Source: Nitrosococcus wardiae
GTDB taxonomy: Bacteria > Pseudomonadota > Gammaproteobacteria > Nitrosococcales > Nitrosococcaceae
NCBI RefSeq assembly: GCF_004421105.1
Contig: NZ_CP038033.1
Location: 2,809,659-2,873,658, forward strand
Direction of reading: 5' to 3'
DNA length: 64,000 nucleotides
In this document: positions 1 through 64,000 of the stretch, in pieces
Position numbering within the stretch: the first letter of the stretch is position 1
Layout of the letters: each line of letters begins with the position of its first letter
Notes under the pieces: generated by a model
Told to the model about the DNA's origin: nothing
The model's database searches: none
The model's input: only the letters and a program-made list of their open reading frames with translations
Translations under genes and position numbers: made by a program

Positions 1-362
1 TACTAGGAATTGCCAAGGGACCTGAGCGTAAAGCAGGGAAGGAAACCCTGTTTTTGGCAGGACATGATACTCCAATCATCGTCGCCCCGGATTCTCCCGC
101 CTTGCATCTATTGCAGCATCTCCGGGATGAAGCCCATCGCTTTGCCGTTGCCAATCATCGCCAGCGCCGGATTAAAGGGCATAAGATTTCTCCTTTGGAG
201 ACGATCCCGGGTCTCGGTCCCAAACGGCGACAGAAACTATTGATCCAATTAGGCGGATTGCGAGAAGTCGCCCGGGCAGGGGTCGAAGAACTAGTTCGTG
301 TGCCGGGAATCAGCTTGGATCTAGCGCAACGTATTTATGACTCCTTTCATGGACGGGAATGA
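1..362 (+). CDS. uvrC: UvrABC excinuclease subunit C, C-terminal part (5' end outside window)
   Basis: The reading frame is open from base 3 and ends with TGA at 360-362. It encodes the last ~119 residues of UvrC, which makes the dual incisions in nucleotide excision repair. The visible part holds the end of the RNase H-like endonuclease domain (HRFAVANHR, motif RRIKGHK) and the C-terminal helix-hairpin-helix pair (IPGLGPKRRQKLL and VPGISLDLAQRIYD) that binds DNA. pgsA follows, the usual gammaproteobacterial uvrC-pgsA order. Only the upstream truncation by the window edge limits the call. Confidence 0.95.
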   Translation, partial: LGIAKGPERKAGKETLFLAGHDTPIIVAPDSPALHLLQHLRDEAHRFAVANHRQRRIKGHKISPLETIPGLGPKRRQKLLIQLGGLREVARAGVEELVRVPGISLDLAQRIYDSFHGRE

Positions 363-424
363 GGGTGAACCTAAGTGGGAATAGCTGTGGTAAGGTAAAG
401 GCTCCGTTAGTTTTTGAGCGGAAA

Positions 425-1012
425 ATGGCTAAGTTCATGCCTATCTACACGATTCCTAATTTAATGACGGTGCTCCGTATTGTCGCCATTCCTATTTTAG
501 TGGTGGTATTTTACCTTCCTGTACCCTATGCTCGCGGGATTTGCGCGGCGTTGTTTGGTTTGGCGGCCATTACCGACTGGTTAGATGGTTACTTGGCGAG
601 GCGTTGGCAGCAAACCTCCCCATTTGGGGCTTTTCTTGATCCCGTCGCTGATAAATTAATGGTAGTCGTGGCCTTGATATTGCTTCTACAGAGCCATCCT
701 TCCGTGCCAATGGCTCTGTCAGTGGCGGTGATCGTTGGCCGGGAACTGACGATATCCGCACTGCGAGAATGGATGGCAGAAATTGGGTTACGCGCTAGCG
801 TCGCCGTATCCATGCTAGGAAAATTCAAAACTACCTTTCAGATGATTGCGGTTTTTCTGCTGCTCTATCAAGATCCTATTGGACCGATTCCGATATGGGA
901 AATTGGTTTAGTCCTTCTCTATATCGCGGTGGCCTTAACGTTGGGGTCAATGATCGTTTATCTTAATGCTGCCTGGGCGGCACTGTCTGGACAGGCGGAA
1001 GATCGGGCTTAG
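425..1012 (+). CDS. pgsA: CDP-diacylglycerol--glycerol-3-phosphate 3-phosphatidyltransferase
   Basis: Inner-membrane enzyme that makes phosphatidylglycerol phosphate from CDP-diacylglycerol and glycerol-3-phosphate. The CDP-alcohol phosphotransferase signature is visible (TDWLDGYLARRW followed by GAFLDPVADK), with about four to five hydrophobic segments. An in-frame ATG at 359 overlaps the uvrC stop, but the extra N-terminus from it is not membrane-like or conserved. The start at 425 (MAKFMPIYTIPN) or at 437 gives the normal family N-terminus and a length near 195 residues. It lies downstream of uvrC and upstream of tRNA-Gly, as in E. coli. Confidence 0.93.
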   Translation: MAKFMPIYTIPNLMTVLRIVAIPILVVVFYLPVPYARGICAALFGLAAITDWLDGYLARRWQQTSPFGAFLDPVADKLMVVVALILLLQSHPSVPMALSVAVIVGRELTISALREWMAEIGLRASVAVSMLGKFKTTFQMIAVFLLLYQDPIGPIPIWEIGLVLLYIAVALTLGSMIVYLNAAWAALSGQAEDRA

Positions 1013-1013
1013 C

Positions 1014-1041
1014 TTGACATAGAAAAGTTCGCTGTTACAAT
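1014..1041 (+). promoter_or_regulatory. sigma-70 promoter of the tRNA-Gly-Cys-Leu cluster
   Basis: TTGACA at 1014-1019 and TACAAT at 1036-1041 are separated by 16 bp, starting just after the pgsA stop. The predicted start point falls a few bases before the mature tRNA-Gly 5' end at 1056. Confidence 0.7.
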
Positions 1042-1055
1042 AAATACCGCATTGG

Positions 1056-1131
<76 letters not shown>

Positions 1132-1147
1132 AATCATATTCTGATAA

Positions 1148-1176
1148 TTTTCAGGGATTTCCTCCCTTAGTATAAT
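1148..1176 (+). promoter_or_regulatory. possible promoter before tRNA-Cys
   Basis: A perfect TATAAT at 1171-1176 is preceded at 17 bp by a weaker TTTTCA (1148-1153). The tRNA-Cys 5' end is 22 bases downstream of the -10 box. It may supplement read-through from the tRNA-Gly promoter. Confidence 0.4.
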
Positions 1177-1197
1177 CTTTAAAATTATCCAATTTAG

Positions 1198-1270
1198 GCT
1201 GGGTGGCAGAGTGGTCATGCAGCGGCCTGCAAAGCCGTGGACGCCGGTTCGATTCCGACCCCAGCCTCCA
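1198..1270 (+). tRNA. tRNA-Cys(GCA)
   Basis: The acceptor stem GGCTGGG (1198-1204) pairs with CCCAGCC (1260-1266), followed by discriminator T (normal for Cys) and CCA. The anticodon GCA is at 1229-1231 within loop CTGCAAA. The T-loop is GGTTCGATTCC. It is the second member of the conserved Gly-Cys-Leu trio. Confidence 0.96.
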
Positions 1271-1447
1271 TTCCTTAAGTGGATATAAGTTGAAGTATTG
1301 CTTCATCGTTGAATTCGCGTTAAAGTTCCCTAGGTTAGGAATCTTAGGAACCAGGAAGGTGCAGATCCCACGCTCATTTTGTCGGGCTGATAAATAAAAT
1401 TAAAGTTGGTAGCGTCGAAATTCCGAAGAACAAGTATAGCCCCCAAG

Positions 1448-1781
1448 GCCCGGGTGGCGAAATAGGTAGACGCAAGGGACTTAGTCACTTGAGCACCTAG
1501 ATGGGAAACCTCTAGCGTGAATGGAGTCAAATTCGGGGAAACCTCAGCACTTTTTAAGGTGGTGGCAATCCCGAGCTAAGCCTTATTTAAAGGAAAGTGT
1601 AGAGACTTAACGGCTCCTACCTAAGTTTATTGTTTCGGGTCCCAGACGAGGCACTGAATAGGGTAAAGATAAAGTCCAGACCACAAATGTGTTTTATTAA
1701 GCACAGCAGCGAAAGTTGTAGCGGGTAAGAAAATCCCTTGGGGGAAACCCCGTGCCGGTTCGATTCCGGCCCCGGGCACCA
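1448..1781 (+). tRNA. tRNA-Leu(UAA), split by a group I intron
   Basis: The 5' exon is 1448-1482 and the 3' exon 1730-1781. Joined they give an 87-nt class II tRNA with acceptor GCCCGGG/CCCGGGC (1448-1454 with 1771-1777), discriminator A, encoded CCA and a variable arm. The anticodon stem AGGGA (1475-1479) pairs perfectly with TCCCT (1734-1738) only after the exons are joined. That creates loop CTTAAAA with anticodon UAA (U1482, A1730, A1731). The position is that of E. coli leuZ, third in the Gly-Cys-Leu trio. Splicing is required for function. Confidence 0.93.
1483..1729 (+). ncRNA. group I self-splicing intron inside tRNA-Leu(UAA)
   Basis: This 247-nt intron lies between anticodon positions 34 and 35, the site used by the cyanobacterial and plastid tRNA-Leu introns (subgroup IC3). 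The core elements are visible: P-like AATTCGGGGAAACCT starting near 1529, Q GGCAATCCCGAGC at 1564-1576, R GTGTAGAGACTTAACGG at about 1597-1613, and S AAGATAAAGTCC at 1666-1677. A GCGAAAGT tetraloop helix lies near the 3' end. The last exon base U1482 can form the P1 wobble with G1491 (CTT with GAG), and the terminal omega-G is base 1729. There is no room for a homing endonuclease and no ORF inside. Confidence 0.92.
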
Positions 1782-1792
1782 TCGAAGATATA

Positions 1793-1832
1793 AAAAAAAA
1801 GCCTCAGGCCTTAATAGACCTGAGGCTTTATT
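1793..1832 (+). terminator. rho-independent terminator of the tRNA cluster
   Basis: Stem GCCTCAGG (1801-1808) pairs with CCTGAGGC (1819-1826). An A-run precedes it and TTTATT follows. It lies 12 bases after the tRNA-Leu CCA end. Confidence 0.88.
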
Positions 1833-1847
1833 CGATTCGCTACCAAG

Positions 1848-2321
1848 ATGGCCGGATTTTCATCGCCAATGACCGCAGGAGACTTCGATGGATATATAAC
1901 CGGCAAGATCTGGCGGTGCTGCTGCCGACGCGGCCAAGCAGGGCAGTATACACCACTGTATTTCGTAACTTCGGCCTCCACCACCGGCGGTGGAGACGGG
2001 TTCAACCAACCGATCTTCATTGGGACTAACCTAGTTCCTGGACAAAACAATACGGCTTACTTCGATATCACCGTTTACTCACCTGACCTCAAGCCCGCCA
2101 ACGGCTCCACCGGTATAAAGGCGCTTAAAGCAGATGACGGCCCCCAGCCGCAACAAATCCGACGCCGCCATTACAATGGCAAGCTGATGGCGGTTGCCAC
2201 CGACCTCCGTGTCGGCGCGAATGATCAGATCCCCCTGTCACTGCCGTTCACCGATAAAACCCCCGACACCACAATTCACTTCGGTGAATTGTTGCTTGAA
2301 GACAGCCAGGACCGGCAATAA
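1848..2321 (+). CDS. orphan hypothetical ORF, possibly a remnant
   Basis: This 157-codon ORF starts at ATG 1848, directly after the tRNA terminator. Codon choice is regular with G/C-rich third positions, so it looks coding at some time, but I recognise no family. It has no signal peptide or membrane segment. Residues ~40-85 are rich in Gly, Thr and Asn (GQNNTAYFDITVYSPDLKP), and the C-terminal part is DQIPLSLPFTDK then FGELLLED. There is no convincing ribosome site. The following 260 bases (to 2581) contain an imperfect inverted repeat (GTCCCA 2400 / TGGGAC 2430) and a hairpin (AGCAGAAG/CTTCTGCT, 2478-2498), but no gene. It could be a fragment left beside a tRNA integration hotspot. Confidence 0.3.
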   Translation: MAGFSSPMTAGDFDGYITGKIWRCCCRRGQAGQYTPLYFVTSASTTGGGDGFNQPIFIGTNLVPGQNNTAYFDITVYSPDLKPANGSTGIKALKADDGPQPQQIRRRHYNGKLMAVATDLRVGANDQIPLSLPFTDKTPDTTIHFGELLLEDSQDRQ

Positions 2322-2581
2322 CAGTTGTGGGTAGCGCCGATCATCGGCCTGAGCTCCCAGCATATAGGCCGAGTTTTGGCGGCAAATCAAGCCCCTCCAG
2401 TCCCAAATACCGCTTGATTTCCCGTATACTGGGACAACCGGACACGGTTTCAAGCTTAAGAGAATTAGGGGATTATTAGCAGAAGTTTATCTTCTGCTGG
2501 AGTTGGTTCCTGTATCGTAGGCCTTGATAAGGGTTGCCAACTGTTGCAATAGTTCATTAGAGGCGGCACTGTTTTCCGTCA

Positions 2582-4181
2582 TCACAGCACGTTTGTCAGG
2601 TAAAGGCGGTGCAGGGGGGGCGCTTGTTGGCCAAAATAAAAGCCAAGCACCAACGTAATAATGGGTGGAAGCACCTTGATAAGCGAATCAAACACAAGTT
2701 TGCCCGGGGCCTCACCGTCTTTTTCGGCTGAAGGCCCCCAAGTGCAAACCGCTATCCCTAAAATAAGTAAAAATGCAAGAACAGATAAAACACCGGCCGC
2801 GAAATATAATCGTCGAACCTCTTTACGCAGGACTTCATCGCCTTGACGATAGCCATAACTGTCATTGAAAGGCTTAAAGTTATCTAGGTCCACATAGCAG
2901 AGGACAAAGAAACGCTCTTGGTCGAGCAATTTCTGAAGATGTTCATTGATGGGAATATTACCGGGCAGCAAGGTCAATGGGTTAGCATAGCGAGCATTCC
3001 GTAGTTGAATTCTGGTAATACACCGGAGCAAATCGACGACGGTGCCTACCCCTAAATAGCGACCCCGATCGGTAATGATAAAATCATCTTGTACGCGCGT
3101 GTCGTGACGCTGGGTGATCGCTTGGCTAAGGTTATCAACCCGTTGATGCTTATCGGCGATGATGGGACATCTGTCCATCAATATAAGTCACGTCCATAAC
3201 GACTAGCATAGAGTTCCATAAATCGATCCCGGCGAACGATGCCCATGGGATGACCTTGTTCAGTGACTACGGGAAGGCTTTGAAGTTCCGGCTCGGCTAC
3301 GAATCTATCGGCGACCGTGCTGGCAACTTCCTCTGGGATAACCGGTTCGATGGGCACTAGCAGATAGGCGACTGTTTCCTCACAGCTGGTGGTGTAGCCC
3401 GAAACAGGTTCAAAGACCATAAAGGTCGAAGCAGGGGCACGGAAATCACCGGTTGAATATGGGGCCGACCAAAATAGTATCCCTGACCAAGTTCAATTCC
3501 CATTTCCTTGACAACAGTATACTCTTGAGCCGTTTCTATTCCCTCGGCGATGACACGGCAATTTAGATTTTGGGTAATCTCTAAAATAGAGCGTACGAAT
3601 TGGCATTTGGTGGAATCTTCATGGATATTTTGAATGAAATGGCGATCCACCTTGACATAGTCGGGCCGTAGCTCGGACCAGGAACGAAGCCCTGAATATC
3701 CCGCGCCCAGATCATCGATAGCAATAGCAAAGCCGGTGGTACGGTAATATTCAGTGGCCTCGCGCATCAGAGCATAATCAGTGATAGGCTGTTGTTCGGT
3801 CAGCTCAATGACCACTTGGCTGGTAGGAATTTCATTTTGGCTTAGAAGCTCAATGAGCCCACAGTAATTAGGACCAGGTTCAAGGATGACACAAGGGTTG
3901 ACATTGAGGAACAACTTGCCGGGTAGACGAAGCTGTTGATAACGTTGAATGATGAGCTCTTGGCAGAGACCTTGGAGATCGGCTAAAGCACTGGTACGCC
4001 CAGCGGCATCGAATAGGTTGAGGGGGGAGTGGAGATGGGTATCTGAAGGACCGCGAATAAGGCCTTCGAAACCGAAAATATCCCGTTTGCTAAAAAGGAC
4101 GATGGGTTGAAACAATACAGTAAGCGCACGATCGTGGATGATTTGCGCTAGCAAATTGGGCTCGGCAGACATGGATAACAT
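2582..4181 (-). pseudogene. broken EAL-CBS-GGDEF cyclic-di-GMP protein, fused to a membrane-protein fragment
   Basis: Read from 4181 downward, codons 1-260 encode an EAL phosphodiesterase domain (FEGLIRG in place of EAL, then FLNVNP, VIELTEQQ, IDDLGAGYSGL, IAEGIET, QGYYFGRP). The frame shifts near 3420 into a CBS-like segment (VADRFVAEPELQSLPVV). It stops at 3178, then resumes in another frame (FIITDRGRYLG, NPLTLLPGNIPINE, CYVDLDNFKPFND). The GGDEF domain is cut before its signature, at GDEVLR. It then runs into an unrelated tail with two membrane segments (LSVLAFLLILGIAV and IITLVLGFYFG). Two frame breaks, an apparent small deletion at 3178 and the chimeric end make this a pseudogene. Confidence 0.85.
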
Positions 4182-4367
4182 CCTAGAATTTGAGTCAAAG
4201 ACAGTTTTTAAGTTATTGATTATTTTGTAAGGTTACTAAATCAGATAAAGTGGCCTAGTATAGGCACCCTAGTGCTTATTGTTTGTGACAGGTCGATATT
4301 CGCTATGGTTTATCGGTCTTAGTCTGCAAGGGTATGAATAGGAGACAAGCCCAACCGTCCCCTAGGG

Positions 4368-4383
4368 TGTGACTTAAGTCACA
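4368..4383. promoter_or_regulatory. CRP/Vfr-type palindromic operator
   Basis: TGTGACTTAAGTCACA is a perfect 16-bp palindrome that exactly matches the CRP half-sites TGTGA-N6-TCACA, followed by a T-run. It lies 79 bp before the OPT transporter start. CRP-family control is inferred from the site only. Confidence 0.6.
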
Positions 4384-4461
4384 TTTTTTTCTTCTGTCAC
4401 GAAAGGGTAAAAGTTTCAGATGGGATAGGAGAATATCTCGTTGAACAAGGAGAGTGCTGAG

Positions 4462-6399
4462 ATGCAAGAAGTTACGGTGCCACCACCTCAGCTTACCATC
4501 AAAGCGATAGTGCTGAGCGTCCTGCTGGCAGCGCTCCTTGCGGGGGCAAATGCATATCTAGGGCTGTTCGCTGGCATGACCGTCTCGGCTTCAATCCCCG
4601 CAGCGGTCATCTCCATGGGAGTGCTGAGTTTGTTCCGCCGCTCCAATATTTTGGAGAACAATATTGTCCAAACGGGAGCTTCAGCCGGCGAGTCCCTAGC
4701 TGCCGGGGTGATCTTCACCCTTCCTGCACTGGTGATCATGAACTATTGGCCTGCTTTCGATTACGGGTGGGTGCTGGTAATCGCCGGCCTAGGCGGGTTG
4801 TTGGGAGTGCTATTCACCATTCCCTTGCGCCGTTCCCTCATTGTGGAGGAAGGACTCACCTTCCCGGAAGGTATTGCCACAGCGGAAGTATTGCGGGTCG
4901 GTGAGAATCCAAAACGGGGTCTCGGCTACCTCATGGGGGCTGCCCTAGCCGGTGGGTTGACCAAGTTGGCCGAGACGGGATTGGGGCTTTGGAATAGTGT
5001 GGCCCAGACAGGGGCCTACATGAGCAAAGCCGCTGTTTATGGAGGGGCTAATCTTTCTCCCGCTTTACTCAGCGTGGGCTATATTGTGGGCATCAATATT
5101 GCTGGGTTAGTTTTCGCCGGTGGCGTTATTGCCTGGTGCTTGGCTATCCCCCTGTATAGCGTCTTCTTTCTCGAAACCCACCCAGAGTTGGCAGCTCTGG
5201 CCGCCAAAGGCGTCTCGGCAGTTGATCTGGCCTATGCTATCTGGTCAAGTGAAGTGCGCTATCTGGGGGTGGGAGCAATGCTGGTGGGTGGGCTCTGGGC
5301 ATTATTTTCCATGCGTCGCTCCTTGGCCACGGGTCTTCATGGAGGGCTGCGCCAATATGCAGGGCATAGAGACAAGGTTTTATCCCCTGCCGAGCGGGAT
5401 ATCCCCATGCAGTGGGTACTTCAGGGTATCCTGCTGCTCTTGGTACCTCTTTTCTTTCTCTATCATAGCATCCATAGCCAGGTGACTTTGGGTATTAGTC
5501 TGACTATGACCCTGGTTATGGTGATTGCCGGTTTTCTCTTTGCCTCCGTAGCAGCTTACATGGCCGGTTTGGTCGGCTCATCCAACAATCCTATCTCCGG
5601 CGTAACCATCGCTACTATCCTCTTTTCCTCCCTGGCACTACTATGGCTCATGGGTTCGGAAGCAGCGATAGGCCCCATGGCGGCTATCCTGATTGGCGCG
5701 GTAGTGGCTTGTGCTGCTGCTATTGCGGGGGACAATATGCAGGATCTGAAGGCGGGTTATCTGGTGGGGGCAACCCCCTGGAAACAGCAACTCATGCAGG
5801 GAATAGGCGTCCTTTCCTCGGCTCTGGTCATGGCGCCCATCTTAAATTTACTGCTCAAAGCCTATGGTATGGGGGTCCCGACACCTGAGCACCCCACCCC
5901 CCTGTTAGCTCCCCAGGCGACTTTGATGGCTTCAGTAGCGGAAGGCGTTTTCGGCGCTGATCTTCCCTGGAAGATGGTAGGGTTAGGGGCGTTAATGGGA
6001 GGGGCCATTATCGGAGTTGATACTTGGCTTAGCGCCCGTGGTTCATCCTGGCGGGCGCCGGTGTTGGCCGTAGCAGTAGGCGTCTACCTGCCATTAAACC
6101 TTTCCGTGCCGATTTTTATCGGTGGGTTGATTGCCAAGGCGGCTGAGGGGGTTCGCCATCGTCTTGGCGATCTGGAGCGTAGGGAACGCTATCGGCGCTA
6201 TGGTCTGTTAGTGGCTGCTGGTTTAATCACTGGTGAAGCGTTGGCCGGTATTTTGATGGCAATTCCTATTGTAATTACGGGCAACCGTGAAGTGTTGGCA
6301 TTGGCCCAGGCCCCCTGGGGGGGGCTTCCTGGGCTGGTGGTGATGGGAGTTATTGCCTGGGGGTTATATCGCGCAGCCTGCGGTGGTCTCGGAAAATAA
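4462..6399 (+). CDS. OPT-family oligopeptide (or metal-chelate) transporter
   Basis: A polytopic inner-membrane protein of 645 residues with 14 or more hydrophobic segments. The N-terminal OPT signature is present (LLAGANAYLGLFAGMTVSASIPAAV, then NIVQTGASAGES). There are also the conserved EEGLTFPEG and GSSNNPISG motifs and a DNMQDLKAGY loop. The family imports oligopeptides or peptide-like metal chelates by proton symport; the substrate cannot be told here. I chose ATG 4462 because AAGGAG (4447-4452) is 9 bases upstream; a TTG at 4441 would include that site in the coding region. The stop overlaps the next ATG (TAATG), so the two genes are probably co-translated. A CRP-type palindrome lies upstream. 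Confidence 0.9.
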   Translation: MQEVTVPPPQLTIKAIVLSVLLAALLAGANAYLGLFAGMTVSASIPAAVISMGVLSLFRRSNILENNIVQTGASAGESLAAGVIFTLPALVIMNYWPAFDYGWVLVIAGLGGLLGVLFTIPLRRSLIVEEGLTFPEGIATAEVLRVGENPKRGLGYLMGAALAGGLTKLAETGLGLWNSVAQTGAYMSKAAVYGGANLSPALLSVGYIVGINIAGLVFAGGVIAWCLAIPLYSVFFLETHPELAALAAKGVSAVDLAYAIWSSEVRYLGVGAMLVGGLWALFSMRRSLATGLHGGLRQYAGHRDKVLSPAERDIPMQWVLQGILLLLVPLFFLYHSIHSQVTLGISLTMTLVMVIAGFLFASVAAYMAGLVGSSNNPISGVTIATILFSSLALLWLMGSEAAIGPMAAILIGAVVACAAAIAGDNMQDLKAGYLVGATPWKQQLMQGIGVLSSALVMAPILNLLLKAYGMGVPTPEHPTPLLAPQATLMASVAEGVFGADLPWKMVGLGALMGGAIIGVDTWLSARGSSWRAPVLAVAVGVYLPLNLSVPIFIGGLIAKAAEGVRHRLGDLERRERYRRYGLLVAAGLITGEALAGILMAIPIVITGNREVLALAQAPWGGLPGLVVMGVIAWGLYRAACGGLGK

Positions 6400-7184
6400 T
6401 GCTCTCCCATCTGCAAATCCGAATTCTCTGGCTACTAGGGATAGTGGTGATCTGCGGCCTGGGAATATTGTTTTTGGACCCTATCCCTCAGGACCCAAAC
6501 TATCACCGCTTTGCGGATGATCGTCCTTATTTCGGGATTCCCAATTTTTTAAATGTGATCTCCAATCTCCCCTTAATACTTGTTGGCATTATCGGGTTGG
6601 GGTGGACACTCAGGGTTAGAAAGGTTGCACCTGACCCCTTATTGCTTTTGCCATATGGAATCTTTTTCGCGGGTGTTTTTCTGACAGGCATGGGTTCCTG
6701 CTACTATCACGCCTTACCTGAGAATAAGACCTTAGTTTGGGATCGCTATCCTATGACCTTGGCCTTTATGGCCCTTTTCAGTGCTATTTGGATGGAACAT
6801 GTGAGTCGCAAGGGAGGCATAATTTTACTACCCGGGTTTTTGCTGCTCGGTTTTTTCAGCGTTTGGTATTGGGAGTATACCGAGCGCTCAGGTCTGGGGG
6901 ATCTCCGTCTTTATGGAGGAGTCCAGTTTGTACCGCTACTGCTTATCCCCTTTATCCTGGCTTGGTTTCGTTCCGGTTATAGCAAGCGCCACTATTTCTT
7001 TTATGCCCTCGGTTTCTATGGTCTGGCAAAGGTCTTGGAGCATTTTGATAGGGAGCTTTTTCAAGCAACCGGCGTTGTCAGTGGCCATTCCCTTAAGCAT
7101 TTAGCGGCGGCATTGGCCGCGTTCGTTATCCTACTCATGCTCTGCCATAGGCAATTTCAGGAAAAGCCGGGCAGAATATTATAA
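6399..7184 (+). CDS. ceramidase-family (CREST superfamily) membrane protein
   Basis: 261 residues with seven or so hydrophobic segments. The alkaline ceramidase family motif is clear: FLNVISNLP near residue 48, then GMGSCYYHALPENKTLVWDR around 105-125, and a C-terminal GHSLKHLAAA with conserved histidines. Known members are zinc-dependent membrane hydrolases; many bacterial homologues have no tested substrate. The start codon overlaps the OPT gene stop (TAATG). An amide-bond membrane hydrolase is inferred, not shown. Confidence 0.8.
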   Translation: MLSHLQIRILWLLGIVVICGLGILFLDPIPQDPNYHRFADDRPYFGIPNFLNVISNLPLILVGIIGLGWTLRVRKVAPDPLLLLPYGIFFAGVFLTGMGSCYYHALPENKTLVWDRYPMTLAFMALFSAIWMEHVSRKGGIILLPGFLLLGFFSVWYWEYTERSGLGDLRLYGGVQFVPLLLIPFILAWFRSGYSKRHYFFYALGFYGLAKVLEHFDRELFQATGVVSGHSLKHLAAALAAFVILLMLCHRQFQEKPGRIL

Positions 7185-7219
7185 ACTGTAGGTTTTAATC
7201 CTTCTTTGGGGGAGTCCCT

Positions 7220-7705
7220 GTGAAAGCCCCAAAAATCGCTGCTCATTCTCTCTTTACCCTCTTGGTTATCTTTGGATTTCCAGCAGCAACCATTGCGGTA
7301 GCGGATATTACCGGCTATGCGCTGGTGCAAGATGACGGTTCGCTGAAAGTGGGCAGGCGCACCATTCATCTCTATGGTATTTACATTCCCCAAACACCCG
7401 TGACCTGTCGCTCGTTTTTGCAGCCTAGACGTTGTGCACCACGAGCCGCTTTAGCTCTAGATTTCAAGATCCAAGGGTTTGTCCATTGCAAGGAGAGAGA
7501 AATCTATCAAGACGGCAGTATCAATGCCGTTTGCCATGCCGATTATACCTCGGTTTCCATGGGGATCGATCTGGCTGCTTACCTGTTAGAGCAGGGCTGG
7601 GCAGTGGCCTTGCCTGATGCTCCCTTTGAATATCATGTGCTTGAGAAAATCGCGCGGCATAAGGGCTTTGGAATATGGGGGTTTTCGGAAATGATTATTC
7701 GATAA
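7220..7705 (+). CDS. exported thermonuclease-like (SNase fold) protein, active site degenerate
   Basis: 161 residues from GTG 7220, which has a GGGGGAG site 5 bases upstream. An N-terminal signal-like hydrophobic stretch (SLFTLLVIFGFPAATIAVA) precedes an SNase-like domain: KVGRRTIHLYGIYIP, ARxALALDF, and the C-terminal LLEQGWAVALPDAPFEYHVLEKIARHKGFGIWG. The usual catalytic segment RLxGIDxPE reads HLYGIYIPQ, so the key Arg, Asp and Glu are not in place. Four cysteines (two near 55-64, two near 93-107) suggest periplasmic disulfides. It is probably a binding protein or inactive nuclease. Confidence 0.65.
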   Translation: MKAPKIAAHSLFTLLVIFGFPAATIAVADITGYALVQDDGSLKVGRRTIHLYGIYIPQTPVTCRSFLQPRRCAPRAALALDFKIQGFVHCKEREIYQDGSINAVCHADYTSVSMGIDLAAYLLEQGWAVALPDAPFEYHVLEKIARHKGFGIWGFSEMIIR

Positions 7706-7736
7706 TCCTATCAAAGTAAAGCCCCGGGAGGTATCA

Positions 7737-8957
7737 TTGACGGTTCTGGTTATTAATTCTGGAAGTTCATCGATTAAGTATCAGCTTTTTAAAGGGGCTT
7801 TAGCCCTGGCAGGAGGAGTTGTAGAGCGTATAGGAGAACCGAAAAGCCGCTTTGTGCATCGTTTGTTCCAGAATCGACAAACAATTGATGAAGCGGTTTT
7901 TGAACAGCCTATCTCGGATCATGGGGAGGGGATGAGCCAAGTCTTTACGGCCCTAGTAGAGTCCGGTTGTTTGCAGCATAAAGCAGATTTATTAGGCATC
8001 GGCCATCGAGTCGTCCATGGCGGAGAAGCCTTCAAAGAGCCTACTCTAATCAATGATCAAGTGTTGGCTAAAATTGCGGAAATTATCCCTTTAGCGCCTT
8101 TGCACAATCCTGCCAATCTCAAAGGGATTCAGGTAGCACTGGAGATCTACCCTGATGTACCCCAGGTGGCTGTATTTGATACGGCGTTCCACCAAACATT
8201 GCCTCCTTCCATTTTCCATTATCCCTTGCCTCATTCCTGGTATAAAACCCACCATATTCGCCGCTATGGATTTCATGGCACTTCCCACCATTATATTTCC
8301 AAACAGGCTGCCGCCTATTTAAAGCAACCCCTTGAGACACTCAATTTGATTACCTTACATCTTGGCAATGGGGCTAGTGCTACGGCGATTAAAGCTGGCA
8401 AAAGCATCGATACTTCCATGGGGATGACCCCCCTTGAAGGGTTGATGATGGGAACCCGCTGTGGCGATATTGATCCTTCCCTTCCCTTATATCTGACCCA
8501 AGTCTTGGGAAAATCTCCAGAGGACTTGAATTCGCTGCTCAATAGGGAAAGTGGCCTAAAAGGAATCTGCGGCGCCAACGATATGCGGCAGGTACACGCC
8601 TTAGCTAAAGCGGGTGATCCCCTAGCCAGTTTGGCCATAGAAATGTATTGTTACCGGATAAAAAAATATATTGGTGCCTATTATGCGGTGCTAGGGCGTC
8701 TTGATGTCCTGATTTTCACGGGAGGCATTGGCGAAAATGACGCCATGATTAGAAACTCTGTCTGTGCTGAGCTTGCCCATCTAGGGATTGTGATTGACCA
8801 TAAGAAAAACCAAACGGCAAGCCATGACATTTTTGCTATTCAAGGGGAAGCGGGGGCGGTAACCGTGCTTGTGATTCCTACCGATGAAGAACTTGAAATT
8901 GCTCAGCAAACCCTCGACCTTATTCAAAACCAAAAATGCTTAGGCGCTTATTCCTAA
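7737..8957 (+). CDS. ackA: acetate kinase
   Basis: 406 residues. Interconverts acetyl phosphate + ADP and acetate + ATP. The signatures are near complete: N-terminal VLVINSGSSSIKYQL, GHRVVHGGE, FDTAFHQTLP, RYGFHGTSHHYI, LHLGNGASA, and FTGGIGEND near 325. The start is TTG 7737, behind a good GGGAGG site. No pta or phosphoketolase gene is next to it. The downstream neighbours are glycogen and trehalose genes, an arrangement that elsewhere often includes xfp; here the acetyl-phosphate source lies outside the window. Confidence 0.95.
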   Translation: MTVLVINSGSSSIKYQLFKGALALAGGVVERIGEPKSRFVHRLFQNRQTIDEAVFEQPISDHGEGMSQVFTALVESGCLQHKADLLGIGHRVVHGGEAFKEPTLINDQVLAKIAEIIPLAPLHNPANLKGIQVALEIYPDVPQVAVFDTAFHQTLPPSIFHYPLPHSWYKTHHIRRYGFHGTSHHYISKQAAAYLKQPLETLNLITLHLGNGASATAIKAGKSIDTSMGMTPLEGLMMGTRCGDIDPSLPLYLTQVLGKSPEDLNSLLNRESGLKGICGANDMRQVHALAKAGDPLASLAIEMYCYRIKKYIGAYYAVLGRLDVLIFTGGIGENDAMIRNSVCAELAHLGIVIDHKKNQTASHDIFAIQGEAGAVTVLVIPTDEELEIAQQTLDLIQNQKCLGAYS

Positions 8958-8996
8958 AGCGTATTTTGGGCCTTTTGACTTACTTTAGGATAAGCT

Positions 8997-11135
8997 TTGG
9001 TGCCTCCAAGTACGTGGACAACTGATAAATTCTCTTCCCCAGACGCTCACATTGGCTCCGGCAATCCCTTACCTTTAGGGGCTTGGGCTAGGAATGGGGG
9101 AGTGAACTTTGCATTATTTAGCCGTCATGCTACTGCCGTCCAATTAGAACTCTATTATACTCCCCTTGACCATTATCCCTTTCTGAGCGTGCCGTTGGAT
9201 GCTGCAAATCACCGTACCGGCGATATTTGGCATGTATGGGTGAATGGGGTGAAGGTGGGGTATTGTTATGGTTACCGAGTATGGGGTCCCTATGATCCCC
9301 AACAAGGCCACCGTTTTAATCCCCAGCGTTTATTATTAGACCCCTATGCCATTGCTATTGCCGGCGCTTCGCATTTGGATTTTGGTCATGCCCGAGGTTA
9401 TGATCCCGCCTCACCAGAGCAAGATCTGACTCCCTCTCAGGAAGATAATGCGCCTGACACGGCTAAGGCGATTTTAGTCGACTCCCATTATAGATGGGAG
9501 GGTGACCGGCCCCTCCGCCGGCCCTGGCGGGAAACCATTATTTACGAAACCCATGTGCGTGGCTTTACTGTCCATCCTTCCTCGGGAGTGCAGCATCCTG
9601 GCACCTACCGGGGCCTTATTGAGAAAATTCCCTACCTTAAAGATCTGGGTATTACCGCAGTGGAGCTGCTGCCGGTGCAAGAGTTTAACGAGAATGAAAA
9701 TATTCGCTTAAATCCCCTCACTGGAGAACGGCTACGCAATTACTGGGGATACAGTACTATCAATTTCTTCGCCCCTAAAAAGTCCTATTCCTGTATGGAA
9801 CATCCCGGCAATCAGGTGGCGGAATTCCGAGATATGGTGCGGGCTCTCCATGAAGCAGGCATCGAGGTTATTTTAGATGTGGTGTTTAATCATACCGCTG
9901 AAGGAAATCAGTTGGGACCCACCGTGAGTTTCCGTGGGTTGGATAACACCATTTATTATCTTCTGGGAGAAGATAAGCGTTATTACCGCAACTATACGGG
10001 ATGTGGCAACACGGTAAATTGCAATCATCCCGTAGTACGGGATTTTATCCAAGATTGCTTGCGCTACTGGGCTATTGAGATGCATGTGGACGGGTTCCGT
10101 TTTGATTTGGCTTCGGTCTTGGGACGGGACAAAACCGGGCACCTATTGCCTAACCCCCCCTTATTGGAACATATTGCCGAAGATCCTATTTTACGAGATA
10201 TCAAATTGATTGCCGAGGCCTGGGACGCCGGGGGGGCCTACCAGGTGGGGAGTTTCCCAGGCCAGCGCTGGTCAGAATGGAACGGGCGGTACCGGGATGA
10301 CGTGCGGCGCTACTGGCGTGGAGATAGGGGAATGAGGGGCATTTTTGCTTCTCGACTCACCGGGAGTGCGGATGTTTATCAGCATTCTGGGAAGCAACCT
10401 ATTAATAGCATTAATTTTGTGACCTGTCATGATGGATTTACACTCAATGACTTGGTCAGTTATAGCCATAAACATAATGAAGCGAATGGCGAAAATAATC
10501 GGGATGGTAGTGAGGCCAATTTTAGCGGTAATTATGGGATGGAAGGCTATACGGATGATCCCCACATTAATGGGATGCGGCTTCGCCAAATCAAAAACTT
10601 TCTCGCCACTTTAATGCTTTCACGGGGAGTTCCCATGTTGTTAGGAGGGGATGAATTTCGCCGTAGCCAGAGGGGAAATAACAATGCTTATTGTCAGGAT
10701 AACGAAATTTCCTGGTATAACTGGCATCAACTGAGTCAGGAGCAGGAAGTTTATCGTTTTACCCAGCAGATGATTGCTCTTAGGAAACGCTATGCGGTGT
10801 TCTCTGAGGTGCGCTTTTATACGCCCCAGGAAGTGAATTGGTTTGACTTAGAGGGACAACCTCCAGATTGGCATGCCCCCGAAGGGGCACTAGGATGTTT
10901 GATTCGAAAGACAATCCGTAGTGAAGCATTATGTTTGCTGTTTAACCCTCAAGCCCATGAAGTAATCTTCAAGCTGCCTGCATTTGCTGGCCATTGCTGG
11001 CAGGTACTGGTGAATACGGCAGCCCCCATGCCTATGGATATCAGGGTTTTCCATGGGGTACCACCTTTGTCTGCTCCAAGACACTGCCGGCTTGAGGCAC
11101 ATACCTTAATGGTACTACGGGAAGCCTCTATCTGA
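8997..11135 (+). CDS. glgX: glycogen debranching enzyme GlgX (GH13 isoamylase type)
   Basis: 712 residues. Hydrolyses alpha-1,6 branches of glycogen limit dextrins. An N-terminal CBM48-type domain (PLPLGAWARNGGVNFALFSRHAT) is followed by the GH13 barrel: VILDVVFNHTAEG, GFRFDLASVLGRD (nucleophile Asp), LIAEAWDAGG (acid Glu) and INFVTCHDGFTLNDL (third carboxylate). The GlgX-typical ANGENNRDGSEAN and LLGGDEFRRSQRGNNNAYCQDN are present. The start is TTG 8997 or GTG 9000; AGGA lies 9 bases before the GTG. Its products would be debranched maltodextrins, which feed TreY/TreZ downstream. Confidence 0.94.
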   Translation: MVPPSTWTTDKFSSPDAHIGSGNPLPLGAWARNGGVNFALFSRHATAVQLELYYTPLDHYPFLSVPLDAANHRTGDIWHVWVNGVKVGYCYGYRVWGPYDPQQGHRFNPQRLLLDPYAIAIAGASHLDFGHARGYDPASPEQDLTPSQEDNAPDTAKAILVDSHYRWEGDRPLRRPWRETIIYETHVRGFTVHPSSGVQHPGTYRGLIEKIPYLKDLGITAVELLPVQEFNENENIRLNPLTGERLRNYWGYSTINFFAPKKSYSCMEHPGNQVAEFRDMVRALHEAGIEVILDVVFNHTAEGNQLGPTVSFRGLDNTIYYLLGEDKRYYRNYTGCGNTVNCNHPVVRDFIQDCLRYWAIEMHVDGFRFDLASVLGRDKTGHLLPNPPLLEHIAEDPILRDIKLIAEAWDAGGAYQVGSFPGQRWSEWNGRYRDDVRRYWRGDRGMRGIFASRLTGSADVYQHSGKQPINSINFVTCHDGFTLNDLVSYSHKHNEANGENNRDGSEANFSGNYGMEGYTDDPHINGMRLRQIKNFLATLMLSRGVPMLLGGDEFRRSQRGNNNAYCQDNEISWYNWHQLSQEQEVYRFTQQMIALRKRYAVFSEVRFYTPQEVNWFDLEGQPPDWHAPEGALGCLIRKTIRSEALCLLFNPQAHEVIFKLPAFAGHCWQVLVNTAAPMPMDIRVFHGVPPLSAPRHCRLEAHTLMVLREASI

Positions 11136-11151
11136 GAAGGAGTTTTATTTC

Positions 11152-11515
11152 TTGGTTTACCTTCTTTCTATCATACACTTATCCTCCCTCGACGGTTGGT
11201 GGGCTGAAACTTACAGTCCAGAAGTGGGTTGGGCTTTAGGGGATGGTGAAGATGGGGAGCCTGAGCGCGATGGGATCGAAGCGGAGCGGCTTTACCTGTT
11301 ATTGGAAGAAAAGGGGTCCCTGCTTTTTATGAGCGCAATAGGGAAGGTATTCCCGAATCCGGGCTAGCATGGCACATTTAGTTCCCACCAGCTATAGCAG
11401 CAACCGGATATTGCGGCAATCTGTGGAACACCTGTATCTTACTGCCGCGGCTACTTACCAGAAGCGCAGTGCTAAAGAACTGTATCAATGGCAGGAAGAG
11501 CTAAAGCGGCACTGA
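11152..11515 (+). pseudogene. remnant of alpha-glucan (glycogen) phosphorylase C-terminus
   Basis: Pieces in two frames reconstruct only the last ~115 residues of a short-type alpha-glucan phosphorylase. The segment LSSLDGWWAETYSPEVGWALGD (11170-11240) and EAERLYLLLEE come first. After a shift near 11330, FYERNREGIPESG follows, a stop, then SSNRILRQSVEHLYLTAAATY and a final ELKRH before TGA 11515. The GWALGD and SSNR..VE.LY.PAA patterns are typical of the family. The catalytic PLP domain is missing entirely, so this is a dead relic between glgX and the next gene. Confidence 0.8.
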
Positions 11516-11602
11516 CATGAAATTCACTGCGAAATGACCTCCATTCTTTGGCAGCAGTAAGTTGATATAATTTTAAATAATATTAACAAGTTGATTTGAC
11601 AC

Positions 11603-12604
11603 GTGAGACGCTATTGGATTTTAGTTCTGCTCGCCTTAGGCTTGGGTTTAGCGATCCCACTGGGTTATGGCGGGTTGGCAGTTTTTGAACGTCTCAGTCA
11701 AGTACCTTTTTGGCTACCTTTGCTTACCCTGGGCATGATTTTTATTGGTTGGAATTTTAATGCTGCAAAGCTGCGGATACTGGTCTCTGCGGTAGATACC
11801 AAGCTCTCCCACAAGAGCGCCCTTGGGACGGTGATGGCCTGGGAATTTGCTTTTTCCGCGACTCCGGCAGGTAGTGGAGGAGTAATTAGTTATGTTTACC
11901 TTTTGAATCGGTATGGCGTCAAAACCGCCCACGCGGCTGCAGTGTTTGCCATGGAACTGGGAATAGACCTATTGTTCTTTGTCACCGCTTCCCTCATCGT
12001 GGTGATAAAGTTGTCGACCAGTACGACCTACGATGTTCATCTGGGATTTATTTTGGTGGCGGTATTACTCACCGGGGGGATGGGATTAATGTGGGTGCTT
12101 GCCCATCAGTATCGGAGATTGTTGCGGGTACTGGGGTATCTGTTGAAAGTATTGAAGGTATCGGCTGTTTTGCGCAAACGGGCAGCTCGTTGGATGCTCC
12201 GTCTCCGTAGTGGTTTGACGCTGCTCTTAGGGTTACCCCGGCGGTATTTATATGCGGCTTATCTCTTATGTATCGGGCATTGGCTATTACGCTTTAGTGT
12301 TCTTTATGTTCTCTTATTAGGGTTAGGGGAAGATGTTCCCTGGCCTTATCTGTTTATTACTCAAGTCTTGATCTTGACCGTGGGGCATTTCACCTTTTTA
12401 CCCGGGGGGACCGGTGGAGTCGAACTGGGGTTTGGCGCCATGCTGGGCCCCTTTCTTGACAGTGCTACTCTGGCTACGGCTCTTGTTCTTTGGCGTTTTG
12501 CTACTTTTTACTGGTATCTCATTGCCGGTGCACCGGTGTTTGCAACGGTAGCGGGCCCGGCGATCTTTCGAACCCTGGTTCAGGTGACTAGCCGGAAATC
12601 TTAA
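11603..12604 (+). CDS. flippase-like / lysylphosphatidylglycerol synthase-type membrane protein (UPF0104)
   Basis: 333 residues from GTG 11603 with about eight membrane segments. Family motifs are TPAGSGGVISYVYLLNRYG near residue 95 and FLPGGTGGVELGFGAML near 270, as in AglD/MprF-type flippase domains (PF03706). The soluble aminoacyl-transferase domain of MprF is absent, so only membrane lipid or lipid-linked glycan handling can be suggested. It follows the glgP remnant by 88 bases. Confidence 0.8.
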   Translation: MRRYWILVLLALGLGLAIPLGYGGLAVFERLSQVPFWLPLLTLGMIFIGWNFNAAKLRILVSAVDTKLSHKSALGTVMAWEFAFSATPAGSGGVISYVYLLNRYGVKTAHAAAVFAMELGIDLLFFVTASLIVVIKLSTSTTYDVHLGFILVAVLLTGGMGLMWVLAHQYRRLLRVLGYLLKVLKVSAVLRKRAARWMLRLRSGLTLLLGLPRRYLYAAYLLCIGHWLLRFSVLYVLLLGLGEDVPWPYLFITQVLILTVGHFTFLPGGTGGVELGFGAMLGPFLDSATLATALVLWRFATFYWYLIAGAPVFATVAGPAIFRTLVQVTSRKS

Positions 12605-12784
12605 AATTATAGCGGTCCCACTTACTTCCCGAACGGGTTTATTCAGTCATGTTCTACTCAGCTTCTAGTCGATCCTGCTAGAGAGGGGTATGTTACCCAT
12701 TGCTTTGGGGCAATTATCCTCTATGCTTTCTATAACTATAGAGTTGATAGAGAAATTGTTTCCCTAACCGTTTCAGTAGAACTT

Positions 12785-13450
12785 ATGCCAAACTCCCATC
12801 ATCCAGGGACCTTTATGCTCAAGGACTGTGCGCTCATTGCCATTGCCACAGGCAAGAAGGTGATGACCCTTAAGGAACTAGGGGATGGACTACTCAGTAT
12901 TACCCCAGCGAGTATTTATTACCATTTTTGGGGGGGGTTATTGCAACCTCGCTTTGAGGAACGGGAATATAACAATGATTTTGCGGCCTGGGTGCGCCAT
13001 GGCTTGCACGATGGGGTATTGGCGGAGCGCCTAGCTGTCGTTGATCCCACCGAGTTCACGGATTTGGAAGCCTTGCGCCAGGAATTGGCGGAGCTTATAG
13101 AAGAACGCCTTGAAGAAAGTGAGTTCGTAGGTTGGGTAAGGGGGACCCAGCAGTTTGAATTTATCCGCTCACAGATTGTGGTATTTGATACCCACCAGCG
13201 GGTGGAACGACCAGAAGAATTGGCTGAATGGATGCCCCACCTTTCCACAAGTAGCATTTTCTATCATTTCATTGACGCCCGGAGGCGTTTTCCAGCAGGT
13301 GGTGAAGATTTTAGTATATGGCTGCAAGGCTTTGGCGAGGATTACCAGGGGCTTCTTGAGGAGTTGGCAGCCATTGATCCCTATTTTGGCAGTTTAGCTG
13401 AGCTTCGGCATCAGTTGGTCCTCACCTTCAAGAGTTACCTGGAGAAGTAG
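12785..13450 (+). CDS. DUF5752 family protein
   Basis: 221 residues, soluble, acidic. Two similar halves each carry a pattern of short helices: ITPASIYYHFWGGLLQPRF...DFAAWVRHGL in the first, and LSTSSIFYHFIDARRRFP...DFSIWLQGFG in the second. This points to an internal duplication. DUF5752 genes commonly stand next to TreT-type trehalose synthase genes, as here (46 bases before it). The function is unknown; an accessory role in trehalose or sucrose-like metabolism is a context inference. Confidence 0.75.
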   Translation: MPNSHHPGTFMLKDCALIAIATGKKVMTLKELGDGLLSITPASIYYHFWGGLLQPRFEEREYNNDFAAWVRHGLHDGVLAERLAVVDPTEFTDLEALRQELAELIEERLEESEFVGWVRGTQQFEFIRSQIVVFDTHQRVERPEELAEWMPHLSTSSIFYHFIDARRRFPAGGEDFSIWLQGFGEDYQGLLEELAAIDPYFGSLAELRHQLVLTFKSYLEK

Positions 13451-13496
13451 ACTATGTTGCTGCAGGAGGGAGATTCTGACCAAATTAGTCCCCTTA

Positions 13497-14576
13497 ATGA
13501 AAGAGCTGGAGATCGATACCCACTGGGAAGTTATTACTGGAGAATCCACATTTTATGATTGTACCAAAGCCTTTCATAATGCCCTCCAGGGGAACCGAAT
13601 TGCTGTGCGAGAGGACCTGTTGAAAACTTATGAGCGCACTACCGCCGAAAACGCGGAGCGGCTACGCCCCCTATTGGAGGAAGCTAATTATGTCTTTATC
13701 CATGATCCCCAGCCGGCCCCCCTGCTAGGCTATTGTCCTTACCGCAAGGGGAAATGGATATGGCGTTGCCATATCGATATTAGCCATCCTTACCGGCCAG
13801 TTTGGCGATATTTAAGAAAGTACATCGAGCCTTATGAAAGCAGCGTTTTCTCTCTCTCCGCCTTTGCCCAAGCGCTGCCCCATACCGAATACATTATTCC
13901 ACCGAGCATTGATCCTCTGAGTGAAAAAAATATTGACTTGGAACCGAATGAAGTGGCTGCAGTGCGGCAACGTTTCGGATTAGATCCGGAGCGACCGTTG
14001 CTGGTCCAGATCTCCCGTTTTGATCGCTTCAAAGACCCCTTGGGAGTCATCCGTGCTTATCAGTTGGCCAGAAAATTCTTACCTCCATTGCAATTGGTGT
14101 TAGCCGGCGGAGGCGCCAGTGATGACCCAGAGGGTCGGATAGTGCTAGAGGAAGTGCAGCTTGTTGCAGCGGAAGATCCCGATATTCATATTCTCCTCTT
14201 GCCGCCTGATTCCCACCGAATTATCAATGCCCTGCAACGGGCCGCTGATATTGTATTGCAGAAATCACTACGGGAGGGGTTTGGGTTGACGGTAATAGAG
14301 GCTTTGTGGAAGGCAAAACCGGTGATTGGAGGGGACACGGGGGGGATTCGACTGCAGGTGACGAACCACCATACCGGCTTTTTGGTTAGTACTCCAGAAG
14401 GGGCTGCGCTGCGGATCCGCTACCTCTTACACCAACCTCGGAAAATGGCGGAGATGGCAGTAAAAGCCCGTGAATTCGTGCGGGATAATTTTTTAATTAC
14501 TCGACAACTCCGCGAGTATCTAACCCTTATGGTCGCTTTGCTGCATGGCAAGGAAGACCGAATTATTTTGGAATAG
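13497..14576 (+). CDS. trehalose synthase TreT-like GT4 glycosyltransferase, N-terminally truncated
   Basis: 359 residues matching TreT-type trehalose glycosyltransferases from their middle onward: FYDCTKAFHNALQGN, VFIHDPQPAPLLG, WIWRCHIDISHP, PPSIDPLSEKN, QISRFDRFKDPLGVI, and the nucleotide-sugar site KSLREGFGLTVIEALWKAKPVIGGDTGGI. Full-length relatives begin ~65-70 residues earlier with a glycine-rich Rossmann loop (NST.GGGVAEIL). Here the homology starts at ILTKLVPLMKEL, codons upstream of ATG 13497 (from about 13473). No start or glycine loop exists in the 46-base gap after DUF5752. A deletion at the 5' end is likely, and activity is doubtful. Confidence 0.8.
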   Translation: MKELEIDTHWEVITGESTFYDCTKAFHNALQGNRIAVREDLLKTYERTTAENAERLRPLLEEANYVFIHDPQPAPLLGYCPYRKGKWIWRCHIDISHPYRPVWRYLRKYIEPYESSVFSLSAFAQALPHTEYIIPPSIDPLSEKNIDLEPNEVAAVRQRFGLDPERPLLVQISRFDRFKDPLGVIRAYQLARKFLPPLQLVLAGGGASDDPEGRIVLEEVQLVAAEDPDIHILLLPPDSHRIINALQRAADIVLQKSLREGFGLTVIEALWKAKPVIGGDTGGIRLQVTNHHTGFLVSTPEGAALRIRYLLHQPRKMAEMAVKAREFVRDNFLITRQLREYLTLMVALLHGKEDRIILE

Positions 14577-14583
14577 GATTAGG

Positions 14584-16464
14584 ATGCGACAATATCACTC
14601 CATGCCTTTTGGCGCTGAATTAACGGGAAAAGGGACCGTGCGTTTCCGGTTGTGGGCTCCAGGAGCTCAGCAGGTGGAGTTATGCTTACAGAACTCACCC
14701 CAAACAGCCCCTTTAGCCCTGATCCCCCAGAAAGAAGGCTGGTTTGAATTGGAAACTGAGCAGGCCAGGGAAGGAAGTTTATATACCTACCGGATTGATA
14801 ATGAGGTACAAGTCCCCGATCCGGCTTCCCGTTTTCAGCCCCAGGATATCCATGGTCCCAGCGAAGTGATTGATCCGGCTGCCTTTGGATGGCAGGACAA
14901 CCAATGGGAAGGGAGACCCTGGGAAGAAGCCGTTATCTACGAGGCCCATGTGGGAACCTTTACCCCGGAGGGGACTTTTCGAGGGCTGGAGACTCGCCTT
15001 GACCATCTAGCGGAGTTGGGAGTCACCGCTTTGGAGCTAATGCCAGTTGCCGATTTTCCTGGCCGCTGGGACTGGGGATATGACGGTGTTTCCTTGTTTG
15101 CGCCAGACAGCTGTTATGGTCGTCCGCAGGACCTCAAGTCGCTAGTGCAAGCTGCCCATAGCCGTGGATTGATGGTGTTCTTAGATGTGGTGTATAACCA
15201 TTTTGGCCCAGAAGGCAACTACCTGCATCAATATGCCCCGGATTTTTTCACGGAGCGTCATCACACCCCATGGGGAGTAGCTATCAATTTTGATGGGGAA
15301 AATGCCCATTGGGTCCGACAGTTTTTTATCCATAACGCTCTATTTTGGTTGCAGGAATACCGGTTCGATGGCCTTCGGCTTGATGCAGTCCATGCAATTA
15401 AGGACGATTCTAAGTGCCATATCCTAGAAGAGTTGGCTGAGACGGTTCATCGTTATCTGGGATCGGAGCGCCAAGTGCATCTGGTTCTGGAAAACGATAA
15501 CAATGAGGCCCGTTATCTTGCCCGGAAAGCTAATGGCAAACCCCGCTGGTATGTGGCCCAATGGAATGATGATATCCACCACGCCTTACATGTATTAGCG
15601 ACTCAGGAAACTGCCGGTTATTACCTAGATTATGCGGATCAGCCTATTGCTCATCTAGAACGCTGTTTGAGTGAAGGTTTTGATTACCAGGGACAGGAAT
15701 CTCCTTATCGAGGAGGGCAACCTCGAGGAGAGCCCAGTCAGGCTTTGCCGCCGAGTGCCTTTGTTGCCTTCTTTCAGAATCATGATCAAGTGGGTAACCG
15801 AGCCTTCGGTGAGCGGATCACGACTTTAGCGGGATCTGAAATGGTACAGGCATTAACAGGATTGCTCTTACTCTCACCCTTTCCGCCCCTCTTGTTTATG
15901 GGGCAGGAATGGGGGGCTACACAGCCTTTTCCTTTTTTCTGTGATTTTGGTGAAGATCTGGCCCCCAGTGTCAGGGAAGGGCGGCGGCGAGAGTTTGCCC
16001 ACTTTCCTGAATTCAGTGATCCCGCAGCTCGAGAGCGGATTCCGGATCCGACGGCTCAGACCACCTTTGAAAATGCCGTGCTAGACTGGACCCAAGCAGC
16101 TAGTACAACAGGCAGAGAATGGTTTGAGCTGCACCAACAGTTACTTCACCTGCGACATCGATTTATCGTACCCAGGCTAGCCGCCCTTACCGAGATTCAG
16201 GGTGGCTATAGACATTTGTCCGAATGGGCACTGCAAGCTCATTGGCAGCTGGGGGATGGATCCCCGCTGACCATGTTGGCCAATTTAGACACCACCCCCG
16301 TTTCCTTATCAGTCCCCCCCCCGGGACAGTTGCTTTTTACGACTTCCCCGGATCTCAAGCAGGCCTTAGTTCGAGGGGAACTACCCCCTAGGACGGTAGC
16401 TTGGTTTCTGGAAGGGATCTCAAACCAGGAGACAGAGCGGGACTTAGGGAAAAAAAGTATCTGA
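14584..16464 (+). CDS. treZ: malto-oligosyltrehalose trehalohydrolase
   Basis: 626 residues. Releases trehalose from maltooligosyl-trehalose made by TreY. An N-terminal CBM48-like domain (VRFRLWAPGAQQVELCL) is followed by a GH13 barrel: LELMPVADFPGRWDWGYDGVS, VFLDVVYNHFGPEGNYL, YRFDGLRLDAVHAI (nucleophile), LVLENDNNEARYL (acid Glu) and FFQNHDQVGNRAFGERI. The start at ATG 14584 is 7 bases after the TreT stop. An in-frame ATG at 14545 inside the TreT gene would add a tail unlike the family. It is the second step of the TreY-TreZ pathway. Confidence 0.92.
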   Translation: MRQYHSMPFGAELTGKGTVRFRLWAPGAQQVELCLQNSPQTAPLALIPQKEGWFELETEQAREGSLYTYRIDNEVQVPDPASRFQPQDIHGPSEVIDPAAFGWQDNQWEGRPWEEAVIYEAHVGTFTPEGTFRGLETRLDHLAELGVTALELMPVADFPGRWDWGYDGVSLFAPDSCYGRPQDLKSLVQAAHSRGLMVFLDVVYNHFGPEGNYLHQYAPDFFTERHHTPWGVAINFDGENAHWVRQFFIHNALFWLQEYRFDGLRLDAVHAIKDDSKCHILEELAETVHRYLGSERQVHLVLENDNNEARYLARKANGKPRWYVAQWNDDIHHALHVLATQETAGYYLDYADQPIAHLERCLSEGFDYQGQESPYRGGQPRGEPSQALPPSAFVAFFQNHDQVGNRAFGERITTLAGSEMVQALTGLLLLSPFPPLLFMGQEWGATQPFPFFCDFGEDLAPSVREGRRREFAHFPEFSDPAARERIPDPTAQTTFENAVLDWTQAASTTGREWFELHQQLLHLRHRFIVPRLAALTEIQGGYRHLSEWALQAHWQLGDGSPLTMLANLDTTPVSLSVPPPGQLLFTTSPDLKQALVRGELPPRTVAWFLEGISNQETERDLGKKSI

Positions 16465-16547
16465 ATATGACATTGAATTCTCATTCTGGCTGGAATCTAG
16501 GATTTATCTGCAGAAAGCTGGATGATGGGGCAAGGAGGAGATAGGCC

Positions 16548-19463
16548 ATCAAAATCATCCCCCGCGTTACTTACCGATTACAATTTAATAATCATTTTAC
16601 CTTTGCTGATGCTGAGGCGATTGTTCCCTACCTCCATGAGCTTGGGATCAGCCACTGCTATGCTTCTCCCTATCTTAAGGCCCGTTTAGGCAGCCCTCAC
16701 GGTTACGATATTGTGGATCATAATGCGTTAAACCCGGAAATCGGCGATAGGGACACCTTCGCCTCCTGGGTTCAGGCCTTACATTGCCACGGGATGGGAC
16801 AGATCCTTGATATTGTGCCTAATCATATGGGCGTGGGCGGCGATGATAACGCCTGGTGGCTCGATGTACTGGAACAGGGGCCTGCTTCCGAATACGCTGC
16901 TTATTTTGATATCGATTGGCGGCCTATCAAGGAGGAGCTGCGAGGTAAAGTGCTGTTACCTCTGCTAGGAGATCACTATGGTAGGGTGCTTGAAAAAGGC
17001 GAACTGCGGCTAACCTTTGATCTTGATCAGGGACAGTTCAGCATTTGGTTTTATAACCATCGTTTTCCTGTTGATCCCAGTACTTATCCGGATATTTTAG
17101 GTCATGGTCTGGAACGATTAGCGGAGCATTTGGCAGAAGAGGAAGCCCCTTTTCTAGAGTATCAAAGTCTTATTACCGCTTTCGAACACCTGCCTTCCCG
17201 GTATGACACCAGGGCTGAGAAGCGAGTTGAGCGCCTCCGTGATTGTGTCATCTACAAACGGCGCCTAGCGGAATCTTGTCGAAAATATCCTGCCATTGGG
17301 GCTTTTGTATTTGATACCGTAGCCACTTTTAATGGAGTGGTGGAGCAACCGGAGAGCTTTGATCTCCTGCACCACCTCTTAGAAAGTCAAGCCTATCGGC
17401 TTGCCTATTGGCAAGTGGCTTCCGATGAAATTAATTATCGTCGCTTTTTTGATATTAATGATCTGGCAGGTCTCCGGATGGAAAATCCAGAGGTCTTTGA
17501 AACGACTCATCGGTTTATCTTAGATCTAGTGAAAGAGGGAAAAGTGGATGGGCTCCGCATCGATCATCCGGATGGTCTCTATAATCCCCCCAGCTATTAC
17601 CAGCGGCTCAATCGGCAAATTACAGAGATCAAAGGCGGGGAGAAAGCCGCCGATGGGAATTTAAAGCCCAGTTATTATCTCGTGATTGAAAAAATCCTGG
17701 CCAGTTATGAACATCTGCCGGAGAGTTGGCCGATTTCTGGCACCACGGGTTATGAATTTGCTTATGTTAATAATGGATTATTTGTCTATCCTGCCTCACA
17801 AAAAGAGTTCGATCAAATTTATACCCGCTTTATCCGCCATCAGTGGGATTTCGATGAGCTACTCTATGAGCGCAAAAAAATTATCATTCGGGTCCAGCTT
17901 TCCAGTGAGCTTACAGTACTTGCCAATATGCTCAATAGCATTGCCCAAACGAATCGCCATACCCGTGATTTCACTTTAAATGGCTTGCGTGAGGCCTTAA
18001 CTGAAGTGGTGGCCTGTTTCCCTGTCTACCGTACCTATGTGGATTTGGATCGGGTTTCAGAAGAAGATAGGCGCTTTATCCAGTGGGCAGTGATTCAGGC
18101 AAAGAAGCGCAGTCCGGCTGCCGATATCAGTATCTTTGACTTTATCCAAGCCATCCTTCTCCTAGAAATGTCCACCCGAAGGGGTCTCTCACAGGAAATC
18201 ATTTCCTTCGTCATGCGGTTCCAACAATATACTGGGCCGGTGATGGCCAAGGCCCTTGAGGATACTGTATTATATATTTACAATCGCTTAATTTCCCTCA
18301 ATGATGTGGGCAGTGATCCGCGAAATTTTGGCGTTTCCCTCACTGCTTTTCATCGCGCCAATCAGGAACGGGCACAACGGTGGCCCTATGGGATGGTGAC
18401 TTCTTCAACCCATGACAGTAAACGCAGTGAGGATGTCCGTGCTCGCCTGAATGTACTCTCTGAAATGCCAGGGGAATGGCGTAAACATTTGAGTCGTTGG
18501 GCGCGTATTAACCGAGCTAAAATACGGAGGCTAAATGGTTTTCGTGCCCCTAGCCGTAATGATGAGTATTTGTTTTACCAGACAGTGTTAGGTACCTGGC
18601 CCCTGCTCAATATGGGGGAAGAAAAACTGGCAGAGTATCGGGACCGCATTGAGGCTTACATGCTTAAGGCCATCAAGGAAGCTAAGGTTCATACTTCTTG
18701 GATAAATCCCGACACAGAATATGAAGCGGCAGTCATCCATTTTGTACGCAATGTATTGGGTAGCATAGAGAAAAACCCCTTTTTGGCAGATTTCCTACCA
18801 TTTCAGCGGCGAGTAGCAAGGTTTGGATTGTTGAATAGTTTATCTCAGCTTCTGCTGAAGTTGACGGTGCCTGGTGTGCCAGATATTTACCAGGGTAATG
18901 AACTTTGGGAATTTCGCCTGGTTGACCCTGATAACCGCCATCCGGTGGATTTTACCTTGAGGTGGCGGATGCTCCAAGAGCTGATGTCATTGATCCAGTC
19001 AGGTCAGTCTTTGAGATCTTGTACTTACGAGTTGCTAAAAAATAAGGAAGATGGTCGGGTAAAGCTTTATCTGACATGGAAAGTATTATCTTTTCGGGCC
19101 CAATTCCCCCTACTTTTCCAAAAAGGGGATTATATCCCTTTGTCCGCCCAGGGAGTAAAAGCAGATCATCTTTGTGCGTTTGCAAGGAAACATCAAGGTC
19201 AGATGGTTGTGTCAATTATCCCCCGTTGGTTGGCGCTCTTGGGAAGCAATGAAGATGAATTACCTCTAGGTGAATCTCTGTGGCAAGAAACCTGGGTAGA
19301 AGTCCCAGCGGTCAAAGAAAATGAGGATTTTACTAATGTATTGACCGGTGAAAGGGTGATAGTCATGCAGCATAATGGCAAATTTTATGTCCCTGCTGGG
19401 AAACTGTTTGAAAGCTTTTCTGTGGCGCTGTTGACTCCCTCTTCTATTATTATCCCTGCCTAA
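16548..19463 (+). CDS. treY: malto-oligosyltrehalose synthase (non-canonical start)
   Basis: About 971 residues. Converts the reducing end of maltodextrins to an alpha,alpha-1,1 bond. The frame contains the TreY N-terminus IIPRVTYRLQFNNHFTFADA, then LDIVPNHMGVGGDDNAWW, VDGLRIDHPDGLYNP (nucleophile), YYLVIEKIL (acid Glu), GTTGYEF, SSTHDSKRSEDVRARLNVLSE and VPDIYQGNELW. In frame, a TAG at 16542 is followed only by GCC ATC AAA ATC ATC. The strong AAGGAGGA (16532-16539) is 8 bases before ATC 16548, and no ATG/GTG/TTG precedes the conserved N-terminus. The first GTG is at 16713, which would delete conserved strand 1. Confidence 0.88.
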   Translation: MKIIPRVTYRLQFNNHFTFADAEAIVPYLHELGISHCYASPYLKARLGSPHGYDIVDHNALNPEIGDRDTFASWVQALHCHGMGQILDIVPNHMGVGGDDNAWWLDVLEQGPASEYAAYFDIDWRPIKEELRGKVLLPLLGDHYGRVLEKGELRLTFDLDQGQFSIWFYNHRFPVDPSTYPDILGHGLERLAEHLAEEEAPFLEYQSLITAFEHLPSRYDTRAEKRVERLRDCVIYKRRLAESCRKYPAIGAFVFDTVATFNGVVEQPESFDLLHHLLESQAYRLAYWQVASDEINYRRFFDINDLAGLRMENPEVFETTHRFILDLVKEGKVDGLRIDHPDGLYNPPSYYQRLNRQITEIKGGEKAADGNLKPSYYLVIEKILASYEHLPESWPISGTTGYEFAYVNNGLFVYPASQKEFDQIYTRFIRHQWDFDELLYERKKIIIRVQLSSELTVLANMLNSIAQTNRHTRDFTLNGLREALTEVVACFPVYRTYVDLDRVSEEDRRFIQWAVIQAKKRSPAADISIFDFIQAILLLEMSTRRGLSQEIISFVMRFQQYTGPVMAKALEDTVLYIYNRLISLNDVGSDPRNFGVSLTAFHRANQERAQRWPYGMVTSSTHDSKRSEDVRARLNVLSEMPGEWRKHLSRWARINRAKIRRLNGFRAPSRNDEYLFYQTVLGTWPLLNMGEEKLAEYRDRIEAYMLKAIKEAKVHTSWINPDTEYEAAVIHFVRNVLGSIEKNPFLADFLPFQRRVARFGLLNSLSQLLLKLTVPGVPDIYQGNELWEFRLVDPDNRHPVDFTLRWRMLQELMSLIQSGQSLRSCTYELLKNKEDGRVKLYLTWKVLSFRAQFPLLFQKGDYIPLSAQGVKADHLCAFARKHQGQMVVSIIPRWLALLGSNEDELPLGESLWQETWVEVPAVKENEDFTNVLTGERVIVMQHNGKFYVPAGKLFESFSVALLTPSSIIIPA

Positions 19464-19605
19464 AAGGTTCTTAACAGACCCTGAACTGAATTCCCATGGG
19501 GAATGGGAGTGCTTAGGATTTTCCCGCAATAACCGATCTTAAATTAAGAGCTATTAAATTATTATATTTTAAATTTTATCCGTAGGTGGCGAAGCATCGA
19601 TTATT

Positions 19606-20142
19606 ATGCCCATAAGAGCTCCAGTGGTTTGGCTATTGATACTTGCTTTTTTAGTTCTTTTCCTAATCCCTCCCAGATATCGCCTCCAGGTGTTAGGGAG
19701 CTTTATTTTACTGACTTTAATTGGATTCTTACTCTCACAGCCGGGGGAAAAAAGATTAGAGGAGTTTAGAAATCTTGTTTCCATTGAGCAGGTGAAATTT
19801 ATCGATATTGAGCTGCAACGCAGCCCTGGAGTAGGTCAAAAGCTGGTTGGAAAGGTTTTAAACCATTCACCTTCTTATGCGTTGACCGGGCTTGGTGTTC
19901 AACTGATCATCAAGGACTGCATTGGAAGTGACGACACATCCGAAGAAGACTGTATTGTCTTAGAAGACGTACAGATACATTTACCGCTGTTTGTTCCGCC
20001 TCAAGAGGAAGGAAAATTTGAAAAGCGTTTGTATCTGAGAGAATTACATATACAAGGGTATAAGCAATGGGAATACACGGTCCTTTATACCGAGACCAAG
20101 CAGCGAGAATTTTGGGAAAAGATTCCTTTTTTCCAGGATTGA
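19606..20142 (+). CDS. hypothetical membrane-anchored protein
   Basis: 178 residues from ATG 19606. Two adjacent N-terminal membrane segments (VVWLLILAFLVLFLI and VLGSFILLTLIGFLL) are followed by a ~120-residue beta-rich domain (IEQVKFIDIELQR, GKVLNHSPSYALTGLGVQLIIKDC). It resembles FxLYD-type domains of periplasmic or membrane proteins. I do not recognise the family further. The stop overlaps the start of the next gene (TTGA), so the pair is likely co-expressed. Confidence 0.65.
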   Translation: MPIRAPVVWLLILAFLVLFLIPPRYRLQVLGSFILLTLIGFLLSQPGEKRLEEFRNLVSIEQVKFIDIELQRSPGVGQKLVGKVLNHSPSYALTGLGVQLIIKDCIGSDDTSEEDCIVLEDVQIHLPLFVPPQEEGKFEKRLYLRELHIQGYKQWEYTVLYTETKQREFWEKIPFFQD

Positions 20143-20555
20143 AGGTCTTTTTTGGGTTAGTCTGGATCAGTTGGCTGGTGGGGTGTGCCGGTGGACTGAC
20201 CAAGGAGCGTCTCGTTACCCTTGAGGACGCGATTCAGGCCTATGCTTCTGGCGTGCGCTGGCAACACCAGGAGCTGCTGAGCACCTTGATACGCCCGCAG
20301 AATGGGCAACCTAAACCTATTTCCCAAGGATTTTGGGACAACGTTCGAGTCACTGGGTATGAAATTCACAGGCGCCAGTTATCGGAAGATGCATTAACGG
20401 CTGAAGTAACCATTGAATTTGATTATTATCACCCCGATGATAGCTTAATTCGGAAGCACACCACCCAGCAAAGCTGGTGGTATGAGGTGGAATCGAGGCG
20501 TTGGTTTTTAGATGGGGGGTTGCCAAACTTTGCAAAAGTCTCCTCTTCCTATTGA
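20139..20555 (+). CDS. small lipoprotein with NTF2-like domain
   Basis: 139 residues when started at TTG 20139, overlapping the preceding stop as TTGA. The first residues form a lipoprotein signal (KVFFGLVWISWLVGC), with lipobox LVGC ending at about residue 16. The mature part (EDAIQAYASGVRWQHQELL, EVTIEFDYYHPDDS, QQSWWYEVESRRWFLDGGLP) fits an NTF2/SnoaL-like fold. An upstream ATG at 20067 lies inside the previous gene and would bury the signal, so it is not preferred. The function is unknown. Confidence 0.7.
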   Translation: MKVFFGLVWISWLVGCAGGLTKERLVTLEDAIQAYASGVRWQHQELLSTLIRPQNGQPKPISQGFWDNVRVTGYEIHRRQLSEDALTAEVTIEFDYYHPDDSLIRKHTTQQSWWYEVESRRWFLDGGLPNFAKVSSSY

Positions 20556-20671
20556 ACTTGAGCCTCAGAGGGGGTACGCGGGAAGGTTCTGAGCCAGTAT
20601 ACTATGAGTGATGGCGGCATCTATCATCGCTTGGGCTTCCTAGTTATGGGAACTTTAACTGCTCATTGATT

Positions 20672-20700
20672 TTGAAAAATATGCTATATATGTGTTAATA
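20672..20700 (+). promoter_or_regulatory. possible promoter of tRNA-Leu(UAG)-tig
   Basis: TTGAAA (20672-20677) and TTAATA (20695-20700) are separated by 17 bp, in an AT-rich stretch 22 bases before the tRNA. Both boxes are imperfect. Confidence 0.35.
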
Positions 20701-20722
20701 ATGCCGTTAATAGCACAATCCT

Positions 20723-20808
20723 GCGAAAGTGGCGGAATCGGTAGACGCGCTGGTTTTAGGTACCAGTGGGGTAATCCCGTGAGAGTTCGAGTCTCTCCTT
20801 TCGCACCA
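20723..20808 (+). tRNA. tRNA-Leu(UAG)
   Basis: An 86-nt class II tRNA. Acceptor GCGAAAG (20723-20729) pairs with CTTTCGC (20798-20804), followed by discriminator A and encoded CCA. Anticodon stem CTGGT/ACCAG encloses loop TTTAGGT with anticodon TAG at 20757-20759. The variable arm and T-arm (GAGTTCGAGTC) are normal. Unlike tRNA-Leu(UAA) in this window, it has no intron. It lies directly upstream of tig. Confidence 0.97.
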
Positions 20809-20882
20809 ATAAACGTCCCTGCCAGATTCCTCTTCTGAGCAGAGATAAGTCATCAAAAACAAGAGGTTGAGGTGATATATTT

Positions 20883-22214
20883 ATGCAGGTCACGGTAGAA
20901 GCGACCGGGGAGTTAGAGCGGCGCTTGACCATTACATTGCCGGGGGGGGATTTCGAAAATAAAGTTCAAGAACGCTTGCGGTCTATGGCACCGCGGGTGA
21001 AAATGGATGGTTTTCGCCCTGGAAAAGTTCCCTATAAGGTAGTGGAACGTCGGTACGGTCCTGCTGTGCGTCAGGAAGTGCTGGACGAATTTGTCCAAAA
21101 TAGCTTCCGTGATGCTATCAAGCAAGAATCCCTGCGTCCTGCTGGACCGCCGCGGATTGAACCGTCTCAGTGGGAAGCAGGTAAGCCTTTTGAGTACACC
21201 GCAACCTTTGAGGTATTGCCCGATATCGAATCTATCAATCTTGAAGGGATTCAGGTTAAGCGACCACAAGCTGAAGTGACGGATAAGGATATTGATAGCG
21301 TTCTGGAGAAGCTGCGGGATCAACACGTAGAGTGGGAACCAGTGGACCGTCCTGCCCAAGAAACTGACGGAGTGACCATTACTTATCACGGTACCCTTGA
21401 AGGGGAGCCTTTCCCGGGAGGAAGCAAAGAAGATTTCTTTGCTATCTTGGGTAAAGGGACCATGCTCAAGGAATTTGAAGAGCATCTAGTCGGCGCTGAA
21501 AAGGGTCAAGAGCTTGCTTTCGAGGTTACCTTTCCGGAAGGTTATGGTAGTCAAGAGTTGGCTGGAAGAAAGGTGGACTTTGTAGTGAAGGTCACCTCGG
21601 TAGCAGCACCGCGGTTGCCAGAAATTAATGAGGATTTTGCGGAAAAGCTTGGTATCAAAGAGGGCGGGGTAGAAGCCTTGCGCCAAGAAATTAAGGCCTC
21701 GATGATACGGAACTTGGAGCAGACCATCCGTGACCGTGTGCGAGATCAAGTGATGGATGGCCTCTTGGCCGCGAATCCTATCACTTTGCCAACGTCTTTG
21801 GTGGAAGAGGAAGCCCAAGCCTTACGGGAACAGACCCAAGCTAATTTGGCTAGACAGGGGATTAAGACCCAAGAGCTTCCTGTGGATGAAGCGCTATTCA
21901 CACAACAGGCGCGTAGGCGTGTGGCTTTAAGGTTAATTCTGGGGACGCTCTTGGAAAAAAAAGGAATTAAGGCAGATCCGGATAATGTAAAACAAAGAAT
22001 CACGGAGCTTGCTGCGAGCTATGAAGATCCAGAAGAATTTTCTCGGTGGATATTGAGTGATAGAGAGCGTTTATCCGAGATTGAAGGGGCTGTTTTAGAG
22101 GGGCAAATCGTAGATTGGGTGTTGGACCAGGTTGAGGTTTTAGATGAACCGATGAGCTTTGAAGAGGCGGTAAATCCCCCTGTTTCATCACCAGAGGAGA
22201 AAATTTCGGATTAA
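20883..22214 (+). CDS. tig: trigger factor, ribosome-associated chaperone and peptidyl-prolyl isomerase
   Basis: 443 residues. The N-terminal ribosome-binding domain carries the signature GFRPGKVPYKVVERRYG near residues 45-60. The FKBP-type PPIase domain is at about 150-245 (GVTITYHGTLEGEPFPGGS, FPEGYGSQELAGRKVDF). The C-terminal chaperone arms follow. It binds nascent chains at the ribosome exit. It heads the tig-clpP-clpX-lon protein-quality block. Confidence 0.96.
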   Translation: MQVTVEATGELERRLTITLPGGDFENKVQERLRSMAPRVKMDGFRPGKVPYKVVERRYGPAVRQEVLDEFVQNSFRDAIKQESLRPAGPPRIEPSQWEAGKPFEYTATFEVLPDIESINLEGIQVKRPQAEVTDKDIDSVLEKLRDQHVEWEPVDRPAQETDGVTITYHGTLEGEPFPGGSKEDFFAILGKGTMLKEFEEHLVGAEKGQELAFEVTFPEGYGSQELAGRKVDFVVKVTSVAAPRLPEINEDFAEKLGIKEGGVEALRQEIKASMIRNLEQTIRDRVRDQVMDGLLAANPITLPTSLVEEEAQALREQTQANLARQGIKTQELPVDEALFTQQARRRVALRLILGTLLEKKGIKADPDNVKQRITELAASYEDPEEFSRWILSDRERLSEIEGAVLEGQIVDWVLDQVEVLDEPMSFEEAVNPPVSSPEEKISD

Positions 22215-22274
22215 TAAGGTGGTTTAAAAATATTTGAACTGCCACTAGGATGAAGACTTAAAGGTAGAAAATGC

Positions 22275-22886
22275 ATGGCTGATAGCCTTAATACTTTAGT
22301 TCCGATGGTCGTGGAACAAACGGCCCGTGGAGAGCGCGCTTACGATATCTACTCCCGGCTACTAAAGGAACGAGTAGTATTCTTAGTAGGGCCAGTAGAG
22401 GATCATATGGCGAATTTGGTTGTTGCCCAATTGCTTTTTTTGGAATCCGAGAACCCTGATAAAGATATTCATCTATATATTAATTCTCCAGGGGGTTCGG
22501 TTACTGCTGGGCTATCTGTTTATGATACCATGCAATTTATTAAACCAGATGTGAGTACCCTCTGCATTGGGCAAGCGGCTAGCATGGGCGCGGTTTTACT
22601 GACTGGAGGGACACAGGGGAAACGCCACTGCTTACCCCATTCACGGCTTCTTATCCATCAACCCTTGGGTGGGTTTCAGGGGCAAGCCGCGGATATTGAT
22701 ATTCATGCTCGGGAAATTATATCGGTTCGAGAGCGTTTAAATCATATTTTAGCCAAACATACGGGGCAACCTATTGAGAAAATCCAACGGGATACTGATC
22801 GTGATTATTTTATGAGCGCAAACGAATCGGTGGCCTACGGATTGGTTGACTCAGTGCTTCAGCAGCGTGGTGAGACATCTCTCTAG
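22275..22886 (+). CDS. clpP: ATP-dependent Clp protease proteolytic subunit
   Basis: 203 residues. Serine peptidase that forms the tetradecameric barrel used by ClpX/ClpA. The catalytic Ser lies in [11 protein letters not shown] (about residue 103) and His in [10 protein letters not shown] (about 128). [14 protein letters not shown] forms the oxyanion region, with the conserved C-terminal [17 protein letters not shown]. An ATG four bases upstream (22271) reads into a stop, so 22275 is the start. It is followed by clpX. Confidence 0.97.
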
Positions 22887-22972
22887 GAAATCTGGATATT
22901 AGGGAACCACAGAACTTAGCTAGAACTCTAATGGGTTAGATTAAGACCACATATCTGTAGGAAAGATAAGTC

Positions 22973-24247
22973 ATGAGTAACGACAAACCCCGCAGAGGTG
23001 ACGACGATAGACTGCTTTACTGCTCTTTTTGTGGAAAGAGCCAGCATGAAGTGCGAAAATTAATAGCAGGTCCCTCTGTTTTCATCTGCGATGAGTGTGT
23101 CGAACTTTGCAACGACATCATTCGTGAGGAAATGCAGGACAGGCTTTCCTCGGGTAAGAGTAGCCATCTTCCCACGCCCCATGAAATTAGGGACATTCTG
23201 AATCAGTATGTAATCGGTCAGAATCGTGCCAAGAAGGTATTATCGGTGGCCGTTTACAATCACTATAAGCGCCTTCAGTTGGGCAAAAAGAACGATGACG
23301 TTGAGTTATCGAAAAGCAATATCTTGCTAATTGGCCCTACGGGCAGTGGTAAAACGCTGCTTGCCGAGACTTTAGCGCGTTTATTAGATGTTCCATTTAC
23401 TATTGCTGATGCTACCACCCTCACGGAAGCGGGTTATGTAGGCGAGGATGTGGAGAACATCATCCAAAAATTGCTACAAAAATGCGATTATGATGTTGAG
23501 AAAGCCCAGACAGGCATTGTTTATATCGATGAAATAGATAAGATTTCCCGTAAATCGGATAATCCCTCTATCACCCGTGACGTCTCTGGTGAGGGGGTAC
23601 AACAGGCTTTATTGAAGCTTATCGAAGGAACTATAGCTTCTGTGCCACCCCAGGGGGGACGAAAGCACCCTCAACAAGAATTTTTACAAGTCAATACGGC
23701 AAACATCCTTTTTATTTGTGGCGGTGCCTTTGCTGGCCTTGAGAAGATTATTCGAGACCGCTCTAAAAAAGGGGGAATTGGCTTTTCCGCTGAGGTCAAG
23801 AGCGTAGAAGATAAGCGGAGTATGGGGGAGATCTTGCAGGCCGTTGAGCCAGAGGATCTGATCAAGTATGGCTTGATCCCTGAGTTCGTAGGTCGGATGC
23901 CAGTGGTTGCCACCTTAGATGAATTGGATGAAGCCGCGCTTATCCGTATTCTTACAGAGCCGAAGAATGCCTTAACCAAGCAGTTTGCCCGTTTATTTGA
24001 AATGGAGAACAGCAAAGTTGAATTCCGTGAAGATGCGTTGCGGGCAGTTGCAGCTAAGGCCATGGAGCGGAAAACTGGTGCGCGAGGATTGCGTTCGATC
24101 CTTGAAAATGTTCTACTCGATACAATGTACGATCTCCCTTCGATGGACCATGTGAGCAAAGTGGTTATCGATGAGAGTGTCGTTAAAGGGGAGGCAGAGC
24201 CGTTGCTGATTTATGAGAATCAGGAAACTAAGGCAGCATCTGATTAA
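22973..24247 (+). CDS. clpX: ATP-dependent Clp protease ATP-binding subunit ClpX
   Basis: 424 residues. AAA+ unfoldase that feeds substrates to ClpP. The N-terminal C4 zinc finger ([13 protein letters not shown]...[10 protein letters not shown]) spans about 15-48. Walker A is [17 protein letters not shown], Walker [11 protein letters not shown], sensor motifs lie near 300-370 ([24 protein letters not shown]), and the ClpP-binding loop IGF is in [11 protein letters not shown]. It is separated from clpP by 86 bases without a clear terminator. Confidence 0.97.
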
Positions 24248-24294
24248 AATGAGCGGTAACTTTTGAGATATTCTAGGGTGCCCTCGTTACGCCA

Positions 24295-24324
24295 CTTGAT
24301 ATTGGGCTTGATACCCCCCATATA
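24295..24324 (+). promoter_or_regulatory. sigma-32-type heat-shock promoter for lon
   Basis: CTTGAT (24295-24300), a 15-bp spacer and CCCCATATA (24316-24324) match the sigma-32 consensus CTTGAA / CCCCATNTA. The site is 148 bp before the lon start codon, in the clpX-lon gap. Heat-shock control of lon is known in E. coli; here it is inferred from the boxes. Confidence 0.6.
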
Positions 24325-24471
24325 AAGAAATGGGGCCCTTCCTGCTTTGGCAAATCCCCATATCGGCTAAGGCCTATCTTTTATAATGTCTAGAATCGTA
24401 TTCTGACAATTAGCCGACAGCCGAAACCTAATTTTCTAGCCTATTTTCCAAATATATTGAGGTTTTCTAGC

Positions 24472-26916
24472 ATGGAAAAAGACAGCACGAAAACCGATGT
24501 AGGGGTAGATGAAACCAAAGGATTCTCTACACCGGTGTTGCCATTGCGTGATGTCGTTGTTTATCCCTATATGGTGATTCCTCTCTTTGTTGGCCGTGAA
24601 AAATCTATCAGAGCACTTGAATCAGCTATTGAAACTAATCAGCAGATATTGCTGGTTGCTCAGAAGAATCCTGCCCAGGATGATCCTCAGCCTGAGGATA
24701 TTTACGGTATCGGGACCTTAGCCAATATCCTGCAATTGCTTAAACTTCCTGACGGAACGGTTAAAGTGCTTGTAGAAGGCAGTGAGCGCGCCCGGATTCG
24801 CCAATACACGAATAGGGAAGATTATTTTTGCGCGCAGTTATTTCATTATAAAAATATTGGAGAAGACGACCGGGAAACAGAAGTTCTTAGTCGCTCTCTC
24901 CTTAATCAATTTGAGCAGTACGTTAAACTCAACAAAAAGGTTCCTCCTGAGATTCTGTCTTCGCTCTCGAGTATTGATGATTCAGGCCGCTTGGCAGATA
25001 CTATTGCCGCTCATATGGCACTTAAAATCGAAGAAAAGCAGGCTATTCTAGAAATTAATAATGTCCGGGAACGTTTAGAACATTTGTTAGGTCTTTTGGA
25101 ATCCGAAATTGATATCCTGCAAGTAGAGAAACGTATTCGTGGCCGTGTTAAGCGGCAAATGGAAAAAAGCCAGCGTGAGTATTACCTCAATGAGCAAATG
25201 AAGGCTATTCAAAAGGAGTTGGGCGAGCTTGAAGATGTACCCAACGAAATCGAGGAGCTCACCAATAAGATTGAAAAGGCGGGCATGCCAAAGGAAGTTA
25301 AGGCTAAAGCGGTAGCGGAGTTAAACAAGCTGCAGATGATGTCGCCCATGTCGGCGGAAGCAACCGTAGTGCGCAATTATATCGATTGGCTGATTAGCGT
25401 GCCTTGGAAAAAACGGAATCGGGTCCGTTTGGATCTAGCCAAAGCAGAGACGGTACTTGAGGCCGATCACCACGGCTTAGAAAAAGTTAAGGAACGGATC
25501 CTTGAATATCTTGCTGTGCAGCAACGAGTCAAGCAATCCAAAGGACCTGTGCTCTGCTTAGTAGGTCCTCCAGGGGTAGGGAAAACCTCCATTGCACGTT
25601 CCATTGCGCGGTCGACCAACCGTAAATTTGTTCGTATGTCTTTGGGAGGAGTCCGAGACGAGGCTGAGATCCGGGGACATCGCCGGACCTATATTGGTTC
25701 AATGCCAGGCAAAATTATTCAAAATTTAGCGAAGAACGGCACTCGTAACCCTCTATTTTTGCTGGATGAAGTCGATAAGATGGCTATGGACTTTCGTGGC
25801 GATCCTGCATCAGCCCTATTAGAAGTCCTGGATCCAGAACAAAATCATGCTTTTAATGATCATTATCTAGAAGTAGATTATGATCTCTCTGAAGTTATGT
25901 TCGTGACTACTGCGAATACCTTAAATATCCCAGGACCGCTACTTGATCGGATGGAAGTCATCCGGATCTCTGGTTACACCGAGGATGAAAAGGTTAATAT
26001 TGCGACCCGTTACCTGATTCCAAAATCAATCAAGGCCAATGGCCTCAGGGAAGGTGAGCTTACCCTTTCTGATGCTGCCGTGAGGGATATCATCCGTTAC
26101 TATACCAGGGAAGCCGGAGTCCGTAATTTGGAGAGGGAGATTTCCAAGATTTGTCGGAAGGTAGTTAAGCGGGTTCAACTAAAACCAAAGACCAAAAAAG
26201 TAGCGGTCAATACCCGTAATCTAGATGCTTTCTTGGGGGTTAGGCAATATCGCTTTGGTCGGGCTGAGGAGCAAGACCGGGTAGGTCAAGTGACAGGGTT
26301 GGCCTGGACAGAAGCAGGAGGGGATCTGCTTACAATCGAATCTGCGGTGATGCCGGGAAAAGGAAAAGCGACTTACACTGGGCAGTTGGGTGACGTTATG
26401 CAGGAATCAATCCAGGCAGCAACCACGGTAGTGCGTCACCGGGCTGAGCTGTTAGGCGTTGATCCAGATTTTTATCAAAATTATGACATCCATATCCATG
26501 TTCCAGAAGGCGCTATTCCTAAAGATGGTCCGAGCGCGGGAATCGGTATGTGTACAGCTTTGGTTTCGGCTCTAACCAATATTCCTGTACATGCCAATGT
26601 GGCTATGACGGGGGAAATTACCTTGCGTGGTGAAGTATTGCCTATTGGTGGAGTTAAGGAAAAGCTGCTCGCAGCCTTGCGCGGTGGAATTGAAATCGTC
26701 TTAATTCCGGAAGAAAATTGTAAAGATCTGGCTGAAATTCCTAAAAATATTACTCAAAATCTTGATATTCGCTCAGTAAAGTGGATCGAAGATGTACTTG
26801 CGATTGCTCTACAGCACATGCCGGAGGCCAAAAAGAGCAATGATGACTCCATTATGAACGATGAAAAGAAAACGATAGGGCGTCGAGGAAAATCAGCCTC
26901 GGTAAGGACCCATTGA
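24472..26916 (+). CDS. lon: ATP-dependent protease La (Lon, LonA type)
   Basis: 814 residues. Soluble hexameric AAA+ protease for misfolded and regulatory proteins. The N-terminal LON substrate domain (VLPLRDVVVYPYMVIPLFVGR) is followed by a coiled-coil region (REYYLNEQMKAIQKELGE). Then come Walker A GPPGVGKTSIARSIA, Walker B FLLDEVDKM, and the protease domain with Ser in KDGPSAGIGM (about 688) and Lys in GGVKEKLLAALRGG (about 729). ATG 24472 is preceded by GAGG; an in-frame TTG at 24457 is less likely. The C-terminal tail past residue 790 is charged and variable. Confidence 0.96.
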   Translation: MEKDSTKTDVGVDETKGFSTPVLPLRDVVVYPYMVIPLFVGREKSIRALESAIETNQQILLVAQKNPAQDDPQPEDIYGIGTLANILQLLKLPDGTVKVLVEGSERARIRQYTNREDYFCAQLFHYKNIGEDDRETEVLSRSLLNQFEQYVKLNKKVPPEILSSLSSIDDSGRLADTIAAHMALKIEEKQAILEINNVRERLEHLLGLLESEIDILQVEKRIRGRVKRQMEKSQREYYLNEQMKAIQKELGELEDVPNEIEELTNKIEKAGMPKEVKAKAVAELNKLQMMSPMSAEATVVRNYIDWLISVPWKKRNRVRLDLAKAETVLEADHHGLEKVKERILEYLAVQQRVKQSKGPVLCLVGPPGVGKTSIARSIARSTNRKFVRMSLGGVRDEAEIRGHRRTYIGSMPGKIIQNLAKNGTRNPLFLLDEVDKMAMDFRGDPASALLEVLDPEQNHAFNDHYLEVDYDLSEVMFVTTANTLNIPGPLLDRMEVIRISGYTEDEKVNIATRYLIPKSIKANGLREGELTLSDAAVRDIIRYYTREAGVRNLEREISKICRKVVKRVQLKPKTKKVAVNTRNLDAFLGVRQYRFGRAEEQDRVGQVTGLAWTEAGGDLLTIESAVMPGKGKATYTGQLGDVMQESIQAATTVVRHRAELLGVDPDFYQNYDIHIHVPEGAIPKDGPSAGIGMCTALVSALTNIPVHANVAMTGEITLRGEVLPIGGVKEKLLAALRGGIEIVLIPEENCKDLAEIPKNITQNLDIRSVKWIEDVLAIALQHMPEAKKSNDDSIMNDEKKTIGRRGKSASVRTH

Positions 26917-26959
26917 AATTTAGAATTAAAGTATTATAGATTTTAGCAGTGTACTTACC

Positions 26960-27565
26960 GTGCTGGAACAAAATCTAAAGCAACGGTTGCTCGGGGCGGC
27001 AGTATTGATAGGGGTGGGGATCATTGTGATCCCTTTTCTCTTGGGGGAACCCACCGATATTACTCTCCAATCTGAACGCCAAGGGTATGTTGAAGCACAT
27101 GAAAGTTCCCTACCCGAAAGGGAGGTTCCATCAAATACACGGAAAAACTCTGCGTTTGTCTCTGCGGTTAAGTGGTTACCCGAGCAAAATAGACAGGAAC
27201 TGTCAAATCCTGAGGGATCCGGCCAGGAGGAAGCGCTTTCTTCACCGTTGCCGACTAGGGAGACAACTTTGAGTGCTTCAACAGAACCAGCCCATTCCTC
27301 CGTCTCTGGATCTCCAGAGATCGTGGGGGGCTGGTTTATCCAAATAGGCAGTTTTACCCATCAGAAAAATGCGCTAAGAATGCGCAACGATGCGGCTTCT
27401 TCTGGCTATAGGGTGTTTATCAAAACTATAAAAAACGGAACAAAGACAGTTTACAAGGTCCGGGTAGGTCCTGAGAGAGATAAGGTGCGTGCTACAGAGC
27501 TAAAGGAAGAATTAGAAGGTCAGATGCAGATCAAGGCTTTTATTGTTTCACCCTCTAATGGTTGA
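26960..27565 (+). CDS. SPOR-domain protein (DedD-like)
   Basis: 201 residues from GTG 26960. A single N-terminal membrane anchor (LLGAAVLIGVGIIVIPFLLG) and a ~100-residue low-complexity periplasmic linker lead to a C-terminal SPOR domain (GGWFIQIGSFTHQKNALRMRNDA, YKVRVGPERDK) that binds denuded septal peptidoglycan. The order SPOR protein-cvpA-purF matches dedD-cvpA-purF of E. coli. The next gene begins immediately (TGAATG). Confidence 0.85.
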   Translation: MLEQNLKQRLLGAAVLIGVGIIVIPFLLGEPTDITLQSERQGYVEAHESSLPEREVPSNTRKNSAFVSAVKWLPEQNRQELSNPEGSGQEEALSSPLPTRETTLSASTEPAHSSVSGSPEIVGGWFIQIGSFTHQKNALRMRNDAASSGYRVFIKTIKNGTKTVYKVRVGPERDKVRATELKEELEGQMQIKAFIVSPSNG

Positions 27566-28072
27566 ATGAGGGAAAAGCTCTTGATCTGGGTGGATTACCT
27601 AATTGTTGGAATTGTTTTAATATCAGGGCTTATCAGCTTGGCTAGGGGGTTTGTCAAAGAGACTGTGTCCCTAGCTGCTTGGATATTGGCTTTTTGGGTG
27701 GCTTTGGGTTTCTCGCCCGAGGTTGCCGAATGGCTTGCCGAACTGATCTCGGTTCCACCTTCATTGCGGTTAGCCATTGCCTTTTTTTTGCTCTGGTTAG
27801 TAACTTTATTACTTGCGGCGACGATTAATTATCTTCTAGCCAAACTAGTGCAAACAACAGGTTTAACGGGTACAGATCGAATGCTGGGTGTTATCTTTGG
27901 TATTGCCCGTGGGGTAGCTATTGTGACGGTGTTAGTTCTTTTGGCTGGAATGACTCCGATGCCGAAAGACTCATGGTGGCAAGATTCCCAATTGCTCAAT
28001 TATTTTCAGAGGCTAGCTCTTTGGGCACGGAGCTTCATGCCCCCTGATATCGCCGGACATATTCAATTTTAA
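27566..28072 (+). CDS. cvpA: CvpA family membrane protein
   Basis: 168 residues with four membrane segments (LIVGIVLISGLISLARGF, ETVSLAAWILAFWVALGF, LAIAFFLLWLVTLLLAATI, GIARGVAIVTVLVLLAGM). The conserved GLxRGFxKE and DRxLGxxFGxxRG patterns of CvpA are present. In E. coli it supports colicin V export and envelope homeostasis. ATG directly follows the SPOR-gene TGA, and it is 25 bases before purF. Confidence 0.88.
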   Translation: MREKLLIWVDYLIVGIVLISGLISLARGFVKETVSLAAWILAFWVALGFSPEVAEWLAELISVPPSLRLAIAFFLLWLVTLLLAATINYLLAKLVQTTGLTGTDRMLGVIFGIARGVAIVTVLVLLAGMTPMPKDSWWQDSQLLNYFQRLALWARSFMPPDIAGHIQF

Positions 28073-28097
28073 ATAACCCATATGAAGGATAGATAAG

Positions 28098-29609
28098 ATG
28101 TGCGGCATCATTGGCATTGTGGGTAATGGGGAGGTCAATCAAACCCTGTATGATGGTCTTACGGTATTACAGCATCGAGGGCAAGATGCGGCGGGTATTG
28201 TGACCTATGATAAGGGGCGATTATATCTACGCAAAGATAATGGTCTGGTTAAGGACGTTTTCCAAACCCACCATATGTTAATGCTTAAGGGCAATATGGG
28301 AATGGGCCACGTTCGTTATCCTACCGCAGGCTGCTCCTCTTCGGCTGAGGCCCAGCCCTTTTACGTGAATTCCCCCTACGGAATTACTTTTGCCCACAAC
28401 GGCAACCTGACCAACTCGGAGGAGCTAAAGCAGGCGCTTTTTCGGGCAGATAGGCGACATATCAATACCAACTCTGATTCAGAAGTATTGCTTAATGTGC
28501 TTGCCCATGAGTTGCAGCAACTCAACAAAATGCGCATCATGCCGAGCGATCTGTTCACTGCGGTCAGCCAGGTGCACCGACGTTGTCGGGGAGCCTATGC
28601 AGTCGTGGCGATGGTTGCAGGCTACGGTATACTGGCTTTTCGGGATCCTTATGGGATTCGACCCCTGGTTTTTGGTAAGCGCGAAGGAGCGAGTAAAACT
28701 GAATATATTGTAGCCTCTGAGAGTGTGGCGATTGATGCCCTGGGGTATGAATTGGTTCGTGATGTGGCGCCAGGAGAAGCCATTTTTATTGATATGAATG
28801 GTAAATTTTATGCCTGGCAATGTGCCGACAATTCGATGTATTCCCCCTGTATTTTCGAGTATGTTTATCTGGCCCGACCTGATTCGATGATTGATGATGT
28901 TTCGGTGCATAAATCCCGTATGCGAATGGGAGAAAAACTTGCGCAAAAAATATTGCGGGAGCGTCCGGATCACGATATTGATGTCGTTATCCCTATCCCC
29001 GATACCAGCCGTAGTGCAGCTTTGCAGCTGGCCTATGCTTTAGGAGTGGTATACCGGGAAGGTTTTATCAAGAATCGGTACATCGGTCGAACCTTTATCA
29101 TGCCTGGTCAGAAACAGCGAAAAAAATCGGTTCGTCAAAAGCTTAATCCTATTGATTTGGAATTCAAGGGCAAAAATGTGTTGCTGGTAGATGATTCTAT
29201 CGTCCGAGGGACGACTTCCCAACAGATTATCCAGATGGCGCGAGAAGCGGGTGCCCGCAAGGTGTATTTTGCTTCAGCGTCCCCTCCTGTGCGCTATCCT
29301 AATGTCTATGGTATTGATATGCCCGCAGCAAGTGAATTGGTGGCCCATGGTCGTACCGAGCAAGAAGTTGCCGATATTCTAGGTGCAGATTGGCTAATCT
29401 ACCAGGATCTGCTAGACCTTGTCGAAGCGGTTCGTAAGCGTAATCCTGCTCTCACTTGTTTTGACACCTCGTGTTTTACCGGCAATTATATTACGGGTGA
29501 CGTTAATCCGGAGTATCTAAAGCAACTGGAAATCCAACGCTCGGACAGCGCTAAGTGGGTCCAGGAAGAACGTGATATGAATATCATTGAGCTTTATAAT
29601 ACGGCGTAG
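28098..29609 (+). CDS. purF: amidophosphoribosyltransferase
   Basis: 503 residues. First step of de novo purine synthesis (PRPP + glutamine to phosphoribosylamine). After Met removal, Cys2 is the glutaminase nucleophile (MCGIIGIVG). HRGQDAAGI and GHVRYPTAG belong to the Ntn domain. The PRTase domain carries the PRPP loop [26 protein letters not shown] near residue 365. There is no sign of an iron-sulfur propeptide, so this is the E. coli type. Confidence 0.97.
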
Positions 29610-29617
29610 TTAATGTT

Positions 29618-29646
29618 TTGACAGCAGTGGCGCTGCTCGTTAAAAT
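29618..29646 (+). promoter_or_regulatory. consensus sigma-70 promoter of the yceD-rpmF-plsX-fab operon
   Basis: TTGACA (29618-29623), an exact 17-bp spacer and TAAAAT (29641-29646). The spacer contains a small inverted repeat AGCAG/CTGCT. The expected start point near 29653 leaves a leader of only about 8-9 bases before the yceD ATG. Confidence 0.75.
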
Positions 29647-29661
29647 TCCCCGTTTTGTTGT

Positions 29662-30213
29662 ATGGTGAAAAACTTACCGGATCGTGTATCGCCTTGGCAG
29701 TTGGCGCGGTCTGGCCAAGCGCTTAAAGGGCGGGTGCCCTTTACTCAGATGCCGCAACTAGGGTCGGAGATCCTCAATAGGAAAGATTTTGCTGAGGTTG
29801 AGCTAGCGTTTGATTGTGACGAGCAAGGTTGCTGCTTTGCCCAAGAGCACATCAAAGCGGACCTACAGTTGAGTTGTCAACGCTGTTTACAACCGGTAGA
29901 GATTAAGCTGGATACCCAAACACAATTTGGCTTAATGGTGGTTGAGTCGGAAATCCACCGTTGGCCTGATGAATATGAACCATGGATTGTAAAACCGGAA
30001 GAGACCGCATCCCTATGGAGCCTGGTGGAAGAGGAATTACTTCTAGCACTCCCCATCGTAGTCAGGCATCCTGTTGGTGAATGTCCTCGGGGTGAAGTCC
30101 CCCAGTTGTTGGCGGATCAAGATAAACAAGAAGAGCAAACAACATCCCAGCAAAAGTCAAATCCCTTTGCGATCCTTAAAAATTTCAAAACGAAAGACAA
30201 GCGCGAGACATAA
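29662..30213 (+). CDS. yceD: YceD / DUF177 large-subunit rRNA accumulation protein
   Basis: 183 residues. The YceD family is linked to 23S rRNA accumulation, and the gene sits upstream of rpmF as in most bacteria. The DUF177 core is visible with the CQRCLQPVEI cysteine motif near residue 75 and VEEELLLALPIV near 115, followed by HPVGECPRG. The C-terminal 30 residues are charged and variable. No clear Shine-Dalgarno site is present, matching the very short predicted leader. Confidence 0.88.
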   Translation: MVKNLPDRVSPWQLARSGQALKGRVPFTQMPQLGSEILNRKDFAEVELAFDCDEQGCCFAQEHIKADLQLSCQRCLQPVEIKLDTQTQFGLMVVESEIHRWPDEYEPWIVKPEETASLWSLVEEELLLALPIVVRHPVGECPRGEVPQLLADQDKQEEQTTSQQKSNPFAILKNFKTKDKRET

Positions 30214-30260
30214 AATAGCAACGATGTGCGTCCACCCATGTAAATTTAAGGAGCATTACC

Positions 30261-30458
30261 ATGGCTGTTCAGCAAAACAAGAAAACCCCTTCTAAGCGGG
30301 GTATGCGCCGAGCCCATGATGGGCTGCGTAAACCTACTCTCTCTGTAGACGCCTCCTCTGGAGAAACCCACCGCCGGCATCACATTACCCCAGATGGTTA
30401 CTATCGGGGCAAAAGGGTGCTGGTCAGTAAGAGTGAAGCCGAAGCCGAAGAAGAATAA
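30261..30458 (+). CDS. rpmF: 50S ribosomal protein L32
   Basis: 65 residues beginning [20 protein letters not shown], the standard L32 N-terminus, with [17 protein letters not shown] in the C-terminal half. AAGGAG lies upstream of ATG. The zinc-binding cysteines found in some L32 forms are absent, so this is the zinc-independent type. It lies between yceD and plsX. Confidence 0.97.
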
Positions 30459-30471
30459 AGGCGCTCCAGCA

Positions 30472-31494
30472 TTGAGTGTAACAATTGCGTTAGATGCCAT
30501 GGGGGGTGATCATGGCCCCCAAGTGGTGGTTCCTGCTGCCCTTAAGGTCCTCTCTGAAATGGAGGACGTGAGGTTGATTCTGACCGGGGATCAAGACCTG
30601 CTATGTGGCTTGGTGGCAGCACACCATGGAACACTAGGGGCGCGTTTAATCGTACAACATGCTTCGCAAAAAGTTGAAATGGATGAGGCGCCTTCGCAAG
30701 CCTTGCGGACCAAAAAAGATTCTTCCATGCGGGTAGCCATTAACCTGGTCAAGAGCGGGAAGGCTGATGCCTGTGTCAGCGCAGGCAATACCGGTGCCTT
30801 GATGGCTATCGCCCGCTTTGTACTTAAGACTCTCCCTGGGATCGACCGACCTGCCATTGTTTCTGCTCTGCCAACAATCCAAGGGCATTGCTACATGCTA
30901 GACTTGGGCGCTAATGTAGATTCCAGCGCTGAGAATCTGTATCAGTTCGCGCTGATGGGTTCGGTGTTAGCCAGTGCTATTGATAATGTCCCAGAACCTT
31001 CGATAGGGCTATTAAATATTGGCACCGAAGTTATCAAAGGTAATGAGCAAATCAAACAGGCAGGCCGCATGCTCACCCAGAGCCATTTGAATTATGTGGG
31101 GTTTGTGGAAGGAGATGATGTTTACGAAGGTTGCGTTGATGTGGTTGTCTGTGATGGTTTTGTGGGGAATGTAGCATTGAAATCCAGCGAAGGGGTCGCG
31201 CGAATGGTACGCTATTACCTGCGAGAGTCCTTCCAACGCAACTTTTTGACCCGCCTGGCGGGTCTTCTTGTTCGACCGGTACTAAAAACTTTCCGAGAGC
31301 GGATGGATCCACGTCGCTACAATGGGGCGAATTTGCTGGGGCTTAATGGAGTAGTTATTAAAAGCCATGGCGGGGCAGATATAACGGCTTTTGCCCACGC
31401 CATCCGTATCGCTGTGATTGAGGCCCGCAAGGATGTGCCTAAACATATCAGTGCCCATATAGAGCCGTGGTTATTAGAAGGGCAAGCAGTTTGA
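30472..31494 (+). CDS. plsX: phosphate acyltransferase PlsX
   Basis: 340 residues. Converts acyl-ACP to acyl phosphate for phospholipid synthesis. Motifs include [66 protein letters not shown] and [16 protein letters not shown] chose TTG 30472, 14 bases after the rpmF stop; starting at 30394 would overlap rpmF and add a non-homologous basic leader. The stop overlaps the next start (TTGA). Confidence 0.95.
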
Positions 31495-32459
31495 GCTACG
31501 CCCGTATCATAGGGACCGGCGGGTGTCTTCCCGAAAGGGTGCTCACTAATGCTGATTTAGAGCGGATGGTAGAGACTTCTGATCAGTGGATCACCGAACG
31601 AACGGGAATTAAAAGCCGGCATGTGGTGGAGCCTGGGCAGACCGCTTGCGATCTTGCTGAATTAGCCGCTTGGCGTGCCATTGAAGCAGCGGATATTACA
31701 CCCCCGGAAGTTGATCTTATCGTAGTAGCTACTACTACTCCTGATCGCGTCTTTCCAAGCACTGCCTGTTTGCTCCAACAACGCTTAGATATTCATGGCT
31801 GTGCTGCTTTTGATATTCAGGCTGTTTGTACAGGTTTTGTCTACGCTTTGGGAGTGGCTGAGAAATTTATCCGCACCGGCAGTGCTCGAACTGCCTTGGT
31901 TGTGGGGACAGAGACCTTATCTCGCATCGTTGACTGGACTGATCGCACTACCTGTGTGCTATTTGGTGATGGTGCGGGTGCAGTTGTACTTCAAGCTAGC
32001 CCGGAACCCGGAATACTTTCAACCCACCTTCATGCAGATGGTAGTTACCAACAACTCCTGACTGTGCCAGCTGGCATCTCTGAAGCCTATGAGTTGCTGA
32101 AACAAGGAGAGGCTTTCATTCAGATGCAAGGGAATGAGGTTTTCAAAATGGCGGTCCGAACTTTGGAACGCATCGTTGAGGAGACGTTAGCGGCTAACAA
32201 TATGGATCAGCAGGAGATCGATTGGCTTATTCCTCATCAGGCTAATATCCGCATAATTGCCGCTACCGCTAAAAAGCTCAATCTTCCCATGGAACGGGTG
32301 GTCGTTACTGTCGATACCCACGGCAATACTTCTGCGGCCTCTGTGCCTCTAGCCCTCGATATTGCCGTCCGTGATGGACGTATTAAACGGGGAGATACGC
32401 TTCTTCTTGAAGCCTTTGGTGGTGGCTTCACCTGGGGCTCTGCTTTGCTAATGTATTGA
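31491..32459 (+). CDS. fabH: beta-ketoacyl-ACP synthase III
   Basis: 322 residues. Condenses acetyl-CoA with malonyl-ACP to start fatty acid synthesis. The catalytic Cys lies in [10 protein letters not shown] (about residue 113), with His in [10 protein letters not shown] and Asn in [16 protein letters not shown], plus the terminal [12 protein letters not shown] 31491 overlaps the plsX stop as TTGA, with AGAAGGG upstream; this gives the family N-terminus ([19 protein letters not shown]). GTG 31467 is an alternative start. Confidence 0.95.
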
Positions 32460-32471
32460 ACCTTGATAAAG

Positions 32472-33413
32472 ATGAATAAGCTAGCGTTTGTGTTTCCAGG
32501 GCAGGGGTCTCAAGCCATAGGAATGTTAGCTGACTTGGCCGAATCCAACCCCCAGGTCCGAGAGACTTTTGCCCAGGCTTCTGCCGTTCTTGAATATGAT
32601 CTATGGCAGTTGGTACAGGCAGGACCTGAAGAAGACCTGAACCGCACTGATCGCACCCAACCGGCCATGTTGGCGGCAGGAGTAGCTGTTTGGCGGGTTT
32701 GGCGTGCTGCAGGAGGACGGTGCCCAGCTTTTATGGCAGGACACAGTTTAGGAGAGTATACGGCGCTGGTTTGTGCCGAAGCCATTGAGTTTGAAGCAGC
32801 GGTTGGGTTGGTTGCCGACCGAGGGCGTTACATGCTTGAGGCCGTATCACAAAAGGAAGGAGCGATGGCCGCTATTCTTGGCCTTTCTGATGAAGCGATC
32901 AAGGATGTTTGCAAACAAACTGCCCAGGGCCAGGTAGTAGAAGCTGTTAACTTTAATGCTCCAGGCCAAGTAGTGATCGCAGGGCACGCTGAGGCGGTTA
33001 ACCGGGCAGTGGAAAAGGCTCGGAATATTGGAGCAAAGCGGGCCGTGACTCTTTCAGTGAGTGTTCCCTCCCATTGTCGACTCATGGAGCCCGCGGCAGA
33101 GCGGCTTCGCCAACGTCTCTCAGGGCTTGCCATTAAAACACCCTCTATTCCCGTAGTGAATAATGTAGATGTGGCTGTCAACCAAGATCCCCGGGCTATC
33201 ACTGATGCCCTAACTCGTCAGTTGGATCATCCCGTGCGTTGGGTGGAGACCATCACTTGGCTAAGGTCCCAGGAGGTAAATACATGGGTTGAATGTGGGC
33301 CCGGCAAGGTGTTGACGGGGCTAAGCAGGAGAATTGATAAGTATATGGCAATGTTGCCAATTTACGATTCGGCCAGCCTTGAGAAAACACTGAAAATAAC
33401 TGGAGGAGCATAA
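32472..33413 (+). CDS. fabD: malonyl-CoA:ACP transacylase
   Basis: 313 residues. Loads malonyl groups onto ACP. FVFPGQGSQAIGM is the N-terminal signature, and the catalytic Ser is in AGHSLGEYTALV near residue 92. VPSHCRLMEPAAERL carries the catalytic His. GPGKVLTGL and the Gln-containing oxyanion region are present. ATG 32472 is chosen over TTG 32463 because it gives the normal N-terminus. It is part of the fabHDG-acpP-fabF run. Confidence 0.95.
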   Translation: MNKLAFVFPGQGSQAIGMLADLAESNPQVRETFAQASAVLEYDLWQLVQAGPEEDLNRTDRTQPAMLAAGVAVWRVWRAAGGRCPAFMAGHSLGEYTALVCAEAIEFEAAVGLVADRGRYMLEAVSQKEGAMAAILGLSDEAIKDVCKQTAQGQVVEAVNFNAPGQVVIAGHAEAVNRAVEKARNIGAKRAVTLSVSVPSHCRLMEPAAERLRQRLSGLAIKTPSIPVVNNVDVAVNQDPRAITDALTRQLDHPVRWVETITWLRSQEVNTWVECGPGKVLTGLSRRIDKYMAMLPIYDSASLEKTLKITGGA

Positions 33414-33416
33414 TCA

Positions 33417-34160
33417 ATGAAATTGGAAGGCAAAGTCGCTTTAGTAACAGGAACAAGCCGAGGTATCGGTCGAGCCATTGCCGAGGCACTTGCCCTCCAA
33501 GGAGCGACAGTTGCTGGAACAGCCACTTCAACAACAGGTGCGGATGGGTTTACTGCTTTTCTAGCGGAGCAGGGATGGCCAGGTGTCGGCGTGGTCTTAG
33601 ATGTTTCCAAGCCCGACTCAATTGATTCAGCGTTAGCTGCAATAGCAGAGCAGTTAGGGGCTCCCGCCATTTTAGTAAATAATGCTGGTATTACCTGTGA
33701 TAATTTGCTAATGCGTATGAAGGATGAGGAGTGGGAGAGCATCATTAATACTAACCTAACTTCTGTTTATCGCCTCTCGAAGGGATGCCTTCGGGGCATG
33801 ATAAAAGCCCGTTGGGGACGTATTATCAATATCACCTCGGTAACGGGGGTGATGGGAAATGCGGGGCAAACCAATTATGCCGCCGCCAAAGCGGGTATGA
33901 TAGGGTTCACCAAGGCTCTGGCGCGAGAGGTAGGCGCTCGTGGGGTTACCGTTAATGCCGTGGCACCAGGTTTTATCGACACCGATATGACTCGGGCTTT
34001 GGACAATTCTCAGCGGGAAGGATTACTGGCGCAAATTCCGCTAAATCGGTTAGGCAAAGCCCAGGAGGTTGCGGCTGCAGTGGCTTTTCTTGCAAGCCCA
34101 GAGGCGGGCTATATTACGGGAGAAACCCTGCATGTTAATGGCGGGCTCTATATGACTTAG
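33417..34160 (+). CDS. fabG: 3-oxoacyl-ACP reductase
   Basis: 247 residues, short-chain dehydrogenase fold, NADPH-dependent reduction of beta-ketoacyl-ACP. The coenzyme loop is TGTSRGIGRAIAEAL, NNAG occurs near residue 85, and the catalytic Ser-Tyr-Lys are in NITSVTGVMGNAGQTNYAAAKAG. The C-terminal motif ITGETLHVNGGLYM is typical of FabG. GGAGG lies upstream, and it is 3 bases after fabD. Confidence 0.96.
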   Translation: MKLEGKVALVTGTSRGIGRAIAEALALQGATVAGTATSTTGADGFTAFLAEQGWPGVGVVLDVSKPDSIDSALAAIAEQLGAPAILVNNAGITCDNLLMRMKDEEWESIINTNLTSVYRLSKGCLRGMIKARWGRIINITSVTGVMGNAGQTNYAAAKAGMIGFTKALAREVGARGVTVNAVAPGFIDTDMTRALDNSQREGLLAQIPLNRLGKAQEVAAAVAFLASPEAGYITGETLHVNGGLYMT

Positions 34161-34269
34161 TTGTGTCTGTGAGACTTGAAATAGATTATCTTGTGGCTTT
34201 AAGGGGTTACCGATAAACTAGCACCCGCAGTTAGGTCTGCGAGACTGTCTTTTGGAGGAATAAACTGCT

Positions 34270-34506
34270 ATGAATGACATAGAAACCCGCGTTAAGGAAA
34301 TCGTGGTTGAACAGCTGGGAGTGAATCCTGAGGAAGTGACTAATGAGTCATCTTTTGTAGATGATCTTGGTGCCGACTCATTAGATACCGTAGAACTTGT
34401 GATGGCGCTGGAAGAGGCGTTTGAATGTGAAATTCCTGATGAAGAGGCGGAGAAAATTTCCACGGTTCAAGAAGCGATTGACTATATTAAGGAACGTCAA
34501 GGGTAA
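34270..34506 (+). CDS. acpP: acyl carrier protein
   Basis: 78 residues, strongly acidic. The phosphopantetheine attachment Ser lies in [18 protein letters not shown] near residue 37. Helix III region is [29 protein letters not shown] lies 8-10 bases before ATG. A short gap of 109 bases separates it from fabG and may hold its own promoter, as is usual for this highly expressed gene. Confidence 0.98.
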
Positions 34507-34599
34507 GTATATTATTTATTAATCCGTAGTAAGAGGCCAGGCCGTATCATGGAAACACCGTATGCGGCCGCGTTTCTTTATTTAAAAGGGGGTAAATTG

Positions 34600-35844
34600 T
34601 TGTCTGACAGACGGGTTGTCGTTACCGGTCTCGGTACTGTTTGTCCAATGGGATTAAATGTTAAAGAATCTTGGACCAACATCTTGGCGGGTAAAAGTGG
34701 GATTGGACCCATTACCCATTTTGATGTGTCAAGTTTTTCTGTCCGTTTTGGGGGTGCAGTAAAGGGATTTGATGTGAGCCATTACCTTTCCCTTAAGGAT
34801 GCCCGTAAGATGGACCCCTTTATTCACTACGGTGTTGCGGCGTCTAAACAGGCCATTGAAGATGCGGGGTTAGAGATTAATGAAGCCAATGCCACCCAGG
34901 TAGGAGTTGCCATTGGTTCAGGGATTGGTGGTTTACACGGCATTGAGCTGGGGCATGGGGCATATCTCCAGGGAGGACCAAGGAAGATTTCTCCCTTTTT
35001 TGTGCCGAGCAACATCATCAATATGATTGCTGGGAATTTATCTATCCTTTATGGAATGAAGGGCCCTAATATTGCTATTGTCACTGCTTGTACCACGGGA
35101 ACTCACAATATCGGTGAGGCGATGCGGATCATCCAGCGGGGTGAGGCGGAAGTTATGATTGCCGGTGGTGCTGAAATGGCCACTTCTCCTACCGGTCTGG
35201 GTGGCTTTGCGTCCGCTCGTGCCTTATCCACCCGCAATGAGGATCCAGAAACTGCGAGCCGGCCTTGGGATAAAGACCGGGATGGTTTTGTCCTCAGTGA
35301 CGGAGCAGGTGTTGTCGTCCTAGAGGAATTAGAACATGCTAAACGGCGAGGGGCCCAAATCTATGCCGAGGTAGTGGGTTTTGGGATGAGTGCTGATGCC
35401 TATCATATGACCCAACCACCAAAAGATGGTGAGGGCGCTGCCCGGTGCATGGTGAATGCGTTGAAAAATGCTCGTCTCAATGGGGAAGATGTGGATTATA
35501 TCAATGCCCATGGTACCTCAACGCCTGCCGGTGATCGGGCTGAAACTTTGGCAGTTAAAGCCGTTTTAGGAGATCATGCTGAAAAGATTGCGGTCAGTTC
35601 TACCAAGTCTATGACGGGGCATTTGCTAGGTGCTGCCGGAGGGCTTGAGGCCATATTCTCGGTATTGGCTATCCGTGATCAGATCGCTCCTCCCACCATC
35701 AACATCTTCAATCTCGATCCAGAATGTGAAGGGTTAGATTATGTGCCGAATACCGCTCGAGAAATGAAGATTGAGACGGTTATTTCTAACTCTTTTGGTT
35801 TTGGTGGCACCAATGGATCTTTGGTCTTTCGTCAGCTAAAGTAA
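34600..35844 (+). CDS. fabF: beta-ketoacyl-ACP synthase II
   Basis: 414 residues. Elongating condensing enzyme. [16 protein letters not shown] starts the fold; the active Cys is in [15 protein letters not shown] (about residue 163), the His residues are in [12 protein letters not shown] and [15 protein letters not shown], and the terminal [14 protein letters not shown] is present. I chose TTG 34600 with GGGGG 7 bases upstream because it matches the family N-terminus (SDRRVVVTG). TTG 34597 or ATG 34549 are possible and would add 1 or 17 residues. Confidence 0.95.
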
Positions 35845-35877
35845 GATTTTAGCCTGTGGGGATCGACTTTATCTTCA

Positions 35878-36690
35878 ATGATCCTTATCAATGGCCGGGC
35901 TACCTCTGAGATTGAGGTTACTGATCGAGGTCTGCAGTATGGCGATGGATTATTTGAGACTATCGCTGTCGTAAGCGGACGGGCTGTACTTTATGCCTCC
36001 CACTTAAAACGGCTAGAGGCAGATTGTCGCCGTTTAGCAATACCGGTACCCGAACGGGAAGTCCTTGATAAAGAGGTAGCTCATCTCTGTCAGGGGATCT
36101 CCCGGGGGGTGCTAAAAATCATCGTGACCCGGGGAAGTGGAGGCCGCGGCTATCGGTCGCCACCCCAGCCTCAACCGACCCGAATTCTTTCCATACATCC
36201 TTGGCCAGATTATCCGGCGATTTCTAGTGAATACGGGATAACTCTTCGAATTTGTCGGACTCCTTTAGGCCATAATCCCTACTTAGCGGGGATGAAACAT
36301 CTTAGTCGGTTAGAGCAGGTTTTAGCCCGAAATGAGTGGGATGATCCAATGATCCCTGAAGGGGTGATGTTAGACCTTCAAGGGTACGTTATCGGGGGAA
36401 CCATGAGCAACCTCTTCATTGTCCAAGAGGGTAATCTGCAAACTCCTGATTTAAGTAGCTGTGGAGTAGCTGGAGTTATGCGGGCGTTTATATTGGAGCA
36501 GGCCTTTGCTCTGGACTTAAAAGTGACGGTATGTTCACTAACGCTGTTAGATCTCAAAAGGGCAGAAGAGCTTTTTATTTGCAATAGCTTAATGGGGCTA
36601 TGGCCGGTGCGCCGTTTTGAGGAAACTGAATATCCGTTAGGGTCAGTGACCCAGTGCCTACAACGTCGGATCTATAGCCAACTCTCCTGA
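35878..36690 (+). CDS. pabC: aminodeoxychorismate lyase
   Basis: 270 residues, fold type IV PLP enzyme that makes p-aminobenzoate for folate. The family motifs are INGRATSEIEVTDRGLQYGDGLFETIA, KIIVTRGSGGRGY, MKHLSRLEQVLARNEW with the PLP Lys, and GTMSNLFIV. Its place between fabF and mltG is the same as in E. coli. Confidence 0.93.
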   Translation: MILINGRATSEIEVTDRGLQYGDGLFETIAVVSGRAVLYASHLKRLEADCRRLAIPVPEREVLDKEVAHLCQGISRGVLKIIVTRGSGGRGYRSPPQPQPTRILSIHPWPDYPAISSEYGITLRICRTPLGHNPYLAGMKHLSRLEQVLARNEWDDPMIPEGVMLDLQGYVIGGTMSNLFIVQEGNLQTPDLSSCGVAGVMRAFILEQAFALDLKVTVCSLTLLDLKRAEELFICNSLMGLWPVRRFEETEYPLGSVTQCLQRRIYSQLS

Positions 36691-36725
36691 TACCGCTAAA
36701 AAGGGATACGCAACCCAGTAATATC

Positions 36726-37751
36726 ATGCGCAAAAATTTTCTCTTTTCATTGGCTCTTTTCGGGTTTAGCGTGGGAGTGGCGGTGCTATGGGCAAAGTTT
36801 GAATACGACCGCTTCAATCACACCCCCCTTAACGTAAGCCAGGAAGGTTTGCAGCTGGTGATTCCGAGCGGTGCCACAGTACGCTCTGTGGCTACTGAAC
36901 TTCATCAACAGGAAGCCCTAGAGCATCCTCTGTACTTGGTGTTGTTGGCCCGCTGGCAAGGCGTGGCTCGAAATATTAAGGCCGGTGAATATGATATTCA
37001 ACCAGCAACAACACCACCGGAATTTCTGCGCCAAATTGTGGCAGGTAAGGTGAAGCAATACAGCTTGACCTTGGTAGAAGGATGGACTTTTTCGCAAGTG
37101 ATGAAGGCTGTTCAAAACAGTCCTCATCTTCGGCAAACTTTGGGAGAAGTGACCCTTTCTGAGATGATGAAGCGTCTCGGTTATCCTGAAAAACATCCCG
37201 AGGGGAGGTTTTTCCCTGATACTTATTTCTTCCCTCGAGGCACCACTGACGTGGACTTTTTACGGCGTGCATACCAACTTATGGCAGAACACCTGGCGCG
37301 GGAGTGGGAGAATAGGGCTGCTGGGCTTCCTTATCAAAGTGCCTATGAAGCCTTGACTTTGGCCTCTATCGTGGAACGGGAAGCGGCATTACCTGAAGAA
37401 CAGGCTCTGATTGCTGGAGTATTTGCCCGGCGCTTGCAAAAGGGGATGCGTCTACAGACCGATCCAACTGTGATTTATGGTCTAGGGGATCGCTTTGATG
37501 GGAATTTGCGGCATCGGGATTTAAGGGAAGACACACCTTATAATACCTATACTCGTTCTGGACTCCCCCCTACGCCCATTTGTATCCCTAGTCTTGGCGC
37601 ATTGCAGGCTACCCTGCATCCTGCCGGAGGGGAAGCCTTATACTTTGTCGCCCGGGGGGATGGCAGCCATTATTTCTCTACCACCTTTGAAGAGCATAGG
37701 GCGGCGGTACAAACTTATCAATTGGGTAAGGGTAAACCGAATGGAAATTAG
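36726..37751 (+). CDS. mltG: endolytic peptidoglycan transglycosylase MltG (YceG-like)
   Basis: 341 residues. An N-terminal membrane anchor (FLFSLALFGFSVGVAVLWA) is followed by a LysM-like region (LVIPSGATVRSVATEL) and the YceG catalytic domain: PEGRFFPDTYFFPRG, ASIVEREAALPEEQALIAGVF (catalytic Glu), LQTDPTVIYG, DTPYNTYTRSGLPPTPI. It cleaves nascent glycan strands and so ends their polymerisation. tmk follows 6 bases later. Confidence 0.95.
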   Translation: MRKNFLFSLALFGFSVGVAVLWAKFEYDRFNHTPLNVSQEGLQLVIPSGATVRSVATELHQQEALEHPLYLVLLARWQGVARNIKAGEYDIQPATTPPEFLRQIVAGKVKQYSLTLVEGWTFSQVMKAVQNSPHLRQTLGEVTLSEMMKRLGYPEKHPEGRFFPDTYFFPRGTTDVDFLRRAYQLMAEHLAREWENRAAGLPYQSAYEALTLASIVEREAALPEEQALIAGVFARRLQKGMRLQTDPTVIYGLGDRFDGNLRHRDLREDTPYNTYTRSGLPPTPICIPSLGALQATLHPAGGEALYFVARGDGSHYFSTTFEEHRAAVQTYQLGKGKPNGN

Positions 37752-37757
37752 GATGTC

Positions 37758-38399
37758 ATGAACAGAGGCTATTTTATCTCGGTTGAAGGCATCGAGGGGG
37801 CAGGAAAGAGCACTCAGTTGAAATTTATTCAACAACTACTTGAGAGTACCGGCAAAGTTGTTACTGTTACTCGTGAACCGGGGGGTACTGAACTAGGAGA
37901 GCAGATCCGAACATTATTATTAACACCAAGGCCGGGGGGAATGTCCGCCGATGCGGAACTCCTGTTAATATTTGCAGCTCGTGTCGAGCATGTACGGCAG
38001 GTGATTTCTCCTGCTCTAGCAGGGGGGAAATGGGTGCTTTGTGATCGCTTTACAGGCGCTAGCTATGCTTACCAAGGCGGAGGTCGGGGGTTGCCTCTGT
38101 CCCGTATTGCAGCACTTGAAAATTGGGCATTGGGTCATCTGCGTCCCGATCTGACTCTTTTACTTGATGTCCCTGTAAAGGTAGGGTTACAGCGGGCAGC
38201 GAACCGTCATCAACAGCCAGATCGTTTTGAACAAGAACAGGTTGAGTTCTTTGAGCATGTCCGTGAGACCTATCTTTCTTTGGCCAAGAAGCGCGTGGAT
38301 GAATATCGCCTGATTAACGCTTCCTTGCCCCTAGCAGAAGTACAGGAGACTATTCAGCAGGTCATCATGGCATTTGTGGAGGCCAACCAGAGTGTCTGA
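37758..38399 (+). CDS. tmk: thymidylate kinase
   Basis: 213 residues. Phosphorylates dTMP to dTDP. P-loop SVEGIEGAGKSTQLKFI, DR(F) motif VLCDRFTGASYAYQGGGRG, TREPGGTELGEQIR and LTLLLDVPVKVGLQRA are present. The LID region has the E. coli-type arrangement. Its end overlaps the holB start. Confidence 0.97.
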   Translation: MNRGYFISVEGIEGAGKSTQLKFIQQLLESTGKVVTVTREPGGTELGEQIRTLLLTPRPGGMSADAELLLIFAARVEHVRQVISPALAGGKWVLCDRFTGASYAYQGGGRGLPLSRIAALENWALGHLRPDLTLLLDVPVKVGLQRAANRHQQPDRFEQEQVEFFEHVRETYLSLAKKRVDEYRLINASLPLAEVQETIQQVIMAFVEANQSV

Positions 38400-39405
38400 A
38401 CTTTATCCATGGCACCAACTTCACTGGAACAGTCTTATGGCGTCCCGGGTGGCAAAACGCATGCCCCATGCCCTGCTGCTAGCGGGGCCCGAAGGAGTAG
38501 GGAAACGTGATTTTGCAGCTAATTTAGTTCAAACTTTGTCCTGTGAACACCCCCAAGAAGGGGGACAAGGGTGCGGCTTTTGTGCTGGCTGCCGCTTGCA
38601 ACGTGCCGGCAGCCATCCTGATAATATGATTCTTCTCCCCAAGGAAGGAAAACAAACGATCTCGGTGGATCAAATCCGGCAAGTTCAAACCCACCTGGCA
38701 CTTAAGGCTCGGCAATCAGGCGCTAAGACGGTCACAATTTTACCTGCTGAGGAAATGACCTTAAGCGCTGCCAATAGCTTGCTGAAAGTTTTGGAAGAAC
38801 CCCCTGGCGAGACGGTTTTGATTCTCATTACCGCTATGCTTTCACGGCTTCCCATCACTATCCGCAGCCGCTGTCAGCGGTTATGGTTTTCTCCCCCTCA
38901 TCTGGAAGAGGCCCAACTATGGCTGCAGCAACGGTTACCTCCCTCTACAAAAATGAATTCGACAGCGCTGCTGACTCTGACAGGAGGGGCTCCCTTGCGA
39001 GCTCTAGAGTACATCCAACAGGATTTTTTATCGCTTCGTGAGCATTTCATTAAGAATCTCTTTTTCCTGGCCCAGGGAAAAGCAGATCCCCTTGAGATAA
39101 CGCAAAATTATCTTAAGAACGATTTAGGAGAACCGTTATATTGGATGTCTACGTTGGTGGGAGATATGGTCCGCCTTAAAGGCGGGGTTTCGGAACAATT
39201 TTTGATAAATCGCGACATTGCTGATTCACTCCAGTTACTTGCTGAAAGGACCGATGTTAAGATGCTATTTAGGTTTTTAGAAAAGGTCGATCGCGATCTG
39301 TGGTTGTGGAAGGGGCAGATTAGTGTCAATCCCCAGCTCCTGCTAGAAGGGTTATTGATCCAATGGTCTTGGTATTTTAGCGAGGTTAATTATGAGTGTA
39401 TCTAA
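38392..39405 (+). CDS. holB: DNA polymerase III subunit delta'
   Basis: 337 residues. Clamp-loader subunit with AAA+ fold. It has a P-loop-like AGPEGVGKRDFAANL, a four-cysteine zinc module (C near 48, 59, 62, 65: SCEH..GCGFCAGC), the SRC motif IRSRCQRLWF and NSLLKVLEEPP. GTG 38392 has GGAGG 9 bases upstream and overlaps the tmk stop. The 3' end overlaps pilZ by 14 bases. Confidence 0.93.
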   Translation: MSELYPWHQLHWNSLMASRVAKRMPHALLLAGPEGVGKRDFAANLVQTLSCEHPQEGGQGCGFCAGCRLQRAGSHPDNMILLPKEGKQTISVDQIRQVQTHLALKARQSGAKTVTILPAEEMTLSAANSLLKVLEEPPGETVLILITAMLSRLPITIRSRCQRLWFSPPHLEEAQLWLQQRLPPSTKMNSTALLTLTGGAPLRALEYIQQDFLSLREHFIKNLFFLAQGKADPLEITQNYLKNDLGEPLYWMSTLVGDMVRLKGGVSEQFLINRDIADSLQLLAERTDVKMLFRFLEKVDRDLWLWKGQISVNPQLLLEGLLIQWSWYFSEVNYECI

Positions 39406-39760
39406 CCAACCAGGTTCTCCACCTCCTCGGCAAGGGATATTATCCTTGACTATCAAAGATACCAACGCCCTCTATCATGCATATATCCCCTTCACTAAAA
39501 ATGGAGGCCTATTCATACCCACGAGTAGAAATTATCGCGTTGGAGACGAAGTTTTTATGCTCCTTACTTTAATGGAAGAAACAGAGAAGATCCCTGTTGC
39601 CGGTAGGGTGGTCTGGATTACCCCCAGGGGAGCTCAGGGTAATCGGGCTGCTGGGATTGGCGTTCAATTTAACGACATTAATGGGGGTGCAGCCCGTGCC
39701 AAAATTGAAGATTATCTGGCTGGGATGCTCAAATTCGAAAAACCGACCCATACGATGTAG
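39392..39760 (+). CDS. pilZ: PilZ-domain type IV pilus assembly protein
   Basis: 122 residues, single PilZ domain: NALYHAYIPFTKNGGLFIPTSRNYRVGDEVFMLLTL, VAGRVVWITPRGAQGN and GIGVQFND. The c-di-GMP-binding RxxxR and D/NxSxxG motifs are not evident, as in canonical PilZ of Pseudomonas, which acts in pilus assembly without binding c-di-GMP. The tmk-holB-pilZ-tatD order is conserved in Pseudomonas and relatives. Confidence 0.9.
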   Translation: MSVSNQPGSPPPRQGILSLTIKDTNALYHAYIPFTKNGGLFIPTSRNYRVGDEVFMLLTLMEETEKIPVAGRVVWITPRGAQGNRAAGIGVQFNDINGGAARAKIEDYLAGMLKFEKPTHTM

Positions 39761-39798
39761 TGGGCTTATTAGCAATTATTACTTTAAAAGTGATAAAA

Positions 39799-39815
39799 TG
39801 ACCTTTTCAAGGTCA
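39799..39815. promoter_or_regulatory. inverted repeat before tatD
   Basis: TGACCTT-TTC-AAGGTCA is a perfect 7-bp inverted repeat with a 3-bp spacer, 36 bp before the tatD ATG. It is operator-like in size; no regulator can be named. Confidence 0.35.
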
Positions 39816-39850
39816 GCTGTTTCCTGCCAAATAGTCAGTGATAAAGTTCT

Positions 39851-40642
39851 ATGTTGGTTGATTCCCATTGCCATTTAAATTTACTTGATTTAACGCCTTT
39901 TGGCGATTCAGTGTACCCGGTCGTGGCAGAGGCCCGGGAAGCAGGGATAGGTCATATGCTCTGCGTCTCGGTGGACTTAGAAACTTTTCCCGATATTCGC
40001 AAGTTAGCGCAGGATTACCCTGAAGTATCCGTCTCCGTTGGAGTGCATCCCAATACGCGAGAAAGCACTGAACCTACCGTAGAACAGTTAGTGGAGTTGG
40101 CAACTGCTCCAGAGGTTGTTGCGATTGGAGAGACGGGTCTAGACTATTTTCGTAGCGAAGGGGATTTGGAATGGCAGCGTGAACGGTTGCGAATCCACAT
40201 TGCGGCGGCAAAGGAATGTGGGAAACCGCTTATTATCCATACCCGACAAGCGAAAGAGGATACCCTGCGTATTCTGCAAGAAGAGAATGCCGGTGAAGTA
40301 GGGGGGGTCTTTCACTGTTTTACCGAAGATTGGGAAATGGCAAAGGAGGGGCTAGACTTAGGGTTCTATATTTCCTTCTCCGGAATTGTTACCTTTCGCA
40401 GTGCCAGTGCCTTACAAAAAGTAGCGGCTCAAGTCCCGGCCGATCGTTTATTAATAGAAACCGATTCTCCCTATCTAGCGCCCGTGCCTTACCGAGGAAA
40501 ACCCAATCAACCCGCTTATGTCCGTTATGTGGCCCAATGCATTGCTAAGTTACGAAAAACCTCGGTGGCAGATATTGAGGATCTAACCTCAGAGAACTTC
40601 TTTTCCTTGTTCTCTAGGGCGGGAGCTGATAGGTTATTTTGA
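39851..40642 (+). CDS. TatD-family metal-dependent DNase (YcfH-like)
   Basis: 263 residues. The TIM-barrel metal ligands are visible: MLVDSHCHLNLL (His pair), IGETGLDYF (Glu), PLIIHTRQA (His), GVFHCFTEDWEMA (His) and LIETDSPYLAPVPYRGKPNQPAYV (Asp). The position after holB-pilZ matches ycfH of other gammaproteobacteria. Probable 3'-5' exonuclease or D-aminoacyl-tRNA deacylase-like hydrolase activity is family knowledge, not shown here. Confidence 0.92.
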   Translation: MLVDSHCHLNLLDLTPFGDSVYPVVAEAREAGIGHMLCVSVDLETFPDIRKLAQDYPEVSVSVGVHPNTRESTEPTVEQLVELATAPEVVAIGETGLDYFRSEGDLEWQRERLRIHIAAAKECGKPLIIHTRQAKEDTLRILQEENAGEVGGVFHCFTEDWEMAKEGLDLGFYISFSGIVTFRSASALQKVAAQVPADRLLIETDSPYLAPVPYRGKPNQPAYVRYVAQCIAKLRKTSVADIEDLTSENFFSLFSRAGADRLF

Positions 40643-40659
40643 CGAGTAAGGAGAAAATG

Positions 40660-40830
40660 ATGGAAAAGCAGGATAAACAATTAATGTACATCGTTGGAGT
40701 AATAGCTCTATTTATTATTTTAATGGTGATAGTGGGTATTACCCAAATGGGAGGTGGCGGAGAAAAAGAGGTTCAATTACTTGATTCCCAACTACTTAAA
40801 GAGAAAATTGAGAGATCAAAAGATAATTAG
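40660..40830 (+). CDS. small single-span membrane protein
   Basis: 56 residues: a charged N-terminus, one membrane segment (MYIVGVIALFIILMVIVGI), a Gly-rich hinge MGGGGEK, and a charged amphipathic C-terminal helix. AAGGAG (40648-40653) is 6 bases before ATG 40660; ATG 40657 is an alternative. Its stop overlaps the converging aminotransferase stop by four bases (40827-40830). I do not recognise a family. The good ribosome site and coding pattern make it likely real. Confidence 0.65.
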   Translation: MEKQDKQLMYIVGVIALFIILMVIVGITQMGGGGEKEVQLLDSQLLKEKIERSKDN

Positions 40831-41975
40831 ACAGCACTTTCTGGAAGTTTAGATATTAGCTTCAAAGCCTGCTTAAGCCCTTCCCTGGGGGTATAAAAGT
40901 GGGGGGAGAAACGGATACCGCCCCCTCGGTGGGCGCAGACCACGCCTTGATCCATTAAATAGCGGTGGAGAACGACGGGGTCTGCGCCTTGGCGTTTGAA
41001 GGTGACAATACCGGAACGCCGCCCTGGAGAATGAGGGGATAACAATTGGAGACTAGGTTCTGCCTGGATCTGCTCGATGAGATAAGTTGCATTTGCAAGC
41101 ACGGCCTGTTCTATACAGGCTATCCCTACCTTATCGAGCAGCAAACTCAAACTTTCCTTAAGTGCGACAATCCCTATCATGTTGAGGCTGCCACATTCAA
41201 ATCGCCGTGCAGAAGGGGCAATTTTCCAATCCTTACGGTTGTAATCCCCAATAGCTTCTATCATGTGCCATCCAAATTGATGAAGGTTTAGTTTTTCTCT
41301 TGCTTCAGGTCGGCAATAGAAGATCCCCATACCTTCTGGTCCTAGCATCCATTTATGACCATCGGCAATCACAAAATCGGCATGGTTAGCTTGGCAATCG
41401 AAATCCAGCGCCCCTAAGCTTTGAATGGCGTCAACGCAAAATAAGAGCTTTCGTTGTTGGCAAAATTGGCCGAGCCGTTCCAAATCCATTCTCAATCCCG
41501 AAGCATATTGAACGGAGCTGATAGTCAGCAATCGAGTGTGCTCATCAACCTGGGCTAGTAGTGCATCCTCAGGAGTCGGTTCTGCGCTTAGGTTGGCCTC
41601 GCGCAATTCGACACCCCGTTCAGCCAATGCTTGCCAAGGGATGCGATTAGAAGGAAACTCTTGATCGCTGGTGACAATATTGTCACCAGGCTGCCATTCC
41701 AAGCCACTAGCAATGATAGATAAACCTTCTGAGGTATTTTTAATCAGTGCAATATCGTCTATTGAAGGCGCATTGATCAAGTGGCAAGCTAGTTCGCGCA
41801 ATTGCTTTTCTGTTTCTATCCAGTGGGAGTAATGCCAGGCTCCTGTAATGACATTTTCTTCAGCAAAGCATTTGACGGCCTCTGCAGTTTGGCGGGGCCA
41901 AGGTGCAACGGCAGCGTGATTAAGATAAATAAGCCCTTTTTGTTGAGGGAATTGATCTGCGTAATTTTTCCTCAT
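40827..41975 (-). CDS. class V aminotransferase (cysteine desulfurase-like PLP enzyme)
   Basis: 382 residues on the minus strand from ATG 41975. Features of fold type I PLP enzymes are present: YLNHAAVAPWPRQT, IKNTSEGLSIIASG (phosphate contact), TSDQEFPSNRIPW, FCVDAIQSLGALDFD (PLP-binding Asp), and VIADGHKWMLGPEGMGIFY with the Schiff-base Lys. The C-terminal substrate Arg region is HRGGGIRFSPHFYT. No conserved catalytic Cys loop of NifS/SufS is obvious, so an aminotransferase or isopenicillin-epimerase-like role is as likely as desulfurase activity. Confidence 0.85.
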   Translation of the reverse strand: MRKNYADQFPQQKGLIYLNHAAVAPWPRQTAEAVKCFAEENVITGAWHYSHWIETEKQLRELACHLINAPSIDDIALIKNTSEGLSIIASGLEWQPGDNIVTSDQEFPSNRIPWQALAERGVELREANLSAEPTPEDALLAQVDEHTRLLTISSVQYASGLRMDLERLGQFCQQRKLLFCVDAIQSLGALDFDCQANHADFVIADGHKWMLGPEGMGIFYCRPEAREKLNLHQFGWHMIEAIGDYNRKDWKIAPSARRFECGSLNMIGIVALKESLSLLLDKVGIACIEQAVLANATYLIEQIQAEPSLQLLSPHSPGRRSGIVTFKRQGADPVVLHRYLMDQGVVCAHRGGGIRFSPHFYTPREGLKQALKLISKLPESAV

Positions 41976-42079
41976 TGTATTAAATTTCAGATTGACTTGA
42001 GGTTAGCTTAAGGTAAATCCATCCATATTGAAAGCAGCAATGGATTGGGATGCACTTGCGAACCTCTTAGCATAGTTCG

Positions 42080-42095
42080 CATAATATATATTATG
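42080..42095. repeat. perfect AT-rich palindrome
   Basis: CATAATATATATTATG is a perfect 16-bp palindrome between the aminotransferase start (41975) and the Tus-like gene end (42141). It could be a promoter or operator for the aminotransferase, or a small hairpin ending the Tus-like transcript. Confidence 0.35.
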
Positions 42096-42140
42096 TTAAA
42101 TTAAAGCTTCCCGTTATCCTGTTAGATGGCGCGAATTTTC

Positions 42141-43016
42141 TCAAGGCATATAACGATGGGCTCGAATGGTTAACAGGAAGGGGTTGGTCTCAATGGTGGC
42201 ATCATTGCGTCGTAGTCGTAGCCCTGGCATTGGTGGCTCTTCTGGAAGCGGTCGAAGACGGGGAAGATTATCATAGCGGGTTGTTGGATAAAAAATGGGC
42301 AATACCGCTCGCTTTTGTGCTCGTCGTGTTATTCCCTCCTCTGTGAACCAGGCAATATTAGCTCGAGGGTGGATATGGGGAGGATTGACAATGGCTAGGC
42401 GTTCGTTAGGATCACATTGGTTCAAACGGCGTAGATCTTCTTCAACTAGAAGGGAATTACCTTGGCCCTTTTCAAGACGTATTTCTAAACGGTGCCGTGC
42501 TTCCTCCATATCAATGCTCTCAATCTTGGGTAAACGACTCCAAATAAAACTTACTGATTCTGGCATTTGTTCTAGAATAACAAACTTTCGTGTTGCTTGT
42601 CGGCGATGTAAACGGGCGTGTCCTAAAGATGCTAGGGCAACTTTAATTAAGGGTCGCAATAAAGGGGTACCTGTTTCTCGATCGGGTTCTTCGATTTTAA
42701 TGCCATCCATATTTTTTAAAGCTTGTTGCAAAGCAGCTTTACCCTCATTAATATGGTGAATGGTATTAAGAGTAGTGATAGAAACCCCTACTAGGGCAGG
42801 ACAGATGCGTGTGGAAACTGGGTCCTGCCCATCCTGATAATCTATCGCGGTGATTATTTGGCGGAGTTGTATACGAGCCTTAGTAGGATTCTTTTCATGC
42901 CATACCCATAAAGGGTAACCTTCTTCTTCCTTTAGGGTTTGGTCAAGTATTCTTAGCTGGGTTTCGAGGTAATTCATTGCCGTAGCAAGGACAGCACGAA
43001 GTTGACTGTGTCTCAT
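42141..43016 (-). CDS. Tus-like DNA replication terminus site-binding protein
   Basis: 291 residues, ATG at 43016 on the minus strand. From memory of E. coli Tus I can align several blocks in order. HEKNPTKARIQLRQ (residues ~40-53) matches the DEHNPLNRIEVKQ area. LVGVSITTLNTIHHINEGKAAL matches the DNLSQAALVSHIQHINKLK helix. PESVSFIWSRLPKIESID followed by RLEIRLEK matches PATLRFGWANKHIIKNL..LAQLEKSL. HIHPRANIAWFTEEG matches VQPIARVWYKGDQ. The C-terminal LLTIRAHRYMP fits RLIIPRLHLYV. Tus blocks replication forks at Ter sites. No strong Ter-like site was found nearby. It is flanked by unrelated genes. Confidence 0.75.
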   Translation of the reverse strand: MRHSQLRAVLATAMNYLETQLRILDQTLKEEEGYPLWVWHEKNPTKARIQLRQIITAIDYQDGQDPVSTRICPALVGVSITTLNTIHHINEGKAALQQALKNMDGIKIEEPDRETGTPLLRPLIKVALASLGHARLHRRQATRKFVILEQMPESVSFIWSRLPKIESIDMEEARHRLEIRLEKGQGNSLLVEEDLRRLNQCDPNERLAIVNPPHIHPRANIAWFTEEGITRRAQKRAVLPIFYPTTRYDNLPRLRPLPEEPPMPGLRLRRNDATIETNPFLLTIRAHRYMP

Positions 43017-43071
43017 AGAAATATATTTCTAGCTCGTCGAATATGCTTGCTAATATTCTAATACTTTAGCA

Positions 43072-43087
43072 TGAAAGAGATATAATA
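43072..43087. repeat. intergenic repeat copy 1 (TGAAAGAGATATAATA)
   Basis: A 16-bp sequence identical to 56599-56614 and 14/16 identical to 51990-52005. It contains TATAAT but has no matching -35 box at 17 bp. It lies in the gap before the gamma-glutamylcyclotransferase gene. Confidence 0.5.
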
Positions 43088-43141
43088 AAACAGTATTTGT
43101 TTAATTTCTCTTACTATAACTATATGCTAGGAGGTCATAGA

Positions 43142-43664
43142 ATGTCAGCCTGGTATTTTGCTTATGGCGCGAATATGCTTACTGATGTTTTGGTTCGGCG
43201 TCGCGGTGTTATTCCCCTTTCCAGCGAACAAGCTCGCCTCGATGGATATCAACTCGTCTTTAGCCAACCTGGACTACCCTACATCGAGCCTTGTTTTGCC
43301 AGCATTCAACCGATACAAACGGATTCCGTGTATGGCGTTCTCCATCATTTAACGGCTCATGCTGCCGCCCAAATAGATCGGTTCGAAGGCCGGGGGCTAT
43401 CAGCGTCTTATGATCAAAGTTGAAGGTGCAAAGAGTGGCTGGATAAATGCCTGGGCCTACCAAAGCTCCCGTCCCATAGAGGGCCGTCGCCCCTCACGAC
43501 GCTACCGTGACTTACTGATTGCCGGTGCTCAGGAGTTTAATCTCCCCCAAGAATATATCGCCTACCTAAAGCAAGTGCCGTATAGTAATCTTCCTTTCAT
43601 CTCCCGACTCTTACCGCCTCTTATAGAAGTAATTGAACGGACCAAGCGAAGGAGTACTCCATGA
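43142..43664 (+). pseudogene. gamma-glutamylcyclotransferase-like protein, frameshifted
   Basis: GGAGG precedes ATG 43142. The first part reads MSAWYFAYGANM (substrate loop YGxNM), YGVLHHLTAHAAAQIDRFEGRG, then goes out of frame. The matching continuation GYQRLMIKVEGAKSGWINAWAYQS lies in the next frame and runs to 43664. Removing one G from the run at 43392-43396 restores a single ~173-residue GGCT/AIG2-like protein. The stop overlaps fumC (ATGA). It is either a true +1 frameshift or a homopolymer sequencing error. Confidence 0.8.
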
Positions 43665-45067
43665 ATACAACCCAACAAAATAAACGTATTGAAACCGACA
43701 GTATGGGTGAAATTGAAGTACCCGCTGATCGCTATTGGGGCGCCCAAACCCAACGTTCGCTGATTTATTTTTCCATCGGTCACGATTTTATCCCCCAGGA
43801 AGTGATAGAAGCTTTTGGGCTTATCAAAAAGGCAGCTGCTTTAACCAATGCAGAGTTAGGTAAGCTGCCAGAGGAGAAAGCCCAGCTCATTGCCCAAGCC
43901 GCGACAGAAATTGCGGATGGGAAGCTCGAAGATCATTTCCCATTGCGAGTTTGGATGACGGGGAGCGGGACTCAGGCGAACATGAATGTCAATGAGGTCA
44001 TCGCTAACCGGGCCATTGAGCTTGCCGGAGGGGTAAGGGGCAGCAAAGATCCTATCCATCCCAATGATCACGTTAATTTGTCTCAATCTTCTAATGATAC
44101 TTTCCCCACCGCAATGCATATTGCTTCAGCCAAAGCTATCCAAACTCGGCTGCTCCCCCAGGTGCAAAAGCTGCGCGATGCCCTTTATCGAAAAGCAGAG
44201 GAATTCGAAGGGATTGTAAAAATTGGACGCACTCACCTACAAGATGCTGTCCCCTTAACCTTAGGGCAAGAATTTTCCGGTTACGTGGCCCAATTAGATG
44301 ATGATCTTAAACGGATCGAAACGGCCTTACCAGGGCTCTATGAGTTGGCTATTGGTGGAACTGCTGTGGGTACCGGCTTAAATGCTCCTCCTCAATTTTC
44401 TGAACGGGTCAGTGCCTACCTTAGTGAATTTACCAGCCTTCCCTTTGTTCCCGCGAGCAATAAGTTTGCCGCCTTAGCAGCCCATGATGGGATGGTAATG
44501 GCCAGTGGAACCCTGCGGGTGTTGGCCTGTTCTCTGATGAAGATTGCCAATGACATTCGCTGGTTGAGTTCTGGGCCTCGTTGCGGATTAGGCGAACTCC
44601 TACTACCTGCCAATGAACCAGGCTCTTCCATTATGCCGGGAAAAGTTAACCCCACCCAGTGCGAGGCCATCACCATGATAGCGGCACAAGTGATGGGCAA
44701 CGATACCGCCATCGGGATTGCTGGCTCCCAGGGCAATCTTGAACTTAATGTTTTCAAACCCATGCTGGTCTTCAATCTGCTCCACTCGGTCATTCTTCTA
44801 ACAGACGGTTGCCACAACTTCACCCGTTTTTTGGTAGAAGGGCTCAAAGCAAACCGAGCCCAGATTGCACGCTATGTAAACCAATCCCTCATGTTAGTGA
44901 CCGCATTGACCCCTGAAATTGGCTATGACCAAGCAGCAAAAGTTGCCCACTACGCCCTCGACAAAGAAGTTTCTCTTAAACAAGCCTGTTTAGACCTCAA
45001 GATATTGTCAGCCGAAAAGTTTGACTCCATTGTGCAACCGGCTAAGCTTGCCCATCCTTTTGAGTAA
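43661..45067 (+). CDS. fumC: class II fumarate hydratase
   Basis: 468 residues. Iron-independent fumarase of the TCA cycle. Signature [16 protein letters not shown] near residue 321, with [34 protein letters not shown] and [22 protein letters not shown] (the substrate-site His). The last residues are the FumC-type C-terminal helix region. ATG overlaps the preceding reading frame's stop, suggesting coupled translation. Confidence 0.96.
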
Positions 45068-45078
45068 ATTCTTCTCCT

Positions 45079-45109
45079 GGGGGTACGCACCTTATAGGCG
45101 GATACCCCC
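45079..45109 (+). terminator. hairpin after fumC
   Basis: GGGGGTA (45079-45085) pairs with TACCCCC (45103-45109), with CGC/GCG extending the stem inside. No clear T-run follows, so it may be a weak or factor-assisted terminator. It lies 12 bases after the fumC stop. Confidence 0.5.
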
Positions 45110-45149
45110 ACTCAATAAAGGGCTTTTCCCGATTTAGTCAGCTATCAGC

Positions 45150-45182
45150 TTTCTTCACTTTTTTTCTTTCTTCACTTTTTTT
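45150..45182 (+). repeat. two-copy 17-bp tandem repeat, T-rich
   Basis: TTTCTTCACTTTTTTT occurs twice (45150-45165 and 45167-45182) with one C between. The rest of the 290-base fumC-SulP gap holds no gene. Confidence 0.6.
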
Positions 45183-45357
45183 GGTGTTTATCTTGGGATA
45201 AATTATACTAGCGGGAGTACTCCTCTTCTGCCCCCTCTATCACTGTATAGCAGCGCTGGAAAAAGTGAAAGCCCGTCACAAAAAATTAAAAGAGGAATAC
45301 CTTCTAGAAATAACCTAAAGGCTTAATTCCTCATCTGGCGAAACGATTTAAAATTAA

Positions 45358-47601
45358 ATGTCAAATCCAAGAACGCAGGAGAATCCGGCATCAGAGACAG
45401 CTAAAATTCTGTCACCGTCAATGCTTTCCAAGGACTTGATTTCGGGTACGGTCGTTTTTCTAGTTGCCTTGCCATTGTGCCTTGGGATCGCCCTAGCCTC
45501 GGGAGCCCCCCTGTTCTCAGGTTTGGTTGCTGGGATAGTGGGAGGTATTGTGGTCGGTACCCTTAGCGGCTCGCATGTTAGTGTCAGCGGTCCGGCAGCA
45601 GGACTGACGGCGATCGTGATTGCACAGATTGCTGCCCTCGGTTCATTCGAGGCGTTTCTCGTGGCGGTAATTCTGGGTGGAATCATCCAAATCGGATTGG
45701 GAGTGATCCGAGCAGGGTTTATCGCTGCTTTTTTTCCCAGTTCAGTGATTAAGGGGCTGTTAGCAGCGATCGGCGTGATTCTGATCCTCAAGCAGATTCC
45801 TCACGTTTTCGGCCACGACACCGATCCGGAAGGAGAAATGTCGTTCCTTCAGCCAGACCAAGAGACTACTTTCTCCGCACTTATCGAAATGTTCTTCGAT
45901 CTCCATCCAGGAGCGATGGTCATTGGCTTGCTGTCGGTGGCGCTTCTGGTGCTTTGGGATCGGATCGAGCCACTCAAACGGTCCCTTGTGCCCGCTCCGC
46001 TGCTTGTCGTCCTGCTAGGAGTCGGTTTGAATCTGGTGTTCAGGCAATTGGGCGGCATCTGGTTGATCGAAACGGAGCACCTTGTTCAAGTCCCTGTCGC
46101 TGAAAGCGTCTCGGGATTTATCGGCTTTCTGCGATTTCCCGATTTTTCGATCCTTTCAAATCCAGCGGTCTATTTCGCAGCGATGACCATCGCACTCGTC
46201 GCTTCGCTAGAAACACTATTAAATCTGGAAGCGGTCGATAACTTGGATCCTAAGCGTCGCTATTCGCCTCCCAGCCGCGAACTGCTTGCCCAAGGAGTGG
46301 GCAATGTGACCTCCGGCATATTGGGCGGGCTCCCGCTGACCTCAGTGATTATTCGGGGGACGGTTAATATCAACGCCGGAGCCCAAACGAAGCTCTCGGC
46401 GATTTTCCACGGACTCTTGCTGCTAGTATGCGTCGCGCTTTTTCCAATTTGGCTGAACATGATCCCGCTTTCTTGTTTAGCGGCAATTCTTCTGATGACG
46501 GGATTCAAGCTGGTCAGCCCGACCGTCGTCCGGCAAATGTATAGCCAAGGACGATCTCAGTTTATGCCGTTCTTGATCACGGTCGTTGCCATTGTTCTCA
46601 CCGACTTATTGATTGGTATTGTGATCGGATTGGTTGTGGCGAGCAGCTTTATCCTCTATAGCAGCATGCGCTACCCCATTCGCCGGATCGTGGAGACACA
46701 CCTCAGCGGCGACGTGATGCATATTGAGCTTCCCAACCAGGTCAGCTTTCTCAATCGAGCAGCGTTGGCAAACGTATTCAAGGAAATCCCTCACGGAGGG
46801 CACGTCCTAATCGATGCCCAAGGGACCGATTATATTGACCCTGACGTGCTCGCCTTGATCCAGGATTTCAAGAATAAGACCGCACCGATCCGTGGGATTC
46901 GGGTGAGCGTCATTGGCTTTAAAGAGAACTACCAAATACATGATGAGATCCAACATGTCGATTACTCTACCAAAGAATTGCAGGAGCATGTGACGCCGCG
47001 CCAAGTGCTGAAGTTTCTCAAGGACGGAAACGAGCGTTTCCGAACCGGCCGTCGACTGAACCGTTATTTGCCGCGTCAGCAAACCCTAACCGAGACGCAG
47101 TATCCCTTGGCCGTTGTCCTTAGTTGTACTGATTCACATGCCCCCACGGAATTGATTTTCGACTTGGGTTTAGGAGATGTCTTTAGCGTCAGTGTAGCAG
47201 GCAACGTCATCGGCACGAAAGTGATAGGGAGTATTGAATATGGCTGTGCTGTTGCCGGCGCTAAGCTGGTCCTTGTCATGGGGCATACACGATGTGGAGC
47301 AATTATTTCGACAGTCAAAGACGCTAGTGTGGCGAACAGCTGTCAGTATCTTGAGCCTATTTTTAAGGAAATCAAAAAATCGATGGATCGCGTTGGCGAG
47401 TCTTCTAAGCAGCTAACGCAGAACGAGTATATTGACCACGTCGCCCGGATCAACATGCAGCGCACGGTGGAAATGCTTCCCCAGAAAAGCGAAATACTGA
47501 AGCAATTCGTAGAGGAGGGAAAAATCGAGATCCTCGGCGCGATGTACGACGTGGTGACCAAAGAGGTGACCTTCATGGAGCAGGAGAAATTGTCTTGGTA
47601 A
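45358..47601 (+). CDS. SulP anion transporter - STAS - beta-carbonic anhydrase fusion
   Basis: 747 residues. Residues ~20-430 are a SulP-type transport domain with 10 or more membrane segments (KDLISGTVVFLVALPLCLGIALASG, SGPAAGLTAIVIAQ, ASLETLLNLEAVD). Residues ~440-550 are a STAS-like domain (HVLIDAQGTDYIDPDVLALI). Residues ~555-747 are a beta-carbonic anhydrase with zinc ligands Cys590, Asp592 (SCTDSH), His643 and Cys646 (GHTRCGA). The fusion suggests bicarbonate uptake coupled to CO2/HCO3- conversion. The clade is known from marine bacteria; substrate is inferred. The start ATG 45358 lacks a strong ribosome site. Confidence 0.92.
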   Translation: MSNPRTQENPASETAKILSPSMLSKDLISGTVVFLVALPLCLGIALASGAPLFSGLVAGIVGGIVVGTLSGSHVSVSGPAAGLTAIVIAQIAALGSFEAFLVAVILGGIIQIGLGVIRAGFIAAFFPSSVIKGLLAAIGVILILKQIPHVFGHDTDPEGEMSFLQPDQETTFSALIEMFFDLHPGAMVIGLLSVALLVLWDRIEPLKRSLVPAPLLVVLLGVGLNLVFRQLGGIWLIETEHLVQVPVAESVSGFIGFLRFPDFSILSNPAVYFAAMTIALVASLETLLNLEAVDNLDPKRRYSPPSRELLAQGVGNVTSGILGGLPLTSVIIRGTVNINAGAQTKLSAIFHGLLLLVCVALFPIWLNMIPLSCLAAILLMTGFKLVSPTVVRQMYSQGRSQFMPFLITVVAIVLTDLLIGIVIGLVVASSFILYSSMRYPIRRIVETHLSGDVMHIELPNQVSFLNRAALANVFKEIPHGGHVLIDAQGTDYIDPDVLALIQDFKNKTAPIRGIRVSVIGFKENYQIHDEIQHVDYSTKELQEHVTPRQVLKFLKDGNERFRTGRRLNRYLPRQQTLTETQYPLAVVLSCTDSHAPTELIFDLGLGDVFSVSVAGNVIGTKVIGSIEYGCAVAGAKLVLVMGHTRCGAIISTVKDASVANSCQYLEPIFKEIKKSMDRVGESSKQLTQNEYIDHVARINMQRTVEMLPQKSEILKQFVEEGKIEILGAMYDVVTKEVTFMEQEKLSW

Positions 47602-47706
47602 GAGAAGAACTCGCCGAAGAGCGTCCACCGAGGATCTCTCACCAGCATTAACGCACTAAAGCACCCTAAAGAACCTAAAGAAAATATAAGGGAGAGAAAC
47701 GACCCA

Positions 47707-48450
47707 ATGAAAAAAATCCCATTTTATCTTGCCCTTTTCTCGCTTTTAGCGACTACGCCAGCCCTGGCGGGTACCGATAACATTTTTGGTACTTGGACTT
47801 CTCTCACTCTCCAAGGAGATTTTGGTTTTCTTTCCTCTGAAGGGAAAGATTTCCGTTGGATGATTATCGATCAACCCCGAACCCGGGATGATCGGGATCT
47901 TAATCCTGCTCGGTTTCCCGATGATGATAGTCTGCGGTTTTCAGAGAATCTAGTTTGGGTACAAGGGGGCTACAATTTGACAGAAAACTCCAGCATCTGG
48001 CTAGGCTATACCCACGACTGGATAAAGCAACTCAATGGGGGGCATCTTCAAGAAAGCCGTCCCTATCAAGATTTCCTGTGGGTCAAACCTTTCGGCGATC
48101 TCACCGTGATGTCCCGTAGCCGTCTGGAGCAACGGGTTGCCATTACTAATACCGGCCCTAGTGGAGACGATGTTGGGGTCCGGATACGTCAATTTGTCAT
48201 GTTCAAACACCCTATTCCCCAAGTCGAAAATTTATCAGTGTATGCAGGGGATGAAGTGCTAGCTTATTTAAACGAAAACCAATTTGGCGTGGAAGGATTT
48301 AGCGAAAATCGTGCCTTTGGAGGCCTTACCTATCAGTTGACCCAACATGTGGGCTTCATGCTGGGCTATATGGGACAATTTATCAACAATGACGGCGGCA
48401 ATGATCTCTTCACCCATAATGTTCAATTTGATATTAATTACAAATTCTAG
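47707..48450 (+). CDS. DUF2490 family outer-membrane protein
   Basis: 247 residues. A clean signal peptide (MKKIPFYLALFSLLATTPALA) is followed by alternating aromatic beta-strands (NLTENSSIWLGYTHDW, VMSRSRLEQRVAI, VGVRIRQFVMFKHPI, VGFMLGYMGQF) and a terminal strand ending in Phe (NVQFDINYKF), as in outer-membrane barrels. GGGAG lies upstream. The substrate is unknown. The 105-base gap after the transporter has three CTAAAG units at about 10-bp spacing (47655-47680). Confidence 0.8.
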   Translation: MKKIPFYLALFSLLATTPALAGTDNIFGTWTSLTLQGDFGFLSSEGKDFRWMIIDQPRTRDDRDLNPARFPDDDSLRFSENLVWVQGGYNLTENSSIWLGYTHDWIKQLNGGHLQESRPYQDFLWVKPFGDLTVMSRSRLEQRVAITNTGPSGDDVGVRIRQFVMFKHPIPQVENLSVYAGDEVLAYLNENQFGVEGFSENRAFGGLTYQLTQHVGFMLGYMGQFINNDGGNDLFTHNVQFDINYKF

Positions 48451-48495
48451 CGCTAGGCAATAAATGGTTATTTAGCCACTAGCACTAATAAGAGG

Positions 48496-48536
48496 GACCC
48501 TGCCCCACTGATATTCCTAAGGGGTAGGGTCATTTA
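48496..48536 (+). terminator. rho-independent terminator after the DUF2490 gene
   Basis: GACCCTGCCCC (48496-48506) pairs with GGGGTAGGGTC (48521-48531), an 11-bp stem with one G-T pair, followed by ATTT. The rest of the 244-base gap to 48694 shows no gene. Confidence 0.75.
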
Positions 48537-48694
48537 CGTTCTATATTGCTGATACTGCCCGCGCCTTAGCAACCCACTGGGGAAACCTTACGTTACCGTA
48601 TTCAAAAACAGGGTCTCAAGCCCTCCAAGTTGTTATTTTCTCAAGGCTAATATGGCATAATCTAAATTTATCCTCCCCAAAGCCCGGTTAGAGC

Positions 48695-49834
48695 ATGATT
48701 ATTATTTTACAACCCAACACGGATAAAAACTCCGAAGAATATCGAGAGACCTTACGTCACCTTCATAATATCCCCAATATCATTATCCGGGAGCACCAAG
48801 AAATTGGGGTACAGCAGGTACTCACTGAACTTTATTTAATTGGAGAAACCAGTGCTATCGATACTGAAGAGATAGCCCTTTTACCTAGTGTGGAGCGAGT
48901 CGTTCGAGTCTCCGAAGAATATCGGATTTTAGGGCGGCATAAAGATGAAGCCCGCTCTAGTCACTTTGAATACAATGGGGTCCTCTTTAGCCAGCATAAC
49001 CTTCATGTCTTTGCAGGGTTATGCGCCGTAGATACTCGGAAACATGTTGAACTGATGATGCAGGCTTTGCAAGCCAATCATCAAGTGTGCGCCCGAATGG
49101 GCGCTTATAAACCCCGCACCAGCCCCTATGCTTTTCAAGGCCTTGGTAAAGCCTGTCTTCCATATGTATTTGAATTAGCTGGAAAATATGGGATCAAGGT
49201 TATCGCCATGGAGGTCACCCATGAATCCCATATTCATGAGATTGATCAGACTTTGAGCAAAGCAGGTAGTCCAACTGGCGTTATGCTGCAGATTGGGACT
49301 CGCAACACCCAAAATTTCGAATTATTAAAGATCGCAGGGCGCCAGCAAAAATACCCTGTTTTACTCAAACGAGGTTTTGGCATTACTTTGGAAGAATCCC
49401 TTAACGCCGCTGAGTATCTGGCCAGCGAAGGCAATCGTCGGGTGATCTTCTGCCTTCGAGGAATGAAAACCAACGCCGGTGATCCCCATCGCAATTTTGT
49501 GGATTTTGCCCATGTCCCCGTCATCAAACGATTGACCCGAATGCCAGTGTGTATCGACCCTTCTCACTCGGTAGGCTCCCGTGCCCATTCCCCTGATAGA
49601 ATCATGGATCTCATGCATGTCACTGCCCAAGGGATCATTACCGGAGCGAATATGGTATTGGTTGATTTTCATCCTGCTCCCGAGACAGCTTTGGTCGACG
49701 GTCCCCAAGCGTTACTGCTCGAAGAATTACCGCGTCTTTTAGAAGATGTCGCCATTGCCCGCGAAGCCTATGAAAAGCGGGTCGCCCTGTTTGCCCAATC
49801 TTTACCTAATAACCCTCTCCAAGCAGCCTTATAG
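48695..49834 (+). CDS. divergent DAHP synthase-like protein (type I-beta family)
   Basis: 379 residues. An N-terminal ferredoxin-like regulatory domain (~1-85: MIIILQPN..., [20 protein letters not shown]) is followed by the class I DAHP synthase/KDO8P synthase barrel: [65 protein letters not shown]. Several key positions depart from the family. AGPCSVES reads AGLCAVDT, the PEP-site CERG reads CLRG, and the metal-site EVHP reads DFHP. It may be a paralogue with altered activity. It sits 9 bases upstream of hppA. Confidence 0.8.
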
Positions 49835-49842
49835 TCTTTTTC

Positions 49843-51846
49843 ATGCCTTTTTACTGGATACCCCCCCTGGCAGGCGTTCTCGGCTTATTAGTCGCCTGGG
49901 CCGTCTATGCCATGATCAGCCGCCTACCGTCAGGAGAAGGCAAAATCCTTGAAATCACCCGCGCCATTCAGCAAGGCGCCCAGGTATTCATCCGCCAAGA
50001 ATATCTGGTGCTAGCTGGATTTACCGGACTAGTGTTTGGGATTCTGGTGACTTTTTTTAATATAGAAACGGCACTGGCTTTCCTCCTTGGGGCCGTCAGC
50101 TCTGCTACTGCGGGGTTTATTGGCATGCATACAGCCACCCGCACCAATGGCCGTACCGCCGTGGCTGCCCATTATCAAGGCGCAGCCGCAGCCCTGACCA
50201 CCGCTTTTTTTGGGGGGTCAGTCATGGGGCTTACCGTCGCTTCCTTGGGATTGCTAGGTCTAGGTGGCCTTTACCTAGCCTTTGCCGATAATCCGGAAAC
50301 TCTACGTGCCCTAAATGGTTTTGGAATGGGGGCCTCTATAGTGGCGCTCTTTTCACGGGTGGGGGGCGGTATTTTCACCAAAACCGCCGATATGGGGGCC
50401 GATCTAGTAGGCAAACTTGAGATAGGAATCCCAGAAGACGACCCCCGCAATCCTGGCGTGATTACCGACAACGTGGGGGATAATGTGGGGGATATCGCCG
50501 GGATGGGTGCGGACATTTTTGAATCCTATTGTGGCTCCATCATTGCCGCCATTGCCATTGCTTCCACCATGACTGCTACTGCCATCGATCCCTTGGGTAG
50601 CCAAGCTCAACTTCTATTTCTGCCCTTGGCCCTCTCTACGGGGGGCCTAGTTGCCTCTATTATAGCCATCATCATGGTACGGGGATTTGCCGCTAAAGCG
50701 CCGGAGATGGCGCTACGCCTGGGTGTGGGTACTGCCACGGTGTTGTTTATGGCCATTGCTTGGCTCATTATCGACCTCGCCGGCATGGATATACGGCTTT
50801 GGTTGACCGTCCTTGCTGGGGCCCTAGGAAGTCTGATAATCGGTTTGGCTACCGAATATTATACTGAAGGCCGCCCTATTCGCCAGATCGCTTCTGCTGG
50901 AGAAACGGGGCCAGCCACGGTGATTATTAAAGGGCTAGCCGTAGGCATGACCTCCATGATGATACCAGTACTTACTTTGGGCGGGATTATTCTCGCCGCT
51001 ACTTATCTCACGGGTCTATATGGAGTCGCCCTCGCTGCTGTGGGTATGTTGGCCACGGTAGGGATTGTCATGGCGGTGGATGCCTACGGTCCAATCGCAG
51101 ATAATGCCGGCGGAATTGCCGAGATGGCTAGCATGGGACCCCAAACCCGTCAAATCACCGATACCCTAGATGAGCTGGGCAATACCACAGCGGCTATTGG
51201 TAAGGGCTTTGCCACCGGTGCCGCCGCCTTGGCCGCTTTGGCGCTGATTAGCGCTTATGTGCAAGTGGTGATCCTCCAGATTCCCAATTTTATGCTCTAC
51301 ATCACCGATCCTTTAGTATTGGTCGGGATGTTTATTGGGGGGCTGCTCCCCTTTTTATTCAGCGCCCTCACCATGACCGCCGTGGGGGAAGCAGCAGGAG
51401 AAATGATTGTGGAGATCCGACGTCAGTTTCGGGAAATCCCGGGCTTACTCGAAGGCAAAGCAAAACCGGATAATGCCCGCTGTACCGCAATCGCTACCCG
51501 TGCTGCCCTCAAGCGGATGATCCTGCCTAGCTTACTGGCGGTGATGGTCCCTCCCCTAGTGGGGTTTACCCTGGGCCCCTACGCCCTAGGAGGGGTGTTG
51601 GGCGGAGCACTATTGACGGGAGTCATGCTTGCTCTACTAATGGCGAATACTGGCGGCGCTTGGGATAATGCTAAAAAATATATTGAAAAAGGTCATTTAG
51701 GAGGAAAAAACTCCCCTGCCCATAATGCCTCCATTGTAGGCGATACAGTGGGTGATCCTTTTAAAGACACGGCGGGCCCTTCATTGAATATTCTAATCAA
51801 AGTGGTGGCTATTGGCAGCCTTCTCATGGCCCCTTTTTTTCATTAG
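49843..51846 (+). CDS. hppA: membrane-bound ion-translocating pyrophosphatase (K+-dependent type)
   Basis: 667 residues with about 16 membrane segments. Couples pyrophosphate hydrolysis to H+ or Na+ pumping. Signatures include [60 protein letters not shown], and [14 protein letters not shown] with [17 protein letters not shown]. The segment [10 protein letters not shown] (first Ala near residue 450) carries Ala where K+-independent enzymes have Lys, so K+ dependence is predicted. The transported ion (Na+ or H+) is not resolved. Confidence 0.95.
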
Positions 51847-52350
51847 ATCAGTTTGCTTGATTTATTCTCAAAGCCCCTTTCCCTGGTCTCGAATAATATA
51901 GCTACCTTTTTATCCAATTGATCCGGTTCTCACTGCCGGCTAGCTTCCCTGCGATCTTTTCATCACCCTCTCACTATCAGTAAATTTTTAGAGAGAGATA
52001 TAATATAATTTATATAAAAACTCCTGCTATTAATCAATCAACTTTTCCACCAGGAATAACAATTTTTTATCAGAAAGTTTCAGGGTTTGCCGGGAATACC
52101 ACTATGCAAAACCTTAAAAGGTTATTTATGATTCACTTTTTAAATTGAGAAATATCTCTCAATTTTATCTATTTAATTCACATTTAATTCAATGATGAAT
52201 GATAAGATATGTAACTCATATTAGATATATATTTAACTAATAATAAATGACAAAAGAATAAGATGCCGAATTGGAAACCCGCAGAAAGTTACACACTAAA
52301 GCGATTCCAAGGGATTAAAAAAATTGAAAAAGAGAACAAGAAGTCAAGAA
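51847..52350 (+). other. AT-rich intergenic control region with small palindromes
   Basis: About 500 bases without a gene. It holds a perfect palindrome AACCTTAAAAGGTT (52110-52123). A 9-bp hairpin AAATTGAGA/TCTCAATTT (52142-52165) is followed by two direct copies of ATTTAATTCA. A copy of the GAGATATAATA repeat lies at 51990-52005. An in-frame TTG (52324) lies just before the next gene. It probably contains the propeller-gene promoter, but no clear -35/-10 pair stands out. Confidence 0.45.
51990..52005. repeat. intergenic repeat copy 2 (diverged)
   Basis: AGAGAGAGATATAATA, 14/16 identical to the copies at 43072 and 56599. The similarity to the 56-kb copy extends upstream (AATTTTT) and downstream (TATAAT-like). 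Confidence 0.45.
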
Positions 52351-53670
52351 ATGAATAAATTTACCTCTAATTTTCTTTTAGCACTCGTCTGCTTACTTAC
52401 TGTTTCTGTAAACCAAGTAAAAGCAGATGAGTCCCCAAATATTTATAATAAATATCTGCAGCCTGTGGTAACCGCCATCGATTATCACACTCGCATGATC
52501 TATCTCCTTAACTATAAAGAAGACAAAATTATAACTATAGATCCTTTCTTTATCGAAGGTTGGCCCGCTGATCTTCCATTACAACACACGATGGTATTAC
52601 CAGAAGGGGATAGATTTTACGTGACCACCGATAATACGGAAGAACATCCCGCCTATATCATTGCGTTGAAGGTTGAAGAAATCGACTGGGATAATGGTAC
52701 GGCAGAAGTGGTCGCGGATTCGTTATTGCCGGTAGACGTTCCAAACACCCCGGCAGAATTGCCCTTTGTAGAATCCATCAACAATGCCCAAGCCGTTCCT
52801 AACTGGCTATTGGCTCCTGCCACCCAAATCCACGGTCCCACCTTATTACCCTATTCAGATTTTGTCTATTTCACCGAATGGACGGGGGACAAGGTGCGCG
52901 TTATTAATTACAAAACGAATGAATTTTCTGATGTCGACCCTATCAGCATCCCTGGATATACGGAACAGACCCATGGCATCATGTTCAATAAGTCAGGAAC
53001 CCTAGGGCTGGGAACAGGGTATTTCTTTGATAATAACGTTATTGATTTGTATAAAGTCAATAGAGAGAACGGACAACTGGAAGCCGTGAAGCAAATTATG
53101 CTAGGCAATGAGAGACGGCATGCGGCTTTTTCCCATTATGTATTTTGGCTGGATGAACGCTACGCCATCACCGCTTCAATGCAATTCGACAAAACCTCTT
53201 TGACACCGCCCACTACCCGTAGAATTATTCCACCGAGTGTGTGGTTAATAGATGCCTGGGAGGGAACCGCCACTCGAATTATTAAGCACACTAATGATGT
53301 TCATGGGCCTGGTGTTTTTCGCTCTCCGTCCGATATTGCTGTTGTTGGAAACAAACTCTATATCGCAGAGGAAGATTCGATTGACCACACCTTTGCTGAT
53401 GATGGCTATGTGTCGGTCTTCGATATTAGTGACCGTTACCGGCCACGGTTTATAAAAAGATTCCAACCGGGTGTGGAACTTCCAGAAGGCTTTGCTGTTG
53501 CCCACACCCTGAGTCCAACACCAGATAACCGATATTTGTTACTGGCAAGCTGGGTTTCGGGGTATATCATCAAAATTGATACCCTGACGGACACCGTCAT
53601 TAAAGTGTTTGGTCCTAGCGATGGCCTGGTCATGCCACATGGTCTGTTTGCTGCAGGCGGTATTCGCTAA
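52351..53670 (+). CDS. exported seven-bladed beta-propeller-like protein
   Basis: 439 residues from ATG 52351; TTG 52324 would add nine charged residues before the signal. Signal peptide: MNKFTSNFLLALVCLLTVS with cleavage near QVKA-DE. The mature protein has repeated propeller-like blades (VVTAIDYHTRMIYLLNY, DRFYVTTDN, VRVINYKTNEFSD, YVSVFDISDRYRPRFI, GYIIKIDTLTDTVIKVFGP). Histidines recur at blade positions (IHGP, THGIM, RRHAAFSH, VHGPG, VAHTLSP, MPHGLF), a pattern that could bind metal. An SCO1-type copper protein follows. The family is not recognised beyond YncE/YVTN-like propellers. Confidence 0.75.
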   Translation: MNKFTSNFLLALVCLLTVSVNQVKADESPNIYNKYLQPVVTAIDYHTRMIYLLNYKEDKIITIDPFFIEGWPADLPLQHTMVLPEGDRFYVTTDNTEEHPAYIIALKVEEIDWDNGTAEVVADSLLPVDVPNTPAELPFVESINNAQAVPNWLLAPATQIHGPTLLPYSDFVYFTEWTGDKVRVINYKTNEFSDVDPISIPGYTEQTHGIMFNKSGTLGLGTGYFFDNNVIDLYKVNRENGQLEAVKQIMLGNERRHAAFSHYVFWLDERYAITASMQFDKTSLTPPTTRRIIPPSVWLIDAWEGTATRIIKHTNDVHGPGVFRSPSDIAVVGNKLYIAEEDSIDHTFADDGYVSVFDISDRYRPRFIKRFQPGVELPEGFAVAHTLSPTPDNRYLLLASWVSGYIIKIDTLTDTVIKVFGPSDGLVMPHGLFAAGGIR

Positions 53671-53686
53671 TTACTGTTTGTTCAAT

Positions 53687-53755
53687 GCACCAACCGGGCT
53701 TCCATATTTTCTCATGAGTAGATTATTGATGAAAAAAGTTAGGCCGGTTGAGTGC
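53687..53755 (+). repeat. long-loop inverted repeat between propeller and SCO genes
   Basis: GCACCAACCGG (53687-53697) is complementary to CCGGTTGAGTGC (53744-53755) apart from a one-base bulge. It may form a stem over a ~46-base loop, 51 bases before the SCO gene. No T-run follows the right arm directly. Confidence 0.4.
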
Positions 53756-53806
53756 AGCACCAGCAATATAACCATAAAAAATTAACTAAGGAAAAACAAC
53801 GTAGAA

Positions 53807-54397
53807 ATGAAAAATAGGGCTTTATATAGCCTCGCTACAGTCATGATGCTTCTGCTGTTTATTCCAGTTAATCTAATAGCTTCAACCATCGTACTGAGGC
53901 ATCCCGCGCCTTTGCAAAAGGAAGCGATAGCCTACTTAGAGAAAGGAAGTGAAAGCAATAGAAATCAATGGAAATTAGTCGTCTTTGGGTTTACGCACTG
54001 TAGCGATATCTGTCCCATGTCGCTAGCAAACCTTTCCATGCTAATGAAAACCGCAGCAGAAAAGCAAATTAAGTTAGATGGGATCTTTGTGACAGTCGAT
54101 CCAGATAGAGACACAAATGCGGTCTTAGCCAACTATACCAAAAAGTTTGGGTCTAATATTTCCTATTTACGTCTGAAAGGCGATAATCTAAAACGCCTTA
54201 AACGTACTTTTGGTGTGGAAGCTGTTTTCTATACAAAGAATGTAGGAAATAGACTCCACTACCAAGTGGATCACAGCAGTACCGCCTTTCTAATTGATCC
54301 CGAAGGAAGAATTAGAGCTCTGTTCGATGCAGTGGAAGATGCAGGCGATATCGCGAAAATGATCCATGAGAAAGGAATGTTTTTTGGTCATGAATAG
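53807..54397 (+). CDS. SCO1/SenC/PrrC family copper chaperone
   Basis: 196 residues. An N-terminal membrane or signal segment (LATVMMLLLFIPVNLIAST) precedes a thioredoxin fold with the copper-binding CxxxCP motif in FTHCSDICPMSL (near residue 65) and the distal His in VDHSSTAFLIDPEG (near 160). FVTVDPDRDT is the family strand. SCO proteins deliver copper to cytochrome oxidase CuA or to other periplasmic copper enzymes. The propeller upstream is a candidate client. The stop overlaps the next start. Confidence 0.92.
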   Translation: MKNRALYSLATVMMLLLFIPVNLIASTIVLRHPAPLQKEAIAYLEKGSESNRNQWKLVVFGFTHCSDICPMSLANLSMLMKTAAEKQIKLDGIFVTVDPDRDTNAVLANYTKKFGSNISYLRLKGDNLKRLKRTFGVEAVFYTKNVGNRLHYQVDHSSTAFLIDPEGRIRALFDAVEDAGDIAKMIHEKGMFFGHE

Positions 54398-55028
54398 GAA
54401 CGTGGTAAACGTGGTACTAGCGATTCTTTTCATGTTAGCAGGTATCGCTCCTGTCTTTGCCATGAACAATTACGATGATCCTCGTATTCTACTCTCTTTC
54501 AAAGATAAAGCTTTAACACCTGAGCTTGATATATTGCGCATTAAGGCGAAGGTCTCATCGGATAATCAACTAATATTTGAAGTCAAAACAAGAGGAGAAC
54601 GAATTAACGGGGAAGCTGGGGACTATTTCTTCCTGCACCTTATTAACGGGAGTTCTTATATCCTCCGCGTCCCGGTAAATCAGATAAAAGGAGACGAAGT
54701 TTTGGTCTATGAGAGCACTCTGCAATCTAAACCTCATGCACGATCTTCCCTTCCTGAAGAGCTAAGAAAATCCAGCCTGAAGGCAGATTTCAGCGCAAAG
54801 CGCATACCTAACGGGATCGAATACTTGATACCTATGGATTGGATCGATTTTGGCAATGATTTCAGCTATGATGCCTATACCGCCCAAGTGAGCATGCAGG
54901 GAGATACTTTGAGTATTGATAAAATATACGATCAAGCAGGAAAGGGGCGCAAAGAAGAGAAACGGTTTTCCGCCATTACATTACTCAACAAACTCTGTAC
55001 AACACGTAAGATCATTCTGACCGAGTAA
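54390..55028 (+). CDS. hypothetical exported protein downstream of SCO1
   Basis: 212 residues from ATG 54390, overlapping the SCO gene end. Signal peptide VVLAILFMLAGIAPVFA. The mature part is beta-rich (ILRIKAKVSSDNQLIFEVKTRGER, DYFFLHLINGSSYILRVPVNQI) and near residue 145 has IEYLIPMDWIDFG. This layout resembles DOMON or carbohydrate-binding-like sandwiches, but no motif is decisive. Co-translation with SCO1 suggests a shared periplasmic role. Confidence 0.65.
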   Translation: MNRNVVNVVLAILFMLAGIAPVFAMNNYDDPRILLSFKDKALTPELDILRIKAKVSSDNQLIFEVKTRGERINGEAGDYFFLHLINGSSYILRVPVNQIKGDEVLVYESTLQSKPHARSSLPEELRKSSLKADFSAKRIPNGIEYLIPMDWIDFGNDFSYDAYTAQVSMQGDTLSIDKIYDQAGKGRKEEKRFSAITLLNKLCTTRKIILTE

Positions 55029-55151
55029 ATTAGGCATCACCGATAAGCGTCTAGAAAAGCTATAACGCTTGCCATAGACAGCTTACTTGTTAATTTACCA
55101 TAAAAGGTTCTATTCCAACGGTCATGGTCGATGAGTGATTGCCCACCCCCG

Positions 55152-55280
55152 CGACGGTTTGAGACGGGCACGATGACCCTGGCCGAGGAGGCGATCTATG
55201 CCTTCGCCCGTGAATTTGATCCTTCAACCCTTCTCCCCCACTCAGCCTGGCTCGCCCCTGCGATAGCTCCTGGGCATTGA
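55152..55280 (+). pseudogene. fragment of a MaoC-like dehydratase gene
   Basis: The open frame reads RRFETGTMTLAEEAIYAFA then REFDPST. This is the start of the MaoC/hot-dog hydratase pattern (TGTMTxxEEEIxxFAxxFDPxP). It then drifts into LLPHSAWLAPAIAPGH and a stop. No start codon or remainder of the domain is present. The segment is GC-rich like the adjacent M28 gene, unlike the genes on either side. The rest of 55029-55340 has no gene. Confidence 0.6.
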
Positions 55281-55340
55281 GGCAATGCACAACGCCATCA
55301 TACGGACAGGCGATCTGCTCAATGCCACGCTCGGGTCACC

Positions 55341-56342
55341 TCACTGTCGGGCCATATCTGCCACGGCTTGTGCCAAAGCGGCGGTCAGCCGCGCCATGGA
55401 CTCGTAGTCCAGTGTGGGGTACGTGTCGCTCGGGCCGTGGTAGTAGGGGTTGCGGAAGTTGGCCGTATCCGTGAGCATTATGGCCGGGTAGCCCCTCTCC
55501 CAGAAAGCCCAGTGGTCCGAGCGCCGGATGGCTTCTAGCAGTTCCGGCGCGGCCAGGCCTTCCGAGGGAACCGTGGCGTGTTCGCGAAAGGCTTCAATGA
55601 CGTCCCGCACCAGTTGCCGGGAAGCCATGTTGCCCACGAATGCCACGAAATTCCCCGTGTCCGGGTAGAGGTAGCCGAGGAGCGGCGGGTAGTGCTGGCT
55701 GTCGCGTTCCCTGGTGTAGTAGCCCAGCATCTCCAGGGAGATCATGCCCACGATGTTCTCGCCGTCCGCGCGGGTCTGTCGGGCGTAATTCAGGCTGCCC
55801 ATGGCTTGGGTGCCGAAGAAGGGGGCCTCTTCGTTGGCGAAGGCGACCAGGCGAAGGGTCCGGTCGGGCTTCGCGTCATGCAGCAGCCGCGCCAGCTCCA
55901 GCAGGACGGCGATCCCGGAGGCGTTGTCGTCCGCGCCGGGGCTACCGCGGACCGTGTCGTAGTGGGCGCCGATGACCAATGATTCGTCCTGCAGGCGGTC
56001 TCCCCGCAGCGTTACCTCGATATTGTCGAATAGTCTCTCATGGGTCTGAACGGCGTGCCTGACTGGTTCGTAGCCCGTGTTCCGGAACGTCTGTTCGATA
56101 TAGACCGCCGCGTTCAGCTTGTGATTGGGCTCCCAGTAGTGCCGCTCGCCAATCTGGTGGGACAGAACCCGGACATGCTCCTGGAGGCGGTCACGCAACG
56201 CCTTCTCTTCGCTCGCCAGCGGCGGCGGCATGCCGCGGTAAGATTGGCCCGGCATGTGGAACAGGACCCTATAGGTACCCCCGAGTAGTACGACCAGGAC
56301 AAGGATCACGGCCACTACGACGAAGCCCTTTCCTGACGACAT
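55341..56342 (-). CDS. M28-family zinc metallopeptidase, membrane-anchored
   Basis: 333 residues from ATG 56342, which is preceded on its strand by AGGAGG at 5 bases; an in-frame ATG at 56375 is less likely. An N-terminal anchor (FVVVAVILVLVVLLGGTY) precedes the peptidase domain with zinc ligands in VIGAHYDTVRGSPGADDNASG (His, bridging Asp), AFANEEAPFFGT (catalytic Glu pair), ISLEMLGYY, and a late His in NPYYHGPSDTYPTLD. Codon use is much more GC-rich than the neighbours', suggesting transfer. It is probably an aminopeptidase facing the periplasm. Confidence 0.88.
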   Translation of the reverse strand: MSSGKGFVVVAVILVLVVLLGGTYRVLFHMPGQSYRGMPPPLASEEKALRDRLQEHVRVLSHQIGERHYWEPNHKLNAAVYIEQTFRNTGYEPVRHAVQTHERLFDNIEVTLRGDRLQDESLVIGAHYDTVRGSPGADDNASGIAVLLELARLLHDAKPDRTLRLVAFANEEAPFFGTQAMGSLNYARQTRADGENIVGMISLEMLGYYTRERDSQHYPPLLGYLYPDTGNFVAFVGNMASRQLVRDVIEAFREHATVPSEGLAAPELLEAIRRSDHWAFWERGYPAIMLTDTANFRNPYYHGPSDTYPTLDYESMARLTAALAQAVADMARQ

Positions 56343-56375
56343 ATCAACCTCCTCGGTGAACATGTGAGTGCCCAT

Positions 56376-56754
56376 GACCCGATAGAAGCTTCTTAGTAAG
56401 CTTGATAATATTACTATAGTGCATTCGACTATGGCAGGTGGACCACGCTCATTTAGGGTTTTTCCTGATAGGGTCTTCCTTTATAGCATTCCCGCAAGCA
56501 TAAACGTAAGCTTGTTTCTAAGAGCTTCTCCAAATATTACCTGGCCACGAGGCGGAAAACTCGTGGTATTTAACCTTCCCCACTGTGTCTCTAATTTTTG
56601 AAAGAGATATAATATTATCCACATTTAAATCAACAGGAATATAATCCCAACTTTGCTATTCCTACTGTCCAGGTTCTACCACAGGATCTTGGGGGTGAAA
56701 AAACCAGGCTAGCTGGTAAAATTTAGCAATTTTTATAAAATTGCCAGAATTTCC
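56376..56754 (+). other. gene-free interval before mfd
   Basis: About 380 bases. It holds a hairpin CCACGAG/CTCGTGG at 56545-56566 followed by TATTT, possibly a terminator, and repeat copy 3 at 56599-56614. There is no ORF with coding character. The GC content falls back to the genome level within the first ~50 bases, marking the end of the GC-rich patch. Confidence 0.5.
56599..56614. repeat. intergenic repeat copy 3 (TGAAAGAGATATAATA)
   Basis: Identical over 16 bp to 43072-43087. It lies 141 bases before the mfd start. Confidence 0.5.
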
Positions 56755-59700
56755 ATGTCATCCGTTTTAAATCTTGCCTCTTTATCGCCGGCCTTGCCCC
56801 AACAGGCAGGCGAGCATCGCTATTTTGGTCGACTTTACGGAAGCAGTTTCGGCCTGGTGTTAGCAACCAGCGCCCGTCATCACCCGGGGCCAATCCTGGT
56901 GATTACGCCAGATACAGTCACAGCAAATCGGCTGGAGGATGAACTCCGCTTCTATTGCAGCGGCCAAGAAACTCTTCCCATCCTTCATTTTCCCGATTGG
57001 GAGACGCTCCCCTATGACACCTTCTCCCCCCATCAAGACATTATCTCTGAGCGTCTAGCCACCCTCTACCAATTACCCCGATTAAAGCACGGAGTACTGA
57101 TCGTCCCCGTATCCACTTTGATGCAACGCCTTGCGCCCCGGGAATACCTAGAAACCCATGGCCTGTTGGTAGCAACTGGCGATCACCTTCACTTGGAATC
57201 CTGGCGAAAGCAACTGGAAAAGGGGGGATATCGTTGTGTTTCCCAGGTGATGGAGCACGGCGAATTCGCGGTTCGGGGTTCTCTTATTGACCTGTTCCCT
57301 ATGGGCAGCAGGGTGCCCTATCGAATCGACCTCTTTGATAATGAAGTGGACAGCCTCCGCAGCTTCGACCCGGAAACCCAGCGTTCCTCGGAACATATAG
57401 AACAGATCCGGCTATTGCCAGCCCGGGAATTCCCCTTGACGGAAGAGGCTATTACTCAGTTCCGAAAAAACTATCGCAGCACCTTTAGCGGCGATCCCCA
57501 ACGCAGCCTTATTTATCGCGAGGTGAGCGAAGGGACTCTCCCCCCAGGAATTGAGTATTATCTGCCGCTTTTTTTCGACCGTACCGATGCCCTATTCGAT
57601 TATCTTCCAGAAAACACCCTGGCGGTCACCTTAGAGGGAGTCCACGCAACAGCTAACGCTTTTTGGAAAGAAATCAACGATCGCTATGAGCAGCGTCGCC
57701 ATGATTTAGAACGTCCCCTACTCAACCCCCAGCAACTCTACCTTCAAACGGGCCAGGTCTTTGCCGCTCTTAAAAGTCTACCCCGGATCAGCCTGCAACC
57801 CTCCGAACTAGAGGAAAAGGCAGGTCATCAAAACTTCGCCACCGAAACCCCCCCCCAACTCACGATCAATGCTCGCGCCTCCCAACCTCTGGAAACCCTC
57901 AATCAGTTTATAGAAAACTTTCAAGGACGGGTATTATTTGCCGCCGAAACCACGGGGCGCCGAGAAACCTTGCGGGAGCTGCTCAAAGACAGCGGAATCC
58001 AGCCTCACTTCTTTGAAAACTGGGAAACTTTTCTTCAGGGCGAGAAACGCTTCGGGATCACTGTAGCACCGCTACAGCAGGGCTTGCTACTGGGAAAACC
58101 ACAGCTTGCAGTAATTGCCGAACCTCAATTGTTCGGCGAGCAAGCCATGCAGCAACGCCGTCGAAAAGGACGTAGCCGGGATACGGATGCGGTAGTCCGA
58201 GATCTGGTGGAGCTTTCCATCGGCGCCCCAGTGGTCCACGAAGAACACGGTGTGGGCCGCTATTTAGGGTTACAGACCCTGGAAGTGGGGAAAGTCCGCA
58301 CCGAATTCATGGCACTGGAATACGCCGATGGGGATAAACTCTACGTTCCCGTCTCCTCTCTTCACCTGATTAGCCGTTACACCGGCGCCTCCCCCGAAGC
58401 TGCACCCTTGCATAAACTGGGTTCCGGTCACTGGGAACGGGCCAAACGCAAGGCCCGGGAGCGGGTCCGAGATGTGGCTGCCGAGCTGCTAGCTATCTAT
58501 GCCCAGCGGGCAGCACGGAAAAAACCTGCCCTGCCCCCTCCCGATTCCCACTATGCCGCTTTCGCCCGAGCCTTTCCTTTTGAAGAAACTCCCGATCAGG
58601 CCGACGCTATTGAGGCAGTGATTGCTGATCTAACTTCAGATAAGCCCATGGATCGTCTCGTCTGTGGGGATGTGGGTTTTGGTAAAACCGAAGTAGCCAT
58701 GCGGGCTGCCTTTATCGCCTCCCAGTCAAGCAAACAAGTGGCCGTGCTCGTACCCACCACGCTCCTAGCCCAACAACACCATCAAAGCTTTAAGGACCGT
58801 TTTGCCGATTGGCCAGTGCGGGTAGAGGTCATATCCCGCTTCCGCTCCCGCAAAGAGCAAGAGGTTGTGATCAGGGACATTGCCGATGGCCGGGTGGATA
58901 TTGTGATTGGCACCCATAAACTATTGCAGGAAAACATCCGCTTCAAGGACCTGGGACTGGTGATTATCGATGAAGAACACCGGTTTGGAGTCCGACAAAA
59001 AGAACGGATGAAGGCCTTACGGGCCGAGGTGGATATACTCACCTTAACCGCGACCCCTATTCCTCGAACCCTACATATGTCTCTTTCAGGACTCCGGGAT
59101 CTTTCTATCATTGCCACCCCACCGGCGCGCCGCCTGGCTATTAAAACTTTTGTGCGGCAGTGGGATGACAACCTCCTCCGAGAGGCCTTGCTGCGGGAAA
59201 TCAAACGCGGGGGACAAATTTATTTTCTCCATAATGAAGTGGAAAGCATCGATAAAATGGCCCAGAGGGTTCAATCCCTCTTTCCCGAGGCCAAAGTGGG
59301 TGTCGCCCATGGCCAAATGCGGGAGCGGGAACTGGAACAGGTGATGCTAAATTTTTACCACCGGCGCTTTAATGTCCTGGTTTGCACCACTATCATCGAA
59401 ACGGGGATTGATATCCCCAGTGCCAATACCATCATCATCCATCGGGCTGATAAATTCGGCCTGGCCCAACTTTATCAGTTGCGTGGACGGGTGGGACGCT
59501 CCCATCACCGAGCTTATGCCTATCTGATTGTTCCCCCTCGCTCGGTTATGACCGCAGATGCGGTCAAACGCCTAGAGGCCATCGAGTCCCTGGAAGAACT
59601 GGGAGCTGGTTTTACCTTGGCCACCCATGATATGGAGATCCGAGGAGCTGGAGAACTGCTGGGTAAAGACCAAAGTGGGCAAATGCAAGAGATCGGTTTT

Positions 59701-60231
59701 AGTCTTTACAATGACCTGCTGGAACGGGCGGTCAATAGCCTGAAATCCGGGCAAACCTTGGATTTGGAACAATCCGCAGAACATGGTCCAGAGGTTGACC
59801 TCCATGCCCCCGCCCTCATTCCGGAAGATTATCTTCCTGATGTGCATACCCGCTTAGTGCTCTATAAACGGATCGCCACCGCCAAGAGCTATCAAGAACT
59901 GCAGGAGCTTCAGGTGGAGATGATTGATCGCTTTGGCTTATTGCCAGAGGCCACTAAGACCGTATTTGCTATCCATGAACTTCGCCTGAAGGCAAATGAA
60001 ATTGGGATCCGCAAACTTGAGGCAAACGCCTATGGTGGCCGGATCTACTTCCGACCAGAACCCAACGTGGATCCCATGGCAATCATTAACTTGATACAAA
60101 AGCAACCTAGCGTCTATAAGCTAGATGGCCAGGAAAAACTCCGTTTTGTCCAAGAACTACCGGATGCCCAGGCACGCTTAGAAGCACTAGACAAACTGCT
60201 TAAGGAGCTATCCATGAAAAAGGCGGCCTAA
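56755..60231 (+). CDS. mfd: transcription-repair coupling factor
   Basis: 1158 residues. Removes stalled RNA polymerase and recruits UvrA. The N-terminal UvrB-like homology region (GLVLATSARHHPG, LPILHFPDWETLPYDTFSPHQDIISERL) comes first, then the RNA polymerase-interacting CarD-like domain (DLVELSIGAPVVHEEHGVGRYLG). The RecG-like helicase follows: Walker A GDVGFGKTEVAMRAAF, DEEH box IDEEHRFGVRQKE, TATPIPRTLHMS, RGRVGRS. The C-terminal TRCF domain is intact. Its length is normal for the family. Confidence 0.97.
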   Translation: MSSVLNLASLSPALPQQAGEHRYFGRLYGSSFGLVLATSARHHPGPILVITPDTVTANRLEDELRFYCSGQETLPILHFPDWETLPYDTFSPHQDIISERLATLYQLPRLKHGVLIVPVSTLMQRLAPREYLETHGLLVATGDHLHLESWRKQLEKGGYRCVSQVMEHGEFAVRGSLIDLFPMGSRVPYRIDLFDNEVDSLRSFDPETQRSSEHIEQIRLLPAREFPLTEEAITQFRKNYRSTFSGDPQRSLIYREVSEGTLPPGIEYYLPLFFDRTDALFDYLPENTLAVTLEGVHATANAFWKEINDRYEQRRHDLERPLLNPQQLYLQTGQVFAALKSLPRISLQPSELEEKAGHQNFATETPPQLTINARASQPLETLNQFIENFQGRVLFAAETTGRRETLRELLKDSGIQPHFFENWETFLQGEKRFGITVAPLQQGLLLGKPQLAVIAEPQLFGEQAMQQRRRKGRSRDTDAVVRDLVELSIGAPVVHEEHGVGRYLGLQTLEVGKVRTEFMALEYADGDKLYVPVSSLHLISRYTGASPEAAPLHKLGSGHWERAKRKARERVRDVAAELLAIYAQRAARKKPALPPPDSHYAAFARAFPFEETPDQADAIEAVIADLTSDKPMDRLVCGDVGFGKTEVAMRAAFIASQSSKQVAVLVPTTLLAQQHHQSFKDRFADWPVRVEVISRFRSRKEQEVVIRDIADGRVDIVIGTHKLLQENIRFKDLGLVIIDEEHRFGVRQKERMKALRAEVDILTLTATPIPRTLHMSLSGLRDLSIIATPPARRLAIKTFVRQWDDNLLREALLREIKRGGQIYFLHNEVESIDKMAQRVQSLFPEAKVGVAHGQMRERELEQVMLNFYHRRFNVLVCTTIIETGIDIPSANTIIIHRADKFGLAQLYQLRGRVGRSHHRAYAYLIVPPRSVMTADAVKRLEAIESLEELGAGFTLATHDMEIRGAGELLGKDQSGQMQEIGFSLYNDLLERAVNSLKSGQTLDLEQSAEHGPEVDLHAPALIPEDYLPDVHTRLVLYKRIATAKSYQELQELQVEMIDRFGLLPEATKTVFAIHELRLKANEIGIRKLEANAYGGRIYFRPEPNVDPMAIINLIQKQPSVYKLDGQEKLRFVQELPDAQARLEALDKLLKELSMKKAA

Positions 60232-60236
60232 ATTTC

Positions 60237-60350
60237 CTATTCCAGCAACAACTTTTCCAAGTGATTCGACACATTGGCGGCAGGGGGGCCAAGACCAAGG
60301 ATACGGCGGACCCACGCAGAAAGCACACCAGCCTTTCCCAACTTATCCAT
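60237..60350 (-). CDS. 37-residue ORF overlapping the csoR stop
   Basis: ATG at 60348-60350 overlaps the csoR stop region (TATGGATAA), giving an 8-base overlap typical of coupled translation. The stop is TAG at 60237-60239, six bases from the converging mfd stop. The predicted peptide has a basic, Gly/Leu-rich middle (WVRRILGLGPPAANV) and ends in HLEKLLLE. No family is recognised. It could be a real small protein or the tail of a lost gene. Confidence 0.35.
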   Translation of the reverse strand: MDKLGKAGVLSAWVRRILGLGPPAANVSNHLEKLLLE

Positions 60351-60627
60351 ACTTGGTGAGAATCCGTGTCAGCTCTGATAATTTTTTCTGGACCGCGTCA
60401 TTGAGCAAACCTTCCTTATCAACTTCATCTTCGATGGCACAAGCCATCATTTCACAAAAGGCTTTATTCATGGCGGTGCGAGAAGCGGCCAATTGCTGGG
60501 CAATCGATTCACAGCGCTGGCCTTCCTCGATCATACGACGGATCGCCCGGATCTGGCCCTCCACGCGTGCCAGCCTGGAAAGCAGGGCTTTCTTACGCAC
60601 TTCTTTTGGACGGTCTAAATCAGACAT
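60343..60627 (-). CDS. CsoR/RcnR/CstR-family (DUF156) repressor
   Basis: 94 residues, all-helical. Signature RLARVEGQIRAIRRMIEEGQRCESIAQQLAASRTAMNKAF. Cys39 occupies the first conserved ligand site. The CstR second Cys would fall at residue 68, which is Glu here. CsoR's His falls at 64 (Ala). Instead Cys58 and Cys63 are present (FCEMMACA). So the sensing chemistry (copper, persulfide or other) cannot be assigned from the ligand set. It is divergent from a YeeE/YedE-PDO sulfur operon with two operator-like palindromes between, which favours sulfide or persulfide sensing. Confidence 0.88.
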   Translation of the reverse strand: MSDLDRPKEVRKKALLSRLARVEGQIRAIRRMIEEGQRCESIAQQLAASRTAMNKAFCEMMACAIEDEVDKEGLLNDAVQKKLSELTRILTKYG

Positions 60628-60660
60628 GAAGATCTCCTGGAAACACTCCTGAGCACATAT

Positions 60661-60678
60661 TATACAGGCGGGGGTATA
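60661..60678. promoter_or_regulatory. CsoR-family operator, repressor side
   Basis: TATACAG-GCGG-GGGTATA. The right half matches the better palindrome at 60804 and the left half is imperfect (TATACAG for TATACCC). It lies 34 bp before the csoR start on the minus strand and fits autoregulation. Confidence 0.55.
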
Positions 60679-60803
60679 TAAAGATAAGCCTATAACACAC
60701 CAGTAATATGTCTGCAGTTATTCGGAAAAAGTCGTAATTTTTCCGGAGGATTAGCCACGTTTTCCTGAGTATAGGAAACCCAAAGTGGAGTTTATTAGCT
60801 TGA

Positions 60804-60821
60804 TATACCCCCGCGGGTATA
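60804..60821. promoter_or_regulatory. CsoR-family operator, operon side
   Basis: TATACCC-CCGC-GGGTATA is a 7-4-7 palindrome of the type recognised by CsoR/CstR repressors. It lies 110 bp before the YeeE/YedE gene. The 304-base divergent gap otherwise contains no gene. Confidence 0.65.
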
Positions 60822-60931
60822 ACAGAATAGGGTTATTCTAAAGATTGAGTGCTTATAAGTATCTATGAATAAAATATGAGGTGTTTTAGGAATACTTCAA
60901 AACTTTCACTGAGGTACTTAAAGGGGAAACC

Positions 60932-61354
60932 ATGACTGAATTTACACCTGTCAGTGGACTCATCGGGGGTCTAATGATTGGATTATCCAGCATTTTAATG
61001 CTTCTAGGTGCAGGCCGCATTGCGGGAATTAGCGGAATTTACGGCGGTTTGTTGACTCCTGCTAAAGGGGACTTGGGGTGGCGCATCATGTTTGTGGGGG
61101 GGCTCATCCTGGGCGGAGCAACCTGGCCTCTGTTGGCAAATCCCTTGCCTGTCGATTTGCAGGTCAGCTGGCCAATCATGCTGTTTGCGGGACTTCTGGT
61201 TGGCTTTGGTACGAGACTTGGCAGTGGCTGCACCAGTGGTCACGGTGTCTGCGGAATTGGAAGACTGGCACCCCGCTCAATGATAGCAACCCTCACCTTT
61301 ATGGCGGCGGCTGGAATGACAACCTTTGTGATACGTCACATATTCGGAGGTTAA
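60932..61354 (+). CDS. YeeE/YedE-family sulfur transporter half (PmpA-like)
   Basis: 140 residues with four membrane segments. The conserved Cys-containing motif [25 protein letters not shown] (about residues 93-117) is typical of YeeE/YedE and TsuA thiosulfate carriers. A Shine-Dalgarno-like AAAGGGG lies 7-8 bases before ATG. It pairs with the next gene, which begins one base after its stop. The transported species (thiosulfate, sulfite or sulfane sulfur) is not determined. Confidence 0.88.
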
Positions 61355-61355
61355 C

Positions 61356-61793
61356 ATGACACAAAGAAATAACATGCTTCAACTCATTCTATCGCTAGTC
61401 TCAGGCATTCTGTTTGCTCTGGGGCTAATCGTTTCGCAAATGGTGAACCCGGCAAAGGTTCTTAATTTTTTAGATGTCGCCGGCACATGGGACCCGACTT
61501 TGGCCTTCGTGATGGGAGGCGCCCTGCTTGTGACAATTCCGGCGTTCCGGCTCATTCTCAAGCGGCCGCATCCTTTATTTGCAAAACGTTTCTATTTGCC
61601 GACAAAGCAGGATATAGATGCTCGTCTAGTAACCGGCGCAATACTTTTCGGGGTGGGCTGGGGGCTGGCGGGCCTATGCCCCGGGCCGGCTATTACTGCG
61701 CTTGCCACTGGGCTATTGCCGGTCCTTGGCTTCGTTGCTGCAATGGTTGCGGGAGCTTTTGCACACAAGTTGATATTCGAACAAAGAACCTAA
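61356..61793 (+). CDS. YeeE/YedE-family partner subunit (DUF6691, PmpB-like)
   Basis: 145 residues with four membrane segments. SGILFALGLIVSQMVNPAKVLNFLDVAGTWDP is the family N-terminus, and LFGVGWGLAGLCPGPAITAL carries the conserved Cys. It completes the split transporter with the gene above. The 197-base gap to the dioxygenase has a 59-codon open frame from 61813 of no recognised family; I do not call it. Confidence 0.88.
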   Translation: MTQRNNMLQLILSLVSGILFALGLIVSQMVNPAKVLNFLDVAGTWDPTLAFVMGGALLVTIPAFRLILKRPHPLFAKRFYLPTKQDIDARLVTGAILFGVGWGLAGLCPGPAITALATGLLPVLGFVAAMVAGAFAHKLIFEQRT

Positions 61794-61990
61794 AGAAATT
61801 TCATCGTGGCATGAATGTCAGGCCAGCTAACCGGCGTACATTGCGAATTTTCAGCCGTTGGGGGTTACCGAGTCTTCGCGAGACGATGGTTGGCAAGTTC
61901 GTTTCTTAGAGGAAGAGATACGACTGTACCTTTTGTCTTCTTGAATCTATATTGTTTTTCTGAAACTGTAGAAGCCCCGGCGAGGAATAA

Positions 61991-62743
61991 ATGATGATCT
62001 TTCGACAATTGTATGAACCCATTTCGAGCACCTATACTTATTTGCTGGGCTGTGAGGAGACTGGTTTGGCTGTCTTAGTAGATCCGGTCATCAATTCGTT
62101 GGAGCGAGACCTAGCTGAGGTCAATAAGCTGGGGCTGACGCTAGCCTATACGCTGGACACACACATCCATGCTGATCACATCACCTCAGCGCTTCAGCTT
62201 AAGCAAAAAGTCGGTAGCAAAATTGCGGCACCGGCGATTGATCGCTTGCCTTGTATTGATGTGGGCATTGAAGAAGGAAAACCGTTTCAAGTAGGCAGCT
62301 TGACGTTTCAGCCACTTTATACGCCGGGCCACACGGACGGCCATTTCGCGTATATTTTTCAGAACCACGTCTTCACCGGTGATGCTCTTCTGATCGACGG
62401 CTGCGGACGCACAGATTTCCAAAACGGCGACACGGACTCTCTTTATCATAGTGTCACTGATAAACTTTTCATACTTCCCGACGATTATCTCGTCTATCCA
62501 GCCCATGATTACCATCACCGTCGCGTTTCAACGATTGCGCAAGAGAAAAACCGCAACCCACGCCTAGGCCAGGGCAAGAGTTTAGAACAATTCCGCGATA
62601 TTATGCGCAACCTGGACTTGGCCTATCCCAAGTTCATTGATTATGCCGTCCCTGGCAACCGACAATGCGGAGTCTGCCCGGCTGATTTACCCGACCACCT
62701 GCAAGAGTACTGCGAGCACATGGAACACAGCCAGCAAGGATAA
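61991..62743 (+). CDS. persulfide dioxygenase-like MBL-fold protein (ETHE1 type)
   Basis: 250 residues. Metallo-beta-lactamase fold: LDTHIHADHITSA (first metal site), YTPGHTDGHFAYIF, VFTGDALLIDGCGRTDFQNGD (the ETHE1-type signature), and YPAHDYHHRRVSTI. These enzymes oxidise glutathione persulfide to sulfite. A C-terminal extension with Cys (RQCGVCPADLPDHLQEYC) is typical of bacterial PDOs. No rhodanese domain is fused. With the YeeE/YedE pair and the CsoR-type repressor it forms a probable sulfide/persulfide detoxification unit. Confidence 0.9.
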   Translation: MMIFRQLYEPISSTYTYLLGCEETGLAVLVDPVINSLERDLAEVNKLGLTLAYTLDTHIHADHITSALQLKQKVGSKIAAPAIDRLPCIDVGIEEGKPFQVGSLTFQPLYTPGHTDGHFAYIFQNHVFTGDALLIDGCGRTDFQNGDTDSLYHSVTDKLFILPDDYLVYPAHDYHHRRVSTIAQEKNRNPRLGQGKSLEQFRDIMRNLDLAYPKFIDYAVPGNRQCGVCPADLPDHLQEYCEHMEHSQQG

Positions 62744-62812
62744 AGAGGAAACAACTTAAGGTCATTCTCCCAATATGTTTTGATATTTTCCTATCCTATA
62801 ACGCTCCCTTAA

Positions 62813-63133
62813 TCAACGGAGCAACGAGAGACGGTACTCTAACTCGCGGATCTGGGCCTGTAGCCGTTCTCGCTCTTCTAGCAATTCGACAGCCAATACC
62901 GCCCCCGCCATATTAACCTCTAGATCCTGGGAAAGACGCAGTACTTGGCGTACACGACAGGCAGCGATACCAGGGAAAAGCCACCGCTCTGGCCGACTAC
63001 CTTGGGGGTTAAGCAAACCCAGCTCTACCATCTCGAAAACAGTTTCAGGAGTAATTCCGCAGATCTCAGTCAATTCCGTTAGGGTAAAGTGATCCTCATC
63101 AATCACTACGCCTGTCACAACTGAATTTTTCAT
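62813..63133 (-). CDS. cbpM: chaperone-modulator protein CbpM
   Basis: 106 residues. MerR-like winged helix: FTLTELTEICGITPETVFEMVELGLLNPQG, then a C-terminal coiled coil (LAVELLEERERLQAQIRELEYRL). CbpM binds the J-domain of CbpA and modulates its activity. It starts 3 bases after the CbpA gene ends on the same strand, as in E. coli. Confidence 0.9.
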   Translation of the reverse strand: MKNSVVTGVVIDEDHFTLTELTEICGITPETVFEMVELGLLNPQGSRPERWLFPGIAACRVRQVLRLSQDLEVNMAGAVLAVELLEERERLQAQIRELEYRLSLLR

Positions 63134-63136
63134 GGG

Positions 63137-64000
63137 TTACATTCCCCACTTCTGACGAGGATTAAAAGGCATAGCTTTGGCAAGATGGCGATAAGCCTCC
63201 CGTGCCGCTTCGCTCTCCGCCTGGGGCAAAACCACGTGTAGCACCACATATTGATCACCAGGTGGGTTTCCTGGCAAACCCCGGCCCTTGAGCCGTAAGC
63301 GGTGACCGCTTTGAGAACCTGGAGGGATCTTCACTTTGACCTCACCGCCTAAGGTCGGCACGAAAAGATCTGCGCCCAAGGCAGCCTCCCAAGGGGCAAC
63401 AGGTAAATCCACATAAATATCCTTGCCCTCAGGGCGGTAGAGGGGATGAGGTTGAAACACCACCTCCAAGTAGAGATCCCCTGGGCGTCCCCCACCCATT
63501 CCTGGTGAGCCCTGGCCTGGTAACCGGATCTGCTGACCCTGGGTCACCCCTTTAGGGATCTTAACCCGCAAACTACGAGTACGGTTCACCACCTGCCCTT
63601 GGCGGCTGACTTCAGGGACTTCTAAGGTAATCGTGCGCGTCGCCCCCTGATAGCTATCTTCTAAGCTGACCTCTAACCGGGCGTGTTGGGATTCACCAGG
63701 CCTTGGAAATCCAGTTGTGGTCCGAGTCGTCCGGCGAAAGGGCGCACCACCAAAAAGAGATTCAAAGAATTCCCCTAAATCGGCAAAATCCGCTGCACCG
63801 AAACCGCCAGGGCCGGACCAATAGCGCTGTTCCCACTCCGGTGGTGGACGAAATTCCTCTCCCGTTCTCCACCCTGAGCCCAACTGATCGTAAGCAGCCC
63901 GTTTTTCCGGGTCTTTGAGCACCTCATAGGCTTCATTAATTTCCTTAAAATGCTCCTCAGCCTGAGGTTCCTTGCTGACATCCGGGTGATACTTGCGGGC
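63137..64000 (-). CDS. cbpA: DnaJ-like chaperone CbpA (5' end outside window)
   Basis: The frame is open past 64000, so the visible 287 residues lack the first part of the J-domain. The HPD motif (RKYHPDVSKEPQAEEHFKEINEAYEVL) begins at the window edge. A Gly/Phe-rich linker (SGPGGFGAADFADLGEFFESLFGG) and the two beta-barrel client domains follow (RTRSLRVKIPKGVTQGQQIRLPGQG, DLYLEVVFQPHPLYRPEGKDIYVDLPVAPWEAALG). There is no cysteine zinc finger, which marks CbpA rather than DnaJ. An in-frame downstream start at 63922 is not needed. Confidence 0.94.
   Translation of the reverse strand, partial: ARKYHPDVSKEPQAEEHFKEINEAYEVLKDPEKRAAYDQLGSGWRTGEEFRPPPEWEQRYWSGPGGFGAADFADLGEFFESLFGGAPFRRTTRTTTGFPRPGESQHARLEVSLEDSYQGATRTITLEVPEVSRQGQVVNRTRSLRVKIPKGVTQGQQIRLPGQGSPGMGGGRPGDLYLEVVFQPHPLYRPEGKDIYVDLPVAPWEAALGADLFVPTLGGEVKVKIPPGSQSGHRLRLKGRGLPGNPPGDQYVVLHVVLPQAESEAAREAYRHLAKAMPFNPRQKWGM

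Follow-up and report, generated by a model that had tools for sequence, protein, structure and literature searches.

A group I intron in the tRNA-Leu(UAA) gene of Nitrosococcus wardiae and its HNH-bearing, phage and plasmid relatives

The tRNA-Leu(UAA) gene at positions 1448–1781 (+) of the window, the 64,000-nt stretch of DNA from the nitrifying bacterium Nitrosococcus wardiae analysed here, is interrupted by a group I intron of 247 nt, inserted between tRNA positions 34 and 35. We consider it highly probable that this is an active, self-splicing, IC3-like intron without an open reading frame (ORF), ancestral to its family and derived from a group of introns that spread by homing. The window element is thus a group I intron of tRNA-Leu(UAA) that lacks an ORF and is fixed in its family, and such elements are already known. 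New and unexpected are its HNH-armed relatives at the same site, the copies in jumbo and huge phages, and a copy on a conjugative plasmid. The wider interest lies in these relatives, which make mobility at the tRNA-Leu(UAA) site testable.

The split gene and the intron core

The 5′ exon (1448–1482, +) ends in CUU (C32 U33 U34), the ORF-less intron (1483–1729, +) ends in G1729 (omega-G), and the 3′ exon (1730–1781, +) runs from A35 to the CCA. In intron mode, ARAGORN reports the gene as Leu(taa) i(36,247). Joining 1448–1482 to 1730–1781 yields an 87-nt tRNA-Leu(UAA) whose cloverleaf is complete and which carries the CCA, as the first-pass annotation had predicted for the removal of 1483–1729; the 34/35 insertion site that it had proposed is the one on which the ARAGORN intron mode and the fold of the spliced 87-mer agree. 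It had also pointed to a covariance-model search, and this gave a match to Rfam RF00028 (Intron_gpI) at 1472–1693 with 68.1 bits (E = 3.9e-15, full model 1–253), above the gathering cut-off of 50 bits. Across the complete chromosome (4,022,640 bp) the window intron was the sole RF00028 match. The boundaries of the intron are given by exon joining.

In its default mode ARAGORN missed the gene, which it found with the intron option. Being blind to the split gene, default ARAGORN makes such genomes seem to be without an essential tRNA. ARAGORN labels were corrected by hand, with tRNA-Ile(CAU) introns having been called Gln(CUG) and some Leu introns Phe or Ser.

Twelve helices (P1–P9b, including the P3/P7 pseudoknot) were written on the window sequence, where all of their pairs are standard, and scored over 45 gammaproteobacterial Leu introns. 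In P1 (1480–1493, +), exon CUU 1480–1482 pairs with intron GAG 1491–1493 around an 8-nt loop, the P1 layout that had been described earlier, with a U.G pair at the splice site; both the helix and the splice-site pair U1482.G1491 are invariant in the 45 homologues. P2 (1497–1501/1511–1515, +) shows two-sided changes in five of its five pairs, while P3 (1523–1528/1612–1617, +), which is pseudoknotted with P7, is paired in 100% of cells and shows such changes in three of six pairs. P4 (1532–1538/1569–1575, +) encloses P5 (1542–1543/1564–1565) and P5a (1548–1552/1557–1561), and is followed by the P6a hairpin (1581–1584/1590–1593, +), whose loop is the position of the HNH ORF in relatives. The guanosine-binding core P7 (1604–1607/1673–1676, +) is invariant and lies around P8 (1619–1622/1661–1664), which is partly variable. 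The remaining helices on the same strand, P9.0 (1680–1682/1724–1726), P9a (1688–1691/1702–1705) and P9b (1707–1710/1715–1718, with a GAAA loop), all contain compensatory changes among the 45 homologues. With the P3/P7 pseudoknot, the P4–P6 core and G1729 all present, the group I core and terminal omega-G noted in the first-pass annotation are borne out.

Paired cells made up 97.0% over the 45 homologues, compared with 86.8% when shuffled; 28 pairs had two-sided changes (16.1 in shuffles), and the covariation score was 0.320 (0.132 in shuffles). None of 500 shuffles was as high as the observed pairing and covariation values, and slid versions of the helices collapsed. This covariation support comes from P2, P3, P5, P6, P8 and P9, with P7 and most of P4 invariant; since P1 and P7 do not vary among the homologues, what they show is conservation, not covariation. 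Folded without constraints, the precursor was more stable than shuffles (z = −3.6).

Relatives in bacteria, phages and plasmids

We searched 369 gammaproteobacterial genomes with a model built from the Leu exon and P1–P5, counting scores of at least 72 bits, below which there was a gap down to 62. The threshold was reached in 29 of the 369 genomes, and at least 27 of the 369 sampled, from about 23 families, have the same-site Leu(UAA) intron, a count that leaves out L288 and L292. The latter (genome G068) has a related intron at the same site in tRNA-Leu(CAA), a jump to a sister tRNA. In GTDB genomes, a pattern search returned at least 120 loci, of which at least 102 parse as true interrupted Leu(UAA) genes. 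Among the matches listed, most are from Gammaproteobacteria and others from Burkholderiales, Rhodospirillales, Acidobacteriota, Chloroflexota, Planctomycetota, Bacillota and Cyanobacteriota, the taxon names being those of MAG records, in which contamination is possible. Beyond the phylum of the gammaproteobacteria, Leu(UAA) introns occur in at least five further phyla (at least six in all). One candidate transfer, in a Phycisphaerales MAG (L219), was rejected, its gammaproteobacterial uvrC-pgsA synteny marking a probable contaminating contig.

The intron is neither rare nor freshly gained; bacterial introns of its group are widespread at this site. The first-pass annotation had called it rare, with one published case, a view contradicted by its presence in at least 27 of the 369 genomes of the class and by the tRNA-Leu(UAA) introns published for Beggiatoa and Thiomargarita (PMC4853749).

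Interrupted Leu(UAA) genes were also found in the IMG/VR contigs L115, L117, L118, L120, L123, L125, L126, L131, L132 and L134. The introns of L117 and L131 adjoin tail-fibre and tail genes (phrog_529, phrog_3269), and that of L125 adjoins tail-type genes together with over 20 tRNAs; for L115, L120, L132 and L134, with few or no informative PHROG matches, the viral status is the one given by IMG/VR. The pattern matches L116, L121, L122, L124, L127, L128, L130 and L133 were dropped, their tRNAs being uninterrupted, and the cyanobacterial-type intron pattern gave no match in viral contigs. Two of these contigs hold further RNA elements: in L125 (136 kb), an OLE RNA and a tmRNA lie at 5822–6158 among the tRNAs, and in L132 (79 kb) tRNA-Arg(UCU) is also interrupted, with three group I introns called by Rfam (reverse strand, 4817–5228 and 6407–6677).

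Three phage genome records contain the intron as well. Agrobacterium phage Atu_ph07 (NC_042013) has a 278-nt intron in tRNA-Leu(UAA) (L303, NC_042013.1 at ~112.9–113.2 kb), the 3′ part of which overlaps the annotated hypothetical protein gp154. The huge-phage record LR756501 (LR756501.1, L302; 735 kb) has a 205-nt intron in tRNA-Leu(UAA), and LR756511 (595 kb) a 700-nt HNH-bearing one (L301, LR756511.1 409169–409955); we take these LR75 records to stem from the 2020 huge-phage study. The word “intron” is absent from the main text of the Atu_ph07 paper and of the 2020 huge-phage paper, and a jumbo-phage survey of 2026 refers to intronic sequences in the tRNAs of phages in a passage that does not use the term “group I”. 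Group I introns in tRNA-Leu(UAA) of huge and jumbo phages are apparently unreported so far. Their presence in named phage genomes runs counter to a 2014 review, which placed all phage introns then known in protein genes despite the many phage tRNA genes (PMC3984707).

On the Bradyrhizobium conjugative plasmid NZ_CP094524, a 204-nt Leu(UAA) intron adjoins trb genes (L256, NZ_CP094524.1 3505–9655). A large plasmid of Tritonibacter mobilis (L135, NZ_CP015231.1 64895–65829) carries a Leu-like group I intron in a different tRNA.

At least about 19 of the same-site introns, 650–810 nt in length, contain an HNH ORF: at least 16 in GTDB contigs, two in IMG/VR contigs (L123, L125) and one in LR756511 (L301). 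The main HNH type matches PHROG 10822 (E = 5e-47) and is located in the P6 loop; L222 (GTDB) has a different HNH in the P5 loop, and the HNH ORFs of L235 and L236 (GTDB) look truncated. In gammaproteobacteria, Acidobacteriota, L123 and a cyanobacterial MAG the main-type ORF lies antisense to the tRNA, an orientation that counts against homing; the sense orientation is found in Chloroflexota, L125 and LR756511. The cyanobacterial MAG (L249, Alkalinema sp. RU_4_3) has a non-classical Leu intron that groups with Acidobacteriota and Thiotrichaceae copies. On the intron tree, HNH presence changes 15 times and closely related introns differ in whether they have the ORF, which is the trace expected from a homing cycle of gain and loss. 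In the relatives that encode it in the P6 loop, the HNH endonuclease probably cuts uninterrupted tRNA-Leu(UAA) genes, into which the intron would then be copied. In the window intron there is no endonuclease ORF, the mark of a mobile intron; no HNH homologue of the main type was found in the window's genome, and weak partial matches occur in three of the six Nitrosococcaceae genomes. The HNH-bearing kin and the copies in giant phages suggest the route by which the intron spread.

Descent and origin of the intron

The tRNA-Leu(UAA) gene lies in a uvrC-pgsA-Gly-Cys-Leu block. The uvrC gene is cut by the window edge, and its 3′ end (54–362, +; Pfam UvrC_RNaseH_dom and HHH_5) is followed by pgsA (359–1012, +; Pfam CDP-OH_P_transf, E = 2.6e-38), by a candidate promoter-like site before the tRNA cluster (TTGACA-16-TACAAT at 1014–1041, +; consensus match 11/12), and by the upstream neighbours tRNA-Gly(GCC) (1056–1131, +) and tRNA-Cys(GCA) (1197–1270, +). 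A candidate terminator-like hairpin (1798–1829, −; 14-pair stem, T run on the minus strand) follows the tRNA-Leu gene. Farther along, at 2582–4181 (−), EAL, CBS and GGDEF pieces occupy successive frames that overlap, and resemble one signalling gene broken by frameshifts.

Each of the six Nitrosococcaceae genomes (three genera) has one RF00028 match, in tRNA-Leu(UAA), and in all six tRNA-Gly, tRNA-Cys, pgsA and uvrC lie upstream of the split gene. Both the block, confirmed by Pfam and tRNA calls, and the native character of the tRNA, a single-copy host gene within it, had been recognised in the first-pass annotation and stand. Across the family, identity is 78–96% for the introns and 95–100% for the exons, and a tree that unites the six introns in one clade is essentially as good as the free tree (AU 0.68). 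The same locus in all six genomes and the single clade point to an ancestor of the Nitrosococcaceae that most likely already had the intron. Among 57 genomes of the order's other family, RF00028 matches lie solely outside tRNA-Leu(UAA).

With ~225 aligned columns, the intron trees have unstable deep branches, which shift once phage rows are included. The Nitrosococcus introns sit in a 30-row gammaproteobacterial set with support of 96/93, which is lost when more phage rows are added, and the classical cyanobacterial introns form their own clade (100/98). Introns of Acidobacteriota and Thiotrichaceae cluster with that of the cyanobacterial MAG (100/98), and the phage intron L125 is nested within Bacillota introns (100/91 and 100/99). 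A single clade of gammaproteobacterial Leu introns was rejected (AU 0.019), and a single clade of all Leu introns gave an AU value of 0.099. These groupings and AU results make transfer between phyla likely somewhere in the intron family.

The tRNA-Leu(UAA) introns of the different phyla may well constitute one homing lineage, alternating between HNH-armed and ORF-less states and carried in part by jumbo and huge phages and by conjugative plasmids with interrupted tRNA-Leu(UAA) genes of their own, with the Nitrosococcus copy as a fixed, ORF-less end state; we give this broad reading an even chance. Whether introns are ancient or mobile has long been argued, with cyanobacterial and plastid tRNA-Leu introns as a standard example. 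The HNH-armed same-site introns, together with the phage and plasmid copies, make that debate testable at the bench. If the one-lineage reading is true, the textbook “ancient” site would be a recurrent target of mobile elements.

The scatter could instead reflect vertical descent from an intron ancestral to many phyla and mostly lost. The single site, P1 layout and core type across at least six phyla are consistent with such an ancestor, as are the AU value for all Leu introns, which does not reject one clade, and the apparently vertical descent within Nitrosococcaceae and within Thiotrichaceae. However, the rejected gammaproteobacterial clade, the cluster of Acidobacteriota, cyanobacterial MAG and Thiotrichaceae copies, the nesting of a phage intron among those of Bacillota, and the very existence of HNH ORFs, phage copies and a plasmid copy all argue for movement, and we regard purely vertical descent as unlikely, though it keeps some weight.

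Less probable still is a move straight into Nitrosococcus from a cyanobacterium or a plastid lineage, as the first-pass annotation had suggested. The insertion site and P1 layout are indeed shared with the cyanobacterial intron, and a sister relation between the Nitrosococcaceae and the classical cyanobacterial clade is not formally rejected by the AU test (p = 0.175); that tree, however, is 13.4 log units worse, and the classical cyanobacterial set stands as a clade of its own. The motif GAGCACC...GTGAATGGAGTC is common to Nitrosococcus and other gammaproteobacterial introns, whereas cyanobacterial introns have GAGCCTT...GTGGA, and the sole cyanobacterial MAG with a non-classical, HNH-bearing intron (L249) resembles a recipient. 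The phylogeny proposed at the outset thus groups the intron with gammaproteobacteria and not with the cyanobacterial clade, and a cyanobacterial origin of the Nitrosococcus copy is disfavoured. Of the suggested gain by transfer, a recent or cyanobacterial event finds little backing, the intron being old in the family and at one locus in all six genomes. Which way the intron first moved, and on what carrier, is inferred. On the likely model, homing-driven spread would have been followed by loss of the ORF and then by vertical inheritance in the Nitrosococcaceae.

Predicted splicing in the host and likeness to known introns

The genome has 44 uninterrupted tRNAs, among which the Leu anticodons are CAA, CAG, GAG and UAG; the earlier observation that tRNA-Leu(UAG) is intron-free thus extends to the other three. 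The first-pass annotation had named a further intact tRNA-Leu(UAA) gene as the thing to look for, and the tRNA gene search of the complete chromosome found none. UUA codons, 48 of which occur in five neighbouring genes, are read by tRNA-Leu(UAA) alone under standard decoding rules. With its sole tRNA-Leu(UAA) gene split and UUA codons in use, the cell must remove the intron; splicing in Nitrosococcus, as we infer it from these gene contents, may need a protein helper. A pattern search (with GACRC, not GACGC) found the uninterrupted UAA junction in none of the six Nitrosococcaceae genomes and in most genomes of the order's other family. The idea that C32 goes with the intron was dropped, because the intact tRNA-Leu(UAA) genes of the sister family also have C32.

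That the insertion is dead and unspliced, leaving the tRNA gene a pseudogene, is hardly credible for the only Leu(UAA) gene of a complete genome in which UUA codons are used, with exons 95–100% conserved and core helices intact across the Nitrosococcaceae, and catalytic inactivity of the intron should be lethal. In the active intron that we favour, exon CUU of the precursor would pair with intron GAG to form P1, an exogenous guanosine at P7 would attack after U34, and the freed 5′ exon would attack after G1729, so that the exons are ligated to give a functional tRNA.

The group I introns in cyanobacterial and plastid tRNA-Leu(UAA) genes (Paquin et al. 1997, as cited in PMC4033280) share with the Nitrosococcus intron the gene, the 34/35 site, the P1 pairing and an IC3-like core, but differ in their P2, J2/3 and P9 sequences and form a separate clade in trees. 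No HNH ORF was seen in the classical cyanobacterial copies sampled, unlike some relatives of the Nitrosococcus intron. Those of Beggiatoa BOGUAY and Ca. Thiomargarita nelsonii (PMC4853749) are likewise group I introns in the same tRNA of a gammaproteobacterial host. Thiotrichaceae introns, recovered here as L150, L186 and L225, come from another family and branch with the Acidobacteriota copies, not with Nitrosococcus. An intron of the same kind, group I and in the same tRNA, was reportedly described by Vepritskiy and co-workers in 2002 in a deep-subsurface gammaproteobacterial isolate of another family. Azoarcus-type tRNA-Ile(CAU) introns also place an IC3-like core in a proteobacterial anticodon loop, but in another tRNA and at another site, and they form a separate clade in trees. 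The endonucleases have a counterpart in I-SspI, which is not known to be an HNH protein. Encoded by an intron in a cyanobacterial tRNA-fMet (Bonocora and Shub 2001, as cited in PMC3984707), I-SspI is likewise a homing endonuclease aimed at the anticodon region of a tRNA; the tRNA is a different one, and where the window copy has no ORF, the relatives of the Nitrosococcus intron carry an HNH protein (PHROG 10822).
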